A program made the translations under genes and the position numbers. This document shows, in pieces, positions 1-64,000 of a stretch of DNA of 64,000 nucleotides. The notes below the pieces were generated by a model. That model was not told where the DNA came from, searched no databases, and worked only from the letters and a program-made list of their open reading frames with translations. This DNA is from Blastococcus saxobsidens DD2. GTDB lineage: Bacteria; Actinomycetota; Actinomycetes; Mycobacteriales; Geodermatophilaceae. The stretch covers positions 4,071,541-4,135,540 of the forward strand of contig NC_016943.1 in assembly GCF_000284015.1 (NCBI RefSeq). The letters are read 5' to 3'. How positions within the stretch are numbered: position 1 is the stretch's first letter; each line of letters begins with the position of its first letter.

Positions 1-1
1 G

Positions 2-955
2 AGCACGCTGAAGACGCTGACCTTCCTCACCCTCGCCTCCCGGCTGGACCCGGCCCAGGTGGTGGTGGGCACCGTGGATGACGAGCAGGTGGAGGGCAGC
101 CGGGTCGGGCTGGTCGCCGGCGGGCAGTACCCGGTCTCGCTGCTGTTCACGGCGCTGATGCTGCAGTCGGGCAACGACGCGGCGAACGCGCTGGCCCGCG
201 CGGCCGGCGGCGAGGCCGCCACCCTGGCCGCGATGAACCGGACCGCCCGGGGTCTCGGCGCCTTCGACACCGTCGCCGGCAGCCCGTCGGGCCTCGACGT
301 CGCCGGGCAGTCCTCCTCCGCCTACGACCTGGCGTTGTTCTTCCGGGCCCTCCTGGAGGATCCCGGGACCGCCGCCGTGCTGCGCATCCCGACCGCTGAC
401 ATGCCGGCGGTCGAGGGCCGGTTCCCCGGCTTCCAGATCCAGAACCAGAACTCCCTGCTCAGCACCTATCCGGGCAACCTGGGCGGCAAGACCGGGTTCA
501 CCGACGCCGCCCGGCACACGTTCGTCACCGCCGCCGAGCGCGACGGCCGGCGGCTGGTGGTGAGCGTGCTGGACACCGAGAGCGTGCCGCTGCGGGCGGC
601 CGACCAGGCCGCGCTGCTGCTCGACTGGGGTTTCGCCGTGCCGGCCGGGAACGCGGGCGTCGGCCGGCTCGTCCGCCCCGGCGACCTCGTGGCGGCGCCG
701 ACGGCGGCTCCGGCCGCCGCGCCGACGGCACCCGCGGTGGACACCTCGCCCGCCGCTCGCCCGGACGCCGCCGCCCCCGTCGCAGCGGACCCACCGCCCT
801 GGACCGCGGTGGCCCTGACCGTCGCGGCGCTCGGCGGGATGGCCGCGGTCAGCGTGCGGGCGACCGGTCGCCGTCGGGCGCGTCGATCCTCGTCGCCCCG
901 GCTGCCGGGGCGGCGTCCGCCAGCGCCGGGAGGCTGGCCGTCCAGGCGGCGGTGA
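2..955 (+). CDS. D-alanyl-D-alanine carboxypeptidase, S11 family (5' partial)
   Basis: This is a serine-type penicillin-binding carboxypeptidase that removes the terminal D-Ala from peptidoglycan stem peptides outside the membrane. The frame is open to the window edge, so the signal peptide and start lie upstream. The first visible residues are STLK, the SxxK motif with the nucleophilic Ser. SGN follows near visible residue 56 and KTG (GGKTGF) near 163, so all three S11 motifs are present in order. After an Ala/Pro-rich linker there is one hydrophobic segment (WTAVALTVAALGG) and a basic tail, which fits a C-terminal membrane anchor. The last 107 bases overlap the opposite-strand BrkB gene. 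The family is clear; the exact dac type cannot be told from the fragment. Confidence 0.93.
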   Translation, partial: STLKTLTFLTLASRLDPAQVVVGTVDDEQVEGSRVGLVAGGQYPVSLLFTALMLQSGNDAANALARAAGGEAATLAAMNRTARGLGAFDTVAGSPSGLDVAGQSSSAYDLALFFRALLEDPGTAAVLRIPTADMPAVEGRFPGFQIQNQNSLLSTYPGNLGGKTGFTDAARHTFVTAAERDGRRLVVSVLDTESVPLRAADQAALLLDWGFAVPAGNAGVGRLVRPGDLVAAPTAAPAAAPTAPAVDTSPAARPDAAAPVAADPPPWTAVALTVAALGGMAAVSVRATGRRRARRSSSPRLPGRRPPAPGGWPSRRR

Positions 956-1838
956 AGAAGGAGAACCGGAAGACGATGTTGATCCACACCAGGATCCCGA
1001 CCGCCCCGCCGAAGGCCGACGCGGTCACGCTGCCGGAGATGAGCGACAGGTAGAGGTTGCCGATCAGCTTCAGCACCTCGAACCCGGCGGCACCGAACAG
1101 CGCCCCGGGCAGCAGCCGGCGCAGCGGGTGCCGGGTCGAGGGGACCACCTTGAGCAGCCACAGGAAGACGACGGTGTCGCCGGCGAAGGCGAGCGCGAGG
1201 CTGATGACGGCGGTGAGGACGAACAGGCCGGGTGCGCCCTCGAGGCCGAGCATCTCGAGCAGCCAGTCGGTGGCCCAGGTGGCCACCCCGGTCAGCCCCA
1301 GGCTGAGGACCCCGAGCGCGCCCAGCAGGATGAGCGCCAGGATGTCCTGGACGTTGTCGCGCAGGAACTCCGGCTCCTCCGGGTGCCCCTTCCAGATCCG
1401 TTCCATGCCGATGCGCAGCTTGTCCATGGCGCGCAGGCCCGCGTAGACGAAACCGACCAGGCCGACGAGCCCGACCACGCCGGCGGAGCCGACGGCGGCC
1501 TGCAGGTTCGTGACGATCTCCGCACCGGTGGAGCCGGGGAAGGTGTCACGGATGGCGCCGTACAGCTCCTGCTGGAGCAGTTCGTTGCCCGAGAGCACCA
1601 GCCCGATGACCGAGGCGATCAGCATCAGCACCGGGAAGAGCCCGAGGAACGCGAAGTAGGTGACGCCGGCGGCCATCAGATCGCCCTGCGTCCGCTGGTA
1701 CCGGCCACCCGCGCGGGCGAGGTGGTCCAGCCACGGGGATCGCCGGCGGGCGGCGTCGACGGTGGACTCGATCCGGTCCCACATCCGGGCCGGCCACGCC
1801 TTGCGGGCCGGGCCGTCACCGGTGCGGGAGGAACTCAC
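849..1838 (-). CDS. YihY/BrkB family inner membrane protein
   Basis: A 329-residue polytopic membrane protein of the YihY/virulence factor BrkB family (Pfam Virul_fac_BrkB); the molecular role of the family is poorly defined. A basic cytoplasmic N-terminus of about 55 residues precedes the family signature GVTYFAFLGLFPVLM, then about six hydrophobic segments. The GTG start at 1838 has no clear Shine-Dalgarno but has CAGACT six bases upstream, a -10-like hexamer seen at the same spacing before several genes in this window, so a leaderless mRNA is likely. The 3' end overlaps the converging carboxypeptidase gene by 107 bases. Confidence 0.9.
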   Translation of the reverse strand: MSSSRTGDGPARKAWPARMWDRIESTVDAARRRSPWLDHLARAGGRYQRTQGDLMAAGVTYFAFLGLFPVLMLIASVIGLVLSGNELLQQELYGAIRDTFPGSTGAEIVTNLQAAVGSAGVVGLVGLVGFVYAGLRAMDKLRIGMERIWKGHPEEPEFLRDNVQDILALILLGALGVLSLGLTGVATWATDWLLEMLGLEGAPGLFVLTAVISLALAFAGDTVVFLWLLKVVPSTRHPLRRLLPGALFGAAGFEVLKLIGNLYLSLISGSVTASAFGGAVGILVWINIVFRFSFFTAAWTASLPALADAAPAAGATRIDAPDGDRSPAR

Positions 1839-1889
1839 CGCCCGAGTCTGGGTGATCGGCTTCGGCGCCGCGCCCCGGCCCCACGGGGC

Positions 1890-3574
<1,685 letters not shown>

Positions 3575-4684
3575 TCAGGGCGCCGGAGCGGCCAGTGCGT
3601 CGTCCACTGCGGCGAGGAAGACGTCGTCCTCCTCGGGCGTGCCGACCGTGACCCGGATGCCCTCCCCGGCGAAGGGACGGGTGATGACCGCCCGGGCCTC
3701 CAGGGCACCGGCCAGCTCCACCGTCCGCTCCCCCAGCGGCAGCCAGACGAAGTTCGCCTGGCTGTCGGCCACCTCGAACCCCCGCTGCCGCAGCGCTCCG
3801 GTCAGCCGGGCGCGTTCGGCGACGACGGCGGCGCACCGGGTGCGCACCTCCGCCTCGCTGGCCAGCGCGGCCACCGCCGCCGCCTGCGCCACCATCCCGA
3901 CGCTGAACGGCAGGTGCGTCTTGCGCACCGCCTCGGCGACCGCCGGGTCCTCGGCGAGCAGGTAGCCCACCCGCAGACCGGCCAGCCCCCAGGCCTTGGA
4001 GAAGGTGCGGAGGACGGCGACGTTGGGCCGGCCGCGCATCAGGTCGACGCCGTCGGGCACGTCGGCGTCGGTCACGAACTCCCGGTAGGCCTCGTCGAGG
4101 ACCACCAGCGTCTCGGCCGGCACCGCGTCGAGGAACCGTTCCAGCTCCGGGCGGCGCACCGCCGTCCCGGTGGGGTTGTTGGGGTTGCAGACGAAGACCA
4201 GGCGGGTGGTGTCGTCCAGCGCCGCGGCGAGGGCGTCCAGGTCGTGGGTGTCGGACGAGCCGCCGTCCCGGCCCGGGGTGAGCGGCACCTGGACGGCGCG
4301 GGCGCCGGCCACCCGGGCCAGCAGCGGGTACATCTCGAAGGAGCGCCAGGCGAACGCGATGCTCGTGCCCGGGTCGTTGTAGGCCTGGGCCAGCTCCTGG
4401 CAGATGGCGACCGCGCCGCAGCCGGTGGCCACCTGCGCCGGGTCGACGCCGTACCGGTCGGCCAGCGCCCGGGTGAGGACCACCGCACCGTTGTCGGGGT
4501 AGCGGTTGGTCTCGGCGACGGCGGCGGTCACGGCCCGGACGACGGCGGGCAGTGGCGGGAACGCGACCTCGTTGCTGGCCAGCTTGACCGCCCGCTCGAC
4601 ACCGATCTCGCGGGCGAGGTCGGCGGGGTTGCGGCCCGGCTTGTAGACCGGGAGCGACTGCACCGCCGGACGGGCACTGACCAC
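3575..4684 (-). CDS. hisC: histidinol-phosphate / aromatic aminotransferase
   Basis: A PLP-dependent fold-type I aminotransferase of the HisC/Pat group, catalysing histidinol-phosphate or aromatic amino acid transamination. Visible features are the N-terminal VYKPGR and ASNE substrate-binding segments, CNPNNPTG near residue 158, and the Schiff-base lysine in TFSKAWGLAGLRVGY near residue 220. I chose the GTG at 4684 because GGAGG lies five bases upstream; a GTG at 4696 would add four residues. It stands apart from other his genes, so it may be the second actinobacterial copy often called HisC2 or Pat rather than the histidine-operon enzyme. Confidence 0.88.
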   Translation of the reverse strand: MVSARPAVQSLPVYKPGRNPADLAREIGVERAVKLASNEVAFPPLPAVVRAVTAAVAETNRYPDNGAVVLTRALADRYGVDPAQVATGCGAVAICQELAQAYNDPGTSIAFAWRSFEMYPLLARVAGARAVQVPLTPGRDGGSSDTHDLDALAAALDDTTRLVFVCNPNNPTGTAVRRPELERFLDAVPAETLVVLDEAYREFVTDADVPDGVDLMRGRPNVAVLRTFSKAWGLAGLRVGYLLAEDPAVAEAVRKTHLPFSVGMVAQAAAVAALASEAEVRTRCAAVVAERARLTGALRQRGFEVADSQANFVWLPLGERTVELAGALEARAVITRPFAGEGIRVTVGTPEEDDVFLAAVDDALAAPAP

Positions 4685-4712
4685 GAGATCCTCCACCTCC
4701 GCGACCGCCCCC

Positions 4713-4718
4713 TAGGGT
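4713..4718 (+). promoter_or_regulatory. -10 element of galE (leaderless)
   Basis: TAGGGT lies six bases before the galE ATG. In Actinomycetota a TANNNT hexamer at this distance places the transcription start on or next to the start codon, giving a leaderless mRNA. No Shine-Dalgarno is visible. This is inferred from spacing only. Confidence 0.55.
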
Positions 4719-4724
4719 TGCCGC

Positions 4725-5678
4725 ATGCGCGTACTCGTCGCCGGCGGTGCCGGCTACATCGGCAGCGTAGTGACGGCGGCGCTGCTCGCCGACGGCCACG
4801 AGGTGACCGTCCTGGACGACCTCTCCACCGGTCACGCGGACGCGGTGCCCGAGGGCGCCACGCTGGCCGAGGTGTCGCTGCACGACTCCGCCCCGGTGCT
4901 GGCGGAGGCGCGGCCGGAGGCGGTGCTGCACTTCGCGGCCAAGTCGCTGGTCGGGGTCTCCCAGCAGCGGCCGGAGGAGTACTGGAACACCAACGTCAGC
5001 GGCACCTTCGCCCTGCTGGAGGCGATGCGGGCCGCCGACTGCCGCCGGATCGTCTTCTCCTCGACCGCGGCCACCTACGGGGAACCGGACCAGGTGCCCA
5101 TCCGGGAGGACGCGCCCACCCGGCCGACCAACACCTACGGCGCCTCGAAGCTCGCCGTCGACCACATGCTGACCTCCTACGCCGTCGCGCACGGCTTCGC
5201 GGCGGTGAGCCTGCGGTACTTCAACGTCGCGGGCGCGGCCTACGGCCTCGGTGAGCGGCACACCACGGAGACCCACCTGATCCCGATCGCGCTGCAGGTC
5301 GCCGCCGGCCGGCGGGAGTCGCTCACCGTCCACGGCGAGGACTACCCGACGCCCGACGGCACCTGCATCCGCGACTACGTGCACGTGGCGGACCTCTCCG
5401 ATGCCCACCTGCTCGCGCTGCCGGCGCCGGCGGCCGGCGAGCACCGGATCTACAACCTGGGCAACGGCACCGGGTTCTCGGTGCAGGAGGTGGTCGAGGC
5501 CGCCCGCGAGGTGACCGGTCACCCGATCCCGGTCACCGTCGGCGAGCGGCGGGCGGGCGACCCCGCCCAGCTGGTCGCCTCCAGCGACCGGATCCGCGCC
5601 GAGCTGGGCTGGACGCCGGAGCACACCGACCTGGTCGGCATCGTCCGGGATGCGTGGAAGGTCGCGCAGGCCCGCTGA
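4725..5678 (+). CDS. galE: UDP-glucose 4-epimerase
   Basis: An extended short-chain dehydrogenase that interconverts UDP-glucose and UDP-galactose using bound NAD. The Rossmann GxxGxxG motif is GGAGYIG at residues 7-13. The catalytic Ser/Thr lies in [10 protein letters not shown] near residue 110 and YxxxK in [11 protein letters not shown] near residue 137. At 317 residues it has the usual GalE length. It is a single gene, divergent from the aminotransferase and convergent with the CBS-domain gene. It probably supplies galactose residues for envelope polysaccharide. Confidence 0.93.
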
Positions 5679-5689
5679 CCCCTTCCCGG

Positions 5690-5748
5690 GCATAGGAACC
5701 TATGCATATGGTTCTGGACCCGAAACCGCAGGCATAGCTTCCTATGCC
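5690..5748. terminator. two short AT-rich hairpins between galE and the CBS gene
   Basis: The 76-base convergent gap holds two inverted repeats: GCATAGG-AA-CCTATGC at 5690-5705 and GGCATAG-CTTC-CTATGCC at 5731-5748. They share the same half-site (CATAG/CTATG), so the second is nearly a copy of the first. Neither has a U-tract. They may end both convergent transcripts or be a paired protein-binding site. Confidence 0.5.
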
Positions 5749-5754
5749 TACTCC

Positions 5755-7086
5755 TCAGCCTGCCGGGGCCTCGCTGCTCTCCTCGTCCTCCGGCGCCGGG
5801 GCCGGTGGCGGGCTGACCACCAGGCGGGCGATCCGCCGTCCGTCGAGCTCGAGGACGGTGATCGTGCGGCCCTCGATCTCGACGGTGTCGCCGACCTCGG
5901 GCAACCGGCCGAGCACCGCCAGCACGTAGCCGGCGGCCGTCTCGTACGGCCCCTCGGGCAACTCCAGGCCGGTGGCCTCGGCGAAGTCGTCCAGGTTGAA
6001 CAGGCCGTCGACCTCACGGGGCTCGTCCGGCGATCGCTTCGCCTCCGGGGTGACCTCCTCGTCGTACTCGTCGTAGATCTCCCCGATGACCTCCTCGATC
6101 AGGTCCTCCAGGGTGACGATGCCGTCGGTGCCGCCGTACTCGTCGACGACGATCGCCAGGTGCTGGTTCTCCCGGCGCATCTCGCTGAGCACCTTCAGCA
6201 CGCCGGCGGTGCCCGGCAGCCGGGTGACGTCGCGGGCGAGGTCGCCGACGGTCGCGGCCCGTCCGGCCGGATGGCTGGGCAGGAAGAGGTCGCGCACGTG
6301 CACGAAGCCGACGACGTCGTCCTGGTCCCGCCCGACGACCGGGAAGCGCGACCAGTTCGACTCGGCGACGAGCTTGGCCGCCCGGCTGGCGGTCATGGAG
6401 GCATCGAGGAACTGCACCTCGGTGCGCGGCGTCATGACCTCGCGCACCTCGCGCTCGCCGGCCCGGAAGACCTCGTCGATCAGCCGGCGCTCGTCGCTGC
6501 TGAGCGACTCGTGCGCCGCGACCAGGTCGCGCAACTCTTCCTGGCTGATCGAGTCGCCGCTGGCCTTCGGGTCGGCGCCGACCAGCCGGACCAGTCCGTT
6601 GGTCGACTTCGACAGCAACCAGATCACCGGGCGGGAGAGCTTGGCGATGGCATTGAGGGGCGCCGCCACCAGCAGAGCGAAGCCCTCGGCGCGCTGCAGC
6701 GCCAGCCGCTTGGGGGTCAGCTCGCCGACGACGAGCGACACGTAGCTGATCGCGATGGTGACCAGCACCAGCGCCAGCGTGCCGGCCAGTCCCTCGCTCA
6801 GGCCGCGGGTCTGCAGCCAGTCGGCCAGCGGGGCCGACAGGGTGCTGGCGCCGAACGCGGCGGAGAAGAACCCGGCCAGGGTGACGCCCACCTGCACGGC
6901 GGCCAGGAACTGGTTCGGATCCTTCAGCAGCTTCTGAACCGCCTTGCCGCGGCGGCCGCCCTGCTCGGCCATCGCCCGGACCTGCGACTCGCGCAGCGAG
7001 ACCAGGGCGATCTCGGCGCCCGCGAAGACACCGCCGATCATGATGAAGACGACGACCATGACGATGTTGAGCCAAACGTCGCTCAC
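5755..7086 (-). CDS. hemolysin-family / CorC-type CBS domain membrane protein
   Basis: A 443-residue protein of the HlyC/CorC (UPF0053) family, proposed to be linked to Mg2+ or Co2+ efflux. The order is an N-terminal DUF21/CNNM membrane domain of three to four helices (about residues 1-190), then two CBS domains (about 205-330; MTPRTEVQFLD and VDEYGGTDGIVTLEDLIEE are recognisable), then a C-terminal CorC/HlyC domain. I chose GTG at 7086 (VSDVWLNIV) because GAGGAG lies ten bases upstream and because the upstream extension is low-complexity. It converges on galE. Confidence 0.9.
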   Translation of the reverse strand: MSDVWLNIVMVVVFIMIGGVFAGAEIALVSLRESQVRAMAEQGGRRGKAVQKLLKDPNQFLAAVQVGVTLAGFFSAAFGASTLSAPLADWLQTRGLSEGLAGTLALVLVTIAISYVSLVVGELTPKRLALQRAEGFALLVAAPLNAIAKLSRPVIWLLSKSTNGLVRLVGADPKASGDSISQEELRDLVAAHESLSSDERRLIDEVFRAGEREVREVMTPRTEVQFLDASMTASRAAKLVAESNWSRFPVVGRDQDDVVGFVHVRDLFLPSHPAGRAATVGDLARDVTRLPGTAGVLKVLSEMRRENQHLAIVVDEYGGTDGIVTLEDLIEEVIGEIYDEYDEEVTPEAKRSPDEPREVDGLFNLDDFAEATGLELPEGPYETAAGYVLAVLGRLPEVGDTVEIEGRTITVLELDGRRIARLVVSPPPAPAPEDEESSEAPAG

Positions 7087-7284
7087 CGGCGGCGTGCTCC
7101 TCGGGGTTCGGGGTGCGGACGGACGTGCCCATGGTGCCGGGTCCTTGCTGCCCGGCGGAGCCGTGGGCACACCGGAGCCGACCGGATCGGCCCGTGAGAC
7201 CGCGCACCCGGCGGGACTACCGCACCCGGGCCAGCACGGTTAGTCTTCGGTGGATAACAGATCGTGATCGAACTGAGGACCTCG

Positions 7285-8289
7285 ATGCGCCACCGGCCTT
7301 CTGCTCCCCCGCGGTCGCACCGTCCAGGCGTCCCCGCGCCGCGGCCCCGGCACACCCGACCCGGCCGGCTCGGACTCCTCACCGGCCGGCTGTCCCGGGT
7401 CCTCGGCGCGACGGCGGCGGTCACCGCGGCACTGCTGGTGGTGCCGGTCCTGCCCGGTCCGGCCGAGTCGCCGACCGCGGGGCTCGACGCCACCTCGCAC
7501 ACGGGAGCCGCCGGATCGCCCGACTCATCCACCTCGGCGTTCCCCGGCACCTCTCCCGCGCCGGTCACCACCGGCGGCGGCCCGGCCGGCCCAGCCGTCG
7601 CGGCGCCGCCCCCGCCGCCGGTGGACGCCCCGCCGGCCGCGCCCCCGTCCACCGAGGCCGCGACCACCGAGACCCCGTCCACCGAGACCCCGACGGCCGG
7701 AACCCCGACGGCCGGAACCCCGACGGCCGGAACCCCGACGGCCGGAACCCCGACGGCCGGGACCCCGACGGCCGGGACCCCGACGGCCGAGCCCCCGACG
7801 GCCGACGAACTGGCCGGCGCCCGGGTGCCCGAGCCCGGACCGACGCCTCCCTCCGCACCCCCCGCTGCCCCGGCGCCGCCGGCGCCGCCGGCGACCGTCG
7901 CGGCCGCCCAGCCGGGCCACTCCCCCGACGAGGCGCAGGTGCTGACCCTGGTGAACGCCGAGCGCGGACGCGCGGGGTGCGGACCGGTCACCGCCGACCC
8001 GGGGCTGGCCGCGGTGGCCCGCGCGCACAGCACCGACATGCGCGACCGCGGATTCTTCGACCACGTGAACCTCGACGGGCAGGACCCCTTCGACCGCGCG
8101 GACAGGGCCGGCCTCGTCGCCCGGGCGGAGAACATCGCCCGGGGCCAGGCCGACGCCACCGCCGTCATGACCTCGTGGATGAACAGCCCCGGCCACCGGA
8201 AGAACATCCTCGACTGCGGACTGACCCGGCTCGGAGTCGGCATCGCCGAGGGTCCCGGCGGCCCCTGGTGGACCCAGCTCTTCGGCTGA
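7285..8289 (+). CDS. exported CAP-domain (SCP/PR-1, YkwD-like) protein
   Basis: A 334-residue secreted or membrane-tethered protein. A basic N-terminus and hydrophobic segment (about residues 34-57) are followed by a long Pro/Thr/Ala-rich region with tandem PTAGT pentapeptides, then a C-terminal CAP domain (about 215-334) with LVNAERGRAGC, DHVNLDGQDP, RAENIARG and SPGHRKNIL. CAP domains of this bacterial type are common in envelope proteins, but their activity is usually unknown. The ATG at 7285 has GAGGA about five bases upstream; a GTG at 7264 is possible. The repeat region probably spans the cell wall. Confidence 0.88.
   Translation: MRHRPSAPPRSHRPGVPAPRPRHTRPGRLGLLTGRLSRVLGATAAVTAALLVVPVLPGPAESPTAGLDATSHTGAAGSPDSSTSAFPGTSPAPVTTGGGPAGPAVAAPPPPPVDAPPAAPPSTEAATTETPSTETPTAGTPTAGTPTAGTPTAGTPTAGTPTAGTPTAEPPTADELAGARVPEPGPTPPSAPPAAPAPPAPPATVAAAQPGHSPDEAQVLTLVNAERGRAGCGPVTADPGLAAVARAHSTDMRDRGFFDHVNLDGQDPFDRADRAGLVARAENIARGQADATAVMTSWMNSPGHRKNILDCGLTRLGVGIAEGPGGPWWTQLFG
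7690..7794 (+). repeat. 15-bp coding minisatellite (PTAGT units)
   Basis: Six in-frame 15-base units of the form CCGACGGCCGGRACC encode PTAGT, followed by a seventh that changes to encode PTAEP. The first four units are identical and the next two differ by one synonymous base. Such an array can expand or contract without a frameshift. Confidence 0.9.
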
Positions 8290-8338
8290 CGCCCGCAGCA
8301 GGGCCGCGGCCGCGCATCAGCGCCGGGGCCAGGACGCA

Positions 8339-8374
8339 CGACGGCCCCCTCACCGCTGGGCGAGGGGGCCGTCG
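8339..8374. terminator. bidirectional terminator between CAP gene and icd
   Basis: A perfect 13-bp stem (CGACGGCCCCCTC with GAGGGGGCCGTCG) and a 10-base loop lie in the 99-base convergent gap. There is no U-tract, as is usual for actinobacterial terminators. It can serve both strands. Confidence 0.75.
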
Positions 8375-8388
8375 GCTGTGCGGCTACG

Positions 8389-9603
8389 TCAGGCCATGGC
8401 CTTCTGCAGGTTGGTGTCGATGGCCGCCAGGAAGTCCTGGGTGGTCAGCCACGGCTGGTCCTTGGAGATCAGCAGCGCGAGGTCCTTGGTCATCTGGCCG
8501 CTCTCGACGGTGTCGATGCAGACCTTCTCCAGGGTCTCGGCGAAGCGGGTCACCTCGGGGGTGTTGTCCAGCTTGCCGCGGTGGGCCAGACCCCGGGTCC
8601 AGGCGAAGATGGAGGCGATCGGGTTGGTCGACGTCTCCTTGCCCTGCTGGTGCTGGCGGAAGTGGCGGGTCACCGTGCCGTGCGCGGCCTCGGCCTCGAC
8701 CGTGCGGCCGTCGGGGCTCATGAGCACCGACGTCATGAGGCCGAGCGAGCCGAAGCCCTGGGCGACGGTGTCGGACTGCACGTCACCGTCGTAGTTCTTG
8801 CAGGCCCACACGTAGCCGCCCTCCCACTTGAGGGACGCGGCGACCATGTCGTCGATGAGCCGGTGCTCGTAGGTGATGCCGGCGGCGTCGAACTTCTCCT
8901 TGAACTCCGCCTGGAACACCTCCTCGAACAGATCCTTGAACCGGCCGTCGTAGGCCTTGAGGATCGTGTTCTTCGTGGAGAGGTAGACCGGGTATTCGCG
9001 CTGCAGGCCGTAGTTCATCGAGGCGCGGGCGAAGTCACGGATCGAGTCGTCGAGGTTGTACATCGCCATCGCGACGCCGCCACCCGGCGACTGGAAGACC
9101 TCGTGCTCGATCGGCTCGGAGCCGTCCTTCGGCGTGAAGGTGATCGTCAGGGTCCCCTCACCGGGGAACTTGAAGTCGGTGGCGCGGTACTGGTCACCGA
9201 AGGCGTGCCGGCCGACGACGATCGGCTTGGTCCAGCCGGGCACCAGCCGCGGCACGTTCTCCATGATGATCGGCTCGCGGAAGATGACGCCGCCGAGGAT
9301 GTTGCGGATCGTCCCGTTGGGCGAGCGGTACATCCGCTTGAGGCCGAACTCCTCGACGCGCGCCTCGTCCGGCGTGATGGTCGCGCACTTGACGCCGACG
9401 CCGTGCTTCTTGATGGCGTTCGCGGAGTCGACCGTGATCTGGTCGTCGGTCGCGTCCCTGGCCTCGATGCCCAGGTCGTAGTACTCCAGGTTCACGTCGA
9501 GGTACGGGAGGATCAGCTGGTCCTTGATGAACTGCCAGATGATCCGGGTCATCTCGTCGCCGTCGAGTTCGACGACGGTGCCCTCGACCTTGATCTTCGC
9601 CAC
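8389..9603 (-). CDS. icd: NADP-dependent isocitrate dehydrogenase
   Basis: This enzyme converts isocitrate to 2-oxoglutarate in the TCA cycle and makes NADPH. The sequence is the roughly 405-residue homodimeric type shared with eukaryotic IDP enzymes: [10 protein letters not shown] near residue 14, [14 protein letters not shown] near residue 96 and [13 protein letters not shown] near residue 305. The GTG at 9603 (product MAKIKVEG) is chosen because AGAGGGA lies seven bases upstream; the GTG at 9609 would sit against that site. It is upstream-adjacent to mdh on the same strand with a 35-base gap. Confidence 0.95.
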
Positions 9604-9638
9604 GTGCACGTCCCTCTCTGCAGCTCTGACCGAGGTGG

Positions 9639-10592
9639 TCAGAGGTCGGCTACGTCAGCCTGCTTGGCGCGTACGGCCTCGGCCGCCTCGCGCAGCCCGG
9701 TCAGCTCGCTCTCGGACAGGTCGCCCTCGACGACCCGCCGCACACCGTTCCGGCCGATCTCGGCCTCGACGCCCAGGTAGACGCCGTTGATCCCGTATTC
9801 GCCGTCGACCCAGGCGCAGACCGGCATGACGGCACCGGAATCCTCCATGACCGCCCTCGCCATCCGGGCGGCTGCGGCCGACGGCGCGAAGTACGCCGAG
9901 CCCGTCTTGAGCAGCGCCACGACCTCCGCGCCGCCGTTGCGGGTGCGGTCGACCAGGTGCTCGATCCGGTCGGCGGTCAGCACGTCGGCCAGCGGCTTGC
10001 CGTCGACGGTGCACCGCGAGGGCACCGGCACCATCGTGTCGCCGTGGGAGCCCAGGGTGAGGGTCTGCACGGAGGCGACCGGGACGCCGAGCTCCTCGGC
10101 GACGTTGTTGGTGAAGCGCGCCGTGTCGAGCATCCCTGCCTGACCCATGACCCGGTTCTTCGGGAAGCCGGTGGCCAGCTGGGCCAGCGCCGTCATCTCG
10201 TCCAGCGGGTTGGACACGACGATGACCACGGCGTCCGGCGAGGTCTGCGCGATGTTCTCCGAGACCTGGCGGACGATGCCGGCATTGGTCTCGATCAGGT
10301 CCATGCGGCTCATGCCGGGCTTGCGCGGCAGGCCCGCGGTGATCACGACGACGTCGGAGCCCTCGGTGCCCTCGTAGGACCCGCCGCCGACGCCGACGAC
10401 CCTGGTCTCGAAGCCCTCGATCGGCCGGGACTGGTTCATGTCGAGGGCCAGCCCCTCCGGCTTGCCCTCGACGATGTCGGTGAGCACGACGGTCTCGAAG
10501 ATGTCGTACTCCGCGAGACGCAGAGCGGTGGTGGAGCCGTAGAACCCGGCGCCTACCACGGTGACCTTCCCGTTCCTGGGCTGCTTCGCCAT
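9639..10592 (-). CDS. mdh: malate dehydrogenase
   Basis: An NAD-dependent LDH-like malate dehydrogenase of 317 residues that oxidises malate to oxaloacetate. The Rossmann motif is [12 protein letters not shown] near residue 12, and the active-site His is in [13 protein letters not shown] near residue 178. The ATG at 10592 has TAGGTT seven bases upstream, so it is probably leaderless. It precedes icd on the same strand, pairing two TCA enzymes in one likely transcription unit. Confidence 0.94.
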
Positions 10593-10640
10593 GGCGGTCA
10601 ACCTATCGCTGGTCGCGTCCCCGCGCTGCCGGGGGTCCGT

Positions 10641-10940
10641 TCACGTACCGGGGATCGACAGCGCGACGACGGCCAGGGTGAGACCGACCCCGGCCATGAG
10701 CACGACGTCGACCGCCCGGCTGCGCACGGCGAGGAAGCCGACCCGGCGTACCGGCAGCAGCAGCCGCAGCAGCGCCGCGCCCACCAGGGCCAGGGCCACG
10801 ACGACCAGCCCCCAGCGCCAGTGCTCGAAGGTGACCATGGCCAGTCCGACGCCGACCACGAGCAGCACCGCCAGCAGCGGCAGCTGCCGCACCAGCCCGG
10901 CCAGGAAGGGCCGGCGGACGTAGAGCGGCGGGCGGCTCAC
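10641..10940 (-). CDS. DUF3017 membrane protein
   Basis: A 99-residue protein with three predicted membrane segments separated by short basic loops ([45 protein letters not shown]). It matches the small actinobacterial DUF3017 family, often found next to folD. Its start overlaps the folD stop by four bases (ATGA), so it is translationally coupled to folD. The function is unknown. Confidence 0.82.
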
Positions 10941-11812
10941 CGGCCGGCCGGGAGGGGCCCGGGCGCGGCCGCCTGCTCCGCGGCGAGCACCACGTTCTGC
11001 AGCAGCATGGCCCGGGTCATCGGGCCCACTCCCCCGGGGTTGGGGGCCACGTGCCCGGCGACGTCGACGACGTCGAGGGCGACGTCACCGGCGATCTTGC
11101 CGTCGACCCGGCTCACCCCCACGTCGAGGACGGCGGCCCCCGGCTGCACCATGTCCGCCGTGATCAGCCCGGGCACCCCTGCGGCCGCGACCACGATGCC
11201 CGCGGAGCCGACATGCCGCGCCAGGTCGCGGGTGCCGGTGTGGCACAGGGTCACCGTGGCGTTCTCCGACCGGCGGGTGAGGACCAGGCCCAGCGGGCGG
11301 CCCACCGTGATGCCGCGGCCGATGACGACGACCTCCGCTCCGGCGATCGGCACGTCGTAGCGGCGCAGCAGCTCCACGATGCCGACCGGGGTGCAGGGCA
11401 GCGGCCCGGGCACGTTCAGGACCAGGCGGCCCAGGTTGACCGGGTGCAGGCCGTCGGCGTCCTTGGCGGGGTCCATCGCCTCCAGGACAGCGCTCTCCTC
11501 GATGCCCCCCGGCAGCGGCAGCTGGACGATGTAGCCGGTGCAGGCGGGGTCGGCGTTCAGCTCCGCGACCACGGCGAGCACGTCGGCCTGGCTCGCGGTG
11601 GCGGGGAGCTCCCGCTGGATGCTCGCGATGCCCACCTGCGCGCAGTCGGAGTGCTTGGCGTTCACGTACCAGCGGCTGCCGGGGTCGTCGCCGACGAGCA
11701 CCGTGCCGAGCCCCGGCCGGCGACCGGCGGCGGTGAGCGCGGCTACCCGTTCGGTGAGTTCCTCGCGGATCGTCGCCGCGGTGGCCTTGCCGTCCAGGAT
11801 CGTCGCGGGCAC
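10937..11812 (-). CDS. folD: methylene-THF dehydrogenase / methenyl-THF cyclohydrolase
   Basis: This bifunctional enzyme converts 5,10-methylene-THF to 10-formyl-THF, the one-carbon donor used by purN and purH a few genes away. The 291-residue protein has the catalytic [13 protein letters not shown] segment (conserved Lys) near residue 49, the VQLPLPGG signature near residue 98, and the NADP-site [12 protein letters not shown] near residue 160. The GTG at 11812 has CAGACT six bases upstream and no Shine-Dalgarno, so a leaderless start is likely. It is followed by DUF3017. Confidence 0.95.
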
Positions 11813-11906
11813 GCCGACAGTCTGCCGGAGAGGGTCCCGCCGGCGCCGGTGCGGCCCTAGGCTCGCGGTGCGGGTCGCCTGACCCGGCCACATGCGGAGG
11901 TAGGCG

Positions 11907-12404
11907 ATGACCGAGCGCGAGCAGGCGTACACCGGCGCGACGGCTCCGGTGTACTCCGACCGGCCGGTGGCGTTCCGCGGTCCGGAGAGCCTCGGCGGCC
12001 TGCTGCTCATCCTCGCCGGGATCGCCGCTGCGCTCAGCCTGCTCCTGGACTGGCTCCGCAACCGGGAGGACACCGGCTGGACCCTGGTCCGGGACGCCGT
12101 GCGCGACCTCGACGGCGTGTTCGACGACGGGGGCTGGCAGCCGCTGGCCATCGTGTTCGGCGGCGGCGTGCTGCTCGTCCTCGGCGTGCTGCTGTGGCTG
12201 CCGGCCCGCACCCACCGGTTCCTCGGATTCGTGGCGCTCCTGGTCAGCGGCGTCGTCACCGCGGCCGTGATCGTCCCGCTGGCGGAGGCCGACTGGGAGG
12301 TCGAGGCCTTCGGTCCCGGCTTGTGGTGCGCGATCGCCGTCGCCGTCCTCGGCCTGCTCGGGTCGCTGAAGGCGTTGCTGACCGGCCCGCGGTATCCGCG
12401 ATAA
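11907..12404 (+). CDS. four-helix membrane protein of unknown function
   Basis: A 165-residue protein I do not recognise. After a 28-residue hydrophilic N-terminus it has four predicted membrane segments ([70 protein letters not shown]), with a soluble loop between the first two. GGAGG eight bases before the ATG and TAGGCT at 11858-11863 give it its own promoter and ribosome-binding site. It is divergent from folD. Confidence 0.75.
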
Positions 12405-12408
12405 CACC

Positions 12409-12548
12409 GTCGTGACACTGCGGTCCTCCGGACCGCACCGCCGTGACATCGCGGTCCTCCGGACCGCACCGCGGCCAGGTGCCGTCCCTGGCCGCGGGGG
12501 AGCCGTTGAGTCACGCCTGCGCGGACCCTCCGGGCCCACTCGGCGTGA
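12409..12548 (-). repeat. convergent-junction repeat, copy A
   Basis: Read on the minus strand this is a copy of the element at 28270 and 39245: a GCCGAGTGGGCCCGGAGGG head, a variable middle, GGCACCTGGCCGCGG, then a hairpin with GGA/TCC loop and GTCAC. In this copy the terminal hairpin block (GCGGTCCGGAGGACCGC plus TGTCAC) is present twice. It lies between the converging four-helix membrane gene and pentapeptide gene, with the hairpin side directly after the membrane-protein stop. Confidence 0.8.
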
Positions 12549-12566
12549 CGGTGCGCACGAGAGTCC

Positions 12567-13199
12567 TCAGTCGGCGACCAGGGCACCGTGGGCGCGGGCG
12601 AACTGGACGGCCTGCGCCAGGTCGAGGCGGACGCCGGTGAGCTCGAAGGCGTGCCAGTTGACCTCGTCGGTAGAGGCACCGCGCAGGTCGGTGCCGCGGA
12701 GCTTGACGCCCTGGAGCCGGGCCCGGTCCAGGTCCGCGCCGGTGAGGTCGCACTCGCGCAGATCGGCGTCGGTGAGGTCGGCGTCCCGGAATCGCTGGCC
12801 CGAGAGATCCAGCCCGGAGAGGTCCGCCCCGCGCAGCGCGGCGTAGCTCCAGTCGCACTCCGTCGCCGTCATCGGGCGCAGCTGCGCGCCCGGGAACTGT
12901 GACCCGGTGAGCTTGCAGCCGTCCCAGGTGACGTCGGTCAGCCGTGCGCGGTCGAACCGGCACGAGAGGAAGGCCGAGCCGTGGTGCCGCGCGCCGGCCA
13001 TGCGGATCCCGGTCAGGACGCACCGGTCGAACACGCAGCGCCGGGTGACCAGCTCCTCGAGCCCGGCGTCGTCGAAGCGGCAGCGGGTGAACGTGACGCC
13101 GTCCAGTTCGGCGCCCCACCAGTCGACCCTGGCGAGGTCCTCCCCCTCGACGACGGCTCCCGCCTCCGGTGCGCCGACGTGCGGGCGAGCGCCGCGCAT
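12567..13199 (-). CDS. pentapeptide repeat protein
   Basis: A 210-residue protein made almost wholly of pentapeptide repeats (A(D/N)LXX type). They are clearest at about residues 115-175, for example [25 protein letters not shown] and [11 protein letters not shown]. Such proteins fold as a right-handed quadrilateral beta-helix; some mimic DNA and protect gyrase, but most have no known role. Its ATG shares one base with the purH stop (TGATG), so it is coupled to purH translation. Confidence 0.87.
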
Positions 13200-14749
13200 C
13201 AGTGCGCGAAGTGCCGGGTGCCGGTCAGGTACAGCGCCACGCCGGCGGCGGCCGCGGCGGCGACCACCTCGTCGTCACGTACCGAGCCGCCGGGCTGGAC
13301 GACCGCGCGCACCCCGGCATCCAGCAGCACCTGCAGGCCGTCGGCGAACGGGAAGAACGCGTCCGAGGCGGCGACCGAACCGCCGGCCCGCTCCCCCGCC
13401 CGCACGACGGCGAGGCGCGCGGAGTCCACCCGGTTCACCTGGCCCATGCCGACGCCGACGGTCGCCCGGTCGTGCGCCAGCAGGATCGCGTTGCTCTTCA
13501 CCGCACGCACCGCGCGCCAGGCGAAGACGAGGTCGTCGAGCCCCGCGGCGTCCAGCGGCTCGCCGGTGGCCAGCGTCCAGCTGGTCGGGTCGTCGCCGGC
13601 GGCGTCGATGCGGTCGCGGCCCTGCAGCAGCAGCCCGCCGCTGATCGGGCGCAGCTCGACCCCGCTCTGCGGCAGGTGCGGCAGCCGCAGCAGCCGCACG
13701 TTCTTCTTCCCGCTCAGCACCGCCACCGCGTCGTCGGTGAACGACGGGGCGACGACCACCTCGGTGAAGACCTCCGCCACCTGCTCGGCCATCGTGAGGT
13801 CGACCTCGCGGTTGGCGGCGATCACGCCGCCGAACGCCGACACCGGGTCGCAGGCGTGCGCCTTGCGGTGCGCGGCGGCGATGTCGGCGCCCACGGCGAT
13901 CCCGCACGGGTTGGCGTGCTTGATGATCGCCACGCACGGCTCGTCGTGGTCGTGTGCGGCGCGCCAGGCGGCGTCGGTGTCGATGTAGTTGTTGTAGGAC
14001 ATCTGCTTACCGTGCAGCTGCTCGGCGTGCGCGAGCCCGGGCCGGTCGGAGCGGTACAGCGCCGCGCCCTGGTGCGGGTTCTCCCCGTAGCGCAGCACGT
14101 CGGCGCGCTCCCAGTTCCCGCCGACCCAGCCGGGGAAGCCGCTGTCGTCGTCGGGCGCGAGCACGTTGCCCATCCAGGAGGCGACGGCGATGTCGTAGCT
14201 CGCCGTGTGCCGGAACGCGGCGGCGGCCAGCCGCTGGCGCTCGGCCAGGCTGAAGCCCCCGGCGCCGACCGCGGCGAGGACGTCGCCGTAGCGCGCCGGG
14301 GCGACGACGACGGCCACCGACGGGTGGTTCTTGGCCGCGGCCCGCACCATGGCCGGGCCGCCGATGTCGATCTGCTCGACGCACTCGTCGGGGCTCGCAC
14401 CGGAGGCCACCGTCTCGGCGAACGGGTACAGGTTGACCACCACGAGGTCGAACTGGGCGATCCCCAGGTCCTCGAGCTGCGCCACGTGCTCGTCCTTGCG
14501 CCGGTCGGCCAGGATGCCGGCGTGCACGGCCGGGTGCAGGGTCTTCACCCGGCCGTCCAGGCACTCGGGGAAGCCGGTGACCTGCTCGACCGGTGTCACG
14601 GGCACCCCCGCCTCGGCGATCCGCCGCGCGGTGGCACCGGTGCTGACCAGTTCCACACCGGCCGCGGCCAGGCCCCGGGCGAGGTCCTCGATCCCGGTCT
14701 TGTCGTAGACGCCCAGCAGGGCGCGGCGGATCGGCGTGCGGTCGCTCAT
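13199..14749 (-). CDS. purH: AICAR transformylase / IMP cyclohydrolase
   Basis: This bifunctional enzyme carries out the last two steps of IMP synthesis. The 516-residue length is standard. The N-terminal cyclohydrolase (MGS-like) domain begins with [12 protein letters not shown] and has [13 protein letters not shown] near residue 37. The C-terminal transformylase domain has [12 protein letters not shown] near residue 219 and [11 protein letters not shown] near residue 272. Its ATG overlaps the purN stop by four bases and its stop touches the pentapeptide gene, so purN-purH-pentapeptide form one tightly coupled unit. Confidence 0.96.
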
Positions 14750-15375
14750 GGAGTGCTCTTCCTCGTCCCATCGGCGGTGACCAGCTCGGCCACTGTCTGT
14801 ACCAGGAGCTCGCGCTCCACGTCCTTGATCCGCTCGTGCAGGCGCGCCTCGTCGTCCCCCGGCAGCACCGGCACCTCGCGCTGGGCCAGCACCGGCCCGG
14901 TGTCGACGCCGGCGTCCACCAGGTGCACGGTCGCCCCCGTGACGGGGACCCCGGCCGCCAGCGCGTCGCGGACCGCGGAGGCGCCGGGAAAGGCCGGCAG
15001 CAGCGCCGGATGGGTGTTGATCAGCCGTCCGGCGAACGCGGTCAGCACCGCCGGCCCGACGATCTTCATGAAGCCGGCCGAGACGACGAGGTCTGGAGCG
15101 AAGCCGGCGATCCGGGCGGCCAACGCCTCGTCCCAGGCGGCGCGGTCGGGATGGTCGCCGACGGCGCAGACGAAGGTGGCCAGCCCGCGCGCGCGGGCGT
15201 GCGCCAGACCGGGGGCGTCCCGGTCGGCACCGACCGCGACGACCGCGGCCGGGTAACCGGGGTCGCCGGTCGCCGCCAGCAGGGCCGCGCACAGCGACCC
15301 GGCACCCGAGAGCAGGACCACGAGCCGCGCCCGATGCGGAGGCTCGCCCGATGCCCCAGTCCCAGCCACGCCCAC
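14746..15375 (-). CDS. purN: phosphoribosylglycinamide formyltransferase
   Basis: This enzyme transfers a formyl group from 10-formyl-THF to GAR, the third step of purine synthesis. The 209-residue protein has the glycine-rich [15 protein letters not shown] near residue 18 and the active-site [20 protein letters not shown] near residue 118, holding the catalytic Asn and His. Downstream, [17 protein letters not shown] supplies the catalytic Asp region. TAGGGT lies seven bases before the GTG at 15375, so this is the likely leaderless start of the pur unit. Confidence 0.95.
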
Positions 15376-15402
15376 GGGCTCGACCCTATAAGGACCCCGT
15401 CG

Positions 15403-16572
15403 TCAGCCGAACGCCCGCCAGCGGGTCACCGCGCAGGCCGGGATCGCGATGCCGGTGGCCACGGGCGGCGCCCCGACCACCGCGAGCGCGCCGTCCCCCA
15501 ACGAGCCGCCGGCCACCCAGGCGAGGACGCCGGCGACCACCCCGAGCAGGGCGCCGGCCAGCAGCCCGGCCAGCCCGGCGACGACGGAGCCGCCCGGGGA
15601 GTCGCCGGCCCAGCGCGCGAGCGTCGCGCCGGCCACCAGCCCCGCGACGGCCGGGATCACCTGGGAGGCGAAGGCGACCAGCGGGACCGCCTGGGTGTCC
15701 GGCAGCGCTGCCAGCAGCGGCAGGGCGGGCACCGCCCCCAGCGTCACGCCGTGCACCGAGACGAGCGTGCCGCTGCCGACGTAGAACCCGGGCCCGGCGG
15801 CCAGGCCCAGGACGGCGACGCCCGCGTTGGGCAGGAGCAGGATCCCCAGGCCCAGCAGCCCGACGGCCCCCGCGCCGGCGCCACCGAGGGAGCCGGACAC
15901 GGCCACGTACCCCGCGGCATCGCTGCCCAGGGCCACGGCGAGCACGACCAGGCTCAACGCCAGGGCGGTGAGGGTCCCGGCCAGCACCCCACGGAGCACG
16001 GGACGCACCATCCCGGGCAGCCGGTCGAGCGCGGCGTCGGTCGAGCCGGACTCCCGGCCGGCACCCCAGCCGACGGCGATCACCGCCAGGCCGGCCGGGG
16101 CCAGCAGGGTCCGGAGCCAGCCGATGCCCGCGGTGCCGTCGTCGACGACCAGAGCCAGCAGCCCGGTCAGGACCAGGTGCAGGGCCACCACCGACCCGGC
16201 GGCCCGGGCGACGTCCCGCCCGCTCGAGCCGTCGTCGAGGACCCGGACGGCCACCCGCCCGGCCCAGGACAGCCCCCGGGCCACCAGGAGGGTCAGCAGC
16301 AGCGGCGACAGGACGAGCGGACCCGAGGGGAGCAGCAGTTCCGCACCCTGCGCGAGCAGCCACAGTCGCGCGGCGAGGGCGGCCGACGCTGCGAGCGGCA
16401 TGCCGCCGGCCGGGTCGAGCGCCTGGACGACGACCAGTGCCAGGACCAGCCCGACGAGGCCGGCGGCGGTGACGGCCACCGTCGCGGCCGCGGTGAGGAC
16501 GACGGAGGGAGCCGACCGCGCGGCTGCCCGGGCATCCCGCCGGGAGGGCCGGCGTGCGAGCAGGGTGACCAC
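15403..16572 (-). CDS. DUF6350 / PerM-like membrane protein
   Basis: A 389-residue polytopic membrane protein with about nine to ten hydrophobic segments after a basic N-terminus (RRPSRRDARAAAR). Its place directly upstream of purN matches M. tuberculosis Rv0955, named PerM and linked to cell division under stress; that link is from family and synteny memory, not from a motif. GGAGAG lies just before the GTG. It ends 27 bases before purN. Confidence 0.75.
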   Translation of the reverse strand: MVTLLARRPSRRDARAAARSAPSVVLTAAATVAVTAAGLVGLVLALVVVQALDPAGGMPLAASAALAARLWLLAQGAELLLPSGPLVLSPLLLTLLVARGLSWAGRVAVRVLDDGSSGRDVARAAGSVVALHLVLTGLLALVVDDGTAGIGWLRTLLAPAGLAVIAVGWGAGRESGSTDAALDRLPGMVRPVLRGVLAGTLTALALSLVVLAVALGSDAAGYVAVSGSLGGAGAGAVGLLGLGILLLPNAGVAVLGLAAGPGFYVGSGTLVSVHGVTLGAVPALPLLAALPDTQAVPLVAFASQVIPAVAGLVAGATLARWAGDSPGGSVVAGLAGLLAGALLGVVAGVLAWVAGGSLGDGALAVVGAPPVATGIAIPACAVTRWRAFG

Positions 16573-16656
16573 CTCTCCACTCTTGCAAGCTCCGCCCGGC
16601 GGATGCGGAGCACTCGCCGGAGCCGGGCGGTGCCTTTCGGCGACGCGAGGGCGGGA

Positions 16657-17850
16657 TCAGGGGTCCGTGCGGGGACGCTCGCTCTCCGTGGCGTCGTGGC
16701 CCTCGCCGGACGCGGTCGACCCACCGGGTCCGGCGGGGTCACCCGGCCGGTCACGCTCGCGCTCCGGGGGTGGGGGCGGGGCCTGCCACGGCGGCGGGTA
16801 CCCGTGCTGCCCGCCCGCGGGGCCGGGCTGCCCGGGATGGGCCTGCGGCGGGAGCGGCCCGGGACCGGGCGGGTGGGGCTGCCCGGGCGCCGGCCAGTAG
16901 GCACCGGGCTGCGGCGGGGCCGGCCGGGCCGGCCGGTCGCGCAGCTCGCGGCGCAGCGCCAGTGCCGGGACCACCGTGATCGCCACCGCCGTCAGGAAGG
17001 CGAGCAGCGCCCAGAACGAGAAGGCGTAACGCAGCGTGTCCAGCCAGGCGAACAAGGTCAGCACCAGTCCGAGCCCGGCCAGCGTCACGGTCACCGAGGA
17101 CCGCGGGAAGGTCAGCGACGTCCGGACGAACCCGGGCAGCAGCGCCCACCCGGCCGCGAGCAGGAACAGCACGAACGCCGAGACCACCATTCCGTCGTCG
17201 AAGCCGCTGAAGGTGACGCCGAACGTGGCGTCACCGAACCGCCACCACGGCAGCAGGCCGAAGAGGAGGAACAGCACCGTCCCCCCGGCCACGACGTAGT
17301 CGTCACGCGTGAGCCGCTTGAGGTCGACGGAGAACTCCGCACCGCCGCCGGCCGGCCGGCCGCCCGGGTACCCCGGCGGCCCGAAGGGAGCCTGCCCGTA
17401 CGGCGCCTGACCGTACGGCGGCTGGCCGTAGGGCGGCTGGCCGTACTGGGGCGGCCCGTAGGGCGGCTGCCCGTAGCCCGGATGCCCGTAGCCCGGCTGC
17501 GGGAAGGGCTGCTGGCCGTAGGGCGGCTGGCCGTACGCGGGCTGCCCGTACGGAGGAGGGCCGTAGGGCGGCTGGCCGTACGGAGGCGGCCCGTACGGAG
17601 GCGGCCCGTACGGAGGCGGCCCGTACGGAGGCGGCCCGTACGGAGGCGGCCCGTAGGGAGGCGGCCCGTAGGGAGGCTGGCCGTACGGAGGCTGGCCGTA
17701 GGGAGGCCGGCCGGGCGAGGGCTGGCCGGGCAGCTGCCCCGCTGCCGACCGCTCGGGCGCGAGGGGCTGCTCCCCCTGCCCGAGCGGCGGCTGCTGCCCG
17801 GCGGGCGGCTGAGCGCCCTCGGGCGGCTGCGGGGGCTGGCTGGCGGTCAC
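16657..17850 (-). CDS. proline-rich PPYG-repeat membrane protein
   Basis: A 397-residue protein. Residues 1 to about 165 are low-complexity, dominated by PPYGQ and PPYGP pentapeptides. A membrane domain with four segments follows (about 180-320: [70 protein letters not shown]), then a second Pro/Gly-rich tail. The GTG at 17850 has GAGGAG seven bases upstream. By position it corresponds to M. tuberculosis Rv0954, a Pro-rich membrane antigen. The function is unknown; the repeat arm may mediate self-association at the membrane. Confidence 0.78.
17395..17708 (-). repeat. 15-bp coding repeats ([10 protein letters not shown])
   Basis: Tandem 15-base units read as GGAGGCGGCCCGTAC on the plus strand encode PPYGP in the opposite frame. 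The best-conserved run is at about 17580-17690, where consecutive units are identical or differ by one base, implying recent expansion. Confidence 0.85.
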
Positions 17851-17959
17851 TGGGCACTCCTCGCGGAACGGGACAGGTGCTCGTCGATCGTGGCGGTCGC
17901 GGGCACCGGGCCGCAACGGCGGGTCCCCCGGCCGGCGTCCCCCTCGCCGAGAAGCGGCA

Positions 17960-17994
17960 CTGCCCGGCGACCGCAGGCAGCGGTCGCCGGGCAG
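17960..17994 (-). terminator. terminator downstream of sucD
   Basis: A perfect 15-bp stem (CTGCCCGGCGACCGC with its complement) and the loop AGGCA lie about 120 bases after the sucD stop and before the PPYG gene. No U-tract is present. The rest of 17851-18115 shows only a short GCTCGCT-rich stretch at about 18075-18100. Confidence 0.7.
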
Positions 17995-18115
17995 CGTGGT
18001 GGACCCGGGACGGAGAGGGCGGCGCCCGATCAGGAGCCGACGATGTCCATGGTCGGCTTCCGCGCCCTGGTCCGCTCCTCGCTCGCTAGCGCTCGCTGCG
18101 ATGCTCCCAGGGCTG

Positions 18116-18991
18116 TCAGCCGACGATCTCCCGCATGAGCTGCGCCGTCTCCGACGGGGTCTTGCCCACCCGCACGCCGGCGGCCTCGAGGGCCTCCTTC
18201 TTGGCCTGCGCGGTACCGGCCGAGCCGGAGACGATGGCACCGGCGTGGCCCATCGTCTTGCCCTCGGGAGCGGTGAAGCCCGCGACGTAGCCGACGACCG
18301 GCTTGGTGACGTTGGCCTTGACGAAGTCGGCCGCCCGCTCCTCGGCGTCGCCACCGATCTCGCCGATCATCACGATGGCCTCGGTCTCCGGGTCGTCCTG
18401 GAACGCCTGGAGGCAGTCGATGTGGGTGGTGCCGATGACCGGGTCGCCACCGATGCCGACGGCGGTGGAGAAACCGATGTCGCGGAGCTCGTACATCATC
18501 TGGTAGGTCAGCGTGCCGGACTTGCTGACCAGGCCGATCCTGCCCTGCTTGGTGATGTTGGCCGGGATGATGCCGGCGTTGCTCCGCCCGGGGCTGATCA
18601 GGCCGGGGCAGTTCGGGCCGATGATCCGCGTCGAGCCGCCCTGGGCGTGCGCCCAGACATAGGTCGAGTCGTGCACCGGGATGCCCTCGGTGATGACGAC
18701 GGCGAGCCCGATCTGGGCGTCGACGGCCTCGATGACGGCGGCCTTGGCGAACGGCGGCGGCACGAAGATGACGCTGACGTCGGCACCGGTCTCCTTCATC
18801 GCATCGGCGACGCTGCCGAAGACGGGGACGCTGGTGCCGTCGAAGTCGACGCTGGTGCCGGCCTTGCGCGGGTTCACGCCACCGACGATGGCGGTGCCGG
18901 AGGCGAGCATGCGGGAGGTGTGCTTGCTCCCCTCGGAACCGGTCATGCCCTGGACGATGACCTTGCTGTTCTCGTTGAGGAAGATCGACAT
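18116..18991 (-). CDS. sucD: succinyl-CoA synthetase, alpha subunit
   Basis: The CoA-binding and phosphohistidine subunit of the enzyme that makes succinate and ATP or GTP from succinyl-CoA. The 291-residue protein has the CoA-site [14 protein letters not shown] near residue 15, [11 protein letters not shown] near residue 122 and the phosphorylated His in [10 protein letters not shown] near residue 246. It follows sucC after 31 bases on the same strand. Confidence 0.96.
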
Positions 18992-19022
18992 TCTGGTGTC
19001 CTGTCGGGAGTCGGGGCGGCGA

Positions 19023-20183
19023 TCAGGCGGCGAGTTCGGCGGCTCGGCGCGCGGCGCCGTCCATCGTGTCGACCAGGGTGACCAGCGGGTGGTTGGCCTC
19101 GGCGAGGATTCGCCGGCCCTCCTCGACGTTGTTGCCGTCGAGCCGGACCACCAGCGGCTTGGTCGCCTCGTCGCCCAGGATGCCCAGGGCGGAGACGATG
19201 CCGTTCGCGACGGCGTCGCAGGAGGTGATGCCGCCGAAGACGTTGACGAAGACGCTCTTCACGGCCGGGTCGGAGAGGATGATCTCCAGGCCGTTGGCCA
19301 TGACCTCGGCCGAGGCGCCACCGCCGATGTCGAGGAAGTTGGCCGGCTTGACGCCGCCGAACTCCTCACCGGCGTAGGCGACGACGTCCAGGGTGCTCAT
19401 GACCAGCCCGGCGCCGTTGCCGATGATCCCGACCTCGCCCTCGAGCTTGACGTAGTTGAGGTCCTTCTCCTTGGCCGCGGCCTCGAGCGGGTCGGCAGCC
19501 GCGACGTCCTCGAGCGCGGCGTGCTCGGCGTGCCGGAAGCCGGCGTTCTCGTCGAGGGTGACCTTGGCGTCGAGGGCCAGGACGGTGCCGTCGGGCGCCT
19601 TGGCGAGGGGGTTGACCTCGACCAGGGTGGCGTCCTCCTTGGCGAAGACGTCCCACAGCTGCACGGCGATGGCGATGACCTGGTCGCGGACCTCGGGGGC
19701 GAACCCGGCGGCGTCCACGATCTCGGCGGCCTTGGCGGTGTCCACGCCGACGGAGGCGTCGATCGGGATGCGGGCCAGCGCCTCCGGGCGCTCGACGGCG
19801 AGCTGCTCGATCTCCACGCCGCCCTCGACGCTGGCCATGGCCAGGAAGGTGCGGTTGGAGCGGTCGAGCAGGTAGGAGAAGTAGTACTCCTCGGCGATGT
19901 CGCTGGCCTGGGCGACCATCACGCGGTGCGTGACGTGTCCCTTGATGTCCAGGCCCAGGATGTCCTGGGCGCGCGCCTTCGCCTCGTCGGGGTTGTCGGC
20001 GAGCTTGACGCCACCGGCCTTCCCGCGGCCGCCGGTCTTCACCTGCGCCTTGACGACGACGGTCTGCCCGATCTCGCGGGCGATCGCCTCCGCCTGCTCA
20101 GGCGTCTCGGCGACGCCACCGGGGAGCACGGGGACACCGTGCGAGGCCAACAGGTCACGGGCCTGGTACTCGAAGAGATCCAC
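19023..20183 (-). CDS. sucC: succinyl-CoA synthetase, beta subunit
   Basis: The nucleotide-binding ATP-grasp subunit and partner of sucD. The 386-residue protein begins with the conserved [38 protein letters not shown] near residue 44 is the nucleotide site and [18 protein letters not shown] near residue 314 is the subunit signature. The GTG at 20183 has TACGGT eight bases upstream and no Shine-Dalgarno, so a near-leaderless transcript is likely. Confidence 0.96.
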
Positions 20184-20343
20184 GAACAGGCACCGTAGAC
20201 CGCCCGGAACCACACCGCTGCCCCGGGCGTGGATGAGAGGGGCCCGTCGTGGGCCGCATCACAGGACGGCTCACCCGTTGGCGGCACCGAACGTGCTGGT
20301 CCACCGCGCCGTCCTCGATCCGCGGAGCTCGCGAGCAGGCCAC

Positions 20344-20754
20344 TCAGGCGCCGGCCGGCTCCCCCACGTGCGCCCGCACCCACTCGACGATGTCGGTGGT
20401 CGTGGCACCGGGCGTGAAGATGCCGGTGACGCCGATCCGCCGCAGCTCCGGCACGTCCTCCTCCGGGATGATGCCGCCGCCGAAGACGACGACGTCGTCG
20501 ACCCCGCGCTCGCGCAGCAGCTCGGTGAGCCGGGCGAAGAGCGTCATGTGGGCGCCGGAGAGCACGGAGAGCCCCACGGCGTCCGCGTCCTCCTGCACCA
20601 CCGTCTCCACGATCTGCTCGGGCGTCTGGTGCAGGCCGGTGTAGACGACCTCCATGCCGGCGTCGCGCAGTGCCCGCGCGACCACCTTGGCGCCACGGTC
20701 GTGCCCGTCGAGTCCCGGCTTGGCGATGACCACCCGGATGCGTTCGTCCACCAC
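20344..20754 (-). CDS. icmB: B12-binding small subunit, isobutyryl-CoA mutase type
   Basis: A 136-residue stand-alone cobalamin-binding domain. It carries the base-off, His-on motif as [12 protein letters not shown] (DxHxxG) near residue 12, then LSVLSGAH near residue 62 and [12 protein letters not shown] near residue 89. Length and sequence resemble IcmB, the small subunit of isobutyryl-CoA mutase in Streptomyces. The large catalytic subunit is not in this window. TAAACT seven bases before the GTG suggests a leaderless start; the TAA of this hexamer is also the stop codon of the gene upstream. Confidence 0.82.
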
Positions 20755-20764
20755 GGCACGCAGT

Positions 20765-21817
20765 TTAGGAGCTCCCGATCCCGGAAGTGGTGCCGGTCAC
20801 GTCCGGCGACCGGCGGGTGCGCCAGGCGAACAGGGCGAGACCGAGCATCGCCAGTCCCACGACGACCAGGCCGGCGCCGGGGACGGTCCAGACCAGCTCG
20901 TCCGACGTGACCGCGTCCCGCAGGCCCACGAGCCCGGCGGAGAGCACCGCGACGGTCACCGCGAGCAGGCCGCCCACCGCGCCGAGGCGCGGCCGCAGCG
21001 ACGGCGCGACGACCGAGCAGAGCAGGAGCGCACCGGCCAGCAGCAGGCCACCCAGCAGCGCCAGGCCGGGCCGCTCGAGCAGCGCCTGCGGCCCTTCCCG
21101 CGTCACGACGGTCTCCAGGCCCGTCACCGGGTCGGTCCGGACCTCGTCCGGGACTTCGGCAGCCGGCAGCGCGAGGCAGAGGACGGCGGCCACGCCGAGG
21201 AGCACGGCGGCACCGGCCAGGAGCGAGCGCACCGGCTCGAGCGCGCCGCGGTCGTCCATGACCGTCCGGCCCCAGGCGGCCATGGCCACGACACCGGCAA
21301 CCACGGTGAGCCCGAGCGCGGCGACACCCAGCACCCAGCCGGCCCCCCGCTGGACCCCGCTGGTCAGGACCAGCTCCCCGGCCACCACCTCCACCCCCGG
21401 GCGCGCCGTGGAACTGCTGCCCCGGTAGATCTCGATGAGCAGCTGGCCGACCGCGAGGGCGCCGGCCACGGCGGCGTAGGCGAGCCCCAGCTTGGGGACG
21501 GCGCGACGTGCCAGGCTCGCGCCCATCGCCAGGTGGACGGCCGGGACCAGCAGGGCGACCAGTGCGCCGCCGACTCCCCGGACCTCACGGAGTTCCTCCC
21601 CACCGACGACGAGGTACGTCGGGAACGCGGCCGCGACACCGGCGAGACCGGCGAGGACGAGGAGCACGCCGCAGACCACGACCGCCGGGGGGACGGCGCC
21701 CACGACGACCTGGTCCCCGGGCGCCGCCGCCGACGGCGTCGGCGTCGCCTGGCCCGCGCCCCGGCGGGCGGTGGGTCGGGCACGGTCTGTCCCGGTGCGA
21801 GTGTCGCGGGCAGGCAC
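20765..21817 (-). CDS. polytopic membrane protein of unknown function
   Basis: I do not recognise this 350-residue protein. A disordered N-terminus of about 35 residues precedes about eight predicted membrane segments, among them [39 protein letters not shown] and [19 protein letters not shown]. There are longer extracytoplasmic loops around residues 115-130 and 205-235. The GTG at 21817 is chosen for the AAGGGGGAA just upstream. It is divergent from the lipase-like gene and precedes icmB. Confidence 0.65.
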
Positions 21818-22003
21818 GGTTCCCCCTTCGGCGGCATGGTCACGAACAGGACTCGATCGACGGCGCGACGGTGACAATCGTGTGACGCCGGACACATCGC
21901 GGCTTTACCGTCAGGTGAACGGAGCACACACCGGACCACACGCACCGGCGGAACCACCCGAGCCCGACGTCCCGCCGGACGGCTCCAGACGGGGAGAACG
22001 GCC

Positions 22004-22894
22004 ATGCGCCCATCGAGCGAGCTGGACTCCGTTCCAGGGTGGCACACCACCGCCGACGCCGAGGTTCCGCCACGGGGTCTGCGCGCACTCTGCTCGCCCA
22101 CCACGCTCGCCGGCGGGCTGACCGAGCTGGCCTGGGTGGGCGCGCACGCCCTGATGTACCCGCTGGGGGCGCGGATGGAGGCGCTGCGCCCCGACCCGCA
22201 CACGCGGACCGGCGCGCAGCCGGCCGCCGTCCGGGCCCTGTTCGCCGCCGACCCGCTGGCTGCGCGGGTCCCCGTTCTGCTGGTCCACGGACTCGTCGAC
22301 AACCGGTCGGTCTTCGCCGTCATGCGCCGCAGCCTGCGCAAGCGGGGCTTCACCTCTGTCTGCTCCTGGAACTACAGCCCCTTCCTCACCGGTATCGCCC
22401 GGGGCGCCGCCGACCTCGGCCGGCACATCGAGCGCCTCTGCCAGCAGACCGGCCACGACCGGGTGCACGTCGTCGGCCACAGCCTGGGTGGGCTGATCGC
22501 CCGCCACTACGTGCAGCGGCAGGGCGGTGACCGACGGATCGACGCACTGGTGACCCTGGGCACCCCGCACCGGGGCTCCGTGCTCGCCCACCTCCTGCCC
22601 ACGCCGCTGATCCGCCAGCTCCGGCCGGGGTCGCCGGCGCTGCGGGAGCTCGACGAGCCGGCCCCGTACTGCCGGACCCGGGTCACCGCCGTGTACAGCG
22701 ACCTCGACCAGGTGGTCCTGCCGACGCAGTCGGGACGCTGCGACCATCCCGACCTGGCCGCCCGGAACGTCCTCGTCCGGGGTGTCGGGCACATGTCCCT
22801 CCCCATCCACCGCGGGGTCCTCGACGAGGTCGCCTCCACCCTCGCCGGCGTCCGGCAGACCGCCGGCACCCGGCGACTGGCCGCCGTCGCCTGA
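22004..22894 (+). CDS. alpha/beta-hydrolase, lipase/esterase-like
   Basis: A 296-residue alpha/beta-hydrolase. The oxyanion strand is VPVLLVHGLVDNRSVF near residue 89, the nucleophile elbow is VGHSLGGLIARHY near residue 158, and a C-terminal His lies in RGVGHMSLPIHRG near residue 263; an acidic residue in YSDLDQVV near residue 230 could complete the triad. The pattern resembles triacylglycerol lipases and PGAP1-like esterases. No classical signal peptide is seen, only a moderately hydrophobic stretch near residues 35-55. The substrate is unknown. Confidence 0.82.
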   Translation: MRPSSELDSVPGWHTTADAEVPPRGLRALCSPTTLAGGLTELAWVGAHALMYPLGARMEALRPDPHTRTGAQPAAVRALFAADPLAARVPVLLVHGLVDNRSVFAVMRRSLRKRGFTSVCSWNYSPFLTGIARGAADLGRHIERLCQQTGHDRVHVVGHSLGGLIARHYVQRQGGDRRIDALVTLGTPHRGSVLAHLLPTPLIRQLRPGSPALRELDEPAPYCRTRVTAVYSDLDQVVLPTQSGRCDHPDLAARNVLVRGVGHMSLPIHRGVLDEVASTLAGVRQTAGTRRLAAVA

Positions 22895-22989
22895 CCCGGG
22901 CGGCGCGTCCCGTCCACGCCCGCAGCCGCGGCCGAGTCGACTCGACTCCGTGACGACGTGCCTCCATCGCGACACGCAGCGTTCAGTGC

Positions 22990-23018
22990 TTGGTCGGGTC
23001 CTGACGCATCGTTACGGT
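22990..23018 (+). promoter_or_regulatory. promoter of the M23 peptidase gene
   Basis: TTGGTC (22990-22995) and TACGGT (23013-23018) are separated by exactly 17 bases, a good sigma-70-type pair. Transcription would start near 23025 and leave a leader of about 113 bases. An inverted repeat, GCCGGTA-CC-TACCGGC (23030-23045), lies right at the start of that leader. No recognised riboswitch consensus was found. Confidence 0.5.
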
Positions 23019-23137
23019 TCGATCACGGCGCCGGTACCTACCGGCGGACGCCGACGAACCGGCGCCCCACGCCGTCGTCGCTCCCCCGACGAACGCCTCC
23101 CGGCGCTCGCCGGCCAGGCCGTCCGGGAAGGTTCGCC

Positions 23138-23938
23138 GTGTCTCTCAGCAGTGCACAGGTGCTGGAGAAGCAGGCTCCCCAGGTCCTCCGCGTACCGAGG
23201 CCACGAACCCCCGTGGAGGACGTCGCACCGGCCCCCGCGACCGAGCCCCCGACCGCGCCCGCACCCGCCCCGCGCGCCTCCCGCCGCCGCCTGCCGCACC
23301 CGCCCGGCCGTCGCGCGCCCCTGTGGTTCGCCGCCCTCGTGGCCGGCGCCGTCGTCGCCGGAGTGCCCGCCGTCGTCGCCGACCAGCGGACCGTCTCGGC
23401 CAGCGCCTCCGACTACGGGCTGGGCGTCAGCACCGAGGTGAGCTTCGCCGGCGGGCTCGAGGACGCCGGCGCGCGACGGGGCATCACCGAGGCCGAGGCC
23501 CAGGCCCGCCTGAGCGAACTCGCCGCCTCGCGCGCCGCCCGCCAGCCCAAGACCGTGCTCCCCACCGAGGGCACGCTCACCACCTGTTTCTGCCGGCGCT
23601 GGGGCACGATGCACTACGGCCTCGACATCGCCGCCCCGCTGGGCACGCCCATCCGCGCGGCCACCGACGGCGTCGTCGTGCGGGCCGGCCGGGCGTCGGG
23701 CTACGGCAACGCCGTCTACATCCAGGACCCCGACGGCAACGTGCACATCTACGGGCACATGCGCTACTACAGCGTCTCCGAGGGCGATCTCGTCACCGCC
23801 GGCGACCAGATCGCCAAGGTCGGCAACGAGGGCCAGTCCACCGGTCCGCACCTGCACTACGAGATCCACCGCGGCGGCATGGACGGGCGCCCCACGGACC
23901 CGGCGAAGTACCTCGCGGAGCGCGGGGTATCCATCTAA
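23138..23938 (+). CDS. M23 family metallopeptidase (LytM-type)
   Basis: A 266-residue envelope peptidase expected to cleave peptidoglycan cross-bridges or stem peptides. A cytoplasmic Pro-rich N-terminus of about 60 residues precedes one membrane segment (PLWFAALVAGAVVAGVPAVVA). The C-terminal M23 domain has zinc-ligand motifs HYGLDIAAP near residue 162 and GPHLHYEIH near residue 238, with the intermediate GNAVYIQDPDG and HIYGHM. GGGAAGG lies six bases before the GTG. M. tuberculosis Rv0950c, also next to uvrD1 and sucC, is the positional counterpart. Confidence 0.88.
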   Translation: MSLSSAQVLEKQAPQVLRVPRPRTPVEDVAPAPATEPPTAPAPAPRASRRRLPHPPGRRAPLWFAALVAGAVVAGVPAVVADQRTVSASASDYGLGVSTEVSFAGGLEDAGARRGITEAEAQARLSELAASRAARQPKTVLPTEGTLTTCFCRRWGTMHYGLDIAAPLGTPIRAATDGVVVRAGRASGYGNAVYIQDPDGNVHIYGHMRYYSVSEGDLVTAGDQIAKVGNEGQSTGPHLHYEIHRGGMDGRPTDPAKYLAERGVSI

Positions 23939-23940
23939 TT

Positions 23941-24180
23941 GATCGGGCTCCGCCCGATCGACCGCGGCCATACCTTTCGTCGGCCTCCGGCCGACACCGC
24001 TTCCAGGTGCCGTCCCGACATGCGTTGAGCCGTTTCTGCCACGCTCGTCGGGAGCCCTCCGGGCCCCGCTCCTCGGCGGCACCTCGCAGGCGGCTCGCCT
24101 CGCGATCCGCGACTCCACACCGTTCCCCGCTTGCTTGCCGCGGCTTCCTGACCTTCGTCGGGGACCCTCCGGGCCCCGCT
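23941..24180 (+). repeat. TCC-loop hairpin cluster, divergent member of the junction repeat (copy D)
   Basis: The 249-base convergent gap between the M23 gene and pcrA is almost filled by hairpins whose loop is TCC: GATCGGGC-TCC-GCCCGATC at 23941-23959, GTCGGCC-TCC-GGCCGAC at 23979-23995, and two GGGxCCC-TCC-GGGCCCC forms at 24050-24067 and 24161-24177. Between them are CAGGTGCCGTCCC and TTGAGCCG, also found in copy A. The first hairpin, two bases after the stop, is a plausible terminator. Confidence 0.6.
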
Positions 24181-24187
24181 CCTCAGG

Positions 24188-26497
24188 TCAGAGTTTGACG
24201 AGCGGGGCGTACCGGAGGACGAGGCGCTTGGTGCCGCCGGAGCCGAAGTCGACCGTGGCCTGGGCCTTGTCGCCCACGCCGGTCACCTCGACCACCGTGC
24301 CCAGCCCGAAGGCGTCGTGGCTCACCCGGTCGCCGACCTCCACGGAGATCACCTGCCGGTTGCCGGCCCCGCCGCGCAGACCGCCCGTGGAGAGCCCGGT
24401 GGCCGCCACCCGCGTCTGCGCCGACCGGTAACCGGTCGACGGCGCCGGGGCCGGGTCGGTGCGGGCCCAGTGCACGGTCTCGGCCGGGAGCTCGTCGAGG
24501 AACCGCGACGGCGGGTTGTAGGCCGGCTGCCCCCAGCTGGTTCGCACCGTCGCCCGCGAGATGAACAGCCGCTGCCGCGCCCGGGTGATCCCCACGTAGG
24601 CCAGCCGGCGCTCCTCCTCCAGCTCCCGCGGGTCGCCGAGCGCGCGCAGGTGCGGGAAGACGCCGTCCTCCATACCGGTCACGAACACGACCGGGAACTC
24701 CAGCCCCTTGGCGGTGTGCAGGGTCATCAGCGTCACCACGCCGGCTGTGTCCTCCCCGGGTCCCCCGGGACCTGGGATCTGGTCGGCGTCGGCCACCAGG
24801 GAGACCTGCTCCAGGAAGTCGGTGACCGTGCCCCCCGGGCTCGCGGCCTCGAACTCGGCGGCCACCGAGATGAGCTCGTTGAGGTTGTCGACCCGCCCCT
24901 CGTCCTGCGGATCGGTGCTGGCCTGCAGCTCGGCCAGGTAGCCGGTGCGGTCGAGGATGCTCTCCAGGAGCGCGGCCGGACCCGAGCCGGTCTCGACCAG
25001 CTGCTCGAACTCCTCGAGCAGCGAGACGAACTCCTGCAAGGCCTTCAGGGAGCGCGTCGCGAGGTCGGGCACCTCGGCACACCGCCGCAGCGCCGTGCCG
25101 AACGCGATCCGCTCCCGGTCGGCGAAGGACTCGATGCACGACTCGGCCTTGTCGCCGATACCCCGCTTGGGCACGTTGATGATCCGGCGCAGGCTCACCA
25201 CGTCGGCCGGGTTGGCCACCAGCTTCAGGTAGGCCAGCGCGTCGCGGACCTCCTTGCGCTCGTAGAACCGCACCCCGCCGACGACCTTGTAGGGCATGCC
25301 GACGCGGATGAAGACCTCTTCGAACACCCGCGAGGCGTTGTTCGTGCGGTAGAAGACCGCGATGTCGGCAGGCCTGGCCGTGCCCTCGTCGACCAGGGCA
25401 TCGATCTGCTCGGCGACCCAGGCGGCCTCGTCGTGCTCGTTGTCGGCGACGTAGCCCTCGATCAGCTCGCCGTCGCCCGAGTCCGTCCACAGGTTCTTGG
25501 GACGGCGGCCGGTGTTCTTGGAGATGACCTGGTTGGCCGCCTTGAGGATCCGCTGGGTGGAGCGGTAGTTCTGCTCCAGCAGGATCGTCGTGGCCTGCGG
25601 GTAGTCGCGCTCGAACTCGTCGATGTTGCGGATCGTCGCGCCGCGGAAGGCGTAGATCGACTGGTCGGCGTCACCGACGACGCACAGCTCGGCCTGCGGC
25701 ACCGGGCCCTCGCCGGTGCCGGTGAGTTCCCGGACCAGCATGTATTGGGCGTGGTTCGTGTCCTGGTATTCGTCGACGAGCACGTGGCGGAACCGGCGGC
25801 GGTAGTGCTCCGCGACGTCGGGGAACGCCTGCAGGAGGTGGACCGTCGTCATGATCAGGTCGTCGAAGTCCATGGCGTGCGCCTCGCGCAACCGCCGCTG
25901 GTAGAGCGTGTACGCGTCCTTGAGCACCCGCTCCGGCGGGGTCTGCGGCGAGAACGCGTCCTCGTCGACCAGCTCGTTCTTCAGGTTCGACACCTGGTTG
26001 GCGAGGCTGCGCCCCGGGAAGCGCTTGGCGTGCAGGTCCAGGTCGCGGGCGACCATCGTCATCAGCCGGATCGAGTCGCCCTGGTCGTAGATGGTGAACG
26101 ACGACTTCATGCCCAGCTTGGCCGCCTCGGCGCGCAGGATGCGCACGCACATCGAGTGGAACGTCGACACCCACATCGATCGCGCCCGCGGCCCGACCAG
26201 AGCGGCGACGCGCTCCTTCATCTCGCCGGCGGCCTTGTTGGTGAAGGTGATCGCCAGGATCTCCCCCGGCTGCACCCCGCGGGCGCCCAGCAGGTAGGCG
26301 ATCCGGTGCGTGAGCACCCGGGTCTTCCCGGATCCGGCGCCGGCGACGATCAGCAGCGGGCTGCCCTCGTGGACGACGGCGTCCCGCTGGGGGCCGTTGA
26401 GGCCGGCCAGCATCCGGTCCAGCTCCCGCCCCAGCGAGCCGGGTGCGGAGCGCGGCAGGGCGGCGGTGCCGGGGAGGGACTGCTGGAGGCTGCTCAA
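24188..26497 (-). CDS. pcrA: ATP-dependent DNA helicase PcrA/UvrD
   Basis: A superfamily 1A 3'-5' helicase of 769 residues that acts in nucleotide excision repair and in clearing proteins or RNA polymerase from DNA. Walker A is VAGAGSGKTRVLTHR near residue 52, motif II is VDEYQDTNHAQ near residue 240, motif III is VGDADQSIYAFRGA near residue 278, and the late motifs VTLMTLHTAKGLEFP and VGITRARQRL are present. A C-terminal Tudor-like domain ends the protein. The TTG at 26497 gives MSSLQQSLPG with GGAG five bases upstream; a GTG at 26500 would lie too close to that site. Confidence 0.93.
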   Translation of the reverse strand: MSSLQQSLPGTAALPRSAPGSLGRELDRMLAGLNGPQRDAVVHEGSPLLIVAGAGSGKTRVLTHRIAYLLGARGVQPGEILAITFTNKAAGEMKERVAALVGPRARSMWVSTFHSMCVRILRAEAAKLGMKSSFTIYDQGDSIRLMTMVARDLDLHAKRFPGRSLANQVSNLKNELVDEDAFSPQTPPERVLKDAYTLYQRRLREAHAMDFDDLIMTTVHLLQAFPDVAEHYRRRFRHVLVDEYQDTNHAQYMLVRELTGTGEGPVPQAELCVVGDADQSIYAFRGATIRNIDEFERDYPQATTILLEQNYRSTQRILKAANQVISKNTGRRPKNLWTDSGDGELIEGYVADNEHDEAAWVAEQIDALVDEGTARPADIAVFYRTNNASRVFEEVFIRVGMPYKVVGGVRFYERKEVRDALAYLKLVANPADVVSLRRIINVPKRGIGDKAESCIESFADRERIAFGTALRRCAEVPDLATRSLKALQEFVSLLEEFEQLVETGSGPAALLESILDRTGYLAELQASTDPQDEGRVDNLNELISVAAEFEAASPGGTVTDFLEQVSLVADADQIPGPGGPGEDTAGVVTLMTLHTAKGLEFPVVFVTGMEDGVFPHLRALGDPRELEEERRLAYVGITRARQRLFISRATVRTSWGQPAYNPPSRFLDELPAETVHWARTDPAPAPSTGYRSAQTRVAATGLSTGGLRGGAGNRQVISVEVGDRVSHDAFGLGTVVEVTGVGDKAQATVDFGSGGTKRLVLRYAPLVKL

Positions 26498-26574
26498 CAC
26501 TGCTCCGCAGGGGGACCGGAAGCCTTCGGCGCACTCAACACTGCTCCGCAGGGGAACCGGAAGCCTTCGGCGCG
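26493..26574. repeat. 41-bp tandem duplication over the pcrA start
   Basis: Two adjacent 41-base units, 26493-26533 and 26534-26574, differ at two positions. The first contains the pcrA TTG/GTG start codons and its GGAG site. The second duplicates both just upstream, creating a second start-like signal that is in a different frame (41 is not a multiple of three). Confidence 0.85.
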
Positions 26575-26682
26575 TTCACCGCATCACTGTAAGCCGGACG
26601 GGTGACGGTCCCGGCGGGCGCGGAACCGCGTGCACCACCCGTCCCACCGCCGCGGCCGTGGCGCGCCCCGACCGCGGTGTGG

Positions 26683-26688
26683 CAGACT
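26683..26688 (+). promoter_or_regulatory. possible -10 element of the leader peptide transcript
   Basis: CAGACT lies seven bases before the GTG of the FYY leader reading frame. The same hexamer is found at 6-7 bases before folD, acpS, alr, the BrkB gene and the gene at 27451, so it may be a local -10 variant. No convincing -35 is seen. Confidence 0.4.
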
Positions 26689-26695
26689 CCGTTCC

Positions 26696-26758
26696 GTGCC
26701 CGCCACGGTCAGTTTTTACTACGGTCACCGGGATCCGGTGTCCGTCACCGCCGGCTGA
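26696..26758 (+). CDS. FYY leader peptide of chorismate mutase
   Basis: A 20-codon reading frame, GTG to TGA, encodes MPATVSFYYGHRDPVSVTAG. Phe-Tyr-Tyr codons (TTT TAC TAC) lie together at codons 7-9, the end products of the chorismate mutase branch. A small hairpin CACCGG-GAT-CCGGTG (26726-26740) follows the FYY codons, and an intrinsic terminator follows the stop by 16 bases. This is the layout of a ribosome-mediated attenuator. No Shine-Dalgarno is visible; CAGACT upstream suggests a leaderless message. Translation is inferred, not shown. Confidence 0.65.
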   Translation: MPATVSFYYGHRDPVSVTAG

Positions 26759-26774
26759 GCACACGCCGCAACAG

Positions 26775-26812
26775 ACGCCCCGGGCCCGAGAAGCCCGGGG
26801 CGTTTCTCGTTT
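26775..26812 (+). terminator. attenuator terminator before chorismate mutase
   Basis: An 11-bp stem (ACGCCCCGGGC with GCCCGGGGCGT), a seven-base loop CCGAGAA and the T-rich tail TTCTCGTTTCT form the best classical intrinsic terminator in the window. It lies between the FYY leader and the chorismate mutase start, inside the leader rather than after a gene, which implies conditional termination. The rest of 26575-26695 shows nothing else recognisable. Confidence 0.85.
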
Positions 26813-26850
26813 CTGGGGTCTCGGGTCCACGACTTGCCGAGGACACCCTG

Positions 26851-27144
26851 ATGAGCACCCTCACCGTCCCCCCTGCCGCCGGCCCGACGGCGCCGCAGGA
26901 CCCCGCCGAGCGGATCGGCGAACTGCGCGGCGCGATCGACGCCTGCGACGCCGAGATCATCGAACTCGTGCGCCGCCGCCTGGAGATCTCCCAGGAGATC
27001 GGCGCCCTGCGCTCCGCCTCCGGCGGCACCCGCCTCTCGCTCGCCCGGGAGCAGCAGGTGCTGTCCCGCTTCCGCGCCGAGCTCGGCCCCGACGGCGCGG
27101 CGCTGGGGATGATGCTGCTGCGCCAGGGGCGCGGCCGGCTCTGA
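26851..27144 (+). CDS. chorismate mutase, AroQ type
   Basis: A 97-residue AroQ-class chorismate mutase that converts chorismate to prephenate, the first step to Phe and Tyr. The helical AroQ pattern is clear: RIGELRGAIDACDAEIIELVRRRLEISQEIGALR (broken here by description: GELRGAIDACD, then IIELVRRRLEISQEIG), then RLSLAREQQVLSRFR. GAGGA lies eight bases before the ATG. The C-terminus is short, as in the M. tuberculosis Rv0948c enzyme, which needs a DAHP synthase partner for full activity; the neighbour pcrA is also shared with that locus. It has its own attenuator-like leader. Confidence 0.88.
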   Translation: MSTLTVPPAAGPTAPQDPAERIGELRGAIDACDAEIIELVRRRLEISQEIGALRSASGGTRLSLAREQQVLSRFRAELGPDGAALGMMLLRQGRGRL

Positions 27145-27157
27145 AGCAGGACCTCGC

Positions 27158-27451
27158 TCAGGGGCCGCTGCGCCAGACCTGGGAGTCGTCGTCGCCCATC
27201 GCGGCCACCTCGAACACCCGGCCCGGGCAGGCCTCGTGAGCCTCGTCCGCCAGGTCCTTGCCGAGGTCCAGCGCCGCGTCGAGGTCGGCCGCCGCGCACT
27301 CGGTGGTCACCCGCAGCACTGCCCGGTCCGGCTCGCGCCACAGGCGCAGCTCCGGGTCGTCGGGCCGGAGCACCGTGCGGAGGGCGTCGATCGCGGCGTC
27401 GTCCAGCGGAGCCGAGGAGCGGAGCGCGACGGAAAGGGTGTACTCGGGCAC
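27158..27451 (-). CDS. small protein of unknown function
   Basis: I do not recognise this 97-residue acidic soluble protein. It begins VPEYTLSVALRSSAPLDD and contains alternating beta-strand-like and helical stretches (LRLWREPDRAVLRVTTE, DLDAALDLGKDLADEA), so a small alpha/beta fold is plausible. Support for a real gene comes from CAGACT six bases before the GTG at 27451, matching the leaderless pattern of neighbours, and from codon-biased sequence without stops. It converges on chorismate mutase and is divergent from the PIG-L gene. Confidence 0.62.
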   Translation of the reverse strand: MPEYTLSVALRSSAPLDDAAIDALRTVLRPDDPELRLWREPDRAVLRVTTECAAADLDAALDLGKDLADEAHEACPGRVFEVAAMGDDDSQVWRSGP

Positions 27452-27524
27452 CACGCGAGTCTGCGCGACCACGGTCGTGCCGCCGCACCCGCCCCGACCC
27501 CGGCCCGCGCATAGGCTCCGCCGG

Positions 27525-28265
27525 GTGAGTTCCCCGTTCCAGCCCCCGTCCGGTCCCGCCGAGCACGTCGAACGCGTGCTCTGCGTCCTCGCCCACCCCG
27601 ACGACGTCGACTTCGGCAGCGCGGGGACAGTCGCCACGTGGACCGCGGCCGGCACCGAGGTCACGTACCTGATCGTCACCGACGGCGACGCCGGCGGGTT
27701 CGACGACACACCCCGCCAGCAGATGGGGCCACTGCGGCAGGCCGAGCAGCGGGCGGCCGCCGCCGCGGTCGGGGTGACCGACGTGCGGTTCCTCGGCTAC
27801 CCCGACGGCCGGCTCGAGCTCACCCTGGACCTGCGCCGCGACATCAGCCGGGTGATCCGGCAGGTGCGACCGCAACGGGTGCTCACCAGCTCGCCCGAGC
27901 GGTTCTGGGACCGGATAGGCGCCAGCCATCCCGACCACATGACCGTCGGCGAGTCCACGCTGCGGGCGGTCTACCCCGACGCCCGCAACCCGTTCGCCTT
28001 CCCGGAGCTGCTGGCGGGCGAGGGGCTGGAGGCGTGGACGGTCGCGGAGGTGTGGCTCGGCGCCAGCCCGCGCACCGACCACGCCGTCGACGTCACCGAC
28101 GTCCTCGACCGGAAGCTCGCGGCGCTGCGCTGCCACGTCAGCCAGGTCAGCCACATGGAGAACCTGGACGAGTTCCTCACCGGCTGGATGCGGCAGACCG
28201 CCGAGCGGCTGGGACTCCCGGCCGGCCGGCTCGCCGAGGCCTTCCATGTCGTCCACACCGCGTAA
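27525..28265 (+). CDS. PIG-L family deacetylase
   Basis: A 246-residue zinc-dependent N-acetylglucosaminyl deacetylase-like enzyme. The metal motif AHPDD (LCVLAHPDDVDFGSAG near residue 19) and the second ligand motif SHPDHM near residue 128 are both present. In actinobacteria this family includes MshB and Mca of mycothiol metabolism as well as enzymes for other amides, so the substrate is open. TAGGCT lies seven bases before the GTG at 27525, a typical leaderless start. Confidence 0.88.
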   Translation: MSSPFQPPSGPAEHVERVLCVLAHPDDVDFGSAGTVATWTAAGTEVTYLIVTDGDAGGFDDTPRQQMGPLRQAEQRAAAAAVGVTDVRFLGYPDGRLELTLDLRRDISRVIRQVRPQRVLTSSPERFWDRIGASHPDHMTVGESTLRAVYPDARNPFAFPELLAGEGLEAWTVAEVWLGASPRTDHAVDVTDVLDRKLAALRCHVSQVSHMENLDEFLTGWMRQTAERLGLPAGRLAEAFHVVHTA

Positions 28266-28269
28266 GTGC

Positions 28270-28382
28270 TCTGTCGTGCCGAGTGGGGCCCGGAGGGCTC
28301 CGCGCAGGCGCGACGCAGCGGCTCCACGCCGGTGGGGGACGGCTCCTGGCCGCGGTGTCGTCCGGAGGACGACGATGTCACA
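28270..28382 (+). repeat. convergent-junction repeat, copy B
   Basis: This copy shares with the elements at 12409 (inverted) and 39245 the head GCCGAGTGGGGCCCGGAGGG, then GCGCAGGC, a variable middle, GACGGCTCCTGGCCGCGG, and the hairpin GTCGTCC-GGA-GGACGAC followed by GATGTCAC. It fills the gap between the converging PIG-L and response regulator genes. The terminal TGTCAC contains the response regulator's TGA stop on the minus strand. Confidence 0.85.
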
Positions 28383-29034
28383 GCAGGCGGTTGGTCGCCG
28401 CCCAGCGGGTGAGCTCGTTGCGGTTGGACAGCTGTAGCTTGCGCAGCACGTTGGACGCGTGGGACTCCACCGTCTTCACCGAGATGAACAGCCGCGAGCC
28501 GATCTCCCGGTAGGTGTAGCCGCGGGCCAGCAGTTGCATCACCTCGCGCTCCCGGGCGCTGAGCAGGTCCAGACCGGGGTCGGTCGCCTCCTCCTCGGGT
28601 TCGGGTGCGACCGGGGTACCGGCGGCGAAGGCGTCGAGCACGAAGCCGGCCAGCCGCGGGCTGAAGACGACGTCGCCGTCGGCCACCCGGCGGACGGCAT
28701 CCAGCAGGTCGGGGCCGGAGATGGTCTTGGTGACGTAGCCGCGCGCCCCGGCCCGGATGACGGCGATGACGTCCTCCGCGGCGTCGGAGACCGACAGCGC
28801 CAGCCACTTCACCTCGGGCAGCTCGGCGCGCAGCGTCTCCAGCACGGCGCGCCCGTCACCACCGGGCAGGTGCACGTCCAGCAGGACGACGTCCGGCCGG
28901 GTCGCGCGGATGCCCTCGATGGCGGTGGGGACGTCGGCGGCCTCCCCGACCATGGTCACGTCGGTCCCGAGCTCGGCCCGCACACCGGTGCGCACCATGG
29001 CGTGGTCGTCGACCACGAAGACCCGCGGCGTCAT
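28378..29034 (-). CDS. NarL/LuxR-type response regulator
   Basis: A 218-residue two-component response regulator. The receiver has acidic residues in VFVVDDHAMVR near residue 9 and the phosphoacceptor Asp in VVLLDVHLPGGDG near residue 53, with conserved Lys in YVTKTISG. The C-terminal LuxR-type HTH (LSAREREVMQLLARGYTYREIG, here in two parts, and SVKTVESHASNVLRKL) binds DNA. It overlaps the kinase stop by four bases. The PspC-type kinase pairing resembles the MacRS system of Streptomyces, by memory. Confidence 0.92.
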   Translation of the reverse strand: MTPRVFVVDDHAMVRTGVRAELGTDVTMVGEAADVPTAIEGIRATRPDVVLLDVHLPGGDGRAVLETLRAELPEVKWLALSVSDAAEDVIAVIRAGARGYVTKTISGPDLLDAVRRVADGDVVFSPRLAGFVLDAFAAGTPVAPEPEEEATDPGLDLLSAREREVMQLLARGYTYREIGSRLFISVKTVESHASNVLRKLQLSNRNELTRWAATNRLL

Positions 29035-30281
29035 CTGCTGCTCCTCTGCTCGCTCGCACGGAGCGCTCCGCTCACGGTGTTGCTCGGTTCGCTCCCGCGG
29101 GGCGCTCCGTTCCTCGGCAGGACCAGCTCCACCTCGGTTCCCTCCCCCGGTGTCGACCGGACGAGTGCCGTGCCGCCCAGCCGGGCGAGCCGGCCGTGCA
29201 CCGAGTCACGCAGCCCGCGGCGGTCATCGGGGACGGTAGCGGGATCGAACCCCTTCCCGCGGTCGCGGACGAACACCGACACCTGGGCCGCCGTCACCTC
29301 CGTGTAGAGGTCCGCGCTCCCCGCGCCGGAGTGCTTGGCCGCGTTCACCAGCGCTTCGCGCGTCGCCGCCCCGAGAGCGGCGAGCGCGTCGTCGACCGGG
29401 GCGTCGCCGACGACGACGGGGTCCACCGTGAGCGCGTGGTCGGACTCCACCTCGGCCACCATGCCGGCGACCAGCCCTGCCCACGTGCCGCCCTCCCGCA
29501 CCTGCGCCGGGTCGTAGAGCCAGGCGCGCAGTTCACGCTCCTGGCTGCGGGCCAGCCGGCTGACCGCCTGCGGTTCCTCGGCGTTGCGCTGGATCAGGGC
29601 GAGGGTCTGCAGCACCGAGTCGTGCAGGTGCGCCGCGACGGCGGCCCGCTCCTCCGACCGGATGCGGGCGGCGCGCTCGTCGGCACGGGAGTCCAGCAGC
29701 CTCCGCCACAGCGGCGCCGTCACCAGCACCACCCCGGTGAGGATGAGCAGCGTGGCGGCGAACCCGTTGCGGGCGTTGGCCAGCTGACCCGTCGTGGCCA
29801 GCAGGAGGAACAACCCGGCACCCACCACGGCGACGCCCCCGAGCAGTGCCCAGCGCGCCTCCGGGACGGCGAGCGTCCGGTCGGTGTCCAGCTGCCGCCA
29901 GATCACCGCGAGTCCGCCCACCAGCAGGACCAGCGGCACGACGACGTCGCTGCTGGTCCACTGCGCAACCTGCCCGAGCACGCTCGCGGCCGCGAGGCCG
30001 AGCACCACCAGCGCGATCCACTGCCACGCGCCGGCCGGCCGCCAGCCCTGCACCGCCGGGGCCGCCTCGTCGCCCGGGGCGGCGACCGACATGGTCATCC
30101 AGAGCAGCGCGTAGAGGGCGATCCCCAGCCCCGTGGTCGCCAGGAGGACGAAGGCCACCCGCACCACCAGCGGGTCCTGCCTGAGGTGTGCCGCGGTACC
30201 GGCGGCGACGCCGGCGACCACGCGACCCGTGCGCGGGCGCGCCAGCGGCGGACGCGGCGGCGCTGCGGGGGTGGTGGTCAC
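29031..30281 (-). CDS. PspC-domain sensor histidine kinase
   Basis: A 416-residue kinase. It begins with a PspC domain (GRVVAGVAAGTAAHLRQDPLVVR near residue 18, then a membrane segment), followed by four more hydrophobic segments (about residues 75-200). The HisKA_3 phosphoacceptor is AAHLHDSVLQTLAL near residue 225 and the HATPase domain has VNAAKHSGA near residue 318 and DRGKGFDP near residue 349. Envelope stress is the likely input, from PspC context. The last 25 or so residues are encoded by GCTCGCT/GGAGCGCTCCG-rich repeats and look like an added tail. Confidence 0.9.
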   Translation of the reverse strand: MTTTPAAPPRPPLARPRTGRVVAGVAAGTAAHLRQDPLVVRVAFVLLATTGLGIALYALLWMTMSVAAPGDEAAPAVQGWRPAGAWQWIALVVLGLAAASVLGQVAQWTSSDVVVPLVLLVGGLAVIWRQLDTDRTLAVPEARWALLGGVAVVGAGLFLLLATTGQLANARNGFAATLLILTGVVLVTAPLWRRLLDSRADERAARIRSEERAAVAAHLHDSVLQTLALIQRNAEEPQAVSRLARSQERELRAWLYDPAQVREGGTWAGLVAGMVAEVESDHALTVDPVVVGDAPVDDALAALGAATREALVNAAKHSGAGSADLYTEVTAAQVSVFVRDRGKGFDPATVPDDRRGLRDSVHGRLARLGGTALVRSTPGEGTEVELVLPRNGAPRGSEPSNTVSGALRASEQRSSR

Positions 30282-30405
30282 AGCACCGATCGTCGCACCG
30301 GCGGGGTCCCGGCCGACACCGGTGATCACCCCGGAAGAGGAACCAGGGTCGGTTCGGGGAGTTCCCTGATGGTCAGGGACCCGAGCGGTCAGCAGGCTTG
30401 CCGGC

Positions 30406-31335
30406 ATGACATCCGCTCCTCCTCCTGCACCACCCACGGTGGAACCGCCCGGCTGGCAGCCGCCACCGGTCCGTCCGCAGCTGCGCCGCAGCCGCTCCGA
30501 CAAGGTCATCGGCGGGGTGAACGGCGGCCTGGCCGATTACACCGGGATCGACGCACTCCTGTGGCGGGTCGGCTTCGTCGCCCTCGCGGTCGCCGGCGGC
30601 ACCGGCGTCCTGGTCTACCTCCTGCTGTGGCTGCTGATGCCGGCCGGCGCGGACGGCCCCGCGCCGGCGGCGGCCCCCGGGCAGCCGGCCGGCGCCGTGC
30701 GTCGGCGCGAGCCGGCCGGTCCCCGGTCACCCGTTCCCGGCATCACGGTCGCCGGCCTGCTGATCGTCGTCGGCGTCCTCGTGCTGATCAGCCGGCTGAT
30801 CGGCTGGGACATCGACGCGGTCGGTTACCTCGGGACCGCCCTGGCCGTGGTCGGCGCGGGACTCGTCGCGGCCGCGTTCAGCGGGGGCCGCACCGCCCGC
30901 GGCGGTCTGATCGCCCTGGGCGTCGTGCTCTCGCTGGCCCTGGCCATCGCCGCCGCGGCGCCGTCGACCGACGGCGGGTTAGGCGACCGCAGCTTCCGCC
31001 CGCAGACCGTCGCCGACGTGCGCGAGGTCTACGCCGGTGGCGTCGGCGACCTCACCGTCGACCTCTCCGACGTCCCGATGGCCGATCTCGCCGACGCCCT
31101 CGACATCGAGGTGCAGCACGGCATCGGCGACGTCGAGGTGATCCTGCCGCGCTCCGCCGATGCCCGCGTCCGGGTCGACCAGGGAGTGGGCGAGACCCAC
31201 GTCCTCGGCTCCGACGAGTTCGGCACCGATTTCTTCCCCGGTCGCGGAACGGCTGAGTGGACCGACGACGGCGAGGCGGAGATCGTGCTCGAGATCAACA
31301 CCGGTATCGGTGAGGTGGAGGTGTCCCGTGGCTGA
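30406..31335 (+). CDS. PspC-domain membrane protein with LiaF-like C-terminus
   Basis: A 309-residue membrane protein, divergent from the PspC kinase. A Pro-rich N-terminus leads to a PspC domain (SDKVIGGVNGGLADYTGID near residue 35, then a helix ending LLLWLLMP). Two further membrane segments follow, and a C-terminal beta-rich domain of alternating short strands (VQHGIGDVEVILP, VDQGVGETHVLG, INTGIGEVEV) resembles the LiaF/DUF4097 cell-envelope stress domain. CAGGCT lies seven bases before the ATG. It probably works with the adjacent two-component system. Confidence 0.83.
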   Translation: MTSAPPPAPPTVEPPGWQPPPVRPQLRRSRSDKVIGGVNGGLADYTGIDALLWRVGFVALAVAGGTGVLVYLLLWLLMPAGADGPAPAAAPGQPAGAVRRREPAGPRSPVPGITVAGLLIVVGVLVLISRLIGWDIDAVGYLGTALAVVGAGLVAAAFSGGRTARGGLIALGVVLSLALAIAAAAPSTDGGLGDRSFRPQTVADVREVYAGGVGDLTVDLSDVPMADLADALDIEVQHGIGDVEVILPRSADARVRVDQGVGETHVLGSDEFGTDFFPGRGTAEWTDDGEAEIVLEINTGIGEVEVSRG

Positions 31336-31621
31336 CTACAGCGAGTTCCCGACCACGCCGACGGCGTGGCAGGAGCAGCAGTGGCAGATGGTCGCGCCCC
31401 TGGAGACGGAGGACCGGCCGCAGCCGCAGCAGCCGCGGCGAGTCGACCTGGTGGCGCTCGTGGCCGGCCTGTTCTTCCTCGTCGTGGCGGTCTCGACGAT
31501 GGTCGGCCTGAACTTCTCGCTGGGCCTGCTCGACGACGGCGGCCTGTTGTGGGTGCTCCTCATCGGGGCGGGGATCGCGCTGCTGGTCAAGGAGCTGCGC
31601 AAGGCACGCAGACGGGGCTGA
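31328..31621 (+). CDS. small two-helix membrane protein
   Basis: A 97-residue protein with a hydrophilic N-terminal 40 residues rich in Gln, two membrane segments (LVALVAGLFFLVVAVSTMV and LLWVLLIGAGIALLVKEL) and a basic tail. The GTG at 31328 overlaps the end of the PspC gene by eight bases, so it is translationally coupled and probably part of the same envelope-stress unit. I know no function for it. Confidence 0.75.
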   Translation: MADYSEFPTTPTAWQEQQWQMVAPLETEDRPQPQQPRRVDLVALVAGLFFLVVAVSTMVGLNFSLGLLDDGGLLWVLLIGAGIALLVKELRKARRRG

Positions 31622-31635
31622 CCGGCAGGAGGAGT

Positions 31636-31684
31636 GGACGGCGGAGGGCCCGGGAGCAGACCGCTCCCGGGCCCTCCGCCGTCC
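31636..31684. terminator. bidirectional terminator, 22-bp stem
   Basis: A perfect 22-bp inverted repeat (31636-31657 with 31663-31684) and the loop AGACC fill the 64-base gap between two converging genes. It can end both transcripts. Confidence 0.9.
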
Positions 31685-31685
31685 G

Positions 31686-32774
31686 TCACCCCACGAGGGC
31701 GAGCGCCACGGTGCCCACGTAGATCAGCGGGATCGAGACACCCTCGAAGCCGATCCACTTCCGGTCACGCATGAGCAGCCCGGCGGCCAGCACCGCCGTC
31801 ATGACGAGCGTGCCGCCGAGGAGCACCAGGCTGGTCGGCCCGGCGTCCCGGTAGATCGGCCCCTCCAGGTAGCCGATGTCGGCGAGGGAGATCATCAGGA
31901 TGTCGTAGACGTTGCCCCCGACGATGTTGCCGACACCGAGGGTGAGTTGGCCCATCCGCACGGCGGTCAGCAGGACGACGAGCTCGGGCAGCGAGCTGAT
32001 CGCCGTGGTGAGGGTGAAGCCCACGACGCCGCTGTCGAGCCCGGCCCGCGCGATCACGCTGAGTCCGGCCCGGCCCACCAGCCAGCCGGCGACCCCGGTG
32101 ACCAGCCCCATCACCGCGAGCAGGCCCCACAACCGGGCGGTCGAGCGCTGGTCCTCGTCGTCCGCGCCGTCCCCGTCGCCCGCGCCGTCCCCGTCGCCCG
32201 CGTCCTCGCCGTTGCCACCCGCGTCCTCGCCGTTGCCGTCGTCGTCGGCCGTCTGATCGGTGTGGACCGGCTGCCACATCGGCTCGTGCTGCATCCGCCG
32301 GAGCAGCGTCAGGCCGTAGCCGTAGAGGGCGGGGATCAGCAACGTCATGGGGTGGATCCAGCCCAGCCGGAGATCGGGCGTGGCGTAGGCCACGACCGGG
32401 ATCGCGAGCATGGCGATGAGCAGGACCGACTGCAGGACGTTCTGCAGGGACGCGGCCGCGTGCTCGAGGTTGACGCGGCGGTAGAGCAGGTCGGCGATCG
32501 CGAGCCAGACCGTCTGGAGGGCGATGCCGCCGATCGGGTTGGCCAGGGCGAAGCCGGCGTCGCCCTCCAGCGCACCGGTGAGCACCGTGACGTTCCCCGG
32601 TAGCGAGGTGACGGCCCCGAGCAGCAGGGCACCGCCGATGGCGTCACCCAGGCCGGTGCGGTCCGCGAGGGTGTCGGCGATGCGGGTCAGCCGGACTCCC
32701 ACGATCACGATGACGACCGCCATCGCGGCGAGGACGCCCACGCTGGGCAGGAGAGGCCACGGCGCGGAGCTCAC
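31686..32774 (-). CDS. sodium/calcium exchanger-family membrane protein
   Basis: A 362-residue CaCA-type antiporter with two homologous halves of about five membrane segments each. The C-terminal alpha-repeat has the expected acidic motif (TTAISSLPELVVLL near residue 262). The N-terminal repeat reads GAVTSLPGNVTVLTG, with Gly where an ion-binding Glu is usual. The halves are joined by a hydrophilic loop of about 30 residues made of NGEDAGG and DGDGA repeats, very acidic. The GTG at 32774 has GGAGG five bases upstream. Confidence 0.85.
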   Translation of the reverse strand: MSSAPWPLLPSVGVLAAMAVVIVIVGVRLTRIADTLADRTGLGDAIGGALLLGAVTSLPGNVTVLTGALEGDAGFALANPIGGIALQTVWLAIADLLYRRVNLEHAAASLQNVLQSVLLIAMLAIPVVAYATPDLRLGWIHPMTLLIPALYGYGLTLLRRMQHEPMWQPVHTDQTADDDGNGEDAGGNGEDAGDGDGAGDGDGADDEDQRSTARLWGLLAVMGLVTGVAGWLVGRAGLSVIARAGLDSGVVGFTLTTAISSLPELVVLLTAVRMGQLTLGVGNIVGGNVYDILMISLADIGYLEGPIYRDAGPTSLVLLGGTLVMTAVLAAGLLMRDRKWIGFEGVSIPLIYVGTVALALVG

Positions 32775-32904
32775 TCGTTCCTCCGGGTCCTCGACGGTGT
32801 GGCCGGCGTCGAGCCCATCACACCTGCCGGAATCCGGCGCGCCGGGCCTCCGTGTGTCCTGCCGCCGGGGGAACCGGACGGGACCGGTGACGCGTCGTGC
32901 GGGT

Positions 32905-34377
32905 ATGCGCCTCGTCGCCGTCCTGCTGCTGGCCGCCGCACTGCTCACCGCGTGCGGCGGTGGCACCGGCGGGCCCGGCGTCAGCGGCGGGCCTGACCTG
33001 AGCGGCGAGTGGCAGCTGGCGGAAGGGACCGTCGACGGGGCCGCCCTCCCCCGGCCCAGCGGCACGACGGCGACGCTGCAGTTCGTCGCCGGCGAGGTGC
33101 GCGGTGTCGCCTTCTGCAATTCCTACGGCGCGTCCTACCGGAACGGCGGGACCTCGCTCTCCGTCGGCGAGATCGGCCGCACCGAGATGGCCTGCGCGCC
33201 CGACGTCATGGCCGCGGAGGATGCCTACCTGGGGGCCCTTGCCGCCGTGGACACCGCGGCGCTCGACGGCGAGGACCTGGTGCTCACCGGCGGCGGCGTC
33301 GAGCTGCGGTTCACCCCGGTCGCGCCGGTGCCCGTGACCGAGCTGGTGGGTACCCGGTGGGCGCTCGAGACGCTGCTCGACGGCGAGACGGCGAGCTCGC
33401 CCGTCGGCGAGACGGCGACGCTCGAGCTCTTCGGCGACGGGACGCTGACCGGCTCCACCGGCTGCCGCGACCTGACCGGCCGCTTCACGATCGAGGGCGA
33501 CGTGGTGCGGCTGACCGAACTCTCCGCCGGTACGGACGACTGCCCGGCCGACGTCGCGGCGCAGGACGGCCACGTGGTGACGGTGCTCGGCGACGGCTTC
33601 CAGGTCTCGGTCGACGGCGACCAGCTGACCCTCGGCGACCCCGACGGTCGTGGCCTGGTCTACCGGGCGGAGCGCGGCGCGCGGCCCGCGACGAGCGCCG
33701 ATCTCCGCGGCGAGTGGGTGGTGACGGAGCTCCGGCGGGACGGCGTGCCCGTCCCCCTCCCCGACCTCGAGGGCACCCTGGCCGTGGACGACGCCCGGCT
33801 GGCCGGGACGTCGTTCTGCAACGGCTTCGGTGCCCGCTACCGGCTCGACGACGGGCGGCTCGAGCTCGAGGACCACCTGACCAGCCTCATGGCCTGCACG
33901 GGGGACGTGGCCCGCGCGGAGGGCGTCTACTCGAGGGTGCTCACCGCGGACGACCCGCGCGCGACCACCTCCTCGGAGGGCCTCGTGCTCACCGGCGACG
34001 GCGCCGAGGTCCACCTCCGCCCCCGTCCACCTGTCGAGGCCGGCGACCTGGTCGGCGGAACGTGGTCGCTCCAGGGGCTGACCACCGAGGCGATGGGATG
34101 GGCGGCCGAGGGCGAGCCCGCGGTCCTGGAGTTCACCGCCGACGGCACGTTCCGCGCCTCCACCGGCTGCCGGTCGCTGGCGGGCGCATGGCAGCTCCGC
34201 GACGAGCAGGTGACGACGAGCGGGCCGGCCGGCGAGGGGCGCTGCCCGGAGGAACTGCGCGAGCAGGACGCCCACGTGACCGACGTGCTGGAGCAGGGCT
34301 TCACCGTGCGGATCGCGAACGGCCGGCTGACGATCCGCAGCCCCGGCGGTCAGGGGCTGGAGTACTCGTCGCCGTGA
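32905..34377 (+). CDS. lipoprotein with four META domains
   Basis: A 490-residue exported lipoprotein. The signal peptide ends in the lipobox LLTAC (Cys 17). Four META/HslJ-like domains follow at about residues 30-137, 145-255, 265-370 and 377-490. Domains 1 and 3 share FCNSYGASY/FCNGFGARY and MAC motifs, and domains 2 and 4 share STGCR, CP and QDxHV motifs, so the order is A-B-A-B. META domains are found in heat-shock and envelope proteins of unclear activity. No strong ribosome-binding site is seen before the ATG. It is a single gene, convergent with guaA. Confidence 0.85.
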   Translation: MRLVAVLLLAAALLTACGGGTGGPGVSGGPDLSGEWQLAEGTVDGAALPRPSGTTATLQFVAGEVRGVAFCNSYGASYRNGGTSLSVGEIGRTEMACAPDVMAAEDAYLGALAAVDTAALDGEDLVLTGGGVELRFTPVAPVPVTELVGTRWALETLLDGETASSPVGETATLELFGDGTLTGSTGCRDLTGRFTIEGDVVRLTELSAGTDDCPADVAAQDGHVVTVLGDGFQVSVDGDQLTLGDPDGRGLVYRAERGARPATSADLRGEWVVTELRRDGVPVPLPDLEGTLAVDDARLAGTSFCNGFGARYRLDDGRLELEDHLTSLMACTGDVARAEGVYSRVLTADDPRATTSSEGLVLTGDGAEVHLRPRPPVEAGDLVGGTWSLQGLTTEAMGWAAEGEPAVLEFTADGTFRASTGCRSLAGAWQLRDEQVTTSGPAGEGRCPEELREQDAHVTDVLEQGFTVRIANGRLTIRSPGGQGLEYSSP

Positions 34378-34405
34378 CGGGTCGCTCCGGCCCCTGCAGC
34401 GGGGC

Positions 34406-35968
34406 CTATTCCCACTCGATCGTGCCCGGCGGCTTGCTGGTGACGTCGAGGGTGACCCGGTTGACCTCTTCGACCTCGTTGGTGATCCGGGTGGAGATCC
34501 TGGCCAGGACGTCGTAGGGCAGCCGGGTCCAGTCGGCGGTCATCGCGTCCTCGCTGGACACCGGCCGCAGCACGATCGGGTGCCCGTAGGTGCGCCCGTC
34601 CCCCTGCACGCCCACCGAGCGGACGTCGGCCAGCAGCACCACCGGGCACTGCCAGATCTCGCGGTCCAGCCCCGCGGCCGAAAGTTCCGCGCGCACGATC
34701 GCGTCGGCCTTGCGCAGGACGTCCAGGCGCTCCTGGGTCACCTCGCCGACGATGCGGATGCCCAGCCCCGGCCCGGGGAACGGCTGCCGCCACACCAGGG
34801 TCTCGGGCAGGCCCAGCTGCAGGCCGACCTGCCGGACCTCGTCCTTGAACAGCGTCCGCAGCGGCTCCACCAGGGTGAAGGTCAGGTCCTCGGGCAGACC
34901 GCCGACGTTGTGGTGGCTCTTGATGTTCGCCGTCCCGCTGCCGCCGCCGGACTCGACGACGTCGGGGTAGAGCGTGCCCTGCACCAGGAAGTCGACGGTC
35001 TCGCCGTGGCTCTTGGCGTCGGAGACGACGTCGAGCGCGGCCTGCTCGAACACGCGGATGAACTCGCGGCCGATGATCTTCCGCTTCTCCTCGGGGTCGC
35101 TGACCCCGGCCAGCGCGCTGAGGAACTGCTCGCGGGCGTCGACGACCCGCAGGTCGGCACCGGTGACGGCGACGAAGTCGCGCTCGATCTGCTCTGTCTC
35201 CCCCTCGCGCATCAACCCGTGGTCGACGTAGACGCAGGTGAGCCGGTCACCGATCGCCCGCTGCACCAGCGCCGCGGCGACGGCGGAGTCGACGCCGCCC
35301 GAGAGCGCGCACAGCGCCCGGCGGTCCCCCACCTGGGCGCGGATCTGCTCCACCTGCTCCTCGACGACGTTGGCCATCGTCCAGGTGGCCTCCAGGCCGG
35401 CGATCTCGAACAGGAAGTGCTCGAGCACCGTCTGCCCGTGTGCGGTGTGCCGGACCTCCGGGTGGAACTGCACCCCGGCCAGCCGGCGGTCGACGTCCTC
35501 GAACGCGGCGACCGGCGCACCGGTCGACGTGGCGGTGACGGTGAACCCGGGCGGGGCCGCGCTGACGGCGTCGCCGTGGCTCATCCACACGTTCTGCTCG
35601 AGCGGGAGGTCGCCGAACAGCCGGGCCCGGGTGGTGACGGTCAGTGGCGTGCCGCCGTACTCGCGGTCGCCGGTGCGCGCCACCGTGCCGCCGAGCGAGG
35701 CGGCCATCGCCTGGAAGCCGTAGCAGATGCCGAAGGCCGGGACGCCGGACTCGAACAGCATCGGGTCGACCGTCGGCGCCTCGGGCGCGTAGACGCTCGA
35801 GGGCCCGCCGGAGAGCACGATCGCGGCCGGCTTGCGAGCGAGGATCTCCTCGGCCGGCACCTCCGACGAGACGATCTCCGAGTACACCCCGGCCTCGCGG
35901 ATCCGCCGCGCGATCAGCTGGGCGTACTGGGCGCCGAAGTCGACGACGAGGACGGTCGGGAAGTCCAT
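34406..35968 (-). CDS. guaA: GMP synthase (glutamine-hydrolysing)
   Basis: This enzyme makes GMP from XMP, ATP and glutamine. The 520-residue protein has the class I glutamine amidotransferase domain with nucleophile Cys in GICYGFQ near residue 83 (GICYGQQ is more usual) and FHPEVRHT near residue 170. The ATP pyrophosphatase P-loop is [13 protein letters not shown] near residue 223, and the C-terminal dimerisation domain ends with KPPGTIEWE. Its ATG shares one base with the guaB3 stop, so guaB-guaB3-guaA form one unit. Confidence 0.96.
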
Positions 35969-37104
35969 CAGCTCTCCGAGCCCCCGATGACCAGATCGAC
36001 CCGCTGGAACTCCTTGAGGTCCGAGTAGCCGGTCTTGGCCATCGTGCGGGCCAGGGCGCCGAAGAGGTTGGTGCGCCCGTCGGCGGACTCCGCCGGGCCG
36101 AGCAGCACCTGCTCCAGCGAGCCGGCCGGCTCGACCGGCGCGGAGGCGGCGCCGCGCGGCAGCCGCGGGTGCGCGGCCACCGAATCCCACCACACGCCAC
36201 CGGCGGGTGCCTCCGCGGCGACCCGCAGCGGCTCGCCCAGCTGCACGGCGTCCGCGCCGCAGGCCAGCGCCCGGGCGATGGCACCGCTGGTCTCGATCCG
36301 GCCGTTGGCGATGACGTGCACGTACCGGCCACCGGTCTCGTCGAGGTAGTCGCGGCGGGCCGCGGCGGCGTCGGCGATGGCGCTGGCCAGCGGCACGCGG
36401 ATGCCCATGACCGCGTCCGTCGTGGAGTACGTGTCGGCCCCGACGCCGACGATGACCCCGGCGGCCCCGGTCCGCATGAGGTGCAGGGCGGTCGTGTAGT
36501 TCGCCGCGCCGCCCACGATCACGGGGACGTCGAGGTCGGCGATGAACTCCTTGAGGTTCAGCGCGTTCCCCTGGGAGGTGACGTGCTCGGCCGAGACGAT
36601 CGTGCCCTGGATGACCAGCAGGTCCACCCCGGCGGAGAGGGCCGCCGGCGCGAGCTGCTCCGTGTGCTGGGGGGAGATCCGGATCGCCGTGGTGACGCCG
36701 GCCTCGCCCATCTCCTTGATCCGCGCGGTGATCAGGTCGGTCTTCACCGGCTCGGCGTAGACCTCCTGCAGCAGGGCCACCGGAGGCGCACCCGCGGCGG
36801 CCGCCTCGGCGATGCGGCGGTACATCGGCGCCGGGTCGTCGTAGCGGGTCCACAGGCCCTCGCCGTTCAGCACGCCGAGGCCACCGGCCCGGCCGACGGC
36901 GATCGCCGTCGCCGGGCTGACGACGGCGTCGCTCGGGCTGGTCACCAGCGGGAGGTCGAAGCGGAACGCGTCGATCTGCCAGGCGGTCGAGACGTCGTCG
37001 ACGTCGCGGGTACGCCGGGACGGGACGATCGAGACCTCGTCCAGGTCGTAGCCCCGGCGGGCGAAGCGGTTGAGGCCGATCTCGACGGTGTCGCGCACGC
37101 TCAT
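35968..37104 (-). CDS. guaB3: GuaB3-type IMP dehydrogenase/GMP reductase-related protein
   Basis: A 378-residue TIM-barrel protein of the GuaB3 family, lacking the CBS module of IMP dehydrogenase. It begins [25 protein letters not shown] in pieces typical of the family ([15 protein letters not shown]), and [16 protein letters not shown] and [16 protein letters not shown] match the phosphate-binding loops. The usual IMPDH active-site Cys loop (GPGSICTT) is replaced by [13 protein letters not shown]. Recent work on cyanobacterial GuaB3 points to GMP reductase activity; whether this applies here is open. It lies between guaB and guaA. Confidence 0.9.
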
Positions 37105-37106
37105 GC

Positions 37107-39350
<2,244 letters not shown>

Positions 39351-39357
<7 letters not shown>

Positions 39358-40067
39358 ATGATGCCGCGGCGGAAGCCCGTCGCGACCGCCTCGGCGCGGT
39401 CCTTGGCGCCGAGCTTGCGGAACAGCCGCCGGGCGTGGGTCTTGATGGTGTCCTCGGACAGGTAGAGCTCGCGACCGATCTGGGCGTTGCTCTTGCCCTG
39501 GCTCATGCCGGTGAGCACCTGCATCTCGCGCATGGACAGCGCGACGGCCGGGGGGGCGTCGCGGACGGTGGAACGCACCGTGGTGGGCGCCGAGCCGGCC
39601 AGCGGCGCGGCACCGCTCCACGCCGCCATCGGCTGGGACACCTGCTGCTGCGGGATGCGGCCGCCGTCGGCGCGCAGCCCGACGCGGGAGAGGCCGAGAC
39701 CCATCTCGATGGCGGTCGCATCCCAGCGCAGGTACCCCCGGGCGCCGAAGGCGACGGCGGCCCGGACGCTGTCGGCGTCGTCGGGTGCACCGAGGACGAG
39801 CACCGGCAGCCCCGGGTGCATGCGCAGCGCCTGCGTCGCGGCCGACAGGCCGGTGTCGACGGCCCGCTGGGTGCCGACGACGAGGACGTCGGGCGTCCGG
39901 GTCGCTAGGCGGGAGGCCAGTGACTGGGCGTCGCCGACCACCTCGACCCGGCCGACGAAGGGCAGTGCGACCAGCCGTGAGGCGACGTCGTCACGGACCC
40001 GCCGTCGCTCGTCGTAGACCCACACGGTCGCGCCGTGCACCGGGGCACGCATCCTGTCCTCGATCAC
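39351..40067 (-). CDS. BldM-like LuxR-family regulator with degenerate receiver
   Basis: A 238-residue orphan response regulator. The C-terminal HTH is very like Streptomyces BldM: MREMQVLTGMSQGKSNAQIG, LSEDTIKTHARRLFRKLGA, and RAEAVATGFRRG. The N-terminal receiver is degenerate: the acidic pair is VYDERR and the phosphoacceptor position reads VLVVGTQ, with no Asp, so it is unlikely to be phosphorylated normally. The GTG at 40067 is chosen because GAGGAG lies six bases upstream. Position next to whiB and guaB matches the bldM locus. Target genes are unknown. Confidence 0.85.
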
Positions 40068-40423
40068 GCCTGCTCCTCGCTTCTCCCAGCTGGTGGCCGG
40101 GTCCCCCACCGGCCGGGATGAGCCCGGCCGGGTGTCGCTCGGGTGGAGGGCCCCACCCGGGGCCCTCCACCTCTGCGCAGGTCCCGCGACGGGTCCGGGT
40201 GTCTCCCCCTCCCGGACTCGGCGCGGCCTGGAGCAACCTTGATCGAGTTGCGGACGGTCCGACAGACGCCCTCACCCCCGGGGGTGAGCAGGCCGGACGG
40301 TGGTGACGGAGCGCACACCGGCAAAAAGTTGCGAATCGGCGGTGTTTGACGGTGGGACGGCGAGGGCACCGGCCCCTTGCAGCCGGACAGCCCCCTCCGG
40401 CTCGATCGAGTCCTGGAGGAGAC
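40068..40423. promoter_or_regulatory. 356-base divergent control region, BldM-like and whiB genes
   Basis: No gene is visible here. The region holds a perfect 13-bp hairpin, GGTGGAGGGCCCC-ACCC-GGGGCCCTCCACC, at 40142-40171, well placed in the leader of the BldM-like gene. An A-tract (GGCAAAAAGTTG) lies near 40321, and GTTTGACG near 40345 could be part of a whiB promoter. No -10 stands out clearly. Confidence 0.45.
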
Positions 40424-40723
40424 ATGGCCGACATCCGCAGACTCCCGACGCCCGTCGCCGAGGTCTGGGACTGGCAGCTCCATGGCGCATGCCGTGGCGA
40501 GAACACGTCCCTCTTCTTCCACCCCGACGGCGAGCGCGGGCCGGCCCGGGCGCGGCGGCAGACCGCGGCCAAGGCCGTCTGCGCGCGGTGCCCGGTCGTC
40601 GACGCGTGCCTCAAGCACGCCCTCGCCGTCCGTGAGCCGTACGGCGTCTGGGGCGGGATGAGCGAGGAGGAGCGGGCCAGGTTGATCGCGGCCGAGCCCG
40701 CCGCCGTCGCCGCGGGGGTCTGA
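40424..40723 (+). CDS. WhiB-family transcription factor (WhiB3-like)
   Basis: A 99-residue WhiB-like iron-sulfur regulator. The four cluster cysteines are visible: one in HGACRGEN near residue 24, two in CARCPVVDAC (CxxC) near residues 51-54, and the last at the end of that motif. The GVWGGMSEEER turn near residue 73 contacts sigma factor and is followed by a short tail. The N-terminal WDWQLHGAC and FFHPDGERGPAR closely recall M. tuberculosis WhiB3, also adjacent to groEL1. GGAGGA lies before the ATG. Confidence 0.92.
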   Translation: MADIRRLPTPVAEVWDWQLHGACRGENTSLFFHPDGERGPARARRQTAAKAVCARCPVVDACLKHALAVREPYGVWGGMSEEERARLIAAEPAAVAAGV

Positions 40724-40740
40724 CCTCCGCACGAACGCCG

Positions 40741-40777
40741 AGAGGGCCCGGTCCAGCAATGCTGGACCGGGCCCTCT
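40741..40777 (+). terminator. terminator of whiB
   Basis: A perfect 17-bp stem (AGAGGGCCCGGTCCAGC with its complement) and the loop AAT, followed by TGCGTG, begin 17 bases after the whiB stop. Confidence 0.85.
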
Positions 40778-40792
40778 TGCGTGTCCTCAGCC

Positions 40793-40870
40793 GTCCTGGC
40801 TCACCGCAGGGGGTCCTGGCTCACCGTCGATCGTGAGCCAGGACCCCTGACGATCAGGTCACCTGATCAT
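40793..40870 (-). repeat. second repeat family, copy 1 (after groEL)
   Basis: This 78-base element is nearly identical to 52549-52626. It holds two copies of GTCCTGGCTCAC, the second paired with GTGAGCCAGGAC to form a 12-bp hairpin, and ends with the palindrome GATCAGGT-C-ACCTGATC. It lies 19 bases after the groEL stop. Confidence 0.88.
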
Positions 40871-40889
40871 CGGCGCACAGACGCGGGCG

Positions 40890-42650
<1,761 letters not shown>

Positions 42651-42667
42651 TCAGTGCTGAGGAGAGG

Positions 42668-42976
42668 TCACTTCTCCACGACGGCGAGCAGGTCGCGGGC
42701 GGAGAGCACCAGGTACTCCTCGCCGGCGTACTTGACCTCGGTACCGCCGTACTTCGAGTAGATGACCACGTCACCGACGTTCACGTCGAGCGGAACGCGG
42801 TTGCCGTTGTCGTCGATGCGGCCGGGGCCGACGGCGACGACGGTGCCCTCCTGGGGCTTCTCCTTGGCGGTGTCCGGGATGACCAGACCGGAGGCGGTGG
42901 TGGTCTCGGCCTCGTTGGCCTGGACCACGACGCGGTCTTCCAGCGGCTTGATGCTGACCTTGGTAGCGGTCGTCAC
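42668..42976 (-). CDS. groES: co-chaperonin GroES
   Basis: The 10-kDa lid of the GroEL chamber, 102 residues. It has the core [15 protein letters not shown] near residue 10, the mobile loop [17 protein letters not shown], and the ending [22 protein letters not shown] at 42976 has AAGGGGG about ten bases upstream. It is the first gene of the groESL unit, which has a CIRCE operator about 100 bases upstream. Confidence 0.96.
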
Positions 42977-43077
42977 GTCGGTGACGCCCCCTTCGGTGTC
43001 GGACGGCAGGGATGGATGCTGTGGCACGGGATCCGGGCACCCGCCGTCGCGGGGGTCGGGCGCCAGGCCGTGTCGCT

Positions 43078-43104
43078 TTGGCACTCTACCTAGGAGAGTG
43101 CCAG
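43078..43104. promoter_or_regulatory. CIRCE operator (HrcA binding site)
   Basis: GCACTC, nine bases, GAGTGC at 43081-43101 matches the core and exact spacing of CIRCE (TTAGCACTC-N9-GAGTGCTAA). The flanks are TTG and CAG, so the outer bases are only partly conserved. It is the expected binding site for the heat-shock repressor HrcA upstream of groES, and it also lies close to the divergent methyltransferase gene. Confidence 0.88.
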
Positions 43105-43171
43105 CCGCTCAACCTGGTACCCCGGGGTGGGTGACGTCGGGGCGCCCCGGCCCGTACGCCACGCTTGGCCG

Positions 43172-44398
43172 GTGGCCCCCGACTCCCCCGAGAACGCCGT
43201 CCTGACCCAGCTCGCCTGGCTGCGGGGCCACGAGGGGGCGACCGCCGTCGCGCTGGCGACACGGCTGCAGGACGACGGGGTCGACCTGCTCCCCGGCCTG
43301 GACCGGCTGCGCGCGGAGGTGGGGGCCGAGCACGCAGGGGCGGCGTGGGAGCTGGCCCGGCTCCGGTCCCGGGCGCGGCCGGTGTTCGGCACCGACGCCG
43401 ACGTCCTGTTCTTCACCGCCGACACCCTGGAGCAGGCCGGGCGCCCGCAGCTGGCCGGGCGCCGAGCCGCCCGGCTGCTGGCAGGGGGCGCGGACTCGGT
43501 GGCCGACCTCGGCTGCGCGTCGGGGACCGACACGGTCGCCCTCGCCCGGGCCGGGGCCCGGGTGCTCGCCGTCGACGTCGATCCGGTCGCCCGCGAGCTG
43601 ACCGCCGCCAACGCCGCGGCGCTCGGCGTCGACGACGACGTCTGGGTGGTCGCCGGCGACGCCGTCGAGCTGGTGGCCGCCGCCCGCGGGGGCGAGGTGG
43701 CCGGCTGCGGGGCCGCCGTCCTGGATCCCGCCCGCCGCGCCGGCGGACGCCGCCAGCTCGACCCCGACCGCTGGTCACCCCCCTGGTTGACGGTCGCCCT
43801 CCTCCTGGAGCGGATGCCGACCGCGGCGGTGAAGGTGGCGCCGGGGCTGGACCACGACCGGGTGCCCGACGGCGTCGAGGCCGAGTGGGTGTCGGTCGGC
43901 GGCTCGATCGTCGAGGCACTGCTGTGGGGCCGCGCGGTCTCCTCGACCTGGCGGCGGGCCACGCTCCTGAGCGACGAGGCGCACGAGCTGACCGCGGACG
44001 CCGACCCCGGTCCGGCGCCCGCGGGCCCGGTGCGCGGCTGGCTGCACGAGCCGGACCCGGCGGTCATCCGCTCCGGGCTGGTGTCGCTGGTGGCCGCGGA
44101 CCTCGGCGCGAACCTGGTCGACCCGACGATCGCCTACCTGACCTCCGACGCCCGCGCCGGCTCGCCCTGGGTCAGCTCCTACCGGGTCGAGGAGGCGCTG
44201 CCGTTCAACCTCAAGAAGCTGAAGGCACTGCTGCGCGACCGCGGGGTCGGCCGGGTCGTGGTGAAGAAGCGCGGCTCGGCCATCGAGCCGGAGACCCTGG
44301 CTCGCCAGCTCCGCGGCGACGGCGCGCGGACGGCCACCGTCGTCGTCACCCGTGTCGCCGGCGCCCCGACCGTGCTGGTCTGCGACGTCAGCGGCTGA
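43172..44398 (+). CDS. SAM-dependent methyltransferase with THUMP-like C-terminal domain
   Basis: A 408-residue class I methyltransferase. Motif I is [16 protein letters not shown] near residue 110, with [14 protein letters not shown] following, and [12 protein letters not shown] near residue 185 is the substrate-side loop. The C-terminal part ([21 protein letters not shown] region, about residue 345 on) resembles the THUMP-like domain found in actinobacterial proteins of this type. The target is unknown; RNA is plausible. CACGCT six bases before the GTG fits a leaderless start. It overlaps the end of tsaD by 11 bases. Confidence 0.82.
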
Positions 44399-45425
44399 CG
44401 ACGTCGATCGGCAGCGAGCTGTCCGCGCCGAGGTCGGGCGCCGACGGCGCGACGCCGGCGGCGACCAGCCGCGAGCCGAGCGCGGCCACCATCGCCCCGT
44501 TGTCGGTGCACAACCGCGGACTGGGCACGCGCAGCACGATGCCGGCCGCAGCACTCCGCTCCTCCGCGAGCGCGCGCAGCCGCGAGTTGGCCGCCACTCC
44601 CCCGCCGAGCACCAGGTGGTCGACGCCGTGGTCGCGGCACGCCCGCACCGCCTTCGCGGTGAGGACGTCGGCGACCGCCTCCTGGAACGACGCGGCCACG
44701 TCGGCGACCGGCACCGGCTCGCCGGACCGCTCCCGGGCCTCGACCCACCGCGCGACCGCCGTCTTCAGCCCGGAGAACGAGAAGTCGTAGGCCGGGTCGC
44801 GGGGGCCGGTGAGGCCGCGCGGGAAGGCGATCGCCGACGGGTCGCCCTCGCGCGCGGCCCGGTCGATCGGCGGGCCGCCGGGGAACGGCAGCCCCAGCAC
44901 GCGGGCCACCTTGTCGAACGCCTCCCCCGCGGCGTCGTCGATCGTGCGGCCGAGCGACTGCACCTCCTGCGCCAGGTCCGGTACCAGCAGCAGCGAGCTG
45001 TGCCCGCCGGAGACGAGCATCGCGATCGACGGCTCGGCCAGCCGCCCGTGCTGCAGCTCGTCGACGGCGACGTGCGCGGCCAGGTGGTTGACCCCGTACA
45101 GCGGTCTGTCGAGCGCCAGCGCGTAGGCCTTCGCCGCCGCGACCCCCACGAGCAGGGCGCCGGTCAGGCCGGGCCCGCTCGTGACCGCCACCGCGTCGAT
45201 GTCGGACGCGCTGATGCCGGCGTCGGCCAGGGCCCGGTGCACCGTGGGCACCATCGCCTCCAGGTGCGCCCGAGAGGCGATCTCGGGGACCACGCCGCCG
45301 AAGCGTTCGTGCTCGGCCACGGACGTGGCGAGCGCGTCGGCCAGCAAGGTGTGGCCCTGCACGATCCCCACGCCGGTCTCGTCGCACGAGGTCTCGAAGC
45401 CGAGCACGATCGGTTCCTGCTTCAC
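44388..45425 (-). CDS. tsaD: tRNA t6A synthesis protein TsaD
   Basis: The catalytic subunit that transfers threonylcarbamoyl to A37 of ANN-decoding tRNAs, together with TsaB and TsaE. The 345-residue ASKHA-fold protein has the metal ligands in VNHLAAHV near residue 115, [12 protein letters not shown] near residue 137 and [12 protein letters not shown] near residue 275. The GTG at 45425 overlaps the rimI stop by four bases. The unit is tsaB-rimI-tsaD, each joined by a GTGA overlap. Confidence 0.96.
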
Positions 45426-45865
45426 GGCTTCTCCCGCTTCATCACCACGGCATCGGTGCCGCTGGGCTGGTAGTACCTCGGGCGCCGGCCGATCTCGGTG
45501 AACCCCCGCCGCCGGTAGAGGCCTTGCGCCGGCTCGTTGTCCGCGCGCACCTCGAGCAGCACCACCGGGCTGCGCCGGTCGGCCTCCGCCAGCAGCGCGT
45601 CGAGCAGCCGGGCGCCGATGCCTTCGCCCTGCCGGGCACCCGCGACGCCGATCGTGGCGACGTGCGCCTCCTCGTCGTAGGCGATCAGGCCGGCGTACCC
45701 GACGACCACACCGTCGTCCTCGGCCACCAGGTAATGGCGGGTGCCGCTCTGCGCGAGCTCCTCGCGGTACATCGCCGCGGTCCACGTGTCGGGCGCGAAG
45801 AGCTCCTCCTCGAGCTCCATCACCCGGGGCAGGTCGGCGAGGGTCATCGGTCGCAACCGGCTCAC
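45422..45865 (-). CDS. rimI: ribosomal protein S18-alanine N-acetyltransferase
   Basis: A 147-residue GNAT acetyltransferase. The acetyl-CoA loop reads [16 protein letters not shown] near residue 78, and the C-terminal [19 protein letters not shown] is the RimI signature. Its place between tsaB and tsaD is the standard actinobacterial order. It starts at GTG 45865, overlapping tsaB by four bases. Confidence 0.9.
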
Positions 45866-46497
45866 CGCGTCACCGGCTTGATCGACGTCGGTGGCACGGC
45901 GTCGGGACGGCGGAGGTACAGCGGCACCAGCGGCGCGGCCGACCCGGGGTCGGCCAGCTGCGGGGCCGCGGCGCGCAGCAGCCCGGCGGTGGTGACGTCG
46001 GCCGGCGTCACGGGCCCGCCCAGCCGCTCGGCGAAGGCCGGGTCGCCGGTGAACGGGCCGGGCAGCCGGAGGTCCTCGGGCCGGACGACCGAGGGCCCCT
46101 CGGTGCGCATCCCGTCGGCGTCGTAGGTGGCCCAGTAGACCTCCTTGCGCCGGGCGTCGGTGACCACCGTGCGGGCGCCGGAGCCGACGGCGTCCAGCGA
46201 GCACACCCCGACGACCGGGATGCCCCGGGCGTCGGCGATCGCCGCGGCGGTGACGACGCCGACCCGCAGGCCGGTGAACGGTCCGGGGCCGAGGCCGGTG
46301 ACGATCGCCTCCACGTCCCCCAGCGCGACGCCGGCGTCGGCGAGCACACCCTGGACGGCGGGAGTGAGCAGCTCGGCGTGCTTCGTGCCGGACGGCACCG
46401 CCCGCTCGGCGAGCACCGTGGCGCCGTCGGCGGCCGACCAGCGCGCCAGCCCGGCGACGAGCCTCGGGGTGGCGGTGTCGAGCGCGAGGACCAGCAC
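45862..46497 (-). CDS. tsaB: tRNA t6A synthesis protein TsaB
   Basis: The non-catalytic ASKHA partner of TsaD, 211 residues. It begins [15 protein letters not shown] and has [17 protein letters not shown] near residue 70. TACCCT eight bases before the GTG suggests a short-leader or leaderless promoter for tsaB-rimI-tsaD. In many actinobacteria tsaE comes directly upstream; here the vapBC pair lies between. Confidence 0.93.
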
Positions 46498-46574
46498 GGA
46501 CGTTCAGGGTAGTGGGACACGGTTGGCCGTGGACGGCGACGTCGATTGATGCGCTGATGCGTTAACATCACGCG

Positions 46575-46796
46575 GTGCGCACCACCCTGGACATCGATGA
46601 CGACGTCGTCGCTGCGGCTCGCGAGCTCGCCGCTGGTGAGCGCCGCTCTCTCGGTGCGGTCATCTCCGAGCTCGCCCGCCGAGGGCTGACGCCGGCCCGG
46701 GTGGAGAGCGAGGACGGGCTACCGGTGATCCGCGTGCCGAGCGGGACTGCCCCCATCACCCCGGGGATGGTGGCCCGGGCCCTCGAGGAGGCCTGA
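46575..46796 (+). CDS. vapB: VapB-type antitoxin
   Basis: A 73-residue antitoxin. The N-terminal MRTTLDIDDDVVAAAREL is a ribbon-helix-helix DNA-binding segment, and the C-terminal half (GLPVIRVPSGTAPITPGMV) would wrap the toxin. TAACAT lies six bases before the GTG, so it is probably leaderless, and the protein probably autoregulates this promoter. It is followed after six bases by the PIN toxin and lies on the strand opposite the tsa genes. Confidence 0.88.
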   Translation: MRTTLDIDDDVVAAARELAAGERRSLGAVISELARRGLTPARVESEDGLPVIRVPSGTAPITPGMVARALEEA

Positions 46797-46802
46797 CCGA
46801 CC

Positions 46803-47219
46803 GTGGGACTCCTCGACGTCAACGCGCTGATCGCGCTGGCGTGGGACTCGCACGTCCACCATGTCGCGATCCGGAACTGGTTCGCCGCCCACCGATCGTC
46901 GGGCTGGGCCACCTGCCCGATCACCGAGAGCGGCTTCGTGCGGATCTCCGCCAACCCCACGGTGCTGCCCAGCCCGCTGGCTCCTGCTACCGCTCGTGAC
47001 GTCCTCGCCGGACTGCGCAGTGCAGGCGCCCACCGGTTCCTGGTCGACGACGTATCCATCGTCGATACCGACGTGCCGGCGACGAGCGGGCACCGCCAGG
47101 TGACCGACGCGCATCTGCTGACGCTCGCCCGCCGCCGAGGCGTCCGGCTGGTCACCTTCGACGCGGGGCTCGCCTCGCTGGCCGGCAACCGGGACGTCGA
47201 GCTGCTCACCGCCCTGTAG
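46803..47219 (+). CDS. vapC: VapC-type PIN domain toxin
   Basis: A 138-residue PIN-domain ribonuclease toxin. The acidic active-site residues are visible as LLDVNALIALA (Asp 5), TESGFVRI (Glu near residue 41), TDAHLLTLA (Asp near residue 101) and VTFDAGLA (Asp near residue 119). VapC toxins cut tRNA or rRNA when VapB is degraded. Nothing suggests it is inactive. The pair separates tsaB from tsaE. Confidence 0.9.
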   Translation: MGLLDVNALIALAWDSHVHHVAIRNWFAAHRSSGWATCPITESGFVRISANPTVLPSPLAPATARDVLAGLRSAGAHRFLVDDVSIVDTDVPATSGHRQVTDAHLLTLARRRGVRLVTFDAGLASLAGNRDVELLTAL

Positions 47220-47244
47220 CGCGGTCGCCCGAGCCGGTGCCACC

Positions 47245-47694
47245 TCAGCCGTCGATCCGCTGCTCCCAGCTCGGGCCGGACGGCACGAGCAGCGCCGTCC
47301 GGACGTCGTCGTCGCGCCGGTCGAGCCGCACCTCGAGGTGCTCGTCGGCCAGCTGCTCCACGAGCCCCTGTCCCCACTCCACCACGGTGAGCGACTCTCC
47401 GGTGGCGGCGTCGAGATCCAGGTCGTCGACGTCGGCGTGTCCGCCGAGGCGGTAGGCGTCGACGTGCACGAGCGGGATGCGCCCGTCGCGGTGGACACGG
47501 GCGATGACGAAGGTCGGCGAGGTGACCGGCTCCCGGACGCCGAGCCCCGCCCCGATCCCCTGGGTGAGGGCGGTCTTGCCGGCACCCAGGGGCCCGACGA
47601 GCACCAGCAGGTCGCCGGGGCGCGCCAGTGCGGCCAGCGCGCGGCCCAGGGCCTGGGTGTCGGCGAGCGTGGGCAGCACGTGCTCCCGTCTCAC
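47245..47694 (-). CDS. tsaE: tRNA t6A synthesis ATPase TsaE
   Basis: A 149-residue ATPase that supports the TsaBD complex. Walker A is LVGPLGAGKTALTQG near residue 31, with SPTFVIARVHRDG and VHVDAYRLGG after it. The GTG at 47694 overlaps the udg stop by four bases; a second GTG at 47679 would give a shorter form. It is cotranscribed with udg rather than with tsaB. Confidence 0.93.
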   Translation of the reverse strand: MRREHVLPTLADTQALGRALAALARPGDLLVLVGPLGAGKTALTQGIGAGLGVREPVTSPTFVIARVHRDGRIPLVHVDAYRLGGHADVDDLDLDAATGESLTVVEWGQGLVEQLADEHLEVRLDRRDDDVRTALLVPSGPSWEQRIDG

Positions 47695-48338
47695 CGCGTC
47701 TCCCGGGCGCCGACCAGGTACGCGACGGCGCGGAGGTCGGCGGCCAGCGCGGCCCGCGGCGCCCCGTTCGGACCGAACCGGATGGCCGCCGACGGGTGGT
47801 AGGTGACGTACAGGCCGCGGCCCTCCCACTCCACGGGGCCGACCTCCCGCGCCCGGGCGAGCACCGTGCGCGGACCGAGGAACCACTTGGCGGCCGACAG
47901 CCCGAGGGCGATCACCGCCGGCGGGTCGAGCAGCTGCAGCTGGCGGCGCAGCCAGCCGCTGCAGCGGCCCACCTCGTCGGCCCTGGGCGTCCGGTTGCCC
48001 GGCGGACGGCACTTCACCACGTTGAGGACGGCGGCCCGCCCACGGTCCAGCCCCGCCTCGGCGAGCAGCTGGTCCAGCAGCGCGCCGGACTTCCCGACGA
48101 ACGGCCGGCCGGTCTCGTCCTCCGTCGCTCCGGGAGCCTCTCCGACGAGCGCCACGAGCGGCCGCCCGGCCACGGGGATGTCGCCGACGACGACGTTGCG
48201 TCGCGCCGCCGCCAGCTCGGGGCAGGCCAGGCACCCGCTCGCGGACCGGGCGAGGGACGGCCAGTCCGGGGCAGCCGCGGCCGTCCGCGCGACCTCTTCG
48301 GCGGCGGCGTCGAACCGGGGCGGACGGGGTGCGGCCAC
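47691..48338 (-). CDS. uracil-DNA glycosylase, iron-sulfur family (UdgA-like)
   Basis: A 215-residue base-excision enzyme that removes uracil from DNA. The active-site motif is VGEAPGATEDETGRPFVG near residue 65 and the late motif is VTYHPSAAIRFG. Cysteines in SGCLACPEL, VVKCRPPGN and GRCSGWL would hold a 4Fe-4S cluster, as in family 4. Two GTG codons are in tandem; 48338 is chosen because TAGGGT lies exactly six bases upstream (leaderless). Confidence 0.88.
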   Translation of the reverse strand: MAAPRPPRFDAAAEEVARTAAAAPDWPSLARSASGCLACPELAAARRNVVVGDIPVAGRPLVALVGEAPGATEDETGRPFVGKSGALLDQLLAEAGLDRGRAAVLNVVKCRPPGNRTPRADEVGRCSGWLRRQLQLLDPPAVIALGLSAAKWFLGPRTVLARAREVGPVEWEGRGLYVTYHPSAAIRFGPNGAPRAALAADLRAVAYLVGARETR

Positions 48339-48347
48339 CACCGCACC

Positions 48348-49541
48348 CTAACCGCGCGCGTTCGCCGTCCGACCGGCCACGACCCGGCGGAGCAGCCGGG
48401 TGAGCGCGCTGCTGACCTCGTCCGGCGCCTCGAGCAGCACCATGTGACCGGCACCGGGGACGACGATGTACTCCGCCGCGTTCTCGCCGGACTGCGTCAG
48501 GCGCTCGACGATCAGCTCGCTGTGCTCCTTGGGGATCATGGTGTCCCGGTCGCCGGTGAGCACGAGCGTGGGCACCTGGCGCAGCGGCTCCAGGCGGCCG
48601 GTCTCGTCCAGCCCGGCCAGGGCCGGGTAGAACTCCGCGATGACGTCGACCGGCGTGCCCGCGATCATCGCGTCGACGTAGCGGACCAGCGCCGGGTCCA
48701 CGTCGGCCGAGCCGAAGGACAACGCCTTGGTCGCGGCCGACACCAGGTCGGCGGCGACCCGCCGGGTGCGCTCGGCGAACGTCGGCCGGTGCCGCATGGT
48801 CCAGGCGGCGACGGGGAGGATCGCGGCGCGCAGCCGGGTGAGCATCTCCGGCAGCCCGAAACTCAGCTCGGCGAGGTTGCCGCTGGAGGTGGACAGCAGC
48901 GCGGCCCCGACGACGCGGGTGCCGAACAGCTCGGGACGGGAGGCGGCCAGTCCCATGATGGTCATGCCACCCATGGAGTGGCCGACCAGCACGACCGGCC
49001 CCCGCGGCGCGCGGGCGTCCAGGACCGTCCCGAGGTCGGCGGCCAGCTGCTCGATCGTGGAGCGTGCGGGGGCGCCCCGGCCCGAGGAGCCGTGTCCGCG
49101 CTGGTCGTAGAAGACCAGCCGCGCCTGCGGCCGGTGTCCGTTCTCGGTCGCCAGCTCCGCGGCCAGCGCGCGCCGCTGGAAGGCCCACGAGGCCATCGAC
49201 AGCGTGTAGCCGTGCACGAAGACGACCGTCAGCGGGGCGTCCCCCGGCCCGATCTCCTCCACCGAGAGGAGCACCCCGTCGTCGGCCTGGACCAGGGCGG
49301 TGCGGTCGGCGGGGCGGGCCTCGGCGCCGAGGGGGTCGGCCCGGCGCAACTGCCCCTCGGGAGAACCGGACGGCAGCTCGGCGGCCGGCCGGAGCTCCAC
49401 GGCACGTACCCGCCGTGCGGCGATCCGGCTCACGGCCACCCCGGCGGCGGTACCGGCGGCGGCCAGCCCGACGACCGCGCCGACGATGCCGGCGGTGAGC
49501 CCGCGGGGATGCCTGGCGGGCGGCGGGTGCTTCCGCGCCAT
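48348..49541 (-). CDS. membrane-anchored alpha/beta-hydrolase
   Basis: A 397-residue alpha/beta-hydrolase with one N-terminal membrane segment (LTAGIVGAVVGLAAAGTAAG). Catalytic elements are VVFVHGYTLSMASW near residue 107, the nucleophile in VGHSMGGMTI near residue 165, the acid in TGDRDTMIP near residue 320 and the His in PGAGHMVLLE near residue 354. The cap region is helical. It lies between alr and udg, its ATG sharing one base with the alr stop, as in other actinobacteria. The substrate is unknown. Confidence 0.85.
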   Translation of the reverse strand: MARKHPPPARHPRGLTAGIVGAVVGLAAAGTAAGVAVSRIAARRVRAVELRPAAELPSGSPEGQLRRADPLGAEARPADRTALVQADDGVLLSVEEIGPGDAPLTVVFVHGYTLSMASWAFQRRALAAELATENGHRPQARLVFYDQRGHGSSGRGAPARSTIEQLAADLGTVLDARAPRGPVVLVGHSMGGMTIMGLAASRPELFGTRVVGAALLSTSSGNLAELSFGLPEMLTRLRAAILPVAAWTMRHRPTFAERTRRVAADLVSAATKALSFGSADVDPALVRYVDAMIAGTPVDVIAEFYPALAGLDETGRLEPLRQVPTLVLTGDRDTMIPKEHSELIVERLTQSGENAAEYIVVPGAGHMVLLEAPDEVSSALTRLLRRVVAGRTANARG

Positions 49542-50677
49542 CAGACCGCCCCCGCGGAGCCGACGTACCGCCGGGTGAACCGGCCGCCGATCCGGGTGAC
49601 CAGCTCGTAGTGGATGGTGTCGACCGCGTCGGCCCAGTCCTGGGCGGTGGGCTCCCCGCGCTCCCCCGGGCCCCAGAGGACCACCTCGTCGCCGGGCGCC
49701 ACCGGGTCGTCCCCGACGTCCAGCACGAACTGGTCCATGCAGACCCGCCCGGCGATCGTCCGGCGGGCGCCGGCGGCGAGGACCGGAGCCCGGTTGCCGC
49801 CGGCCCGCGGCACCCCGTCGGCGTAGCCGACCGGCACCAGCGCCAGCGTCGTCTCGGCGGGCGTCGTGTACGTGTGCCCGTAGGACACCCCCGCCCCGGC
49901 CGGCACCCGCTTGGTCAGCGCGACGGCGGCCCGCACCGTCATCGCCGGCCGGAGCCCGTGGGCGGCGGCGTCCCCGCCGAGCGGGTCCAGCCCGTAGACG
50001 GCGACGCCCGGGCGCACCATGTCGTACCAGGTCTCCGGCAGGGCCACGGTGGCCGCGGAGTTGGCCAGGTGCCGGCGGGCGCCGGTGAGGCCGGCGGCGC
50101 GCGCGACCGCGACGGCCTCCTCGAACACCCGCACCTGCGCGCCGATGGTGGGGTGCGTCGGGGCGTCGGCGTAGGCCATGTGGCTCCACAGCCCGACGAC
50201 CTCGACGTCGCCGTCGGCCTGCGCCCGCGCCGCCGCGGCGACCAGCCGCGGCCACTCGGCGGCGGGCGCGCCCTCGCGGGAGAGCCCGGTGTCGACGCAC
50301 AGGTGCAGCCGGGCGGCGCGGCCGGTGGTCCGGGCCGCGGCGACCACCTCGGCCAGCCCCCACGCCGCGTTGACCGACACCTCGACGTCCGCGGCCAGCG
50401 CGGCGGCGAAGTCGGCGCCCGGGCCGTGCAGCCAGGCCAGCACCGGCGCCGTCACCCCGGCGGCACGCAGCGCCAGCGCCTCGTCCAGCACCGCGACACC
50501 CAGCTGGTCGGCTCCCCCGGCCAGCGCCGCCCGGGCGGCCGGCACCAGGCCGTGGCCGTAGCCGTCGGCCTTCACCACCGCCATCAGCGGGCGGGCGACC
50601 CGCCCGCGCAGCACCGCGGTGTTCGCCGCGATGGCATCGAGGTCGACGACCACCTCGGCCCGGGTCCCGTTGGTCAC
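49541..50677 (-). CDS. alr: alanine racemase
   Basis: A PLP enzyme that makes D-Ala for peptidoglycan, 378 residues. The PLP lysine is in AVVKADGYGHG near residue 35, the catalytic Tyr in GVSYGHTYTTP near residue 267, and HLANSAAT and GRVCMDQ are present. The GTG overlaps the nnrD stop by four bases. CAGACT seven bases upstream, inside the end of nnrD, may add an internal leaderless promoter. Confidence 0.95.
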   Translation of the reverse strand: MTNGTRAEVVVDLDAIAANTAVLRGRVARPLMAVVKADGYGHGLVPAARAALAGGADQLGVAVLDEALALRAAGVTAPVLAWLHGPGADFAAALAADVEVSVNAAWGLAEVVAAARTTGRAARLHLCVDTGLSREGAPAAEWPRLVAAAARAQADGDVEVVGLWSHMAYADAPTHPTIGAQVRVFEEAVAVARAAGLTGARRHLANSAATVALPETWYDMVRPGVAVYGLDPLGGDAAAHGLRPAMTVRAAVALTKRVPAGAGVSYGHTYTTPAETTLALVPVGYADGVPRAGGNRAPVLAAGARRTIAGRVCMDQFVLDVGDDPVAPGDEVVLWGPGERGEPTAQDWADAVDTIHYELVTRIGGRFTRRYVGSAGAV

Positions 50678-52140
50678 GCCCCCGAGTCTGGCAGGCGGTC
50701 CGGCCGGACCCCGCGCACCCGGCTGATCGCCTCGGGGAGGTGCCGCACCAGGTCGCCGGCGATCAGCGGCCCCCGCGCGGCGGCGACCTGGCCGGCGCGG
50801 CCGTGGACGTGCGCGGCCACGGCCGCCGCCTCGACGGCCGGCAGCCCGGTGGCCAGCAGGGCGCCGGTGATGCCCGACAGCACGTCACCGGTGCCGGCCG
50901 TGGCGAGCCACGGCGTGCCGGTGGCGTTGACGAAGGCGGTGCCACCGGGGTCGGCGACCACGGTGGCCTCGCCCTTGAGCAGGACGACGGCGCCCAGGTC
51001 GGCCGCCAGCCGGCGGGCGGCGCCGATCCGGTCGGAGCCGGGCCCGTACCCGAACCGGGCGAACTCGCGGTCGTGCGGGGTGAGCACCGTCGGTGCAGGA
51101 CGGTTGCGCGCGAGGTCCGGTTCGCGGGCCAGCATCGTCAGCGCGTCGGCGTCCGCGAGCACCGGCAGATCGGTGGCGAGGACTTCGGCCAGCACGCTGC
51201 GGGCGTCGTCGTCGGTGCCCATGCCCGGGCCCACCACCCAGGCCTGCACCCGGCCGGCATCGCCGGGCCGGCCATCGGTGACGATCGCCTCGGGCCAGGC
51301 GGCACGCACGCCGTCGGCGGCTGTCCCGGCGTAGCGCACCAGCCCGGGTCGGGTGCGCAGCGCGGCTCCGGTGCACAGGACGCCGGCGCCGGGGTAGGTG
51401 GCCGATCCCGCGACGATCCCGACCACGCCCTGGGTGTACTTGTCGTCGTCGGCGTCCGGCAGCGGCAGGCGGGCCGCGGCGTCCGCGTCGGTGAGCTGCC
51501 ACGCGGCCGGGGCCGGCAGGTGCTCGTCCAGGCCGATGCCGATGAGGTGCACCTCGCCGGCGTGGCCGCGCCCCTGCCCCACGACCAGCCCCGGCTTGAC
51601 CGCGCCGAAGGTCACGGTGTGCGTGGCGGCGAAGGCTGCCCCGTCGACCGCACCGGTGTCGGCGTCCACCCCGCTGGGCACGTCGACGGCCACCATCAGC
51701 GCCGGTCCCGCGGCGGCCCGGTCCACCAGCGCGGCGGCGTCCGGCCGCAGCCCGCCGGAGCCCCCGATCCCGGTGATCCCGTCGAGCACGAGATCGGCCC
51801 GCTCGAGGGCCGGCCCGGCCGCCTCGGGTGCGACAACGCGGCCACCGGCCCGCCGGAATGCGGTCAGCCCCGCCTCGTGCGCCCGCTCCGGAGCCAGCAG
51901 GGCGGCGGTGACCTGCGTACCGCGGGAGGCCAGCCGCGCCCCGGCGAACAGCGCGTCACCGCCGTTGTTGCCCGCGCCCACCAGGAGGGTGACGCGCGCA
52001 CCGTAGGAGCGGCCGAGCAGGCGGAGGCAGACGGTGGCCAACCCGGTCGCCGCACGCTGCATCAGGGCGCCGTCCGGCAGTGCCGCCAGCAGCCGGGCCT
52101 CCGCCGCGCGGATCTCCGCCGCGGTGAACAGGCCGATCAC
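50674..52140 (-). CDS. nnrD: NAD(P)HX epimerase / dehydratase (NnrD/NnrE fusion)
   Basis: A 488-residue bifunctional repair enzyme for hydrated NADH and NADPH. The N-terminal YjeF epimerase domain has [14 protein letters not shown] near residue 55. The C-terminal ribokinase-like dehydratase domain starts around residue 215 with [19 protein letters not shown] and ends with the signature [15 protein letters not shown]. The GTG at 52140 overlaps the acpS stop by four bases. The acpS-nnrD-alr order is common in bacteria. Confidence 0.94.
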
Positions 52141-52523
52141 GTGGTCTCCCGGCCCAAGCCCTCGGCGACGACGACCGCGGAGGCGATGCCCCCGTCGTGG
52201 CTGAGGGAGACGTGCCAGGACGTGACGCCCAGCTGCGCCGCCCGGCCGGCCACCGAGCCGCGCACCTCCAGGTGCGGGCGGCCGTGCTCGCCGACGGTGA
52301 CCTCGGCGTCGTGCCAGCGCAGGTCGCCGGGGGCGCCGAGCGCCTTGGCCAGGGCCTCCTTCGCCGCGAACCGGGCGGCCAGCGACTCGCCGGTCCGGGG
52401 GCCACCCGAGGGGGTGCGCTGCTCGGCCGCGGTGAACAGCCGGTCGCGCAGCCCCGGTGTGCGGGCGAGCGACTGTGCGAAGCGCTCCACCGGCACGACG
52501 TCGATCCCGACCCCGATGATCAC
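52137..52523 (-). CDS. acpS: holo-ACP synthase
   Basis: This enzyme transfers 4'-phosphopantetheine from CoA to acyl carrier protein. The 128-residue protein has the Mg-binding [12 protein letters not shown] at residue 4 and [12 protein letters not shown] near residue 53, both AcpS signatures. CAGACT lies six bases before the GTG, indicating a leaderless start. It is the first gene of acpS-nnrD-alr-hydrolase-udg-tsaE, all joined or nearly so. Confidence 0.94.
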
Positions 52524-52548
52524 CCGGCCAGTCTGCCGCCTCCGCGGC

Positions 52549-52626
52549 GTCCTGGCTCACCGCACGGGGTCCTGGCTCACGGTCGACGGTGAGCCAGGAC
52601 CACTGATGACCAGGTCACCTGATCAT
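52549..52626 (-). repeat. second repeat family, copy 2 (after glmS)
   Basis: Same 78-base element as at 40793: GTCCTGGCTCAC twice, with GTGAGCCAGGAC making a hairpin, then ACCAGGT-C-ACCTGAT. A handful of bases differ, mostly in the loop. It lies 12 bases after the glmS stop, in the same orientation to glmS as copy 1 has to groEL. Confidence 0.88.
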
Positions 52627-52638
52627 CATCGAGCGAGT

Positions 52639-54501
52639 TCACTCGACGGTGACGCTCTTGGCCAGGTTCCGCGGCTGGTCGACGTCGTAGCCGCGCGTGT
52701 CGGCGATCTCGCAGGCCAGGATCTGCAGCGGCACGGTGGTCACGACCGGCGCGAGCAGGGTCGGCGTGCGCGGCACCCGGATGAGGTGGTCGGCGTAGGG
52801 GACGACGTCGTCGTCGCCCTCCTCGGCGATCACGATCGTGCGCGCCCCGCGGGCCCGGACCTCCTGGATGTTCGAGACGACCTTGCCGTGCACCGAGTTG
52901 CGGCTGCGCGGCGACGGCACGACGACGACCACGGGGGTGCCCTGGTCGATGACCGCGATCGGCCCGTGCTTGAGCTCGCCCGCCGCGAACCCCTCGGCGT
53001 GGATGTAGGCCAGCTCCTTGAGCTTCAGCGCGCCCTCGAGCGCCACCGGGAAGCCGACGTGCCGGCCGAGGAAGAGGACCGTGTTCGCGTCGGCCAGCGA
53101 CCGGGCGAGCTCCCGCACCGGCTCCATGCCGGTCAGCACCTCGGCGACTGCGTCGGGCAGCCCGCGCAGGTCGTCGACGATCGAGGCGATCTCGTCCTCG
53201 AACTTCATGCCGCGCACCTGGGCCAGGAACAGGCCGACCAGGTAGCAGGCGACGAGCTGGGTGAGGAAGCCCTTGGTCGAGGCGACGGCGATCTCCGGGC
53301 CGGCGTGGGTGTAGAGCACGGCGTCCGACTCACGCGGGATGGTGGAGCCGTTGGCGTTGCAGATGGCCAGCACGCGGGCCTTCTGGTCCTTCGCGTGCCG
53401 GAGGGCCATCAGCGTGTCCATCGTCTCGCCGGACTGGCTGATGACGACGACGAGCGTGGAGCGGTCCAGGACCGGGTCGCGGTAGCGGAACTCGCTGGCG
53501 ACCTCGACCTCGACGGGGATGCGGGTCCAGTGCTCGATGGCGTACTTGGCGATCAGGCCCGCGTGGTAGGCGGTGCCGCACGCCACGACGAAGACCTTGT
53601 CGATGTCCCGCAGTTCCTGGTCCGACAGCCGGACCTCGTCGAGGACGAGCTCGCCGTCCTCGCCCAACCGACCCAGGAGGGTGTCGGCGATCGCCTGGGG
53701 CTGCTCGGCGATCTCCTTGAGCATGAACCAGTCGTAGCCGCCCTTCTCCGCGGCGGCAGCGTCCCAGTCGACCGTGTAGGCGGTGGGCTCGGCCGGCGTG
53801 CCGTCGAAGCCGGTGACGGTCAGGCCACGGGTGCGGTCGATCTCGACGACCTGGTCCTGCCCGAGCTCGCGTGCCTGGCGGGTGTGCCCGATGAAGGCGG
53901 CGACGTCGGACCCCAGGAAGTACTCACCGTCGCCGATGCCGACGACGAGCGGACTGCTGCGCCGGGCCGCGACCAGCGTGTCGGGCTCGGCCACGTGCGT
54001 GGCGACGAGGGTGAACGCGCCCTCCAGCCGCTGGCAGACCGCGCGCATCGCCTCGGCGAGCCGGCCCTCACCCGCGGGGGTGGACTCGTACACCGCCGCC
54101 AGCAGGTGGGCGACCACCTCGGTGTCGGTCTCGGAGGTGAACTCGACGCCGGCCGCCTCGCACTCGGCTCGCAGCGCGGCGAAGTTCTCGATGATCCCGT
54201 TGTGGATCACCGCGACCGACCCGTCGGCGGAGACGTGCGGGTGCGCGTTGCGGTCGGTCGGACCGCCGTGGGTGGCCCATCGGGTGTGCCCGATGCCGAT
54301 GGTGGACTCCGGTAGCGGCCGGTCGGCCAGCACCTTCTCCAGGTTGGCGAGCTTGCCGGCCTTCTTCGCCGAAGAGACGACGTCGTCGGCGACGACAGCG
54401 ATGCCCGCCGAGTCGTAGCCGCGGTACTCCAACCGGCGAAGGCCTTCCAGGACGACGCCCACCGCGTCCTGAGGGCCGACGTATCCCACGATGCCGCACA
54501 T
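52639..54501 (-). CDS. glmS: glucosamine-6-phosphate synthase
   Basis: This enzyme makes glucosamine-6-phosphate from fructose-6-phosphate and glutamine, the entry step to cell-wall amino sugars. The 620-residue protein begins MCGIVGYVG, with Cys 2 the N-terminal glutaminase nucleophile. Two SIS domains follow from about residue 290; VVISQSGETMDTLMALRHA and the C-terminal QPRNLAKSVTVE are typical. glmM lies upstream on the same strand. The leader between them holds a partial repeat copy and no glmS ribozyme that I can see. Confidence 0.96.
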   Translation of the reverse strand: MCGIVGYVGPQDAVGVVLEGLRRLEYRGYDSAGIAVVADDVVSSAKKAGKLANLEKVLADRPLPESTIGIGHTRWATHGGPTDRNAHPHVSADGSVAVIHNGIIENFAALRAECEAAGVEFTSETDTEVVAHLLAAVYESTPAGEGRLAEAMRAVCQRLEGAFTLVATHVAEPDTLVAARRSSPLVVGIGDGEYFLGSDVAAFIGHTRQARELGQDQVVEIDRTRGLTVTGFDGTPAEPTAYTVDWDAAAAEKGGYDWFMLKEIAEQPQAIADTLLGRLGEDGELVLDEVRLSDQELRDIDKVFVVACGTAYHAGLIAKYAIEHWTRIPVEVEVASEFRYRDPVLDRSTLVVVISQSGETMDTLMALRHAKDQKARVLAICNANGSTIPRESDAVLYTHAGPEIAVASTKGFLTQLVACYLVGLFLAQVRGMKFEDEIASIVDDLRGLPDAVAEVLTGMEPVRELARSLADANTVLFLGRHVGFPVALEGALKLKELAYIHAEGFAAGELKHGPIAVIDQGTPVVVVVPSPRSRNSVHGKVVSNIQEVRARGARTIVIAEEGDDDVVPYADHLIRVPRTPTLLAPVVTTVPLQILACEIADTRGYDVDQPRNLAKSVTVE

Positions 54502-54589
54502 TTGACCCAGGCTACCGGCAGTGGCGGACCGATCCGTCCACAACACGTTCCTGCTGCGCAGTACACCGCCACCACTGGCCGTCCCCTGT

Positions 54590-54665
54590 CACGCCGAGCC
54601 CAGCAGTCACACCTCACGGGACTCCTCCGGGCCGCACTTGGTGCGACGGGGAGGGTCCCGTCAAG
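54590..54665 (+). repeat. partial junction repeat, copy E
   Basis: TCACACCTCACGGGACTCC, then TCCGGGCCGCACTTGG and TGCGACGG align with the tail of copy A read on the plus strand (TCACGCCTGCGCGGACCC, TCCGGGCCCACTCGG, CGTGACGG). The hairpin half is missing. It lies between glmM and glmS, the only copy not at a convergent junction. Confidence 0.5.
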
Positions 54666-54667
54666 AG

Positions 54668-56011
54668 CTAACCGACGTTCGCAACCACGGTCGCCAGGTG
54701 CCGGGCCATCGCGTCGGCCTGCTCCTGGGTGGGCGCCTCGATCATCACCCGCACCAGCTGCTCGGTGCCCGAGGGCCGCAGCAGCACCCGGCCGGAGTCG
54801 CCGAGCTCAGCTGCCACGGCGTTGACCGCGGCGGCGACCTCGTCGCTCGCGGCCACGGCCAGCCGGTCCTGCACCGGGACGTTGACCAGCACCTGCGGCA
54901 GCCGTCGCACCACCGACGCGAGCTCGGCGAGCGAGGAGCCGGTCTCGGCCATGCGGGAGAGCAGGGCCAGCCCGGTGAGCAGACCGTCGCCGGTGGTGGC
55001 GTGCTCGAGGAAGACCAGGTGCCCGCTCTGCTCGCCGCCCAGGCTGAGGTCCTGGGTCCGCAGCGCCTCCAGCACGTACCGGTCTCCCACGGCGGTCGTG
55101 TGCACCGTGATCCCGGCGTCGCGCATGGTGTGGTGGAAGCCCAGGTTGCTCATCACCGTCGCCACCACGGCGTCGGACTTCAGCGCGCCCCGCTCGTGCA
55201 GCAAGAGCGCGCAGATGGCGAGGATGGCGTCGCCGTCGACGACCTCACCGGTCGCCGTGACGGCCAGGCAGCGGTCGGCGTCGCCGTCGTGGGCGATGCC
55301 GATGTCGGCACCCCGCTCACGGACCGCCTCGGCGAGCGGGCCCAGGTGCGTGGAGCCGACGCCGTCGTTGATGTTCCAGCCGTCGGGTGTGCAGCCGATG
55401 GCGTGCACCGTGGCGCCGGCGCGGCGATAGACCTCCGGTGCCGCGGTGGCGGCTGCGCCGTGCGCTGCGTCGACCACCACCGTCAGGCCGCTCAGCGGCC
55501 GGTCGACGGTGGTCAGCAGGTGCTCGACGTAGGCGTCGGTCGCGTCGGTGAGGGCGCGGACCCGACCGATCCCTGCCCCCGTGGGGCGGTGCCCGTCGGA
55601 CGAGCCGGAGGCCACGGTCTGCTCGATGGCGGCCTCGACGGCGTCGGGCAGCTTGTGCCCGCCCCGGCTGAACAGCTTGATGCCGTTGTCGGGCATCGGG
55701 TTGTGGCTGGCCGAGATCATGATGCCCAGGTCGGCATCGCTGCGGCCGGTGAGATAGGCGAGGGCTGGCGTGGGGACCACCCCGGCAAGGAGCACCTCGG
55801 CGCCCGCGCTGGTGAGGCCGGCGACGACTGCGGCCTCGAGCATCTCCCCGCTGGCACGTGGGTCACGGCCGACGACCGCGACGGGACGCGAGGTCCCGTC
55901 GCGGTCGGCGAGGACGCTTGCGGCGGCACGTGCCACCGCGAGGGCCAGCTCCGGCGTGAGGTCGGAGTTGGCCCGACCCCGGACGCCGTCGGTCCCGAAC
56001 AGGCGACCCAC
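54668..56011 (-). CDS. glmM: phosphoglucosamine mutase
   Basis: This enzyme converts glucosamine-6-phosphate to glucosamine-1-phosphate, the step after GlmS. The 447-residue protein begins [14 protein letters not shown], has the phosphoserine in [15 protein letters not shown] near residue 101, the metal loop [10 protein letters not shown] near residue 240 and the C-terminal [15 protein letters not shown]. It starts 11 bases after rpsI, so rplM-rpsI-glmM is probably one transcript. Confidence 0.96.
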
Positions 56012-56022
56012 GGACGTGCCGG

Positions 56023-56442
56023 TCAGCGCTTGGAGTACTGGGGCGCCTTGCGGGCCTTCTTGAGCCCGTACTTCTTGCGCTCGGTGACGCGGGGGTCACG
56101 GGTGAGGAAGCCGGCCTTCTTGAGGGCCGGGCGGTCATCGGGCTCGACCTCGATGAGGGCTCGGGCGATGGCCAGGCGCAGCGCGCCGGCCTGACCCGAG
56201 ACGCCGCCACCGTGGAGCAGGCCGACGACGTCGTACTGCTCGGCCTTCTCCAGGATCACGAACGGCTCGCGGATGAGCTGCTGGTGGACCTTGTTCGGGA
56301 AGTACTCCTCGATGGTGCGGCCGTTGAGCTTGAACTGGCCGGTGCCGGGCAGCAGCCGCACGCGGACGACGGCCTCCTTGCGCCGGCCCACGGTCTGCAC
56401 CGGACGCCCCTCGGCGTCGGTCACGGTCAGGGCGGAGGTCAC
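56023..56442 (-). CDS. rpsI: 30S ribosomal protein S9
   Basis: Small-subunit protein whose C-terminal tail reaches the P site. The 139 residues include [16 protein letters not shown] near residue 18, [21 protein letters not shown] in parts, and the ending [12 protein letters not shown], all diagnostic. The GTG overlaps the rplM stop by four bases. Confidence 0.97.
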
Positions 56443-56882
56443 TGGGCCACCTGCTTGATCTCGTAGGTCTGGGGCTGCTGCGCAGCGTGCGGGTGCTCCG
56501 GGCCGGCGTAGACCTTGAGCTTCTTGAGCATCTGCCGCCCGAGCGTGTTGTGCGGGAGCATGCCCTTGATCGCGCGCTCGATGACGCGGTCGGGGTGCGT
56601 GCGCAGCTGGTCGCCCACGTTGATGGTCTTGAGACCACCCGGGTGACCCGAGTGCCGGTAGGCGACCTTGTCGTCGCGCTTGGACCCGGTCAAGGCGACC
56701 TTGCCGGCGTTGACGATGACGACGAAGTCGCCGACGTCCACGTGCGGGGCGTACTGGGGCTTGTGCTTGCCGCGCAGGAGCTGCGCGGTCTGGCTGGCCA
56801 GTCGACCGAGCACCACGTCAGTGGCGTCGATGACGTGCCAGGCCCGGGCTACCTCGCCGGGCTTGGGGGTGTACGTGCGCAC
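56439..56882 (-). CDS. rplM: 50S ribosomal protein L13
   Basis: Large-subunit protein of 147 residues. [16 protein letters not shown] near residue 15 and [16 protein letters not shown] near residue 53 are diagnostic, with [18 protein letters not shown] later. AAGGAG lies ten bases before the GTG. A -10-like TATCGT at 56994-56999 (minus strand) would give a leader of about 105 bases that contains the direct repeat CCGGCTGG twice. Confidence 0.97.
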
Positions 56883-57032
56883 GGCACTCGACTCCTTGCG
56901 TCGTCGTCCGGATGGCTGGTGGGATCGCCTCACCGAGCACGGGAGACAGGAACGACGCGCGGGCACCAGCCGGCTTGCGCGCGCCAGCCGGTCACGATAC
57001 CAGCAGCGCCGGAGCGGCTCCCCCGCCCGCGG

Positions 57033-57521
57033 TCAGACCACCTCGCGCAGCCGCCCGGTGTCGACGTCGTAGACCGTCCCCCGCACCTCGGCGGCGAACA
57101 GGTACGGGGACTCACGCACCAGCCGCACCGACTCGCGGACGTCCTCGTCGACGTCGGCGAAGGCGCGCATCGGCCACGGCGGGCGCTGCCCGGTCGCCTG
57201 CTCGACCTGGTCGGCGAAGGCGGCCTCATCAGCCCCGGCCAGCCCGCAGCGGGTGTGGTGGACCAGCAGCACCTCGCGGGTGCCGAGCACGTGCTGGGAG
57301 ATGGCCAGCGAGCGCAGCACGTCGTCGGTCACCACGCCACCCGCGTTCCGGATGACGTGCGCCTCGCCGGGTGCGAGACCCAGCAGCCGGTAGACGTCCA
57401 TCCGGGCGTCCATGCACGCCACCACGGCCACGCCCCGGGCCGGGCGCGCCGGTCCGGCGTCGCCCGAGACCTGCTGCGCCCACTCCGCGTTCGCCTCGAG
57501 CATCCGGTCGATCTCAGCCAC
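57033..57521 (-). CDS. beta-class carbonic anhydrase
   Basis: A 162-residue zinc enzyme that hydrates CO2. The zinc ligands and dyad are seen in VVACMDARMDVY (Cys, Asp, Arg near residue 36) and LVHHTRCG (His, Cys near residue 88). It resembles the short actinobacterial type such as M. tuberculosis Rv1284. TACCGT lies six bases before the GTG, so a leaderless start is likely, although the start also overlaps the kinase gene by eight bases. Confidence 0.9.
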   Translation of the reverse strand: MAEIDRMLEANAEWAQQVSGDAGPARPARGVAVVACMDARMDVYRLLGLAPGEAHVIRNAGGVVTDDVLRSLAISQHVLGTREVLLVHHTRCGLAGADEAAFADQVEQATGQRPPWPMRAFADVDEDVRESVRLVRESPYLFAAEVRGTVYDVDTGRLREVV

Positions 57522-58524
57522 GGCCGGACGGTATCCGGACGCCGTGGCGGTCGCGCTCCCGGGCGATCGCCTCGGCCAGCGCGGCCGGGTCCAGCGATGG
57601 CCGGCCCCCCGCGTGCGCGACCGTCGAGGCCGCCGCCGCCGCGCCCAGCCACGCCGCCTCCTCCGGACCGCCCCGGCCGCGCAGCGCCGCGACGAGCCCC
57701 GCCACCCACGCGTCCCCGGCCCCGGTGGGATCGACCGTGGAGCCACCCAGCCGCGGCACGAGCACCTCGCCGTCGGCCCAGGCCGGGTCGACCTCCCCCG
57801 CCCCCGCCGCGGCGCCGGGGGCCGGGCCGGCGCGCCACGCCACGAGGTCGCCCGGCTCGCCGACCGCCAGCGCCACCATGCGCGGCCCGGCCGAGAGCAG
57901 CTGCGCGGCGGCGTCGCGTGCGTCGTCGGGACCGGACAGCCGGCGGCCCACCAGGAGCTCGATCTCGGCGGCGTCGGCCCGGATGACGTCCGCGCGCCCG
58001 AGCACCGCGTCCCGGGTCGCCTCGTCCTCCGGAGCCCCGTCGGCCACCACGAGCGCCGTCCGCGACGCTCGCTCCAGCGCCGCGCGCACGGCCGCGCCCG
58101 GTTGCTGCAGCTGGAGGCTCAGCACCTGGCAGCCCGCGACCGTCCCCCCGGCGGCGGCCACGTCGGCGGGGGTGAGCAGCGCACCGGGCGGGACGTCCTC
58201 GACCAGCCGTCGCCGGCCGCCGTCCTCGACCAGGTCCAGCAGGAGCGCGGTCGGCGTGCCCGGACGGGCAACGACGCCGGAGACGTCGATCCCGTCGGCT
58301 GCGGCCTGCGCCAGCACGTCCCGCCCCGGGGCGTCGTCACCGACGACGCCGACCAGCACCACCGGGACGCCGAGCTGCGCGAGCGCGACCGCCTGGTTGG
58401 CCCCCTTGCCACCGAGCAGCTCCCGCCGCTCCGAGGCCGCGACCGAACCGCCGGCGGCGGGCAGCTCGGCCACTCGCAGCACGAGGTCCCGGCCGATCTG
58501 CCCGAGCACGACGACGTCGGCCAT
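57514..58524 (-). CDS. PfkB family sugar kinase (ribokinase-like)
   Basis: A 336-residue ribokinase-fold kinase. Near the N-terminus ELLGGKGANQAVALAQLG (residue 35) is the sugar-binding signature and near the C-terminus STVDPTGAGDAWVAG (residue 264) carries the catalytic Asp and anion hole. Ribose, adenosine or another sugar could be the substrate. A strong GGGGAGGGGACC precedes the ATG. It is divergent from moeA. Confidence 0.88.
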   Translation of the reverse strand: MADVVVLGQIGRDLVLRVAELPAAGGSVAASERRELLGGKGANQAVALAQLGVPVVLVGVVGDDAPGRDVLAQAAADGIDVSGVVARPGTPTALLLDLVEDGGRRRLVEDVPPGALLTPADVAAAGGTVAGCQVLSLQLQQPGAAVRAALERASRTALVVADGAPEDEATRDAVLGRADVIRADAAEIELLVGRRLSGPDDARDAAAQLLSAGPRMVALAVGEPGDLVAWRAGPAPGAAAGAGEVDPAWADGEVLVPRLGGSTVDPTGAGDAWVAGLVAALRGRGGPEEAAWLGAAAAASTVAHAGGRPSLDPAALAEAIARERDRHGVRIPSGRG

Positions 58525-58586
58525 CAGGTCCCCTCCCCGCCGGGTCCCCGGCGCGACCCGGCCGGCGATCAGCGAGGATGTGCCCC

Positions 58587-59789
58587 GTGCGCACGGTCGA
58601 GGAACACCAGGCGGTCGTGAACGCCCTGCTGCCCGCGTCCCCGGAGGAGACCGTGCCGCTCGCGGCGGCGCACGGGCGCGTGCTCGCCCGGGACGTCGTC
58701 GCGCGGGTACCGCTGCCCGGCTTCGACAACTCGGCGATGGACGGCTACGCCGCCCGCTGGGCCGAGGTGGGCGGCGCCGGGCACTCCCCCGTGCGGCTGC
58801 CGGTGGCCGAGGACATCCCGGCGGGACGGACCGACGTCGTCCTCCTGGAGCCGGGGACCGTGCACCGCATCATGACCGGCGCACCACTGCCCCCGGGGGC
58901 CGACGTCGTCGTCCCCGTGGAGTCCACCGACGGCGGCACCGACGTCGTGGAGCTGCGCGACTGCCCGCCCGCCGGGAGCCACCTGCGGCGCGCCGGCGAG
59001 GACATCGCCGCAGGCACCGTCGCGCTGGCCGCGGGGGCGCCGCTGGGGGCGTCCCAACTGGGGCTGGCCGCCGCCGTGGGGGCCACCGGGCTGCCGGTCC
59101 GCCGCCGCCCCCGCGTGCTGGTCCTCTCCACGGGCAGCGAGCTCGTCGCCCCCGGGGAGGAGCTTGCCCCCGGGCAGATCTACGAGTCCAACTCCACCCT
59201 GCTCGCCGCGGCCGTCGACGAGGCCGGTGGCCTCCCCCGCCGGCTGCACTTCGTGCCCGACGACGTCGACCAGTTCCTCGCCACCGTGCGGGCGGAGCTG
59301 GCGACGGCGGACCTGCTGGTCACCAGCGGGGGCGTGAGCGCCGGCGCGTACGAGGTGGTCAAGGACGCCTTCCGGACGCTGGGCACCGTCGAGTTCGGCA
59401 AGGTGGCCATGCAGCCCGGTGGACCCCAGGGGGCCGGCACCGTCGACGGCGTCCCGGTGATCACGCTGCCCGGCAACCCGGTGAGCGCCTTCGTGTCGTT
59501 CGAGGTCTTCGTCCGCCCGGCCCTGCGCCGCGCCCTCGGGCACGCCGACCCCGACCGGCTGCGGGTGCCCGCACGGCTCGCCGGGCCGCTGCGCTCCCCG
59601 GCCGGACGCCGCCAGTTCCTGCGCGGCCGCTACGACGGCGGGGTGGTGTCCCAGGTGGGCGGCCCCGGCTCGCACCTGGTCGCGCACCTGGCCCGCGCGA
59701 ACTGCCTGGTCGTCGTCCCCGAGGACGTGACCGGACTGCCCGCCGGCGCCGAGGTCGACGTCGTGCTGATCGAGGGAGCCCTCCGATGA
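58587..59789 (+). CDS. moeA: molybdopterin molybdotransferase MoeA
   Basis: This enzyme inserts molybdate into adenylylated molybdopterin. The 400-residue protein has LPGFDNSAMDGYA near residue 45, the central VLSTGSELVAPGE near residue 180, TSGGVSAGAYEVVKDAF near residue 250 and LPGNPVSAFVSFEVFV near residue 295. The GTG at 58587 is preferred because AGGA lies eight bases upstream; an ATG at 58578 adds three residues. Its stop overlaps the moaC start (ATGA), opening a moeA-moaC-mog unit. Confidence 0.93.
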   Translation: MRTVEEHQAVVNALLPASPEETVPLAAAHGRVLARDVVARVPLPGFDNSAMDGYAARWAEVGGAGHSPVRLPVAEDIPAGRTDVVLLEPGTVHRIMTGAPLPPGADVVVPVESTDGGTDVVELRDCPPAGSHLRRAGEDIAAGTVALAAGAPLGASQLGLAAAVGATGLPVRRRPRVLVLSTGSELVAPGEELAPGQIYESNSTLLAAAVDEAGGLPRRLHFVPDDVDQFLATVRAELATADLLVTSGGVSAGAYEVVKDAFRTLGTVEFGKVAMQPGGPQGAGTVDGVPVITLPGNPVSAFVSFEVFVRPALRRALGHADPDRLRVPARLAGPLRSPAGRRQFLRGRYDGGVVSQVGGPGSHLVAHLARANCLVVVPEDVTGLPAGAEVDVVLIEGALR

Positions 59790-60259
59790 CCGAGCCACGC
59801 CTCACCCACGTCGACGAGAGCGGCGCCGCCCGGATGGTGGACGTGAGCGCCAAGGCGGTCACCGCACGCGAGGCCACCGCCGCGGGTCGGGTGCTGATCA
59901 GTGCCGAGGTGGTCGACCTGCTGCGCGGGAAGGGCGTGCCCAAGGGCGACGCGGTGGCCGTGGCGCGGATCGCCGGCATCGCCGGCGCCAAGCGGACGCC
60001 GGACCTCGTGCCCCTGTGCCACCCGATCGCGCTGCACGGCGTCACCGTCGACATCGAGGTGGCCGACGACGCCGTGGAGATCACCGCCACCGCCCGCACC
60101 GCCGACCGGACCGGCGTGGAGATGGAGGCGCTCACCTCGGTCGCCGTGGCGGGGCTGACGGTGATCGACATGGTCAAGGCCGTCGATCCGCGCGCGACCA
60201 TCACTGACGTGCGGCTGCTGCGCAAGAGCGGCGGAAAGAGCGGGGAGTGGACCCGGTGA
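59786..60259 (+). CDS. moaC: cyclic pyranopterin monophosphate synthase MoaC
   Basis: This enzyme forms cyclic pyranopterin monophosphate from the MoaA product, the first stage of Moco synthesis. The 157-residue protein has MVDVSAKAVTAREATA near residue 17, KRTPDLVPLCHPIAL near residue 70 and TGVEMEALTSVAVAGLTVIDM in parts near residue 110, all MoaC signatures. It overlaps moeA and mog by four bases each. moaA is not in the window. Confidence 0.95.
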   Translation: MTEPRLTHVDESGAARMVDVSAKAVTAREATAAGRVLISAEVVDLLRGKGVPKGDAVAVARIAGIAGAKRTPDLVPLCHPIALHGVTVDIEVADDAVEITATARTADRTGVEMEALTSVAVAGLTVIDMVKAVDPRATITDVRLLRKSGGKSGEWTR

Positions 60260-60750
60260 GCGCTCCCCTGCCGGACGGCGCGCGCGCCGTCGTCGTCACC
60301 GCCTCCAACCGCGCCGCGGCGGGCGTCTACGCGGACCGCAGCGGTCAGGCGCTCGCCGCCGGGCTGCGGGATCTCGGGTTCGTCGTCGCCGGCCCGCACG
60401 TCCGGCCCGACGACGTCGAGGCGCTGGCCGCCGTCCTGCGGGAGGCCGTGGCGTCGGGCGCCGACGTCGTGCTCACCACCGGCGGGACGGGGCTCACCCC
60501 CACCGACGTGACCCCCGAGGCGACCCGCGCGGTCCTGGAGCGGGAGGCTCCCGGCATCGCCGAGGCGGTCCGTCGGTACGGCGAGCCGACGGTGCCGACG
60601 GCGGTGCTCTCCCGCGGTCTGGCCGGCACGGCCGGCCGCACGCTGATCGTCAACCTGCCCGGCTCCACCGGCGGGGTGAAGGACGGGCTGGCCGTCCTCG
60701 GGCCGCTGCTCCCCCACGTCGTCAGCCAGCTCCGCGGCGGCGATCACTAG
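60256..60750 (+). CDS. mog: molybdopterin adenylyltransferase (MogA/MoaB type)
   Basis: This enzyme adenylylates molybdopterin before MoeA acts. The 164-residue protein has VVVTASNRAAAGVYADRSG near residue 11, the signature TTGGTGLTPTDVTPEAT near residue 75 and NLPGSTGGVKDGLAVL near residue 132. The GTG at 60256 overlaps the moaC stop (GTGA). Its end overlaps the converging fdhD by four bases. Confidence 0.93.
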   Translation: MSAPLPDGARAVVVTASNRAAAGVYADRSGQALAAGLRDLGFVVAGPHVRPDDVEALAAVLREAVASGADVVLTTGGTGLTPTDVTPEATRAVLEREAPGIAEAVRRYGEPTVPTAVLSRGLAGTAGRTLIVNLPGSTGGVKDGLAVLGPLLPHVVSQLRGGDH

Positions 60751-61574
60751 TCCAGCTCGAGGCGCTCCTGGTGGGTGTAGACGTTGCAGCCGTCGCCGCG
60801 GAGGAACCCGACCAGGGTGATGCCCACCTCGCGGGCGAGCTCGACGGCCAGGGACGACGGCGCCGACACCGCGGCCAGCACCGGGATGCCGGCCATCGCC
60901 GCTTTCTGGGTCAGCTCGAAGCTGGCCCGCCCGCTCACCATCAGCACGTGGCCGGCCAGCGGCAGCCGGCCGTGCCGGACGCCGTCGCCGATCACCTTGT
61001 CGACGGCGTTGTGCCGGCCGACGTCCTCCCGCAGCGCGACCAGACGCCCGTCGGCCGCGAACAGGCCCGCCGCGTGCAGGCCGCCGGTTTTGGCGAACAC
61101 CTGCTGCTCCGCCCGCAGCCGCTCCGGCAGCACGAGCAGCACCTCGAGCGGCAGGCGCAGGGCGTCGGCAGCGATGTCGAAGGCGGTCTTGGTGCGGATC
61201 GCGTCGATGCTCGCCTTGCCGCAGACCCCGCACGAGCTGGACGTGTAGAAGTTCCGCTCCAGGCCGGTGTCCGGCACCGGCACGCCGGCGGCGAGGTCGA
61301 CGTCGACGACGTTGTAGGTGTTCCTGCCCTCGGCGTCGACGGAGTCGCAGTAGCGCAGCCCCGCCACGTCGCCGGGACCGCCGATCACGCCCTCGGTGGC
61401 GAGGAAACCGTGCACCAGGTCGAAGTCGTCGCCGGGCGTGCGCATGGTGACCGCGAGCGGCGTGCCGTTCAGCCGGATCTCCAGCGGCTCCTCCGCAGCC
61501 ACCGCGTCCGGCCGGGTGGTGCGCTGCTGACCTCGGATGCGCAGCACCGGGGTGCGGCTGGTGACTCGTCCCAC
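60747..61574 (-). CDS. fdhD: formate dehydrogenase sulfurtransferase FdhD
   Basis: This protein passes sulfur from a cysteine desulfurase to the molybdenum cofactor of formate dehydrogenase. The 275-residue protein has the conserved CxxC loop SSSCGVCGKAS near residue 115, VGRHNAVDKVIG near residue 188 and VSGRASFELTQKA near residue 215. The GTG at 61574 is chosen because TACCGT lies seven bases upstream; a GTG at 61592 adds six residues. It implies an FdhF-type enzyme elsewhere. Confidence 0.93.
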   Translation of the reverse strand: MGRVTSRTPVLRIRGQQRTTRPDAVAAEEPLEIRLNGTPLAVTMRTPGDDFDLVHGFLATEGVIGGPGDVAGLRYCDSVDAEGRNTYNVVDVDLAAGVPVPDTGLERNFYTSSSCGVCGKASIDAIRTKTAFDIAADALRLPLEVLLVLPERLRAEQQVFAKTGGLHAAGLFAADGRLVALREDVGRHNAVDKVIGDGVRHGRLPLAGHVLMVSGRASFELTQKAAMAGIPVLAAVSAPSSLAVELAREVGITLVGFLRGDGCNVYTHQERLELD

Positions 61575-61581
61575 GGCGTGG

Positions 61582-61609
61582 ACGGTACCCACGCCCGTCG
61601 GCCTACGGT
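61582..61609. promoter_or_regulatory. compact divergent leaderless promoters of fdhD and mobA
   Basis: The 41 bases between the two starts hold both -10 elements: TACCGT on the minus strand (61582-61587) seven bases from fdhD, and TACGGT on the plus strand (61604-61609) six bases from mobA. Each -35 would fall inside the other gene. Confidence 0.5.
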
Positions 61610-61615
61610 GCTGCC

Positions 61616-62206
61616 ATGCAGGAGCTCCCGCCCTACTCGGCCGTGGTACTGGCCGGCGGCCGGGCCGCGCGGCTCGGCGGTCGGCACAAACCGCAGCTCC
61701 GGGTCGGGGACCGCACGATGATCGCGGCGGCGCTCGCCGCCGTGGCCGACGCCTCCTCCCGGGTGGTGGTCGGCCCGCCGCAGGAGGTGCCGGCCGGCGT
61801 GACCCTCACCCGGGAGGACCCGCCCGGCGGGGGCCCGGTGGCCGCGCTCCGGGCCGGGCTGGCCGCCGTGGAGACCGACGTCGTCGCCGTCCTGGCCGGC
61901 GACCTGCCGTTCGTCACCGGGTCGCTGATCGGTGAGCTGCGCCGGCGACTGCAGCGGGACGGCGTCCTCGTCGTCGACGACAGCGGCCGCGACCAGGTCC
62001 TGCTCGGGGTCTGGCGGTCCGCGGCCCTGCGCCGGGCGGTGGGCGACCCCGCCGGCCCCCGCGCGCTGTTCCGAGCGCTCTCCGGCCTCGCCGTCGACCG
62101 GTACCGCCCCCCGGTGCCACCGGGCGAGGTGCCGCCGTGGCTGGACTGCGACACCCCGGAGGAGCTCGCCCGGGCCCGGGAGGTAGCCAGCCGCGCTCCG
62201 GGGTAG
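61616..62206 (+). CDS. mobA: molybdenum cofactor guanylyltransferase
   Basis: This enzyme attaches GMP to molybdopterin to form the dinucleotide cofactor. The 196-residue nucleotidyltransferase has VVLAGGRAARLGGRHKPQ near residue 10 (the LAGGxxxRxGxxK loop) and the metal site AGDLPFVTG near residue 96. TACGGT lies six bases before the ATG. It completes the Moco set here with moeA, moaC and mog. Confidence 0.9.
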   Translation: MQELPPYSAVVLAGGRAARLGGRHKPQLRVGDRTMIAAALAAVADASSRVVVGPPQEVPAGVTLTREDPPGGGPVAALRAGLAAVETDVVAVLAGDLPFVTGSLIGELRRRLQRDGVLVVDDSGRDQVLLGVWRSAALRRAVGDPAGPRALFRALSGLAVDRYRPPVPPGEVPPWLDCDTPEELARAREVASRAPG

Positions 62207-62215
62207 GGCCGGTCC

Positions 62216-62881
62216 ATGCGCATCGTCCTCGCCGGCGCCCACGGGCAGGTCGCCCGCCGCCTCGGCCGTCAGCTGTCCGACCGCGGCGACACCGTCCTCG
62301 GCCTCGTCCGCAATCCCGACCACCGGGACGATCTGGAGGCCGACGGCGTCACGCCGGTGGTCCTGGACCTGGAGTCCGCCACGGTCGACCAGGTCGCCGA
62401 CGTCGCGTCGGGCGCCGACGCCGTGGTGTTCGCCGCGGGCGCCGGGCCGGGCAGCGGTGCCGCCCGCAAGGACACCGTCGACCGCGGCGCGGCCGTCCTG
62501 CTCGCCGACGCCGCCGAGCAGGCCGGGGTCCGGACGTACCTCCTCGTCTCCTCCATGGGTGCCGACCTGGTCGCCGACGGTGCCTCCCCGGAGGGCGTCG
62601 AAGAGGTCTTCACCGCCTATCTGCGGGCGAAGCTGGCCGCGGAGCAGGACCTGCTGGCCCGCCCCGAGCTGGCGGTGACGGTGCTGCGGCCGGGCGGCCT
62701 CACCGACGATCCGGGCACCGGCCGGGTCACCCTCGACCGCCACGTCGAACGCGGCGAGATCCCGCGGGACGACGTGGCCGCGGTGCTGCTCGCCTTCCTG
62801 GATTCCCCCCGGGACGGCGCCGTCGCCGAACTCGTGAGCGGCGGGACGCCGGTGGCGGAGGCGGTCGCGTCCGTGCCGTGA
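62216..62881 (+). CDS. SDR-family NAD(P)-binding protein
   Basis: A 221-residue atypical short-chain dehydrogenase (NAD(P)H-binding, YwnB/SDR a5 type). The nucleotide loop is IVLAGAHGQVARRLGRQL near residue 3, and AVVFAAGAGPGSG and LLVSSMGADLVAD follow. The usual catalytic Tyr-Lys pair is present as AYLRAKLAAEQ near residue 138. It is nine bases after mobA and is probably cotranscribed. Substrate unknown. Confidence 0.85.
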   Translation: MRIVLAGAHGQVARRLGRQLSDRGDTVLGLVRNPDHRDDLEADGVTPVVLDLESATVDQVADVASGADAVVFAAGAGPGSGAARKDTVDRGAAVLLADAAEQAGVRTYLLVSSMGADLVADGASPEGVEEVFTAYLRAKLAAEQDLLARPELAVTVLRPGGLTDDPGTGRVTLDRHVERGEIPRDDVAAVLLAFLDSPRDGAVAELVSGGTPVAEAVASVP

Positions 62882-62950
62882 CCCCGGGGCTCCGGCTCCG
62901 TGGGCCTCGGTGCTGCCGGCCCCCGGTCCTGGCCGTGGAGCGCCCGGCCG

Positions 62951-63796
62951 TCAGGCCCGCCGGGCGCGGGTGACCCCGGCGCGGGCGGCGAGGTCGGCGT
63001 CGGGGGGATAGTCCACCGCGACCAGGGTCAGGCCGTGCGCCGGCGCGACCGGCACCTCGCTGGACCGCTCGGTGCGGGAGACCAGGCTCGCCGGCCAGTC
63101 CAGCGGACGACGCCCCTCACCGACGGCGAGGAGCGCGCCGACGAGGCTGCGCACCATCGAGTGGCAGAACGCGTCCGCCGACGCGTCGATGCGCACCGTC
63201 TGCGAGCCGTCGTCCTCCCGGTGCCGTGCCACCGCCAGCCGCAGCAGCGTCCGGATCGTCGTCGCCCCCTCCCGCCGCCTGCAGTAGGCCGCGAAGTCGT
63301 TCTGGCCGAGCAGCAGCCCGGCCGCGAGGTCCATGGCGGCCGCGTCGAGCCGCCGGGGCCAGGTGGCCGTGTCGGCCCGGCGCAGCGGGGACGGACCCGC
63401 GGGGTCGTCGGTGAGCCGGTAGACGTAGTGACGGGCCAGCGCACCGAACCGCGCGTCGAACGCCGGATGGGCCTCCGTCACGGCCCGGACGGCGATGTCG
63501 GACGGCAGCACCCCGCGCAGCCGGCGGATGAGCTTGGGGCCCTGCTCCGCCCAGATCACGGCGGGCACGTCCACGTGCACCACCTGCCCGGTGGCGTGCA
63601 CGCCGGCGTCGGTGCGGCCGGCGACGGTCAGCTCCACGTCGCTGCGCAGCACGACGGACAGGGCCTGCTCGAGCTCGGCCTGCACGGTGCGCAGCGCCGG
63701 CTGGCGAGCCCAGCCGTGGAAGCCCGCGCCGTCGTACTGCACGTCCATGCGGAGACGGACGAGCCCGCCACCGGTGTCGGTGACGGGCTCATCCAT
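62951..63796 (-). CDS. truA: tRNA pseudouridine(38-40) synthase
   Basis: This enzyme makes pseudouridine at positions 38-40 of tRNA anticodon arms. The 281-residue protein has the catalytic Asp in VAGRTDAGVHATGQVVH near residue 59, RLRGVLPSDIAV near residue 92, YVYRL and NDFAAYC, all TruA signatures. Its position next to the probable rplQ end matches the conserved rpoA-rplQ-truA order. It converges on the SDR gene. Confidence 0.96.
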   Translation of the reverse strand: MDEPVTDTGGGLVRLRMDVQYDGAGFHGWARQPALRTVQAELEQALSVVLRSDVELTVAGRTDAGVHATGQVVHVDVPAVIWAEQGPKLIRRLRGVLPSDIAVRAVTEAHPAFDARFGALARHYVYRLTDDPAGPSPLRRADTATWPRRLDAAAMDLAAGLLLGQNDFAAYCRRREGATTIRTLLRLAVARHREDDGSQTVRIDASADAFCHSMVRSLVGALLAVGEGRRPLDWPASLVSRTERSSEVPVAPAHGLTLVAVDYPPDADLAARAGVTRARRA

Positions 63797-63836
63797 GTCA
63801 GGCTCGGCGGTCAGCGGGCGATCGCGTTCTCGAGCG

Positions 63837-64000
63837 CTACTGCGGATCGGGCGCGGCGTCGCCGCCCTGGTACTGCTGGCTGGCGGTCGCGGCGTCGCCC
63901 AGCTCGGCGGCCTCGATCTCGGCCGCCGCGGCGTTCGCGAGCTCCGGCGACAGCGCGGGGTCCTCGACGATCGCGGCGTTCTGCCGCTCCGGCTGAGGAG
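63837..64000 (-). CDS. C-terminal end of a protein, probably ribosomal L17 (partial)
   Basis: An open minus-strand frame runs from the window edge to a TAG at 63837 and encodes about 54 residues ending QQYQGGDAAPDPQ. It is acidic and Ala/Glu-rich. The position upstream of truA is where rplQ sits in actinobacteria, and many have an extended low-complexity L17 tail, but nothing in this fragment is diagnostic. The identity is therefore inferred from order only. Confidence 0.4.
   Translation of the reverse strand, partial: PQPERQNAAIVEDPALSPELANAAAAEIEAAELGDAATASQQYQGGDAAPDPQ

Follow-up and report, generated by a model that had tools for sequence, protein, structure and literature searches.

A Phe/Tyr leader peptide and probable transcription attenuator in front of the chorismate mutase gene of Blastococcus saxobsidens and related actinobacteria

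In this work, the region upstream of a chorismate mutase gene was analyzed in a stretch of 64,000 nt from Blastococcus saxobsidens DD2 (NC_016943.1, positions 4,071,541 to 4,135,540), which at its full length is called the window. The best PDB relative of the encoded protein is Rv0948c (2qbv, E 3.8e-20), and the protein also matches PF01817, NCBIfam NF005894, and TIGR01808. It is the single match in the genome of the window, and its subclass is presumably AroQdelta. The gene is present in 23 of 23 genomes of the genus and in 109 of 112 genomes of the family, and 121 of the 296 genomes of the class sample match the protein (E <= 0.001). The locus contains the following features, in window coordinates:

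24188..26500, minus strand: open reading frame of a pcrA/UvrD-type helicase gene (a putative name, from the first-pass annotation), divergent neighbour
26678..26688, plus strand: -10-like extended promoter element TGTGGCAGACT, with the start codon of the leader 7 nt further on
26696..26758, plus strand: leader peptide ORF VPATVSFYYGHRDPVSVTAG, GTG start at 26696, 20 codons, TGA stop at 26756-26758, putatively leaderless
26714..26722, plus strand: putative regulatory codons TTT TAC TAC (Phe7 Tyr8 Tyr9), with TTT enriched over the pcrA background
26721..26745, plus strand: hairpin H1 (ACGG..ACCGG-GAT-CCGGT..CCGT), a candidate pause hairpin or anti-antiterminator that starts inside the last Tyr codon
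26773..26805, plus strand: intrinsic terminator hairpin with T-rich tail, 11 pairs (13 with two outer ones) and a 7-nt loop; the T-rich sequence from 26803 on is TTTCTCGTTTCTG
26851..27144, plus strand: monofunctional chorismate mutase gene, AroQdelta type, relative of Rv0948c (2qbv, PF01817, NF005894, TIGR01808)

The pcrA gene is a neighbour outside the switch and serves here as the background for codon usage. At its start, a 37-bp repeat AACACTGCTCCGCAGGGGNACCGGAAGCCTTCGGCGC occurs in two copies with 41-bp spacing (window 26496-26573). Apart from the genome of the window, only L009 and L064 of the 275 loci compared contain an 18-base core of this repeat.

The first-pass annotation had described a 20-codon frame with TTT TAC TAC at codons 7-9, then a short hairpin, a stop, a terminator stem and its T-rich tail, and then the chorismate mutase gene. 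The frame, its aromatic codons, the stop, the terminator, and the gene are all in place. The short hairpin is also present, and its position was refined to 26721-26745, within the ORF and ahead of the stop. The leader ORF is probably leaderless, because only 7 nt lie between the end of the -10-like element and the GTG. In 150 of 160 distinct leaders from related genomes, 6 or 7 nt separate the -10-like hexamer from the start codon; 3-9 nt were allowed, and the start of most leaders was picked with the aid of a -10-like box. The start codons of these leaders are GTG (112), ATG (46), and TTG (2), and 67 of the 160 are 20 aa long. Such a fairly constant length could point to a conserved small protein with its own function, to which the hairpins would be incidental. 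Yet the aromatic residues are the only ones common to the families, and the sequence after them tracks the pairing of H1, so that we find this explanation hardly credible.

The leader was followed through upstream DNA from the family (L001-L080 and 20 more) and from the class sample (29 loci, L081-L109, and 60 further places, which take in few of the weaker matches and of the second copies present in some genomes). The families are labelled f1-f108, with f1 being the family of the window. The names mycobacteria-like for f2 (g13) and Streptomyces-like for f21 (g35) were inferred from gene likeness and leader form, and 37 named loci were assigned to f1 by default, one of which is titled Frankiales and one is an unverified Bacillus. 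With L156 excluded as a non-orthologous second copy of the gene, and L019, L047, and L166 as shorter than 200 nt, 185 regions were left. A leader lies upstream of the chorismate mutase gene in 177 of these 185 regions, in 11 families, with 14 of the 177 resting on a looser pattern that has no shuffle control; the counts refer to regions and not to genomes, since some genomes occur in both collections, and the distinct leaders number 160. By family, it was found in 98/98 regions of f1, 16/24 of f2, 2/2 of f3, 1/1 of f4, 1/1 of f14, 4/4 of f16, 25/25 of f20, 26/26 of f21, 1/1 of f24, 2/2 of f34, and 1/1 of f38. The conservation of the frame in close relatives, which had been proposed as a check, is thus borne out by all 98 regions of f1 (some genomes counted twice). 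The leader had rightly been placed before chorismate mutase, but its reach had been underestimated, as it extends across the class. In f2, it is absent from 8 of 24 regions. By eye, two further f2 loci (L091 and L094, g13) look to have a degenerate leader ORF or terminator, which would suit ongoing loss of the attenuator. Examples from other families are VLSWQRRFFYGYRSAVPVGI (f2), VFDQRFFYYGTGSPAAVGRA (f3), MLTQTTFLFTYGNRPTGCHGRAA (f21), MECSRTSRHGALLPPFYGDRARSPLHR (f20), and VLRSRDFFYALTGVRSGLGC (f16).

A strict test was positive in 163 of 186 upstream regions. It required both a -10-like box and a short ORF that contains a motif of the F..[FY][GA] type. Of 930 dinucleotide shuffles one passed it, and of 186 reverse strands none did; the motif was derived from the same data, and the 186 regions contain duplicates of some genomes. 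The first 60 loci yielded 48 distinct leaders, 7 duplicates, and 5 script misses, of which L019 and L047 have no upstream DNA and L007, L039, and L046 carry a leader that is readable by eye. The motif in the 48 distinct leaders is F[YFSAP]YG[HLRY]R[DV]P[VA][SA]V. Its first Phe and last Tyr are invariant, and the middle residue varies (28 FYY, 11 FFY, 5 FSY, 3 FAY, and 1 FPY). The expectation that the FYY codons as such would be conserved therefore did not hold, as only 28 of 48 leaders carry them, and one Phe and one Tyr codon are all that some leaders retain.

Hairpin H1 keeps its position relative to these codons. In 138 of the 145 leaders in which both hairpins were found, no more than 3 nt lie between its start and the first base of the last aromatic codon; the remaining 15 of 160 had none at the threshold of the script. 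Covariation was assessed by five measures, two of them weak. Of 51 representatives drawn from nine families, with no family giving more than 12, the 46 with H1 at most 3 nt off were used, a choice that favours pairing. In this set, 89.3% of cells pair, compared to 77.4% in shuffles (0 of 500 reach it), and the covariation score is 0.338 versus 0.144 in shuffles (sd 0.014; 0 of 500), and at most 0.122 when H1 is slid. By the two weak measures, 6 of 10 pairs are changed on both sides, which 11 of 500 shuffles reach, and there are 16 further pair types, which 81 of 500 shuffles reach. Furthermore, one pair of H1 is changed on both sides in a single locus (L024). H1 is more stable than its synonymous recodings in only 22 of 127 leaders, and 11 of these 22 are all 11 mycobacteria-like leaders. 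In the alignment, H1 is conserved with compensatory changes across families. Compensatory stem changes had been proposed as a test, and they turned up both in H1 and in the terminator, where three Klenkia loci (L020, L021, and L037) have two pairs changed on both sides, from C-G and G-C to A-U.

Within families, the part of the peptide that follows the aromatic codons is well preserved. This would also suit arrest by the nascent peptide, in which an FxYG(H/Y)RxPV peptide, possibly aided by a bound aromatic metabolite, would itself stall the ribosome and tRNA charging would play no part. Between families, however, the downstream peptide differs (GHRDPV, GYRSAVPV, GTGPAGCHG, GDRARSPL, ALTGVRSG), whereas H1 persists with compensatory changes, and because of this difference the idea of the peptide as signal was dropped. 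The choice of a rare codon likewise points to decoding and argues against peptide arrest, which we regard as quite improbable. The Phe codons of the leader motif are TTT in 160 cases and TTC in 65 (n = 225), compared to 22 TTT and 1342 TTC (n = 1364) in pcrA. For Tyr, the motif has 37 TAT and 149 TAC (n = 186), and pcrA has 74 TAT and 1262 TAC (n = 1336). This background rests on stretches of pcrA at 97 of the leader loci and likely leans toward the longer loci of f1 and f2. Trp is found in only 9 of the 160 chorismate mutase leaders, which fits an enzyme of the Phe/Tyr branch.

Between the leader and the gene, two terminator-like sites were counted in 26400-27200, compared to a mean of 0.1 in shuffles, and the candidate is the one at 26773-26805. 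Overall, the terminator hairpin is stronger than 95% of shuffles in 118 of 158 distinct leaders. The proportion is 79 of 80 in f1, so that the terminator, too, is conserved in close relatives as had been anticipated, and 26 of 26 in f21. The mean number of T in the 10 nt after the hairpin is 3.6 in f1 and 3.9 in f21. By the same ungapped test, the terminator is weak in f20 (4/25), f2 (3/15), and f16 (0/4), although the f2 stems carry a bulge that this test penalises. For this reason, f20, f2, and f16 may use a different mechanism. One such mechanism would be translational attenuation, in which the leader and its hairpins would leave termination alone and instead affect mRNA stability or the ribosome-binding site of chorismate mutase. 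The poor terminators of f20 and f16, some without T tracts, would agree with it, as would the leader-gene interval of f20, which folds in several ways. On the other hand, a strong hairpin followed by T-rich sequence stands between leader and gene in f1 and f21, and the predicted folds of the window leave the ribosome-binding site uninvolved; we therefore think translational attenuation unlikely and return to control of termination.

Attenuation at the terminator calls for an antiterminator, which the first-pass annotation could not derive convincingly by eye. One was derived here, pairing 26734-26746 with 26774-26784, and the statistical support for it is mixed. Three predicted features belong to this part of the leader:

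26734..26746, plus strand: 5' side of the candidate antiterminator (the 3' arm of H1), with its partner predicted at 26774-26784
26752..26768, plus strand: small hairpin around the stop codon, from prediction alone, within the antiterminator loop
26774..26784, plus strand: predicted 3' side of the candidate antiterminator, part of the terminator

When a ribosome was modelled as stalled at Phe7, Tyr8, or Tyr9, with three assumed footprints each, H1 was absent from all nine folds, and 26733-26748 formed 9-10 pairs with 26773-26787. With the ribosome past the stop, the terminator alone remained in the model, and H1 and terminator both formed when no ribosome was present. Across 122 distinct leaders, the stalled fold contains 9.1 pairs between the 3' arm of H1 and the terminator, compared to 4.1 in shuffles. 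The values are 10.7 versus 4.4 in f1 and 11.3 versus 4.0 in f21, with no gain in f2 (4.8 versus 5.5) and little in f20 (3.1 versus 2.1). The stalled fold is barely more stable than shuffles overall (mean z -0.6; f1 -0.4, f21 0.0). The duplex energy of the H1 3' arm with the terminator 5' arm was rejected as proof of the antiterminator; it beats shuffles in 2 of 127 leaders and synonymous recodings in 0 of 127. When terminators were swapped among four family groups, the exchange cost nothing in three of them, and only in the f21-type group was the group's own terminator the best partner (-16.5 versus -12.1 to -14.8). The modelled antiterminator is the expected one, and it is plausible but unproven. 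In most Streptomyces-like genomes (L110-L155, f21), the segment GGTCGTGCTGCTTGAGCAACTGACAAGCGACTTCCCAGG between H1 and terminator has few changes; it uses T-ending codons and can form a small stop-codon hairpin in the antiterminator loop.

We hypothesize that the leader works as follows. Transcription would start at or adjoining the leader GTG, as the spacing to the -10-like element suggests, so that ribosomes would load on a leaderless mRNA and translate it behind RNA polymerase. A shortage of charged tRNA-Phe or tRNA-Tyr would stall the ribosome at codons 7-9, where it would cover the 5' arm of H1, which then could not hold. The freed 3' arm of H1 (26734-26746) would pair with the 5' arm of the terminator (26774-26784), and chorismate mutase would be transcribed. 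When Phe and Tyr are plentiful, the ribosome would reach the stop and cover the 3' arm of H1, and the terminator would form. Without translation, both H1 and the terminator would form and transcription would end. It would mean that the leader probably switches chorismate mutase on when Phe or Tyr is short. At the level of sequence, there is a leader ORF with codons for the end products, and an intrinsic terminator lies between ORF and gene in the window, f1, and f21, and a weak one in f20, f2, and f16. We put the probability that the chorismate mutase gene is preceded by a ribosome-mediated transcription attenuator at roughly 85%.

A covariance model built from 46 f1 leaders has a single strong match in the genome of the window (E 1.5e-35), and its next match elsewhere has an E-value of 0.07. 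In 296 genomes of the phylum, it has matches in 36, a count that is not a census because some known leaders were missed (e.g. G129, G184, G234). Matches in other classes without an adjoining aromatic frame (e.g. L217, L219, L225) were set aside as look-alike terminators. Some of the other matches in those classes, such as MRRFFGGRYFFYGGDDPA and MKRYFWFFGTSGSPEADAS, are leaders in front of class I DAHP synthase, and the five proteins tested behind such leaders carry PF00793 and PF18152. One of these DAHP synthases has a match in 187 of the 296 phylum genomes, and the 30 loci closest to it were taken (L237-L266). Of these 30, 26 are preceded by a frame of 12-32 codons in which a stretch of eight residues includes three or more aromatics, compared to 22 of 600 shuffles. 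By comparing the two sets of leaders, Trp is much more frequent before DAHP synthase (20 of 25 distinct leaders) than before chorismate mutase, which suggests, as far as codons can tell, that the common-pathway enzyme reads three amino acids and the Phe/Tyr-branch enzyme two.

Eight of the genomes examined have no chorismate mutase leader, namely those of three f2 genera and G260. A YWRF- or YFWF-type frame stands before class I DAHP synthase in all 8 (L267-L274), a count without a shuffle control, and a leader before class II DAHP synthase was found in 0 of these 8. In the genome of the window, class I DAHP synthase (L275) has no such aromatic leader within 700 nt upstream, and no comparable leader was found up to 700 nt upstream of class II DAHP synthase (L190), prephenate dehydratase (L191), or prephenate dehydrogenase (L192). 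A frame before L190, of 14 to 45 codons depending on the start, was rejected, as it seems to be no more than the 3' end of the gene before it. In mycobacteria and corynebacteria, chorismate mutase and DAHP synthase form an activating complex. These chorismate mutases are weak alone and are activated by DAHP synthase. Since the two form such a complex, control of either enzyme would set the same flux. There may be a phylum-wide aromatic module, placed before chorismate mutase (Phe/Tyr) or before class I DAHP synthase (Phe/Tyr/Trp), the codons of which follow the enzyme and which, when lost at one gene, is carried by the other; we hold the odds for and against this to be even.

Several described systems resemble the leader, and they are compared here as far as the accessible text of each source extends. 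In Corynebacterium glutamicum, the aroR leader with Phe-Tyr-Phe precedes aroF, which encodes DAHP synthase (PMC4046766, PMC11802643, PMC7356990). Its attenuation is described in the available text of PMC11802643 as responsive to Phe and not to Tyr, whereas that of PMC7356990 has aroF controlled by both. An actinobacterial Phe/Tyr leader peptide, attenuation, and the aromatic pathway are common to both systems. They differ, by description and not letter by letter, in that aroR controls DAHP synthase, whereas the gene behind the leader of the window is chorismate mutase, so that this leader does not belong to the aroR-aroF type, which stands upstream of DAHP synthase. The DAHP synthase leaders of the 8 genomes without a chorismate mutase leader have the same arrangement as aroR, as the latter is described in those texts. 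The pheL-pheA system of Escherichia coli likewise has a Phe leader peptide and an attenuator on a gene with chorismate mutase activity; unlike here, the mutase is fused to prephenate dehydratase, the phylum is another, and only Phe-charged tRNA is involved, in the accessible text of PMC11802643. The trpL1 leader of Streptomyces lividans is also a leaderless actinobacterial leader peptide followed by hairpins, but it has Trp codons and precedes trpE (PMC8079986, available text).

The surveys at hand leave room for a Phe/Tyr leader. An RNA-seq-based table of 2021 for S. lividans contains eight leaders and none for Phe, Tyr, or chorismate mutase in the accessible part of PMC8079986, and the 2005 comparative survey of actinobacterial attenuators, in the text obtainable, states that no RNA structures were seen in Actinobacteria ahead of the operons for phenylalanine or tyrosine (PMC1262725). 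The words "chorismate" and "phenylalanine" do not appear in the accessible text of the mycobacterial leaderless survey (PMC4633059), nor do "Rv0948c", "chorismate", and "phenylalanine" in that of PMC13236596. An Rfam scan of 26000-27500 of the window gave no T-box and, up to E 10, six matches to unrelated families, none of which reached its gathering score. No description of a chorismate mutase leader in actinobacteria was found in the accessible open-licence literature, and within that literature the earlier remark that no such leader had been reported for a stand-alone AroQ gene holds. The Phe/Tyr leader of chorismate mutase is thus of a known kind, ribosome-mediated attenuation, and apparently represents an undescribed family.

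A leader of this kind in 11 families would fill the Phe/Tyr gap left by the actinobacterial surveys, and it would suggest how these chorismate mutases are controlled at the level of the gene. Moreover, it would offer a Phe/Tyr sensor for the design of actinomycete strains. The split between Phe/Tyr before chorismate mutase and Phe/Tyr/Trp before DAHP synthase predicts to which amino acid each gene answers.
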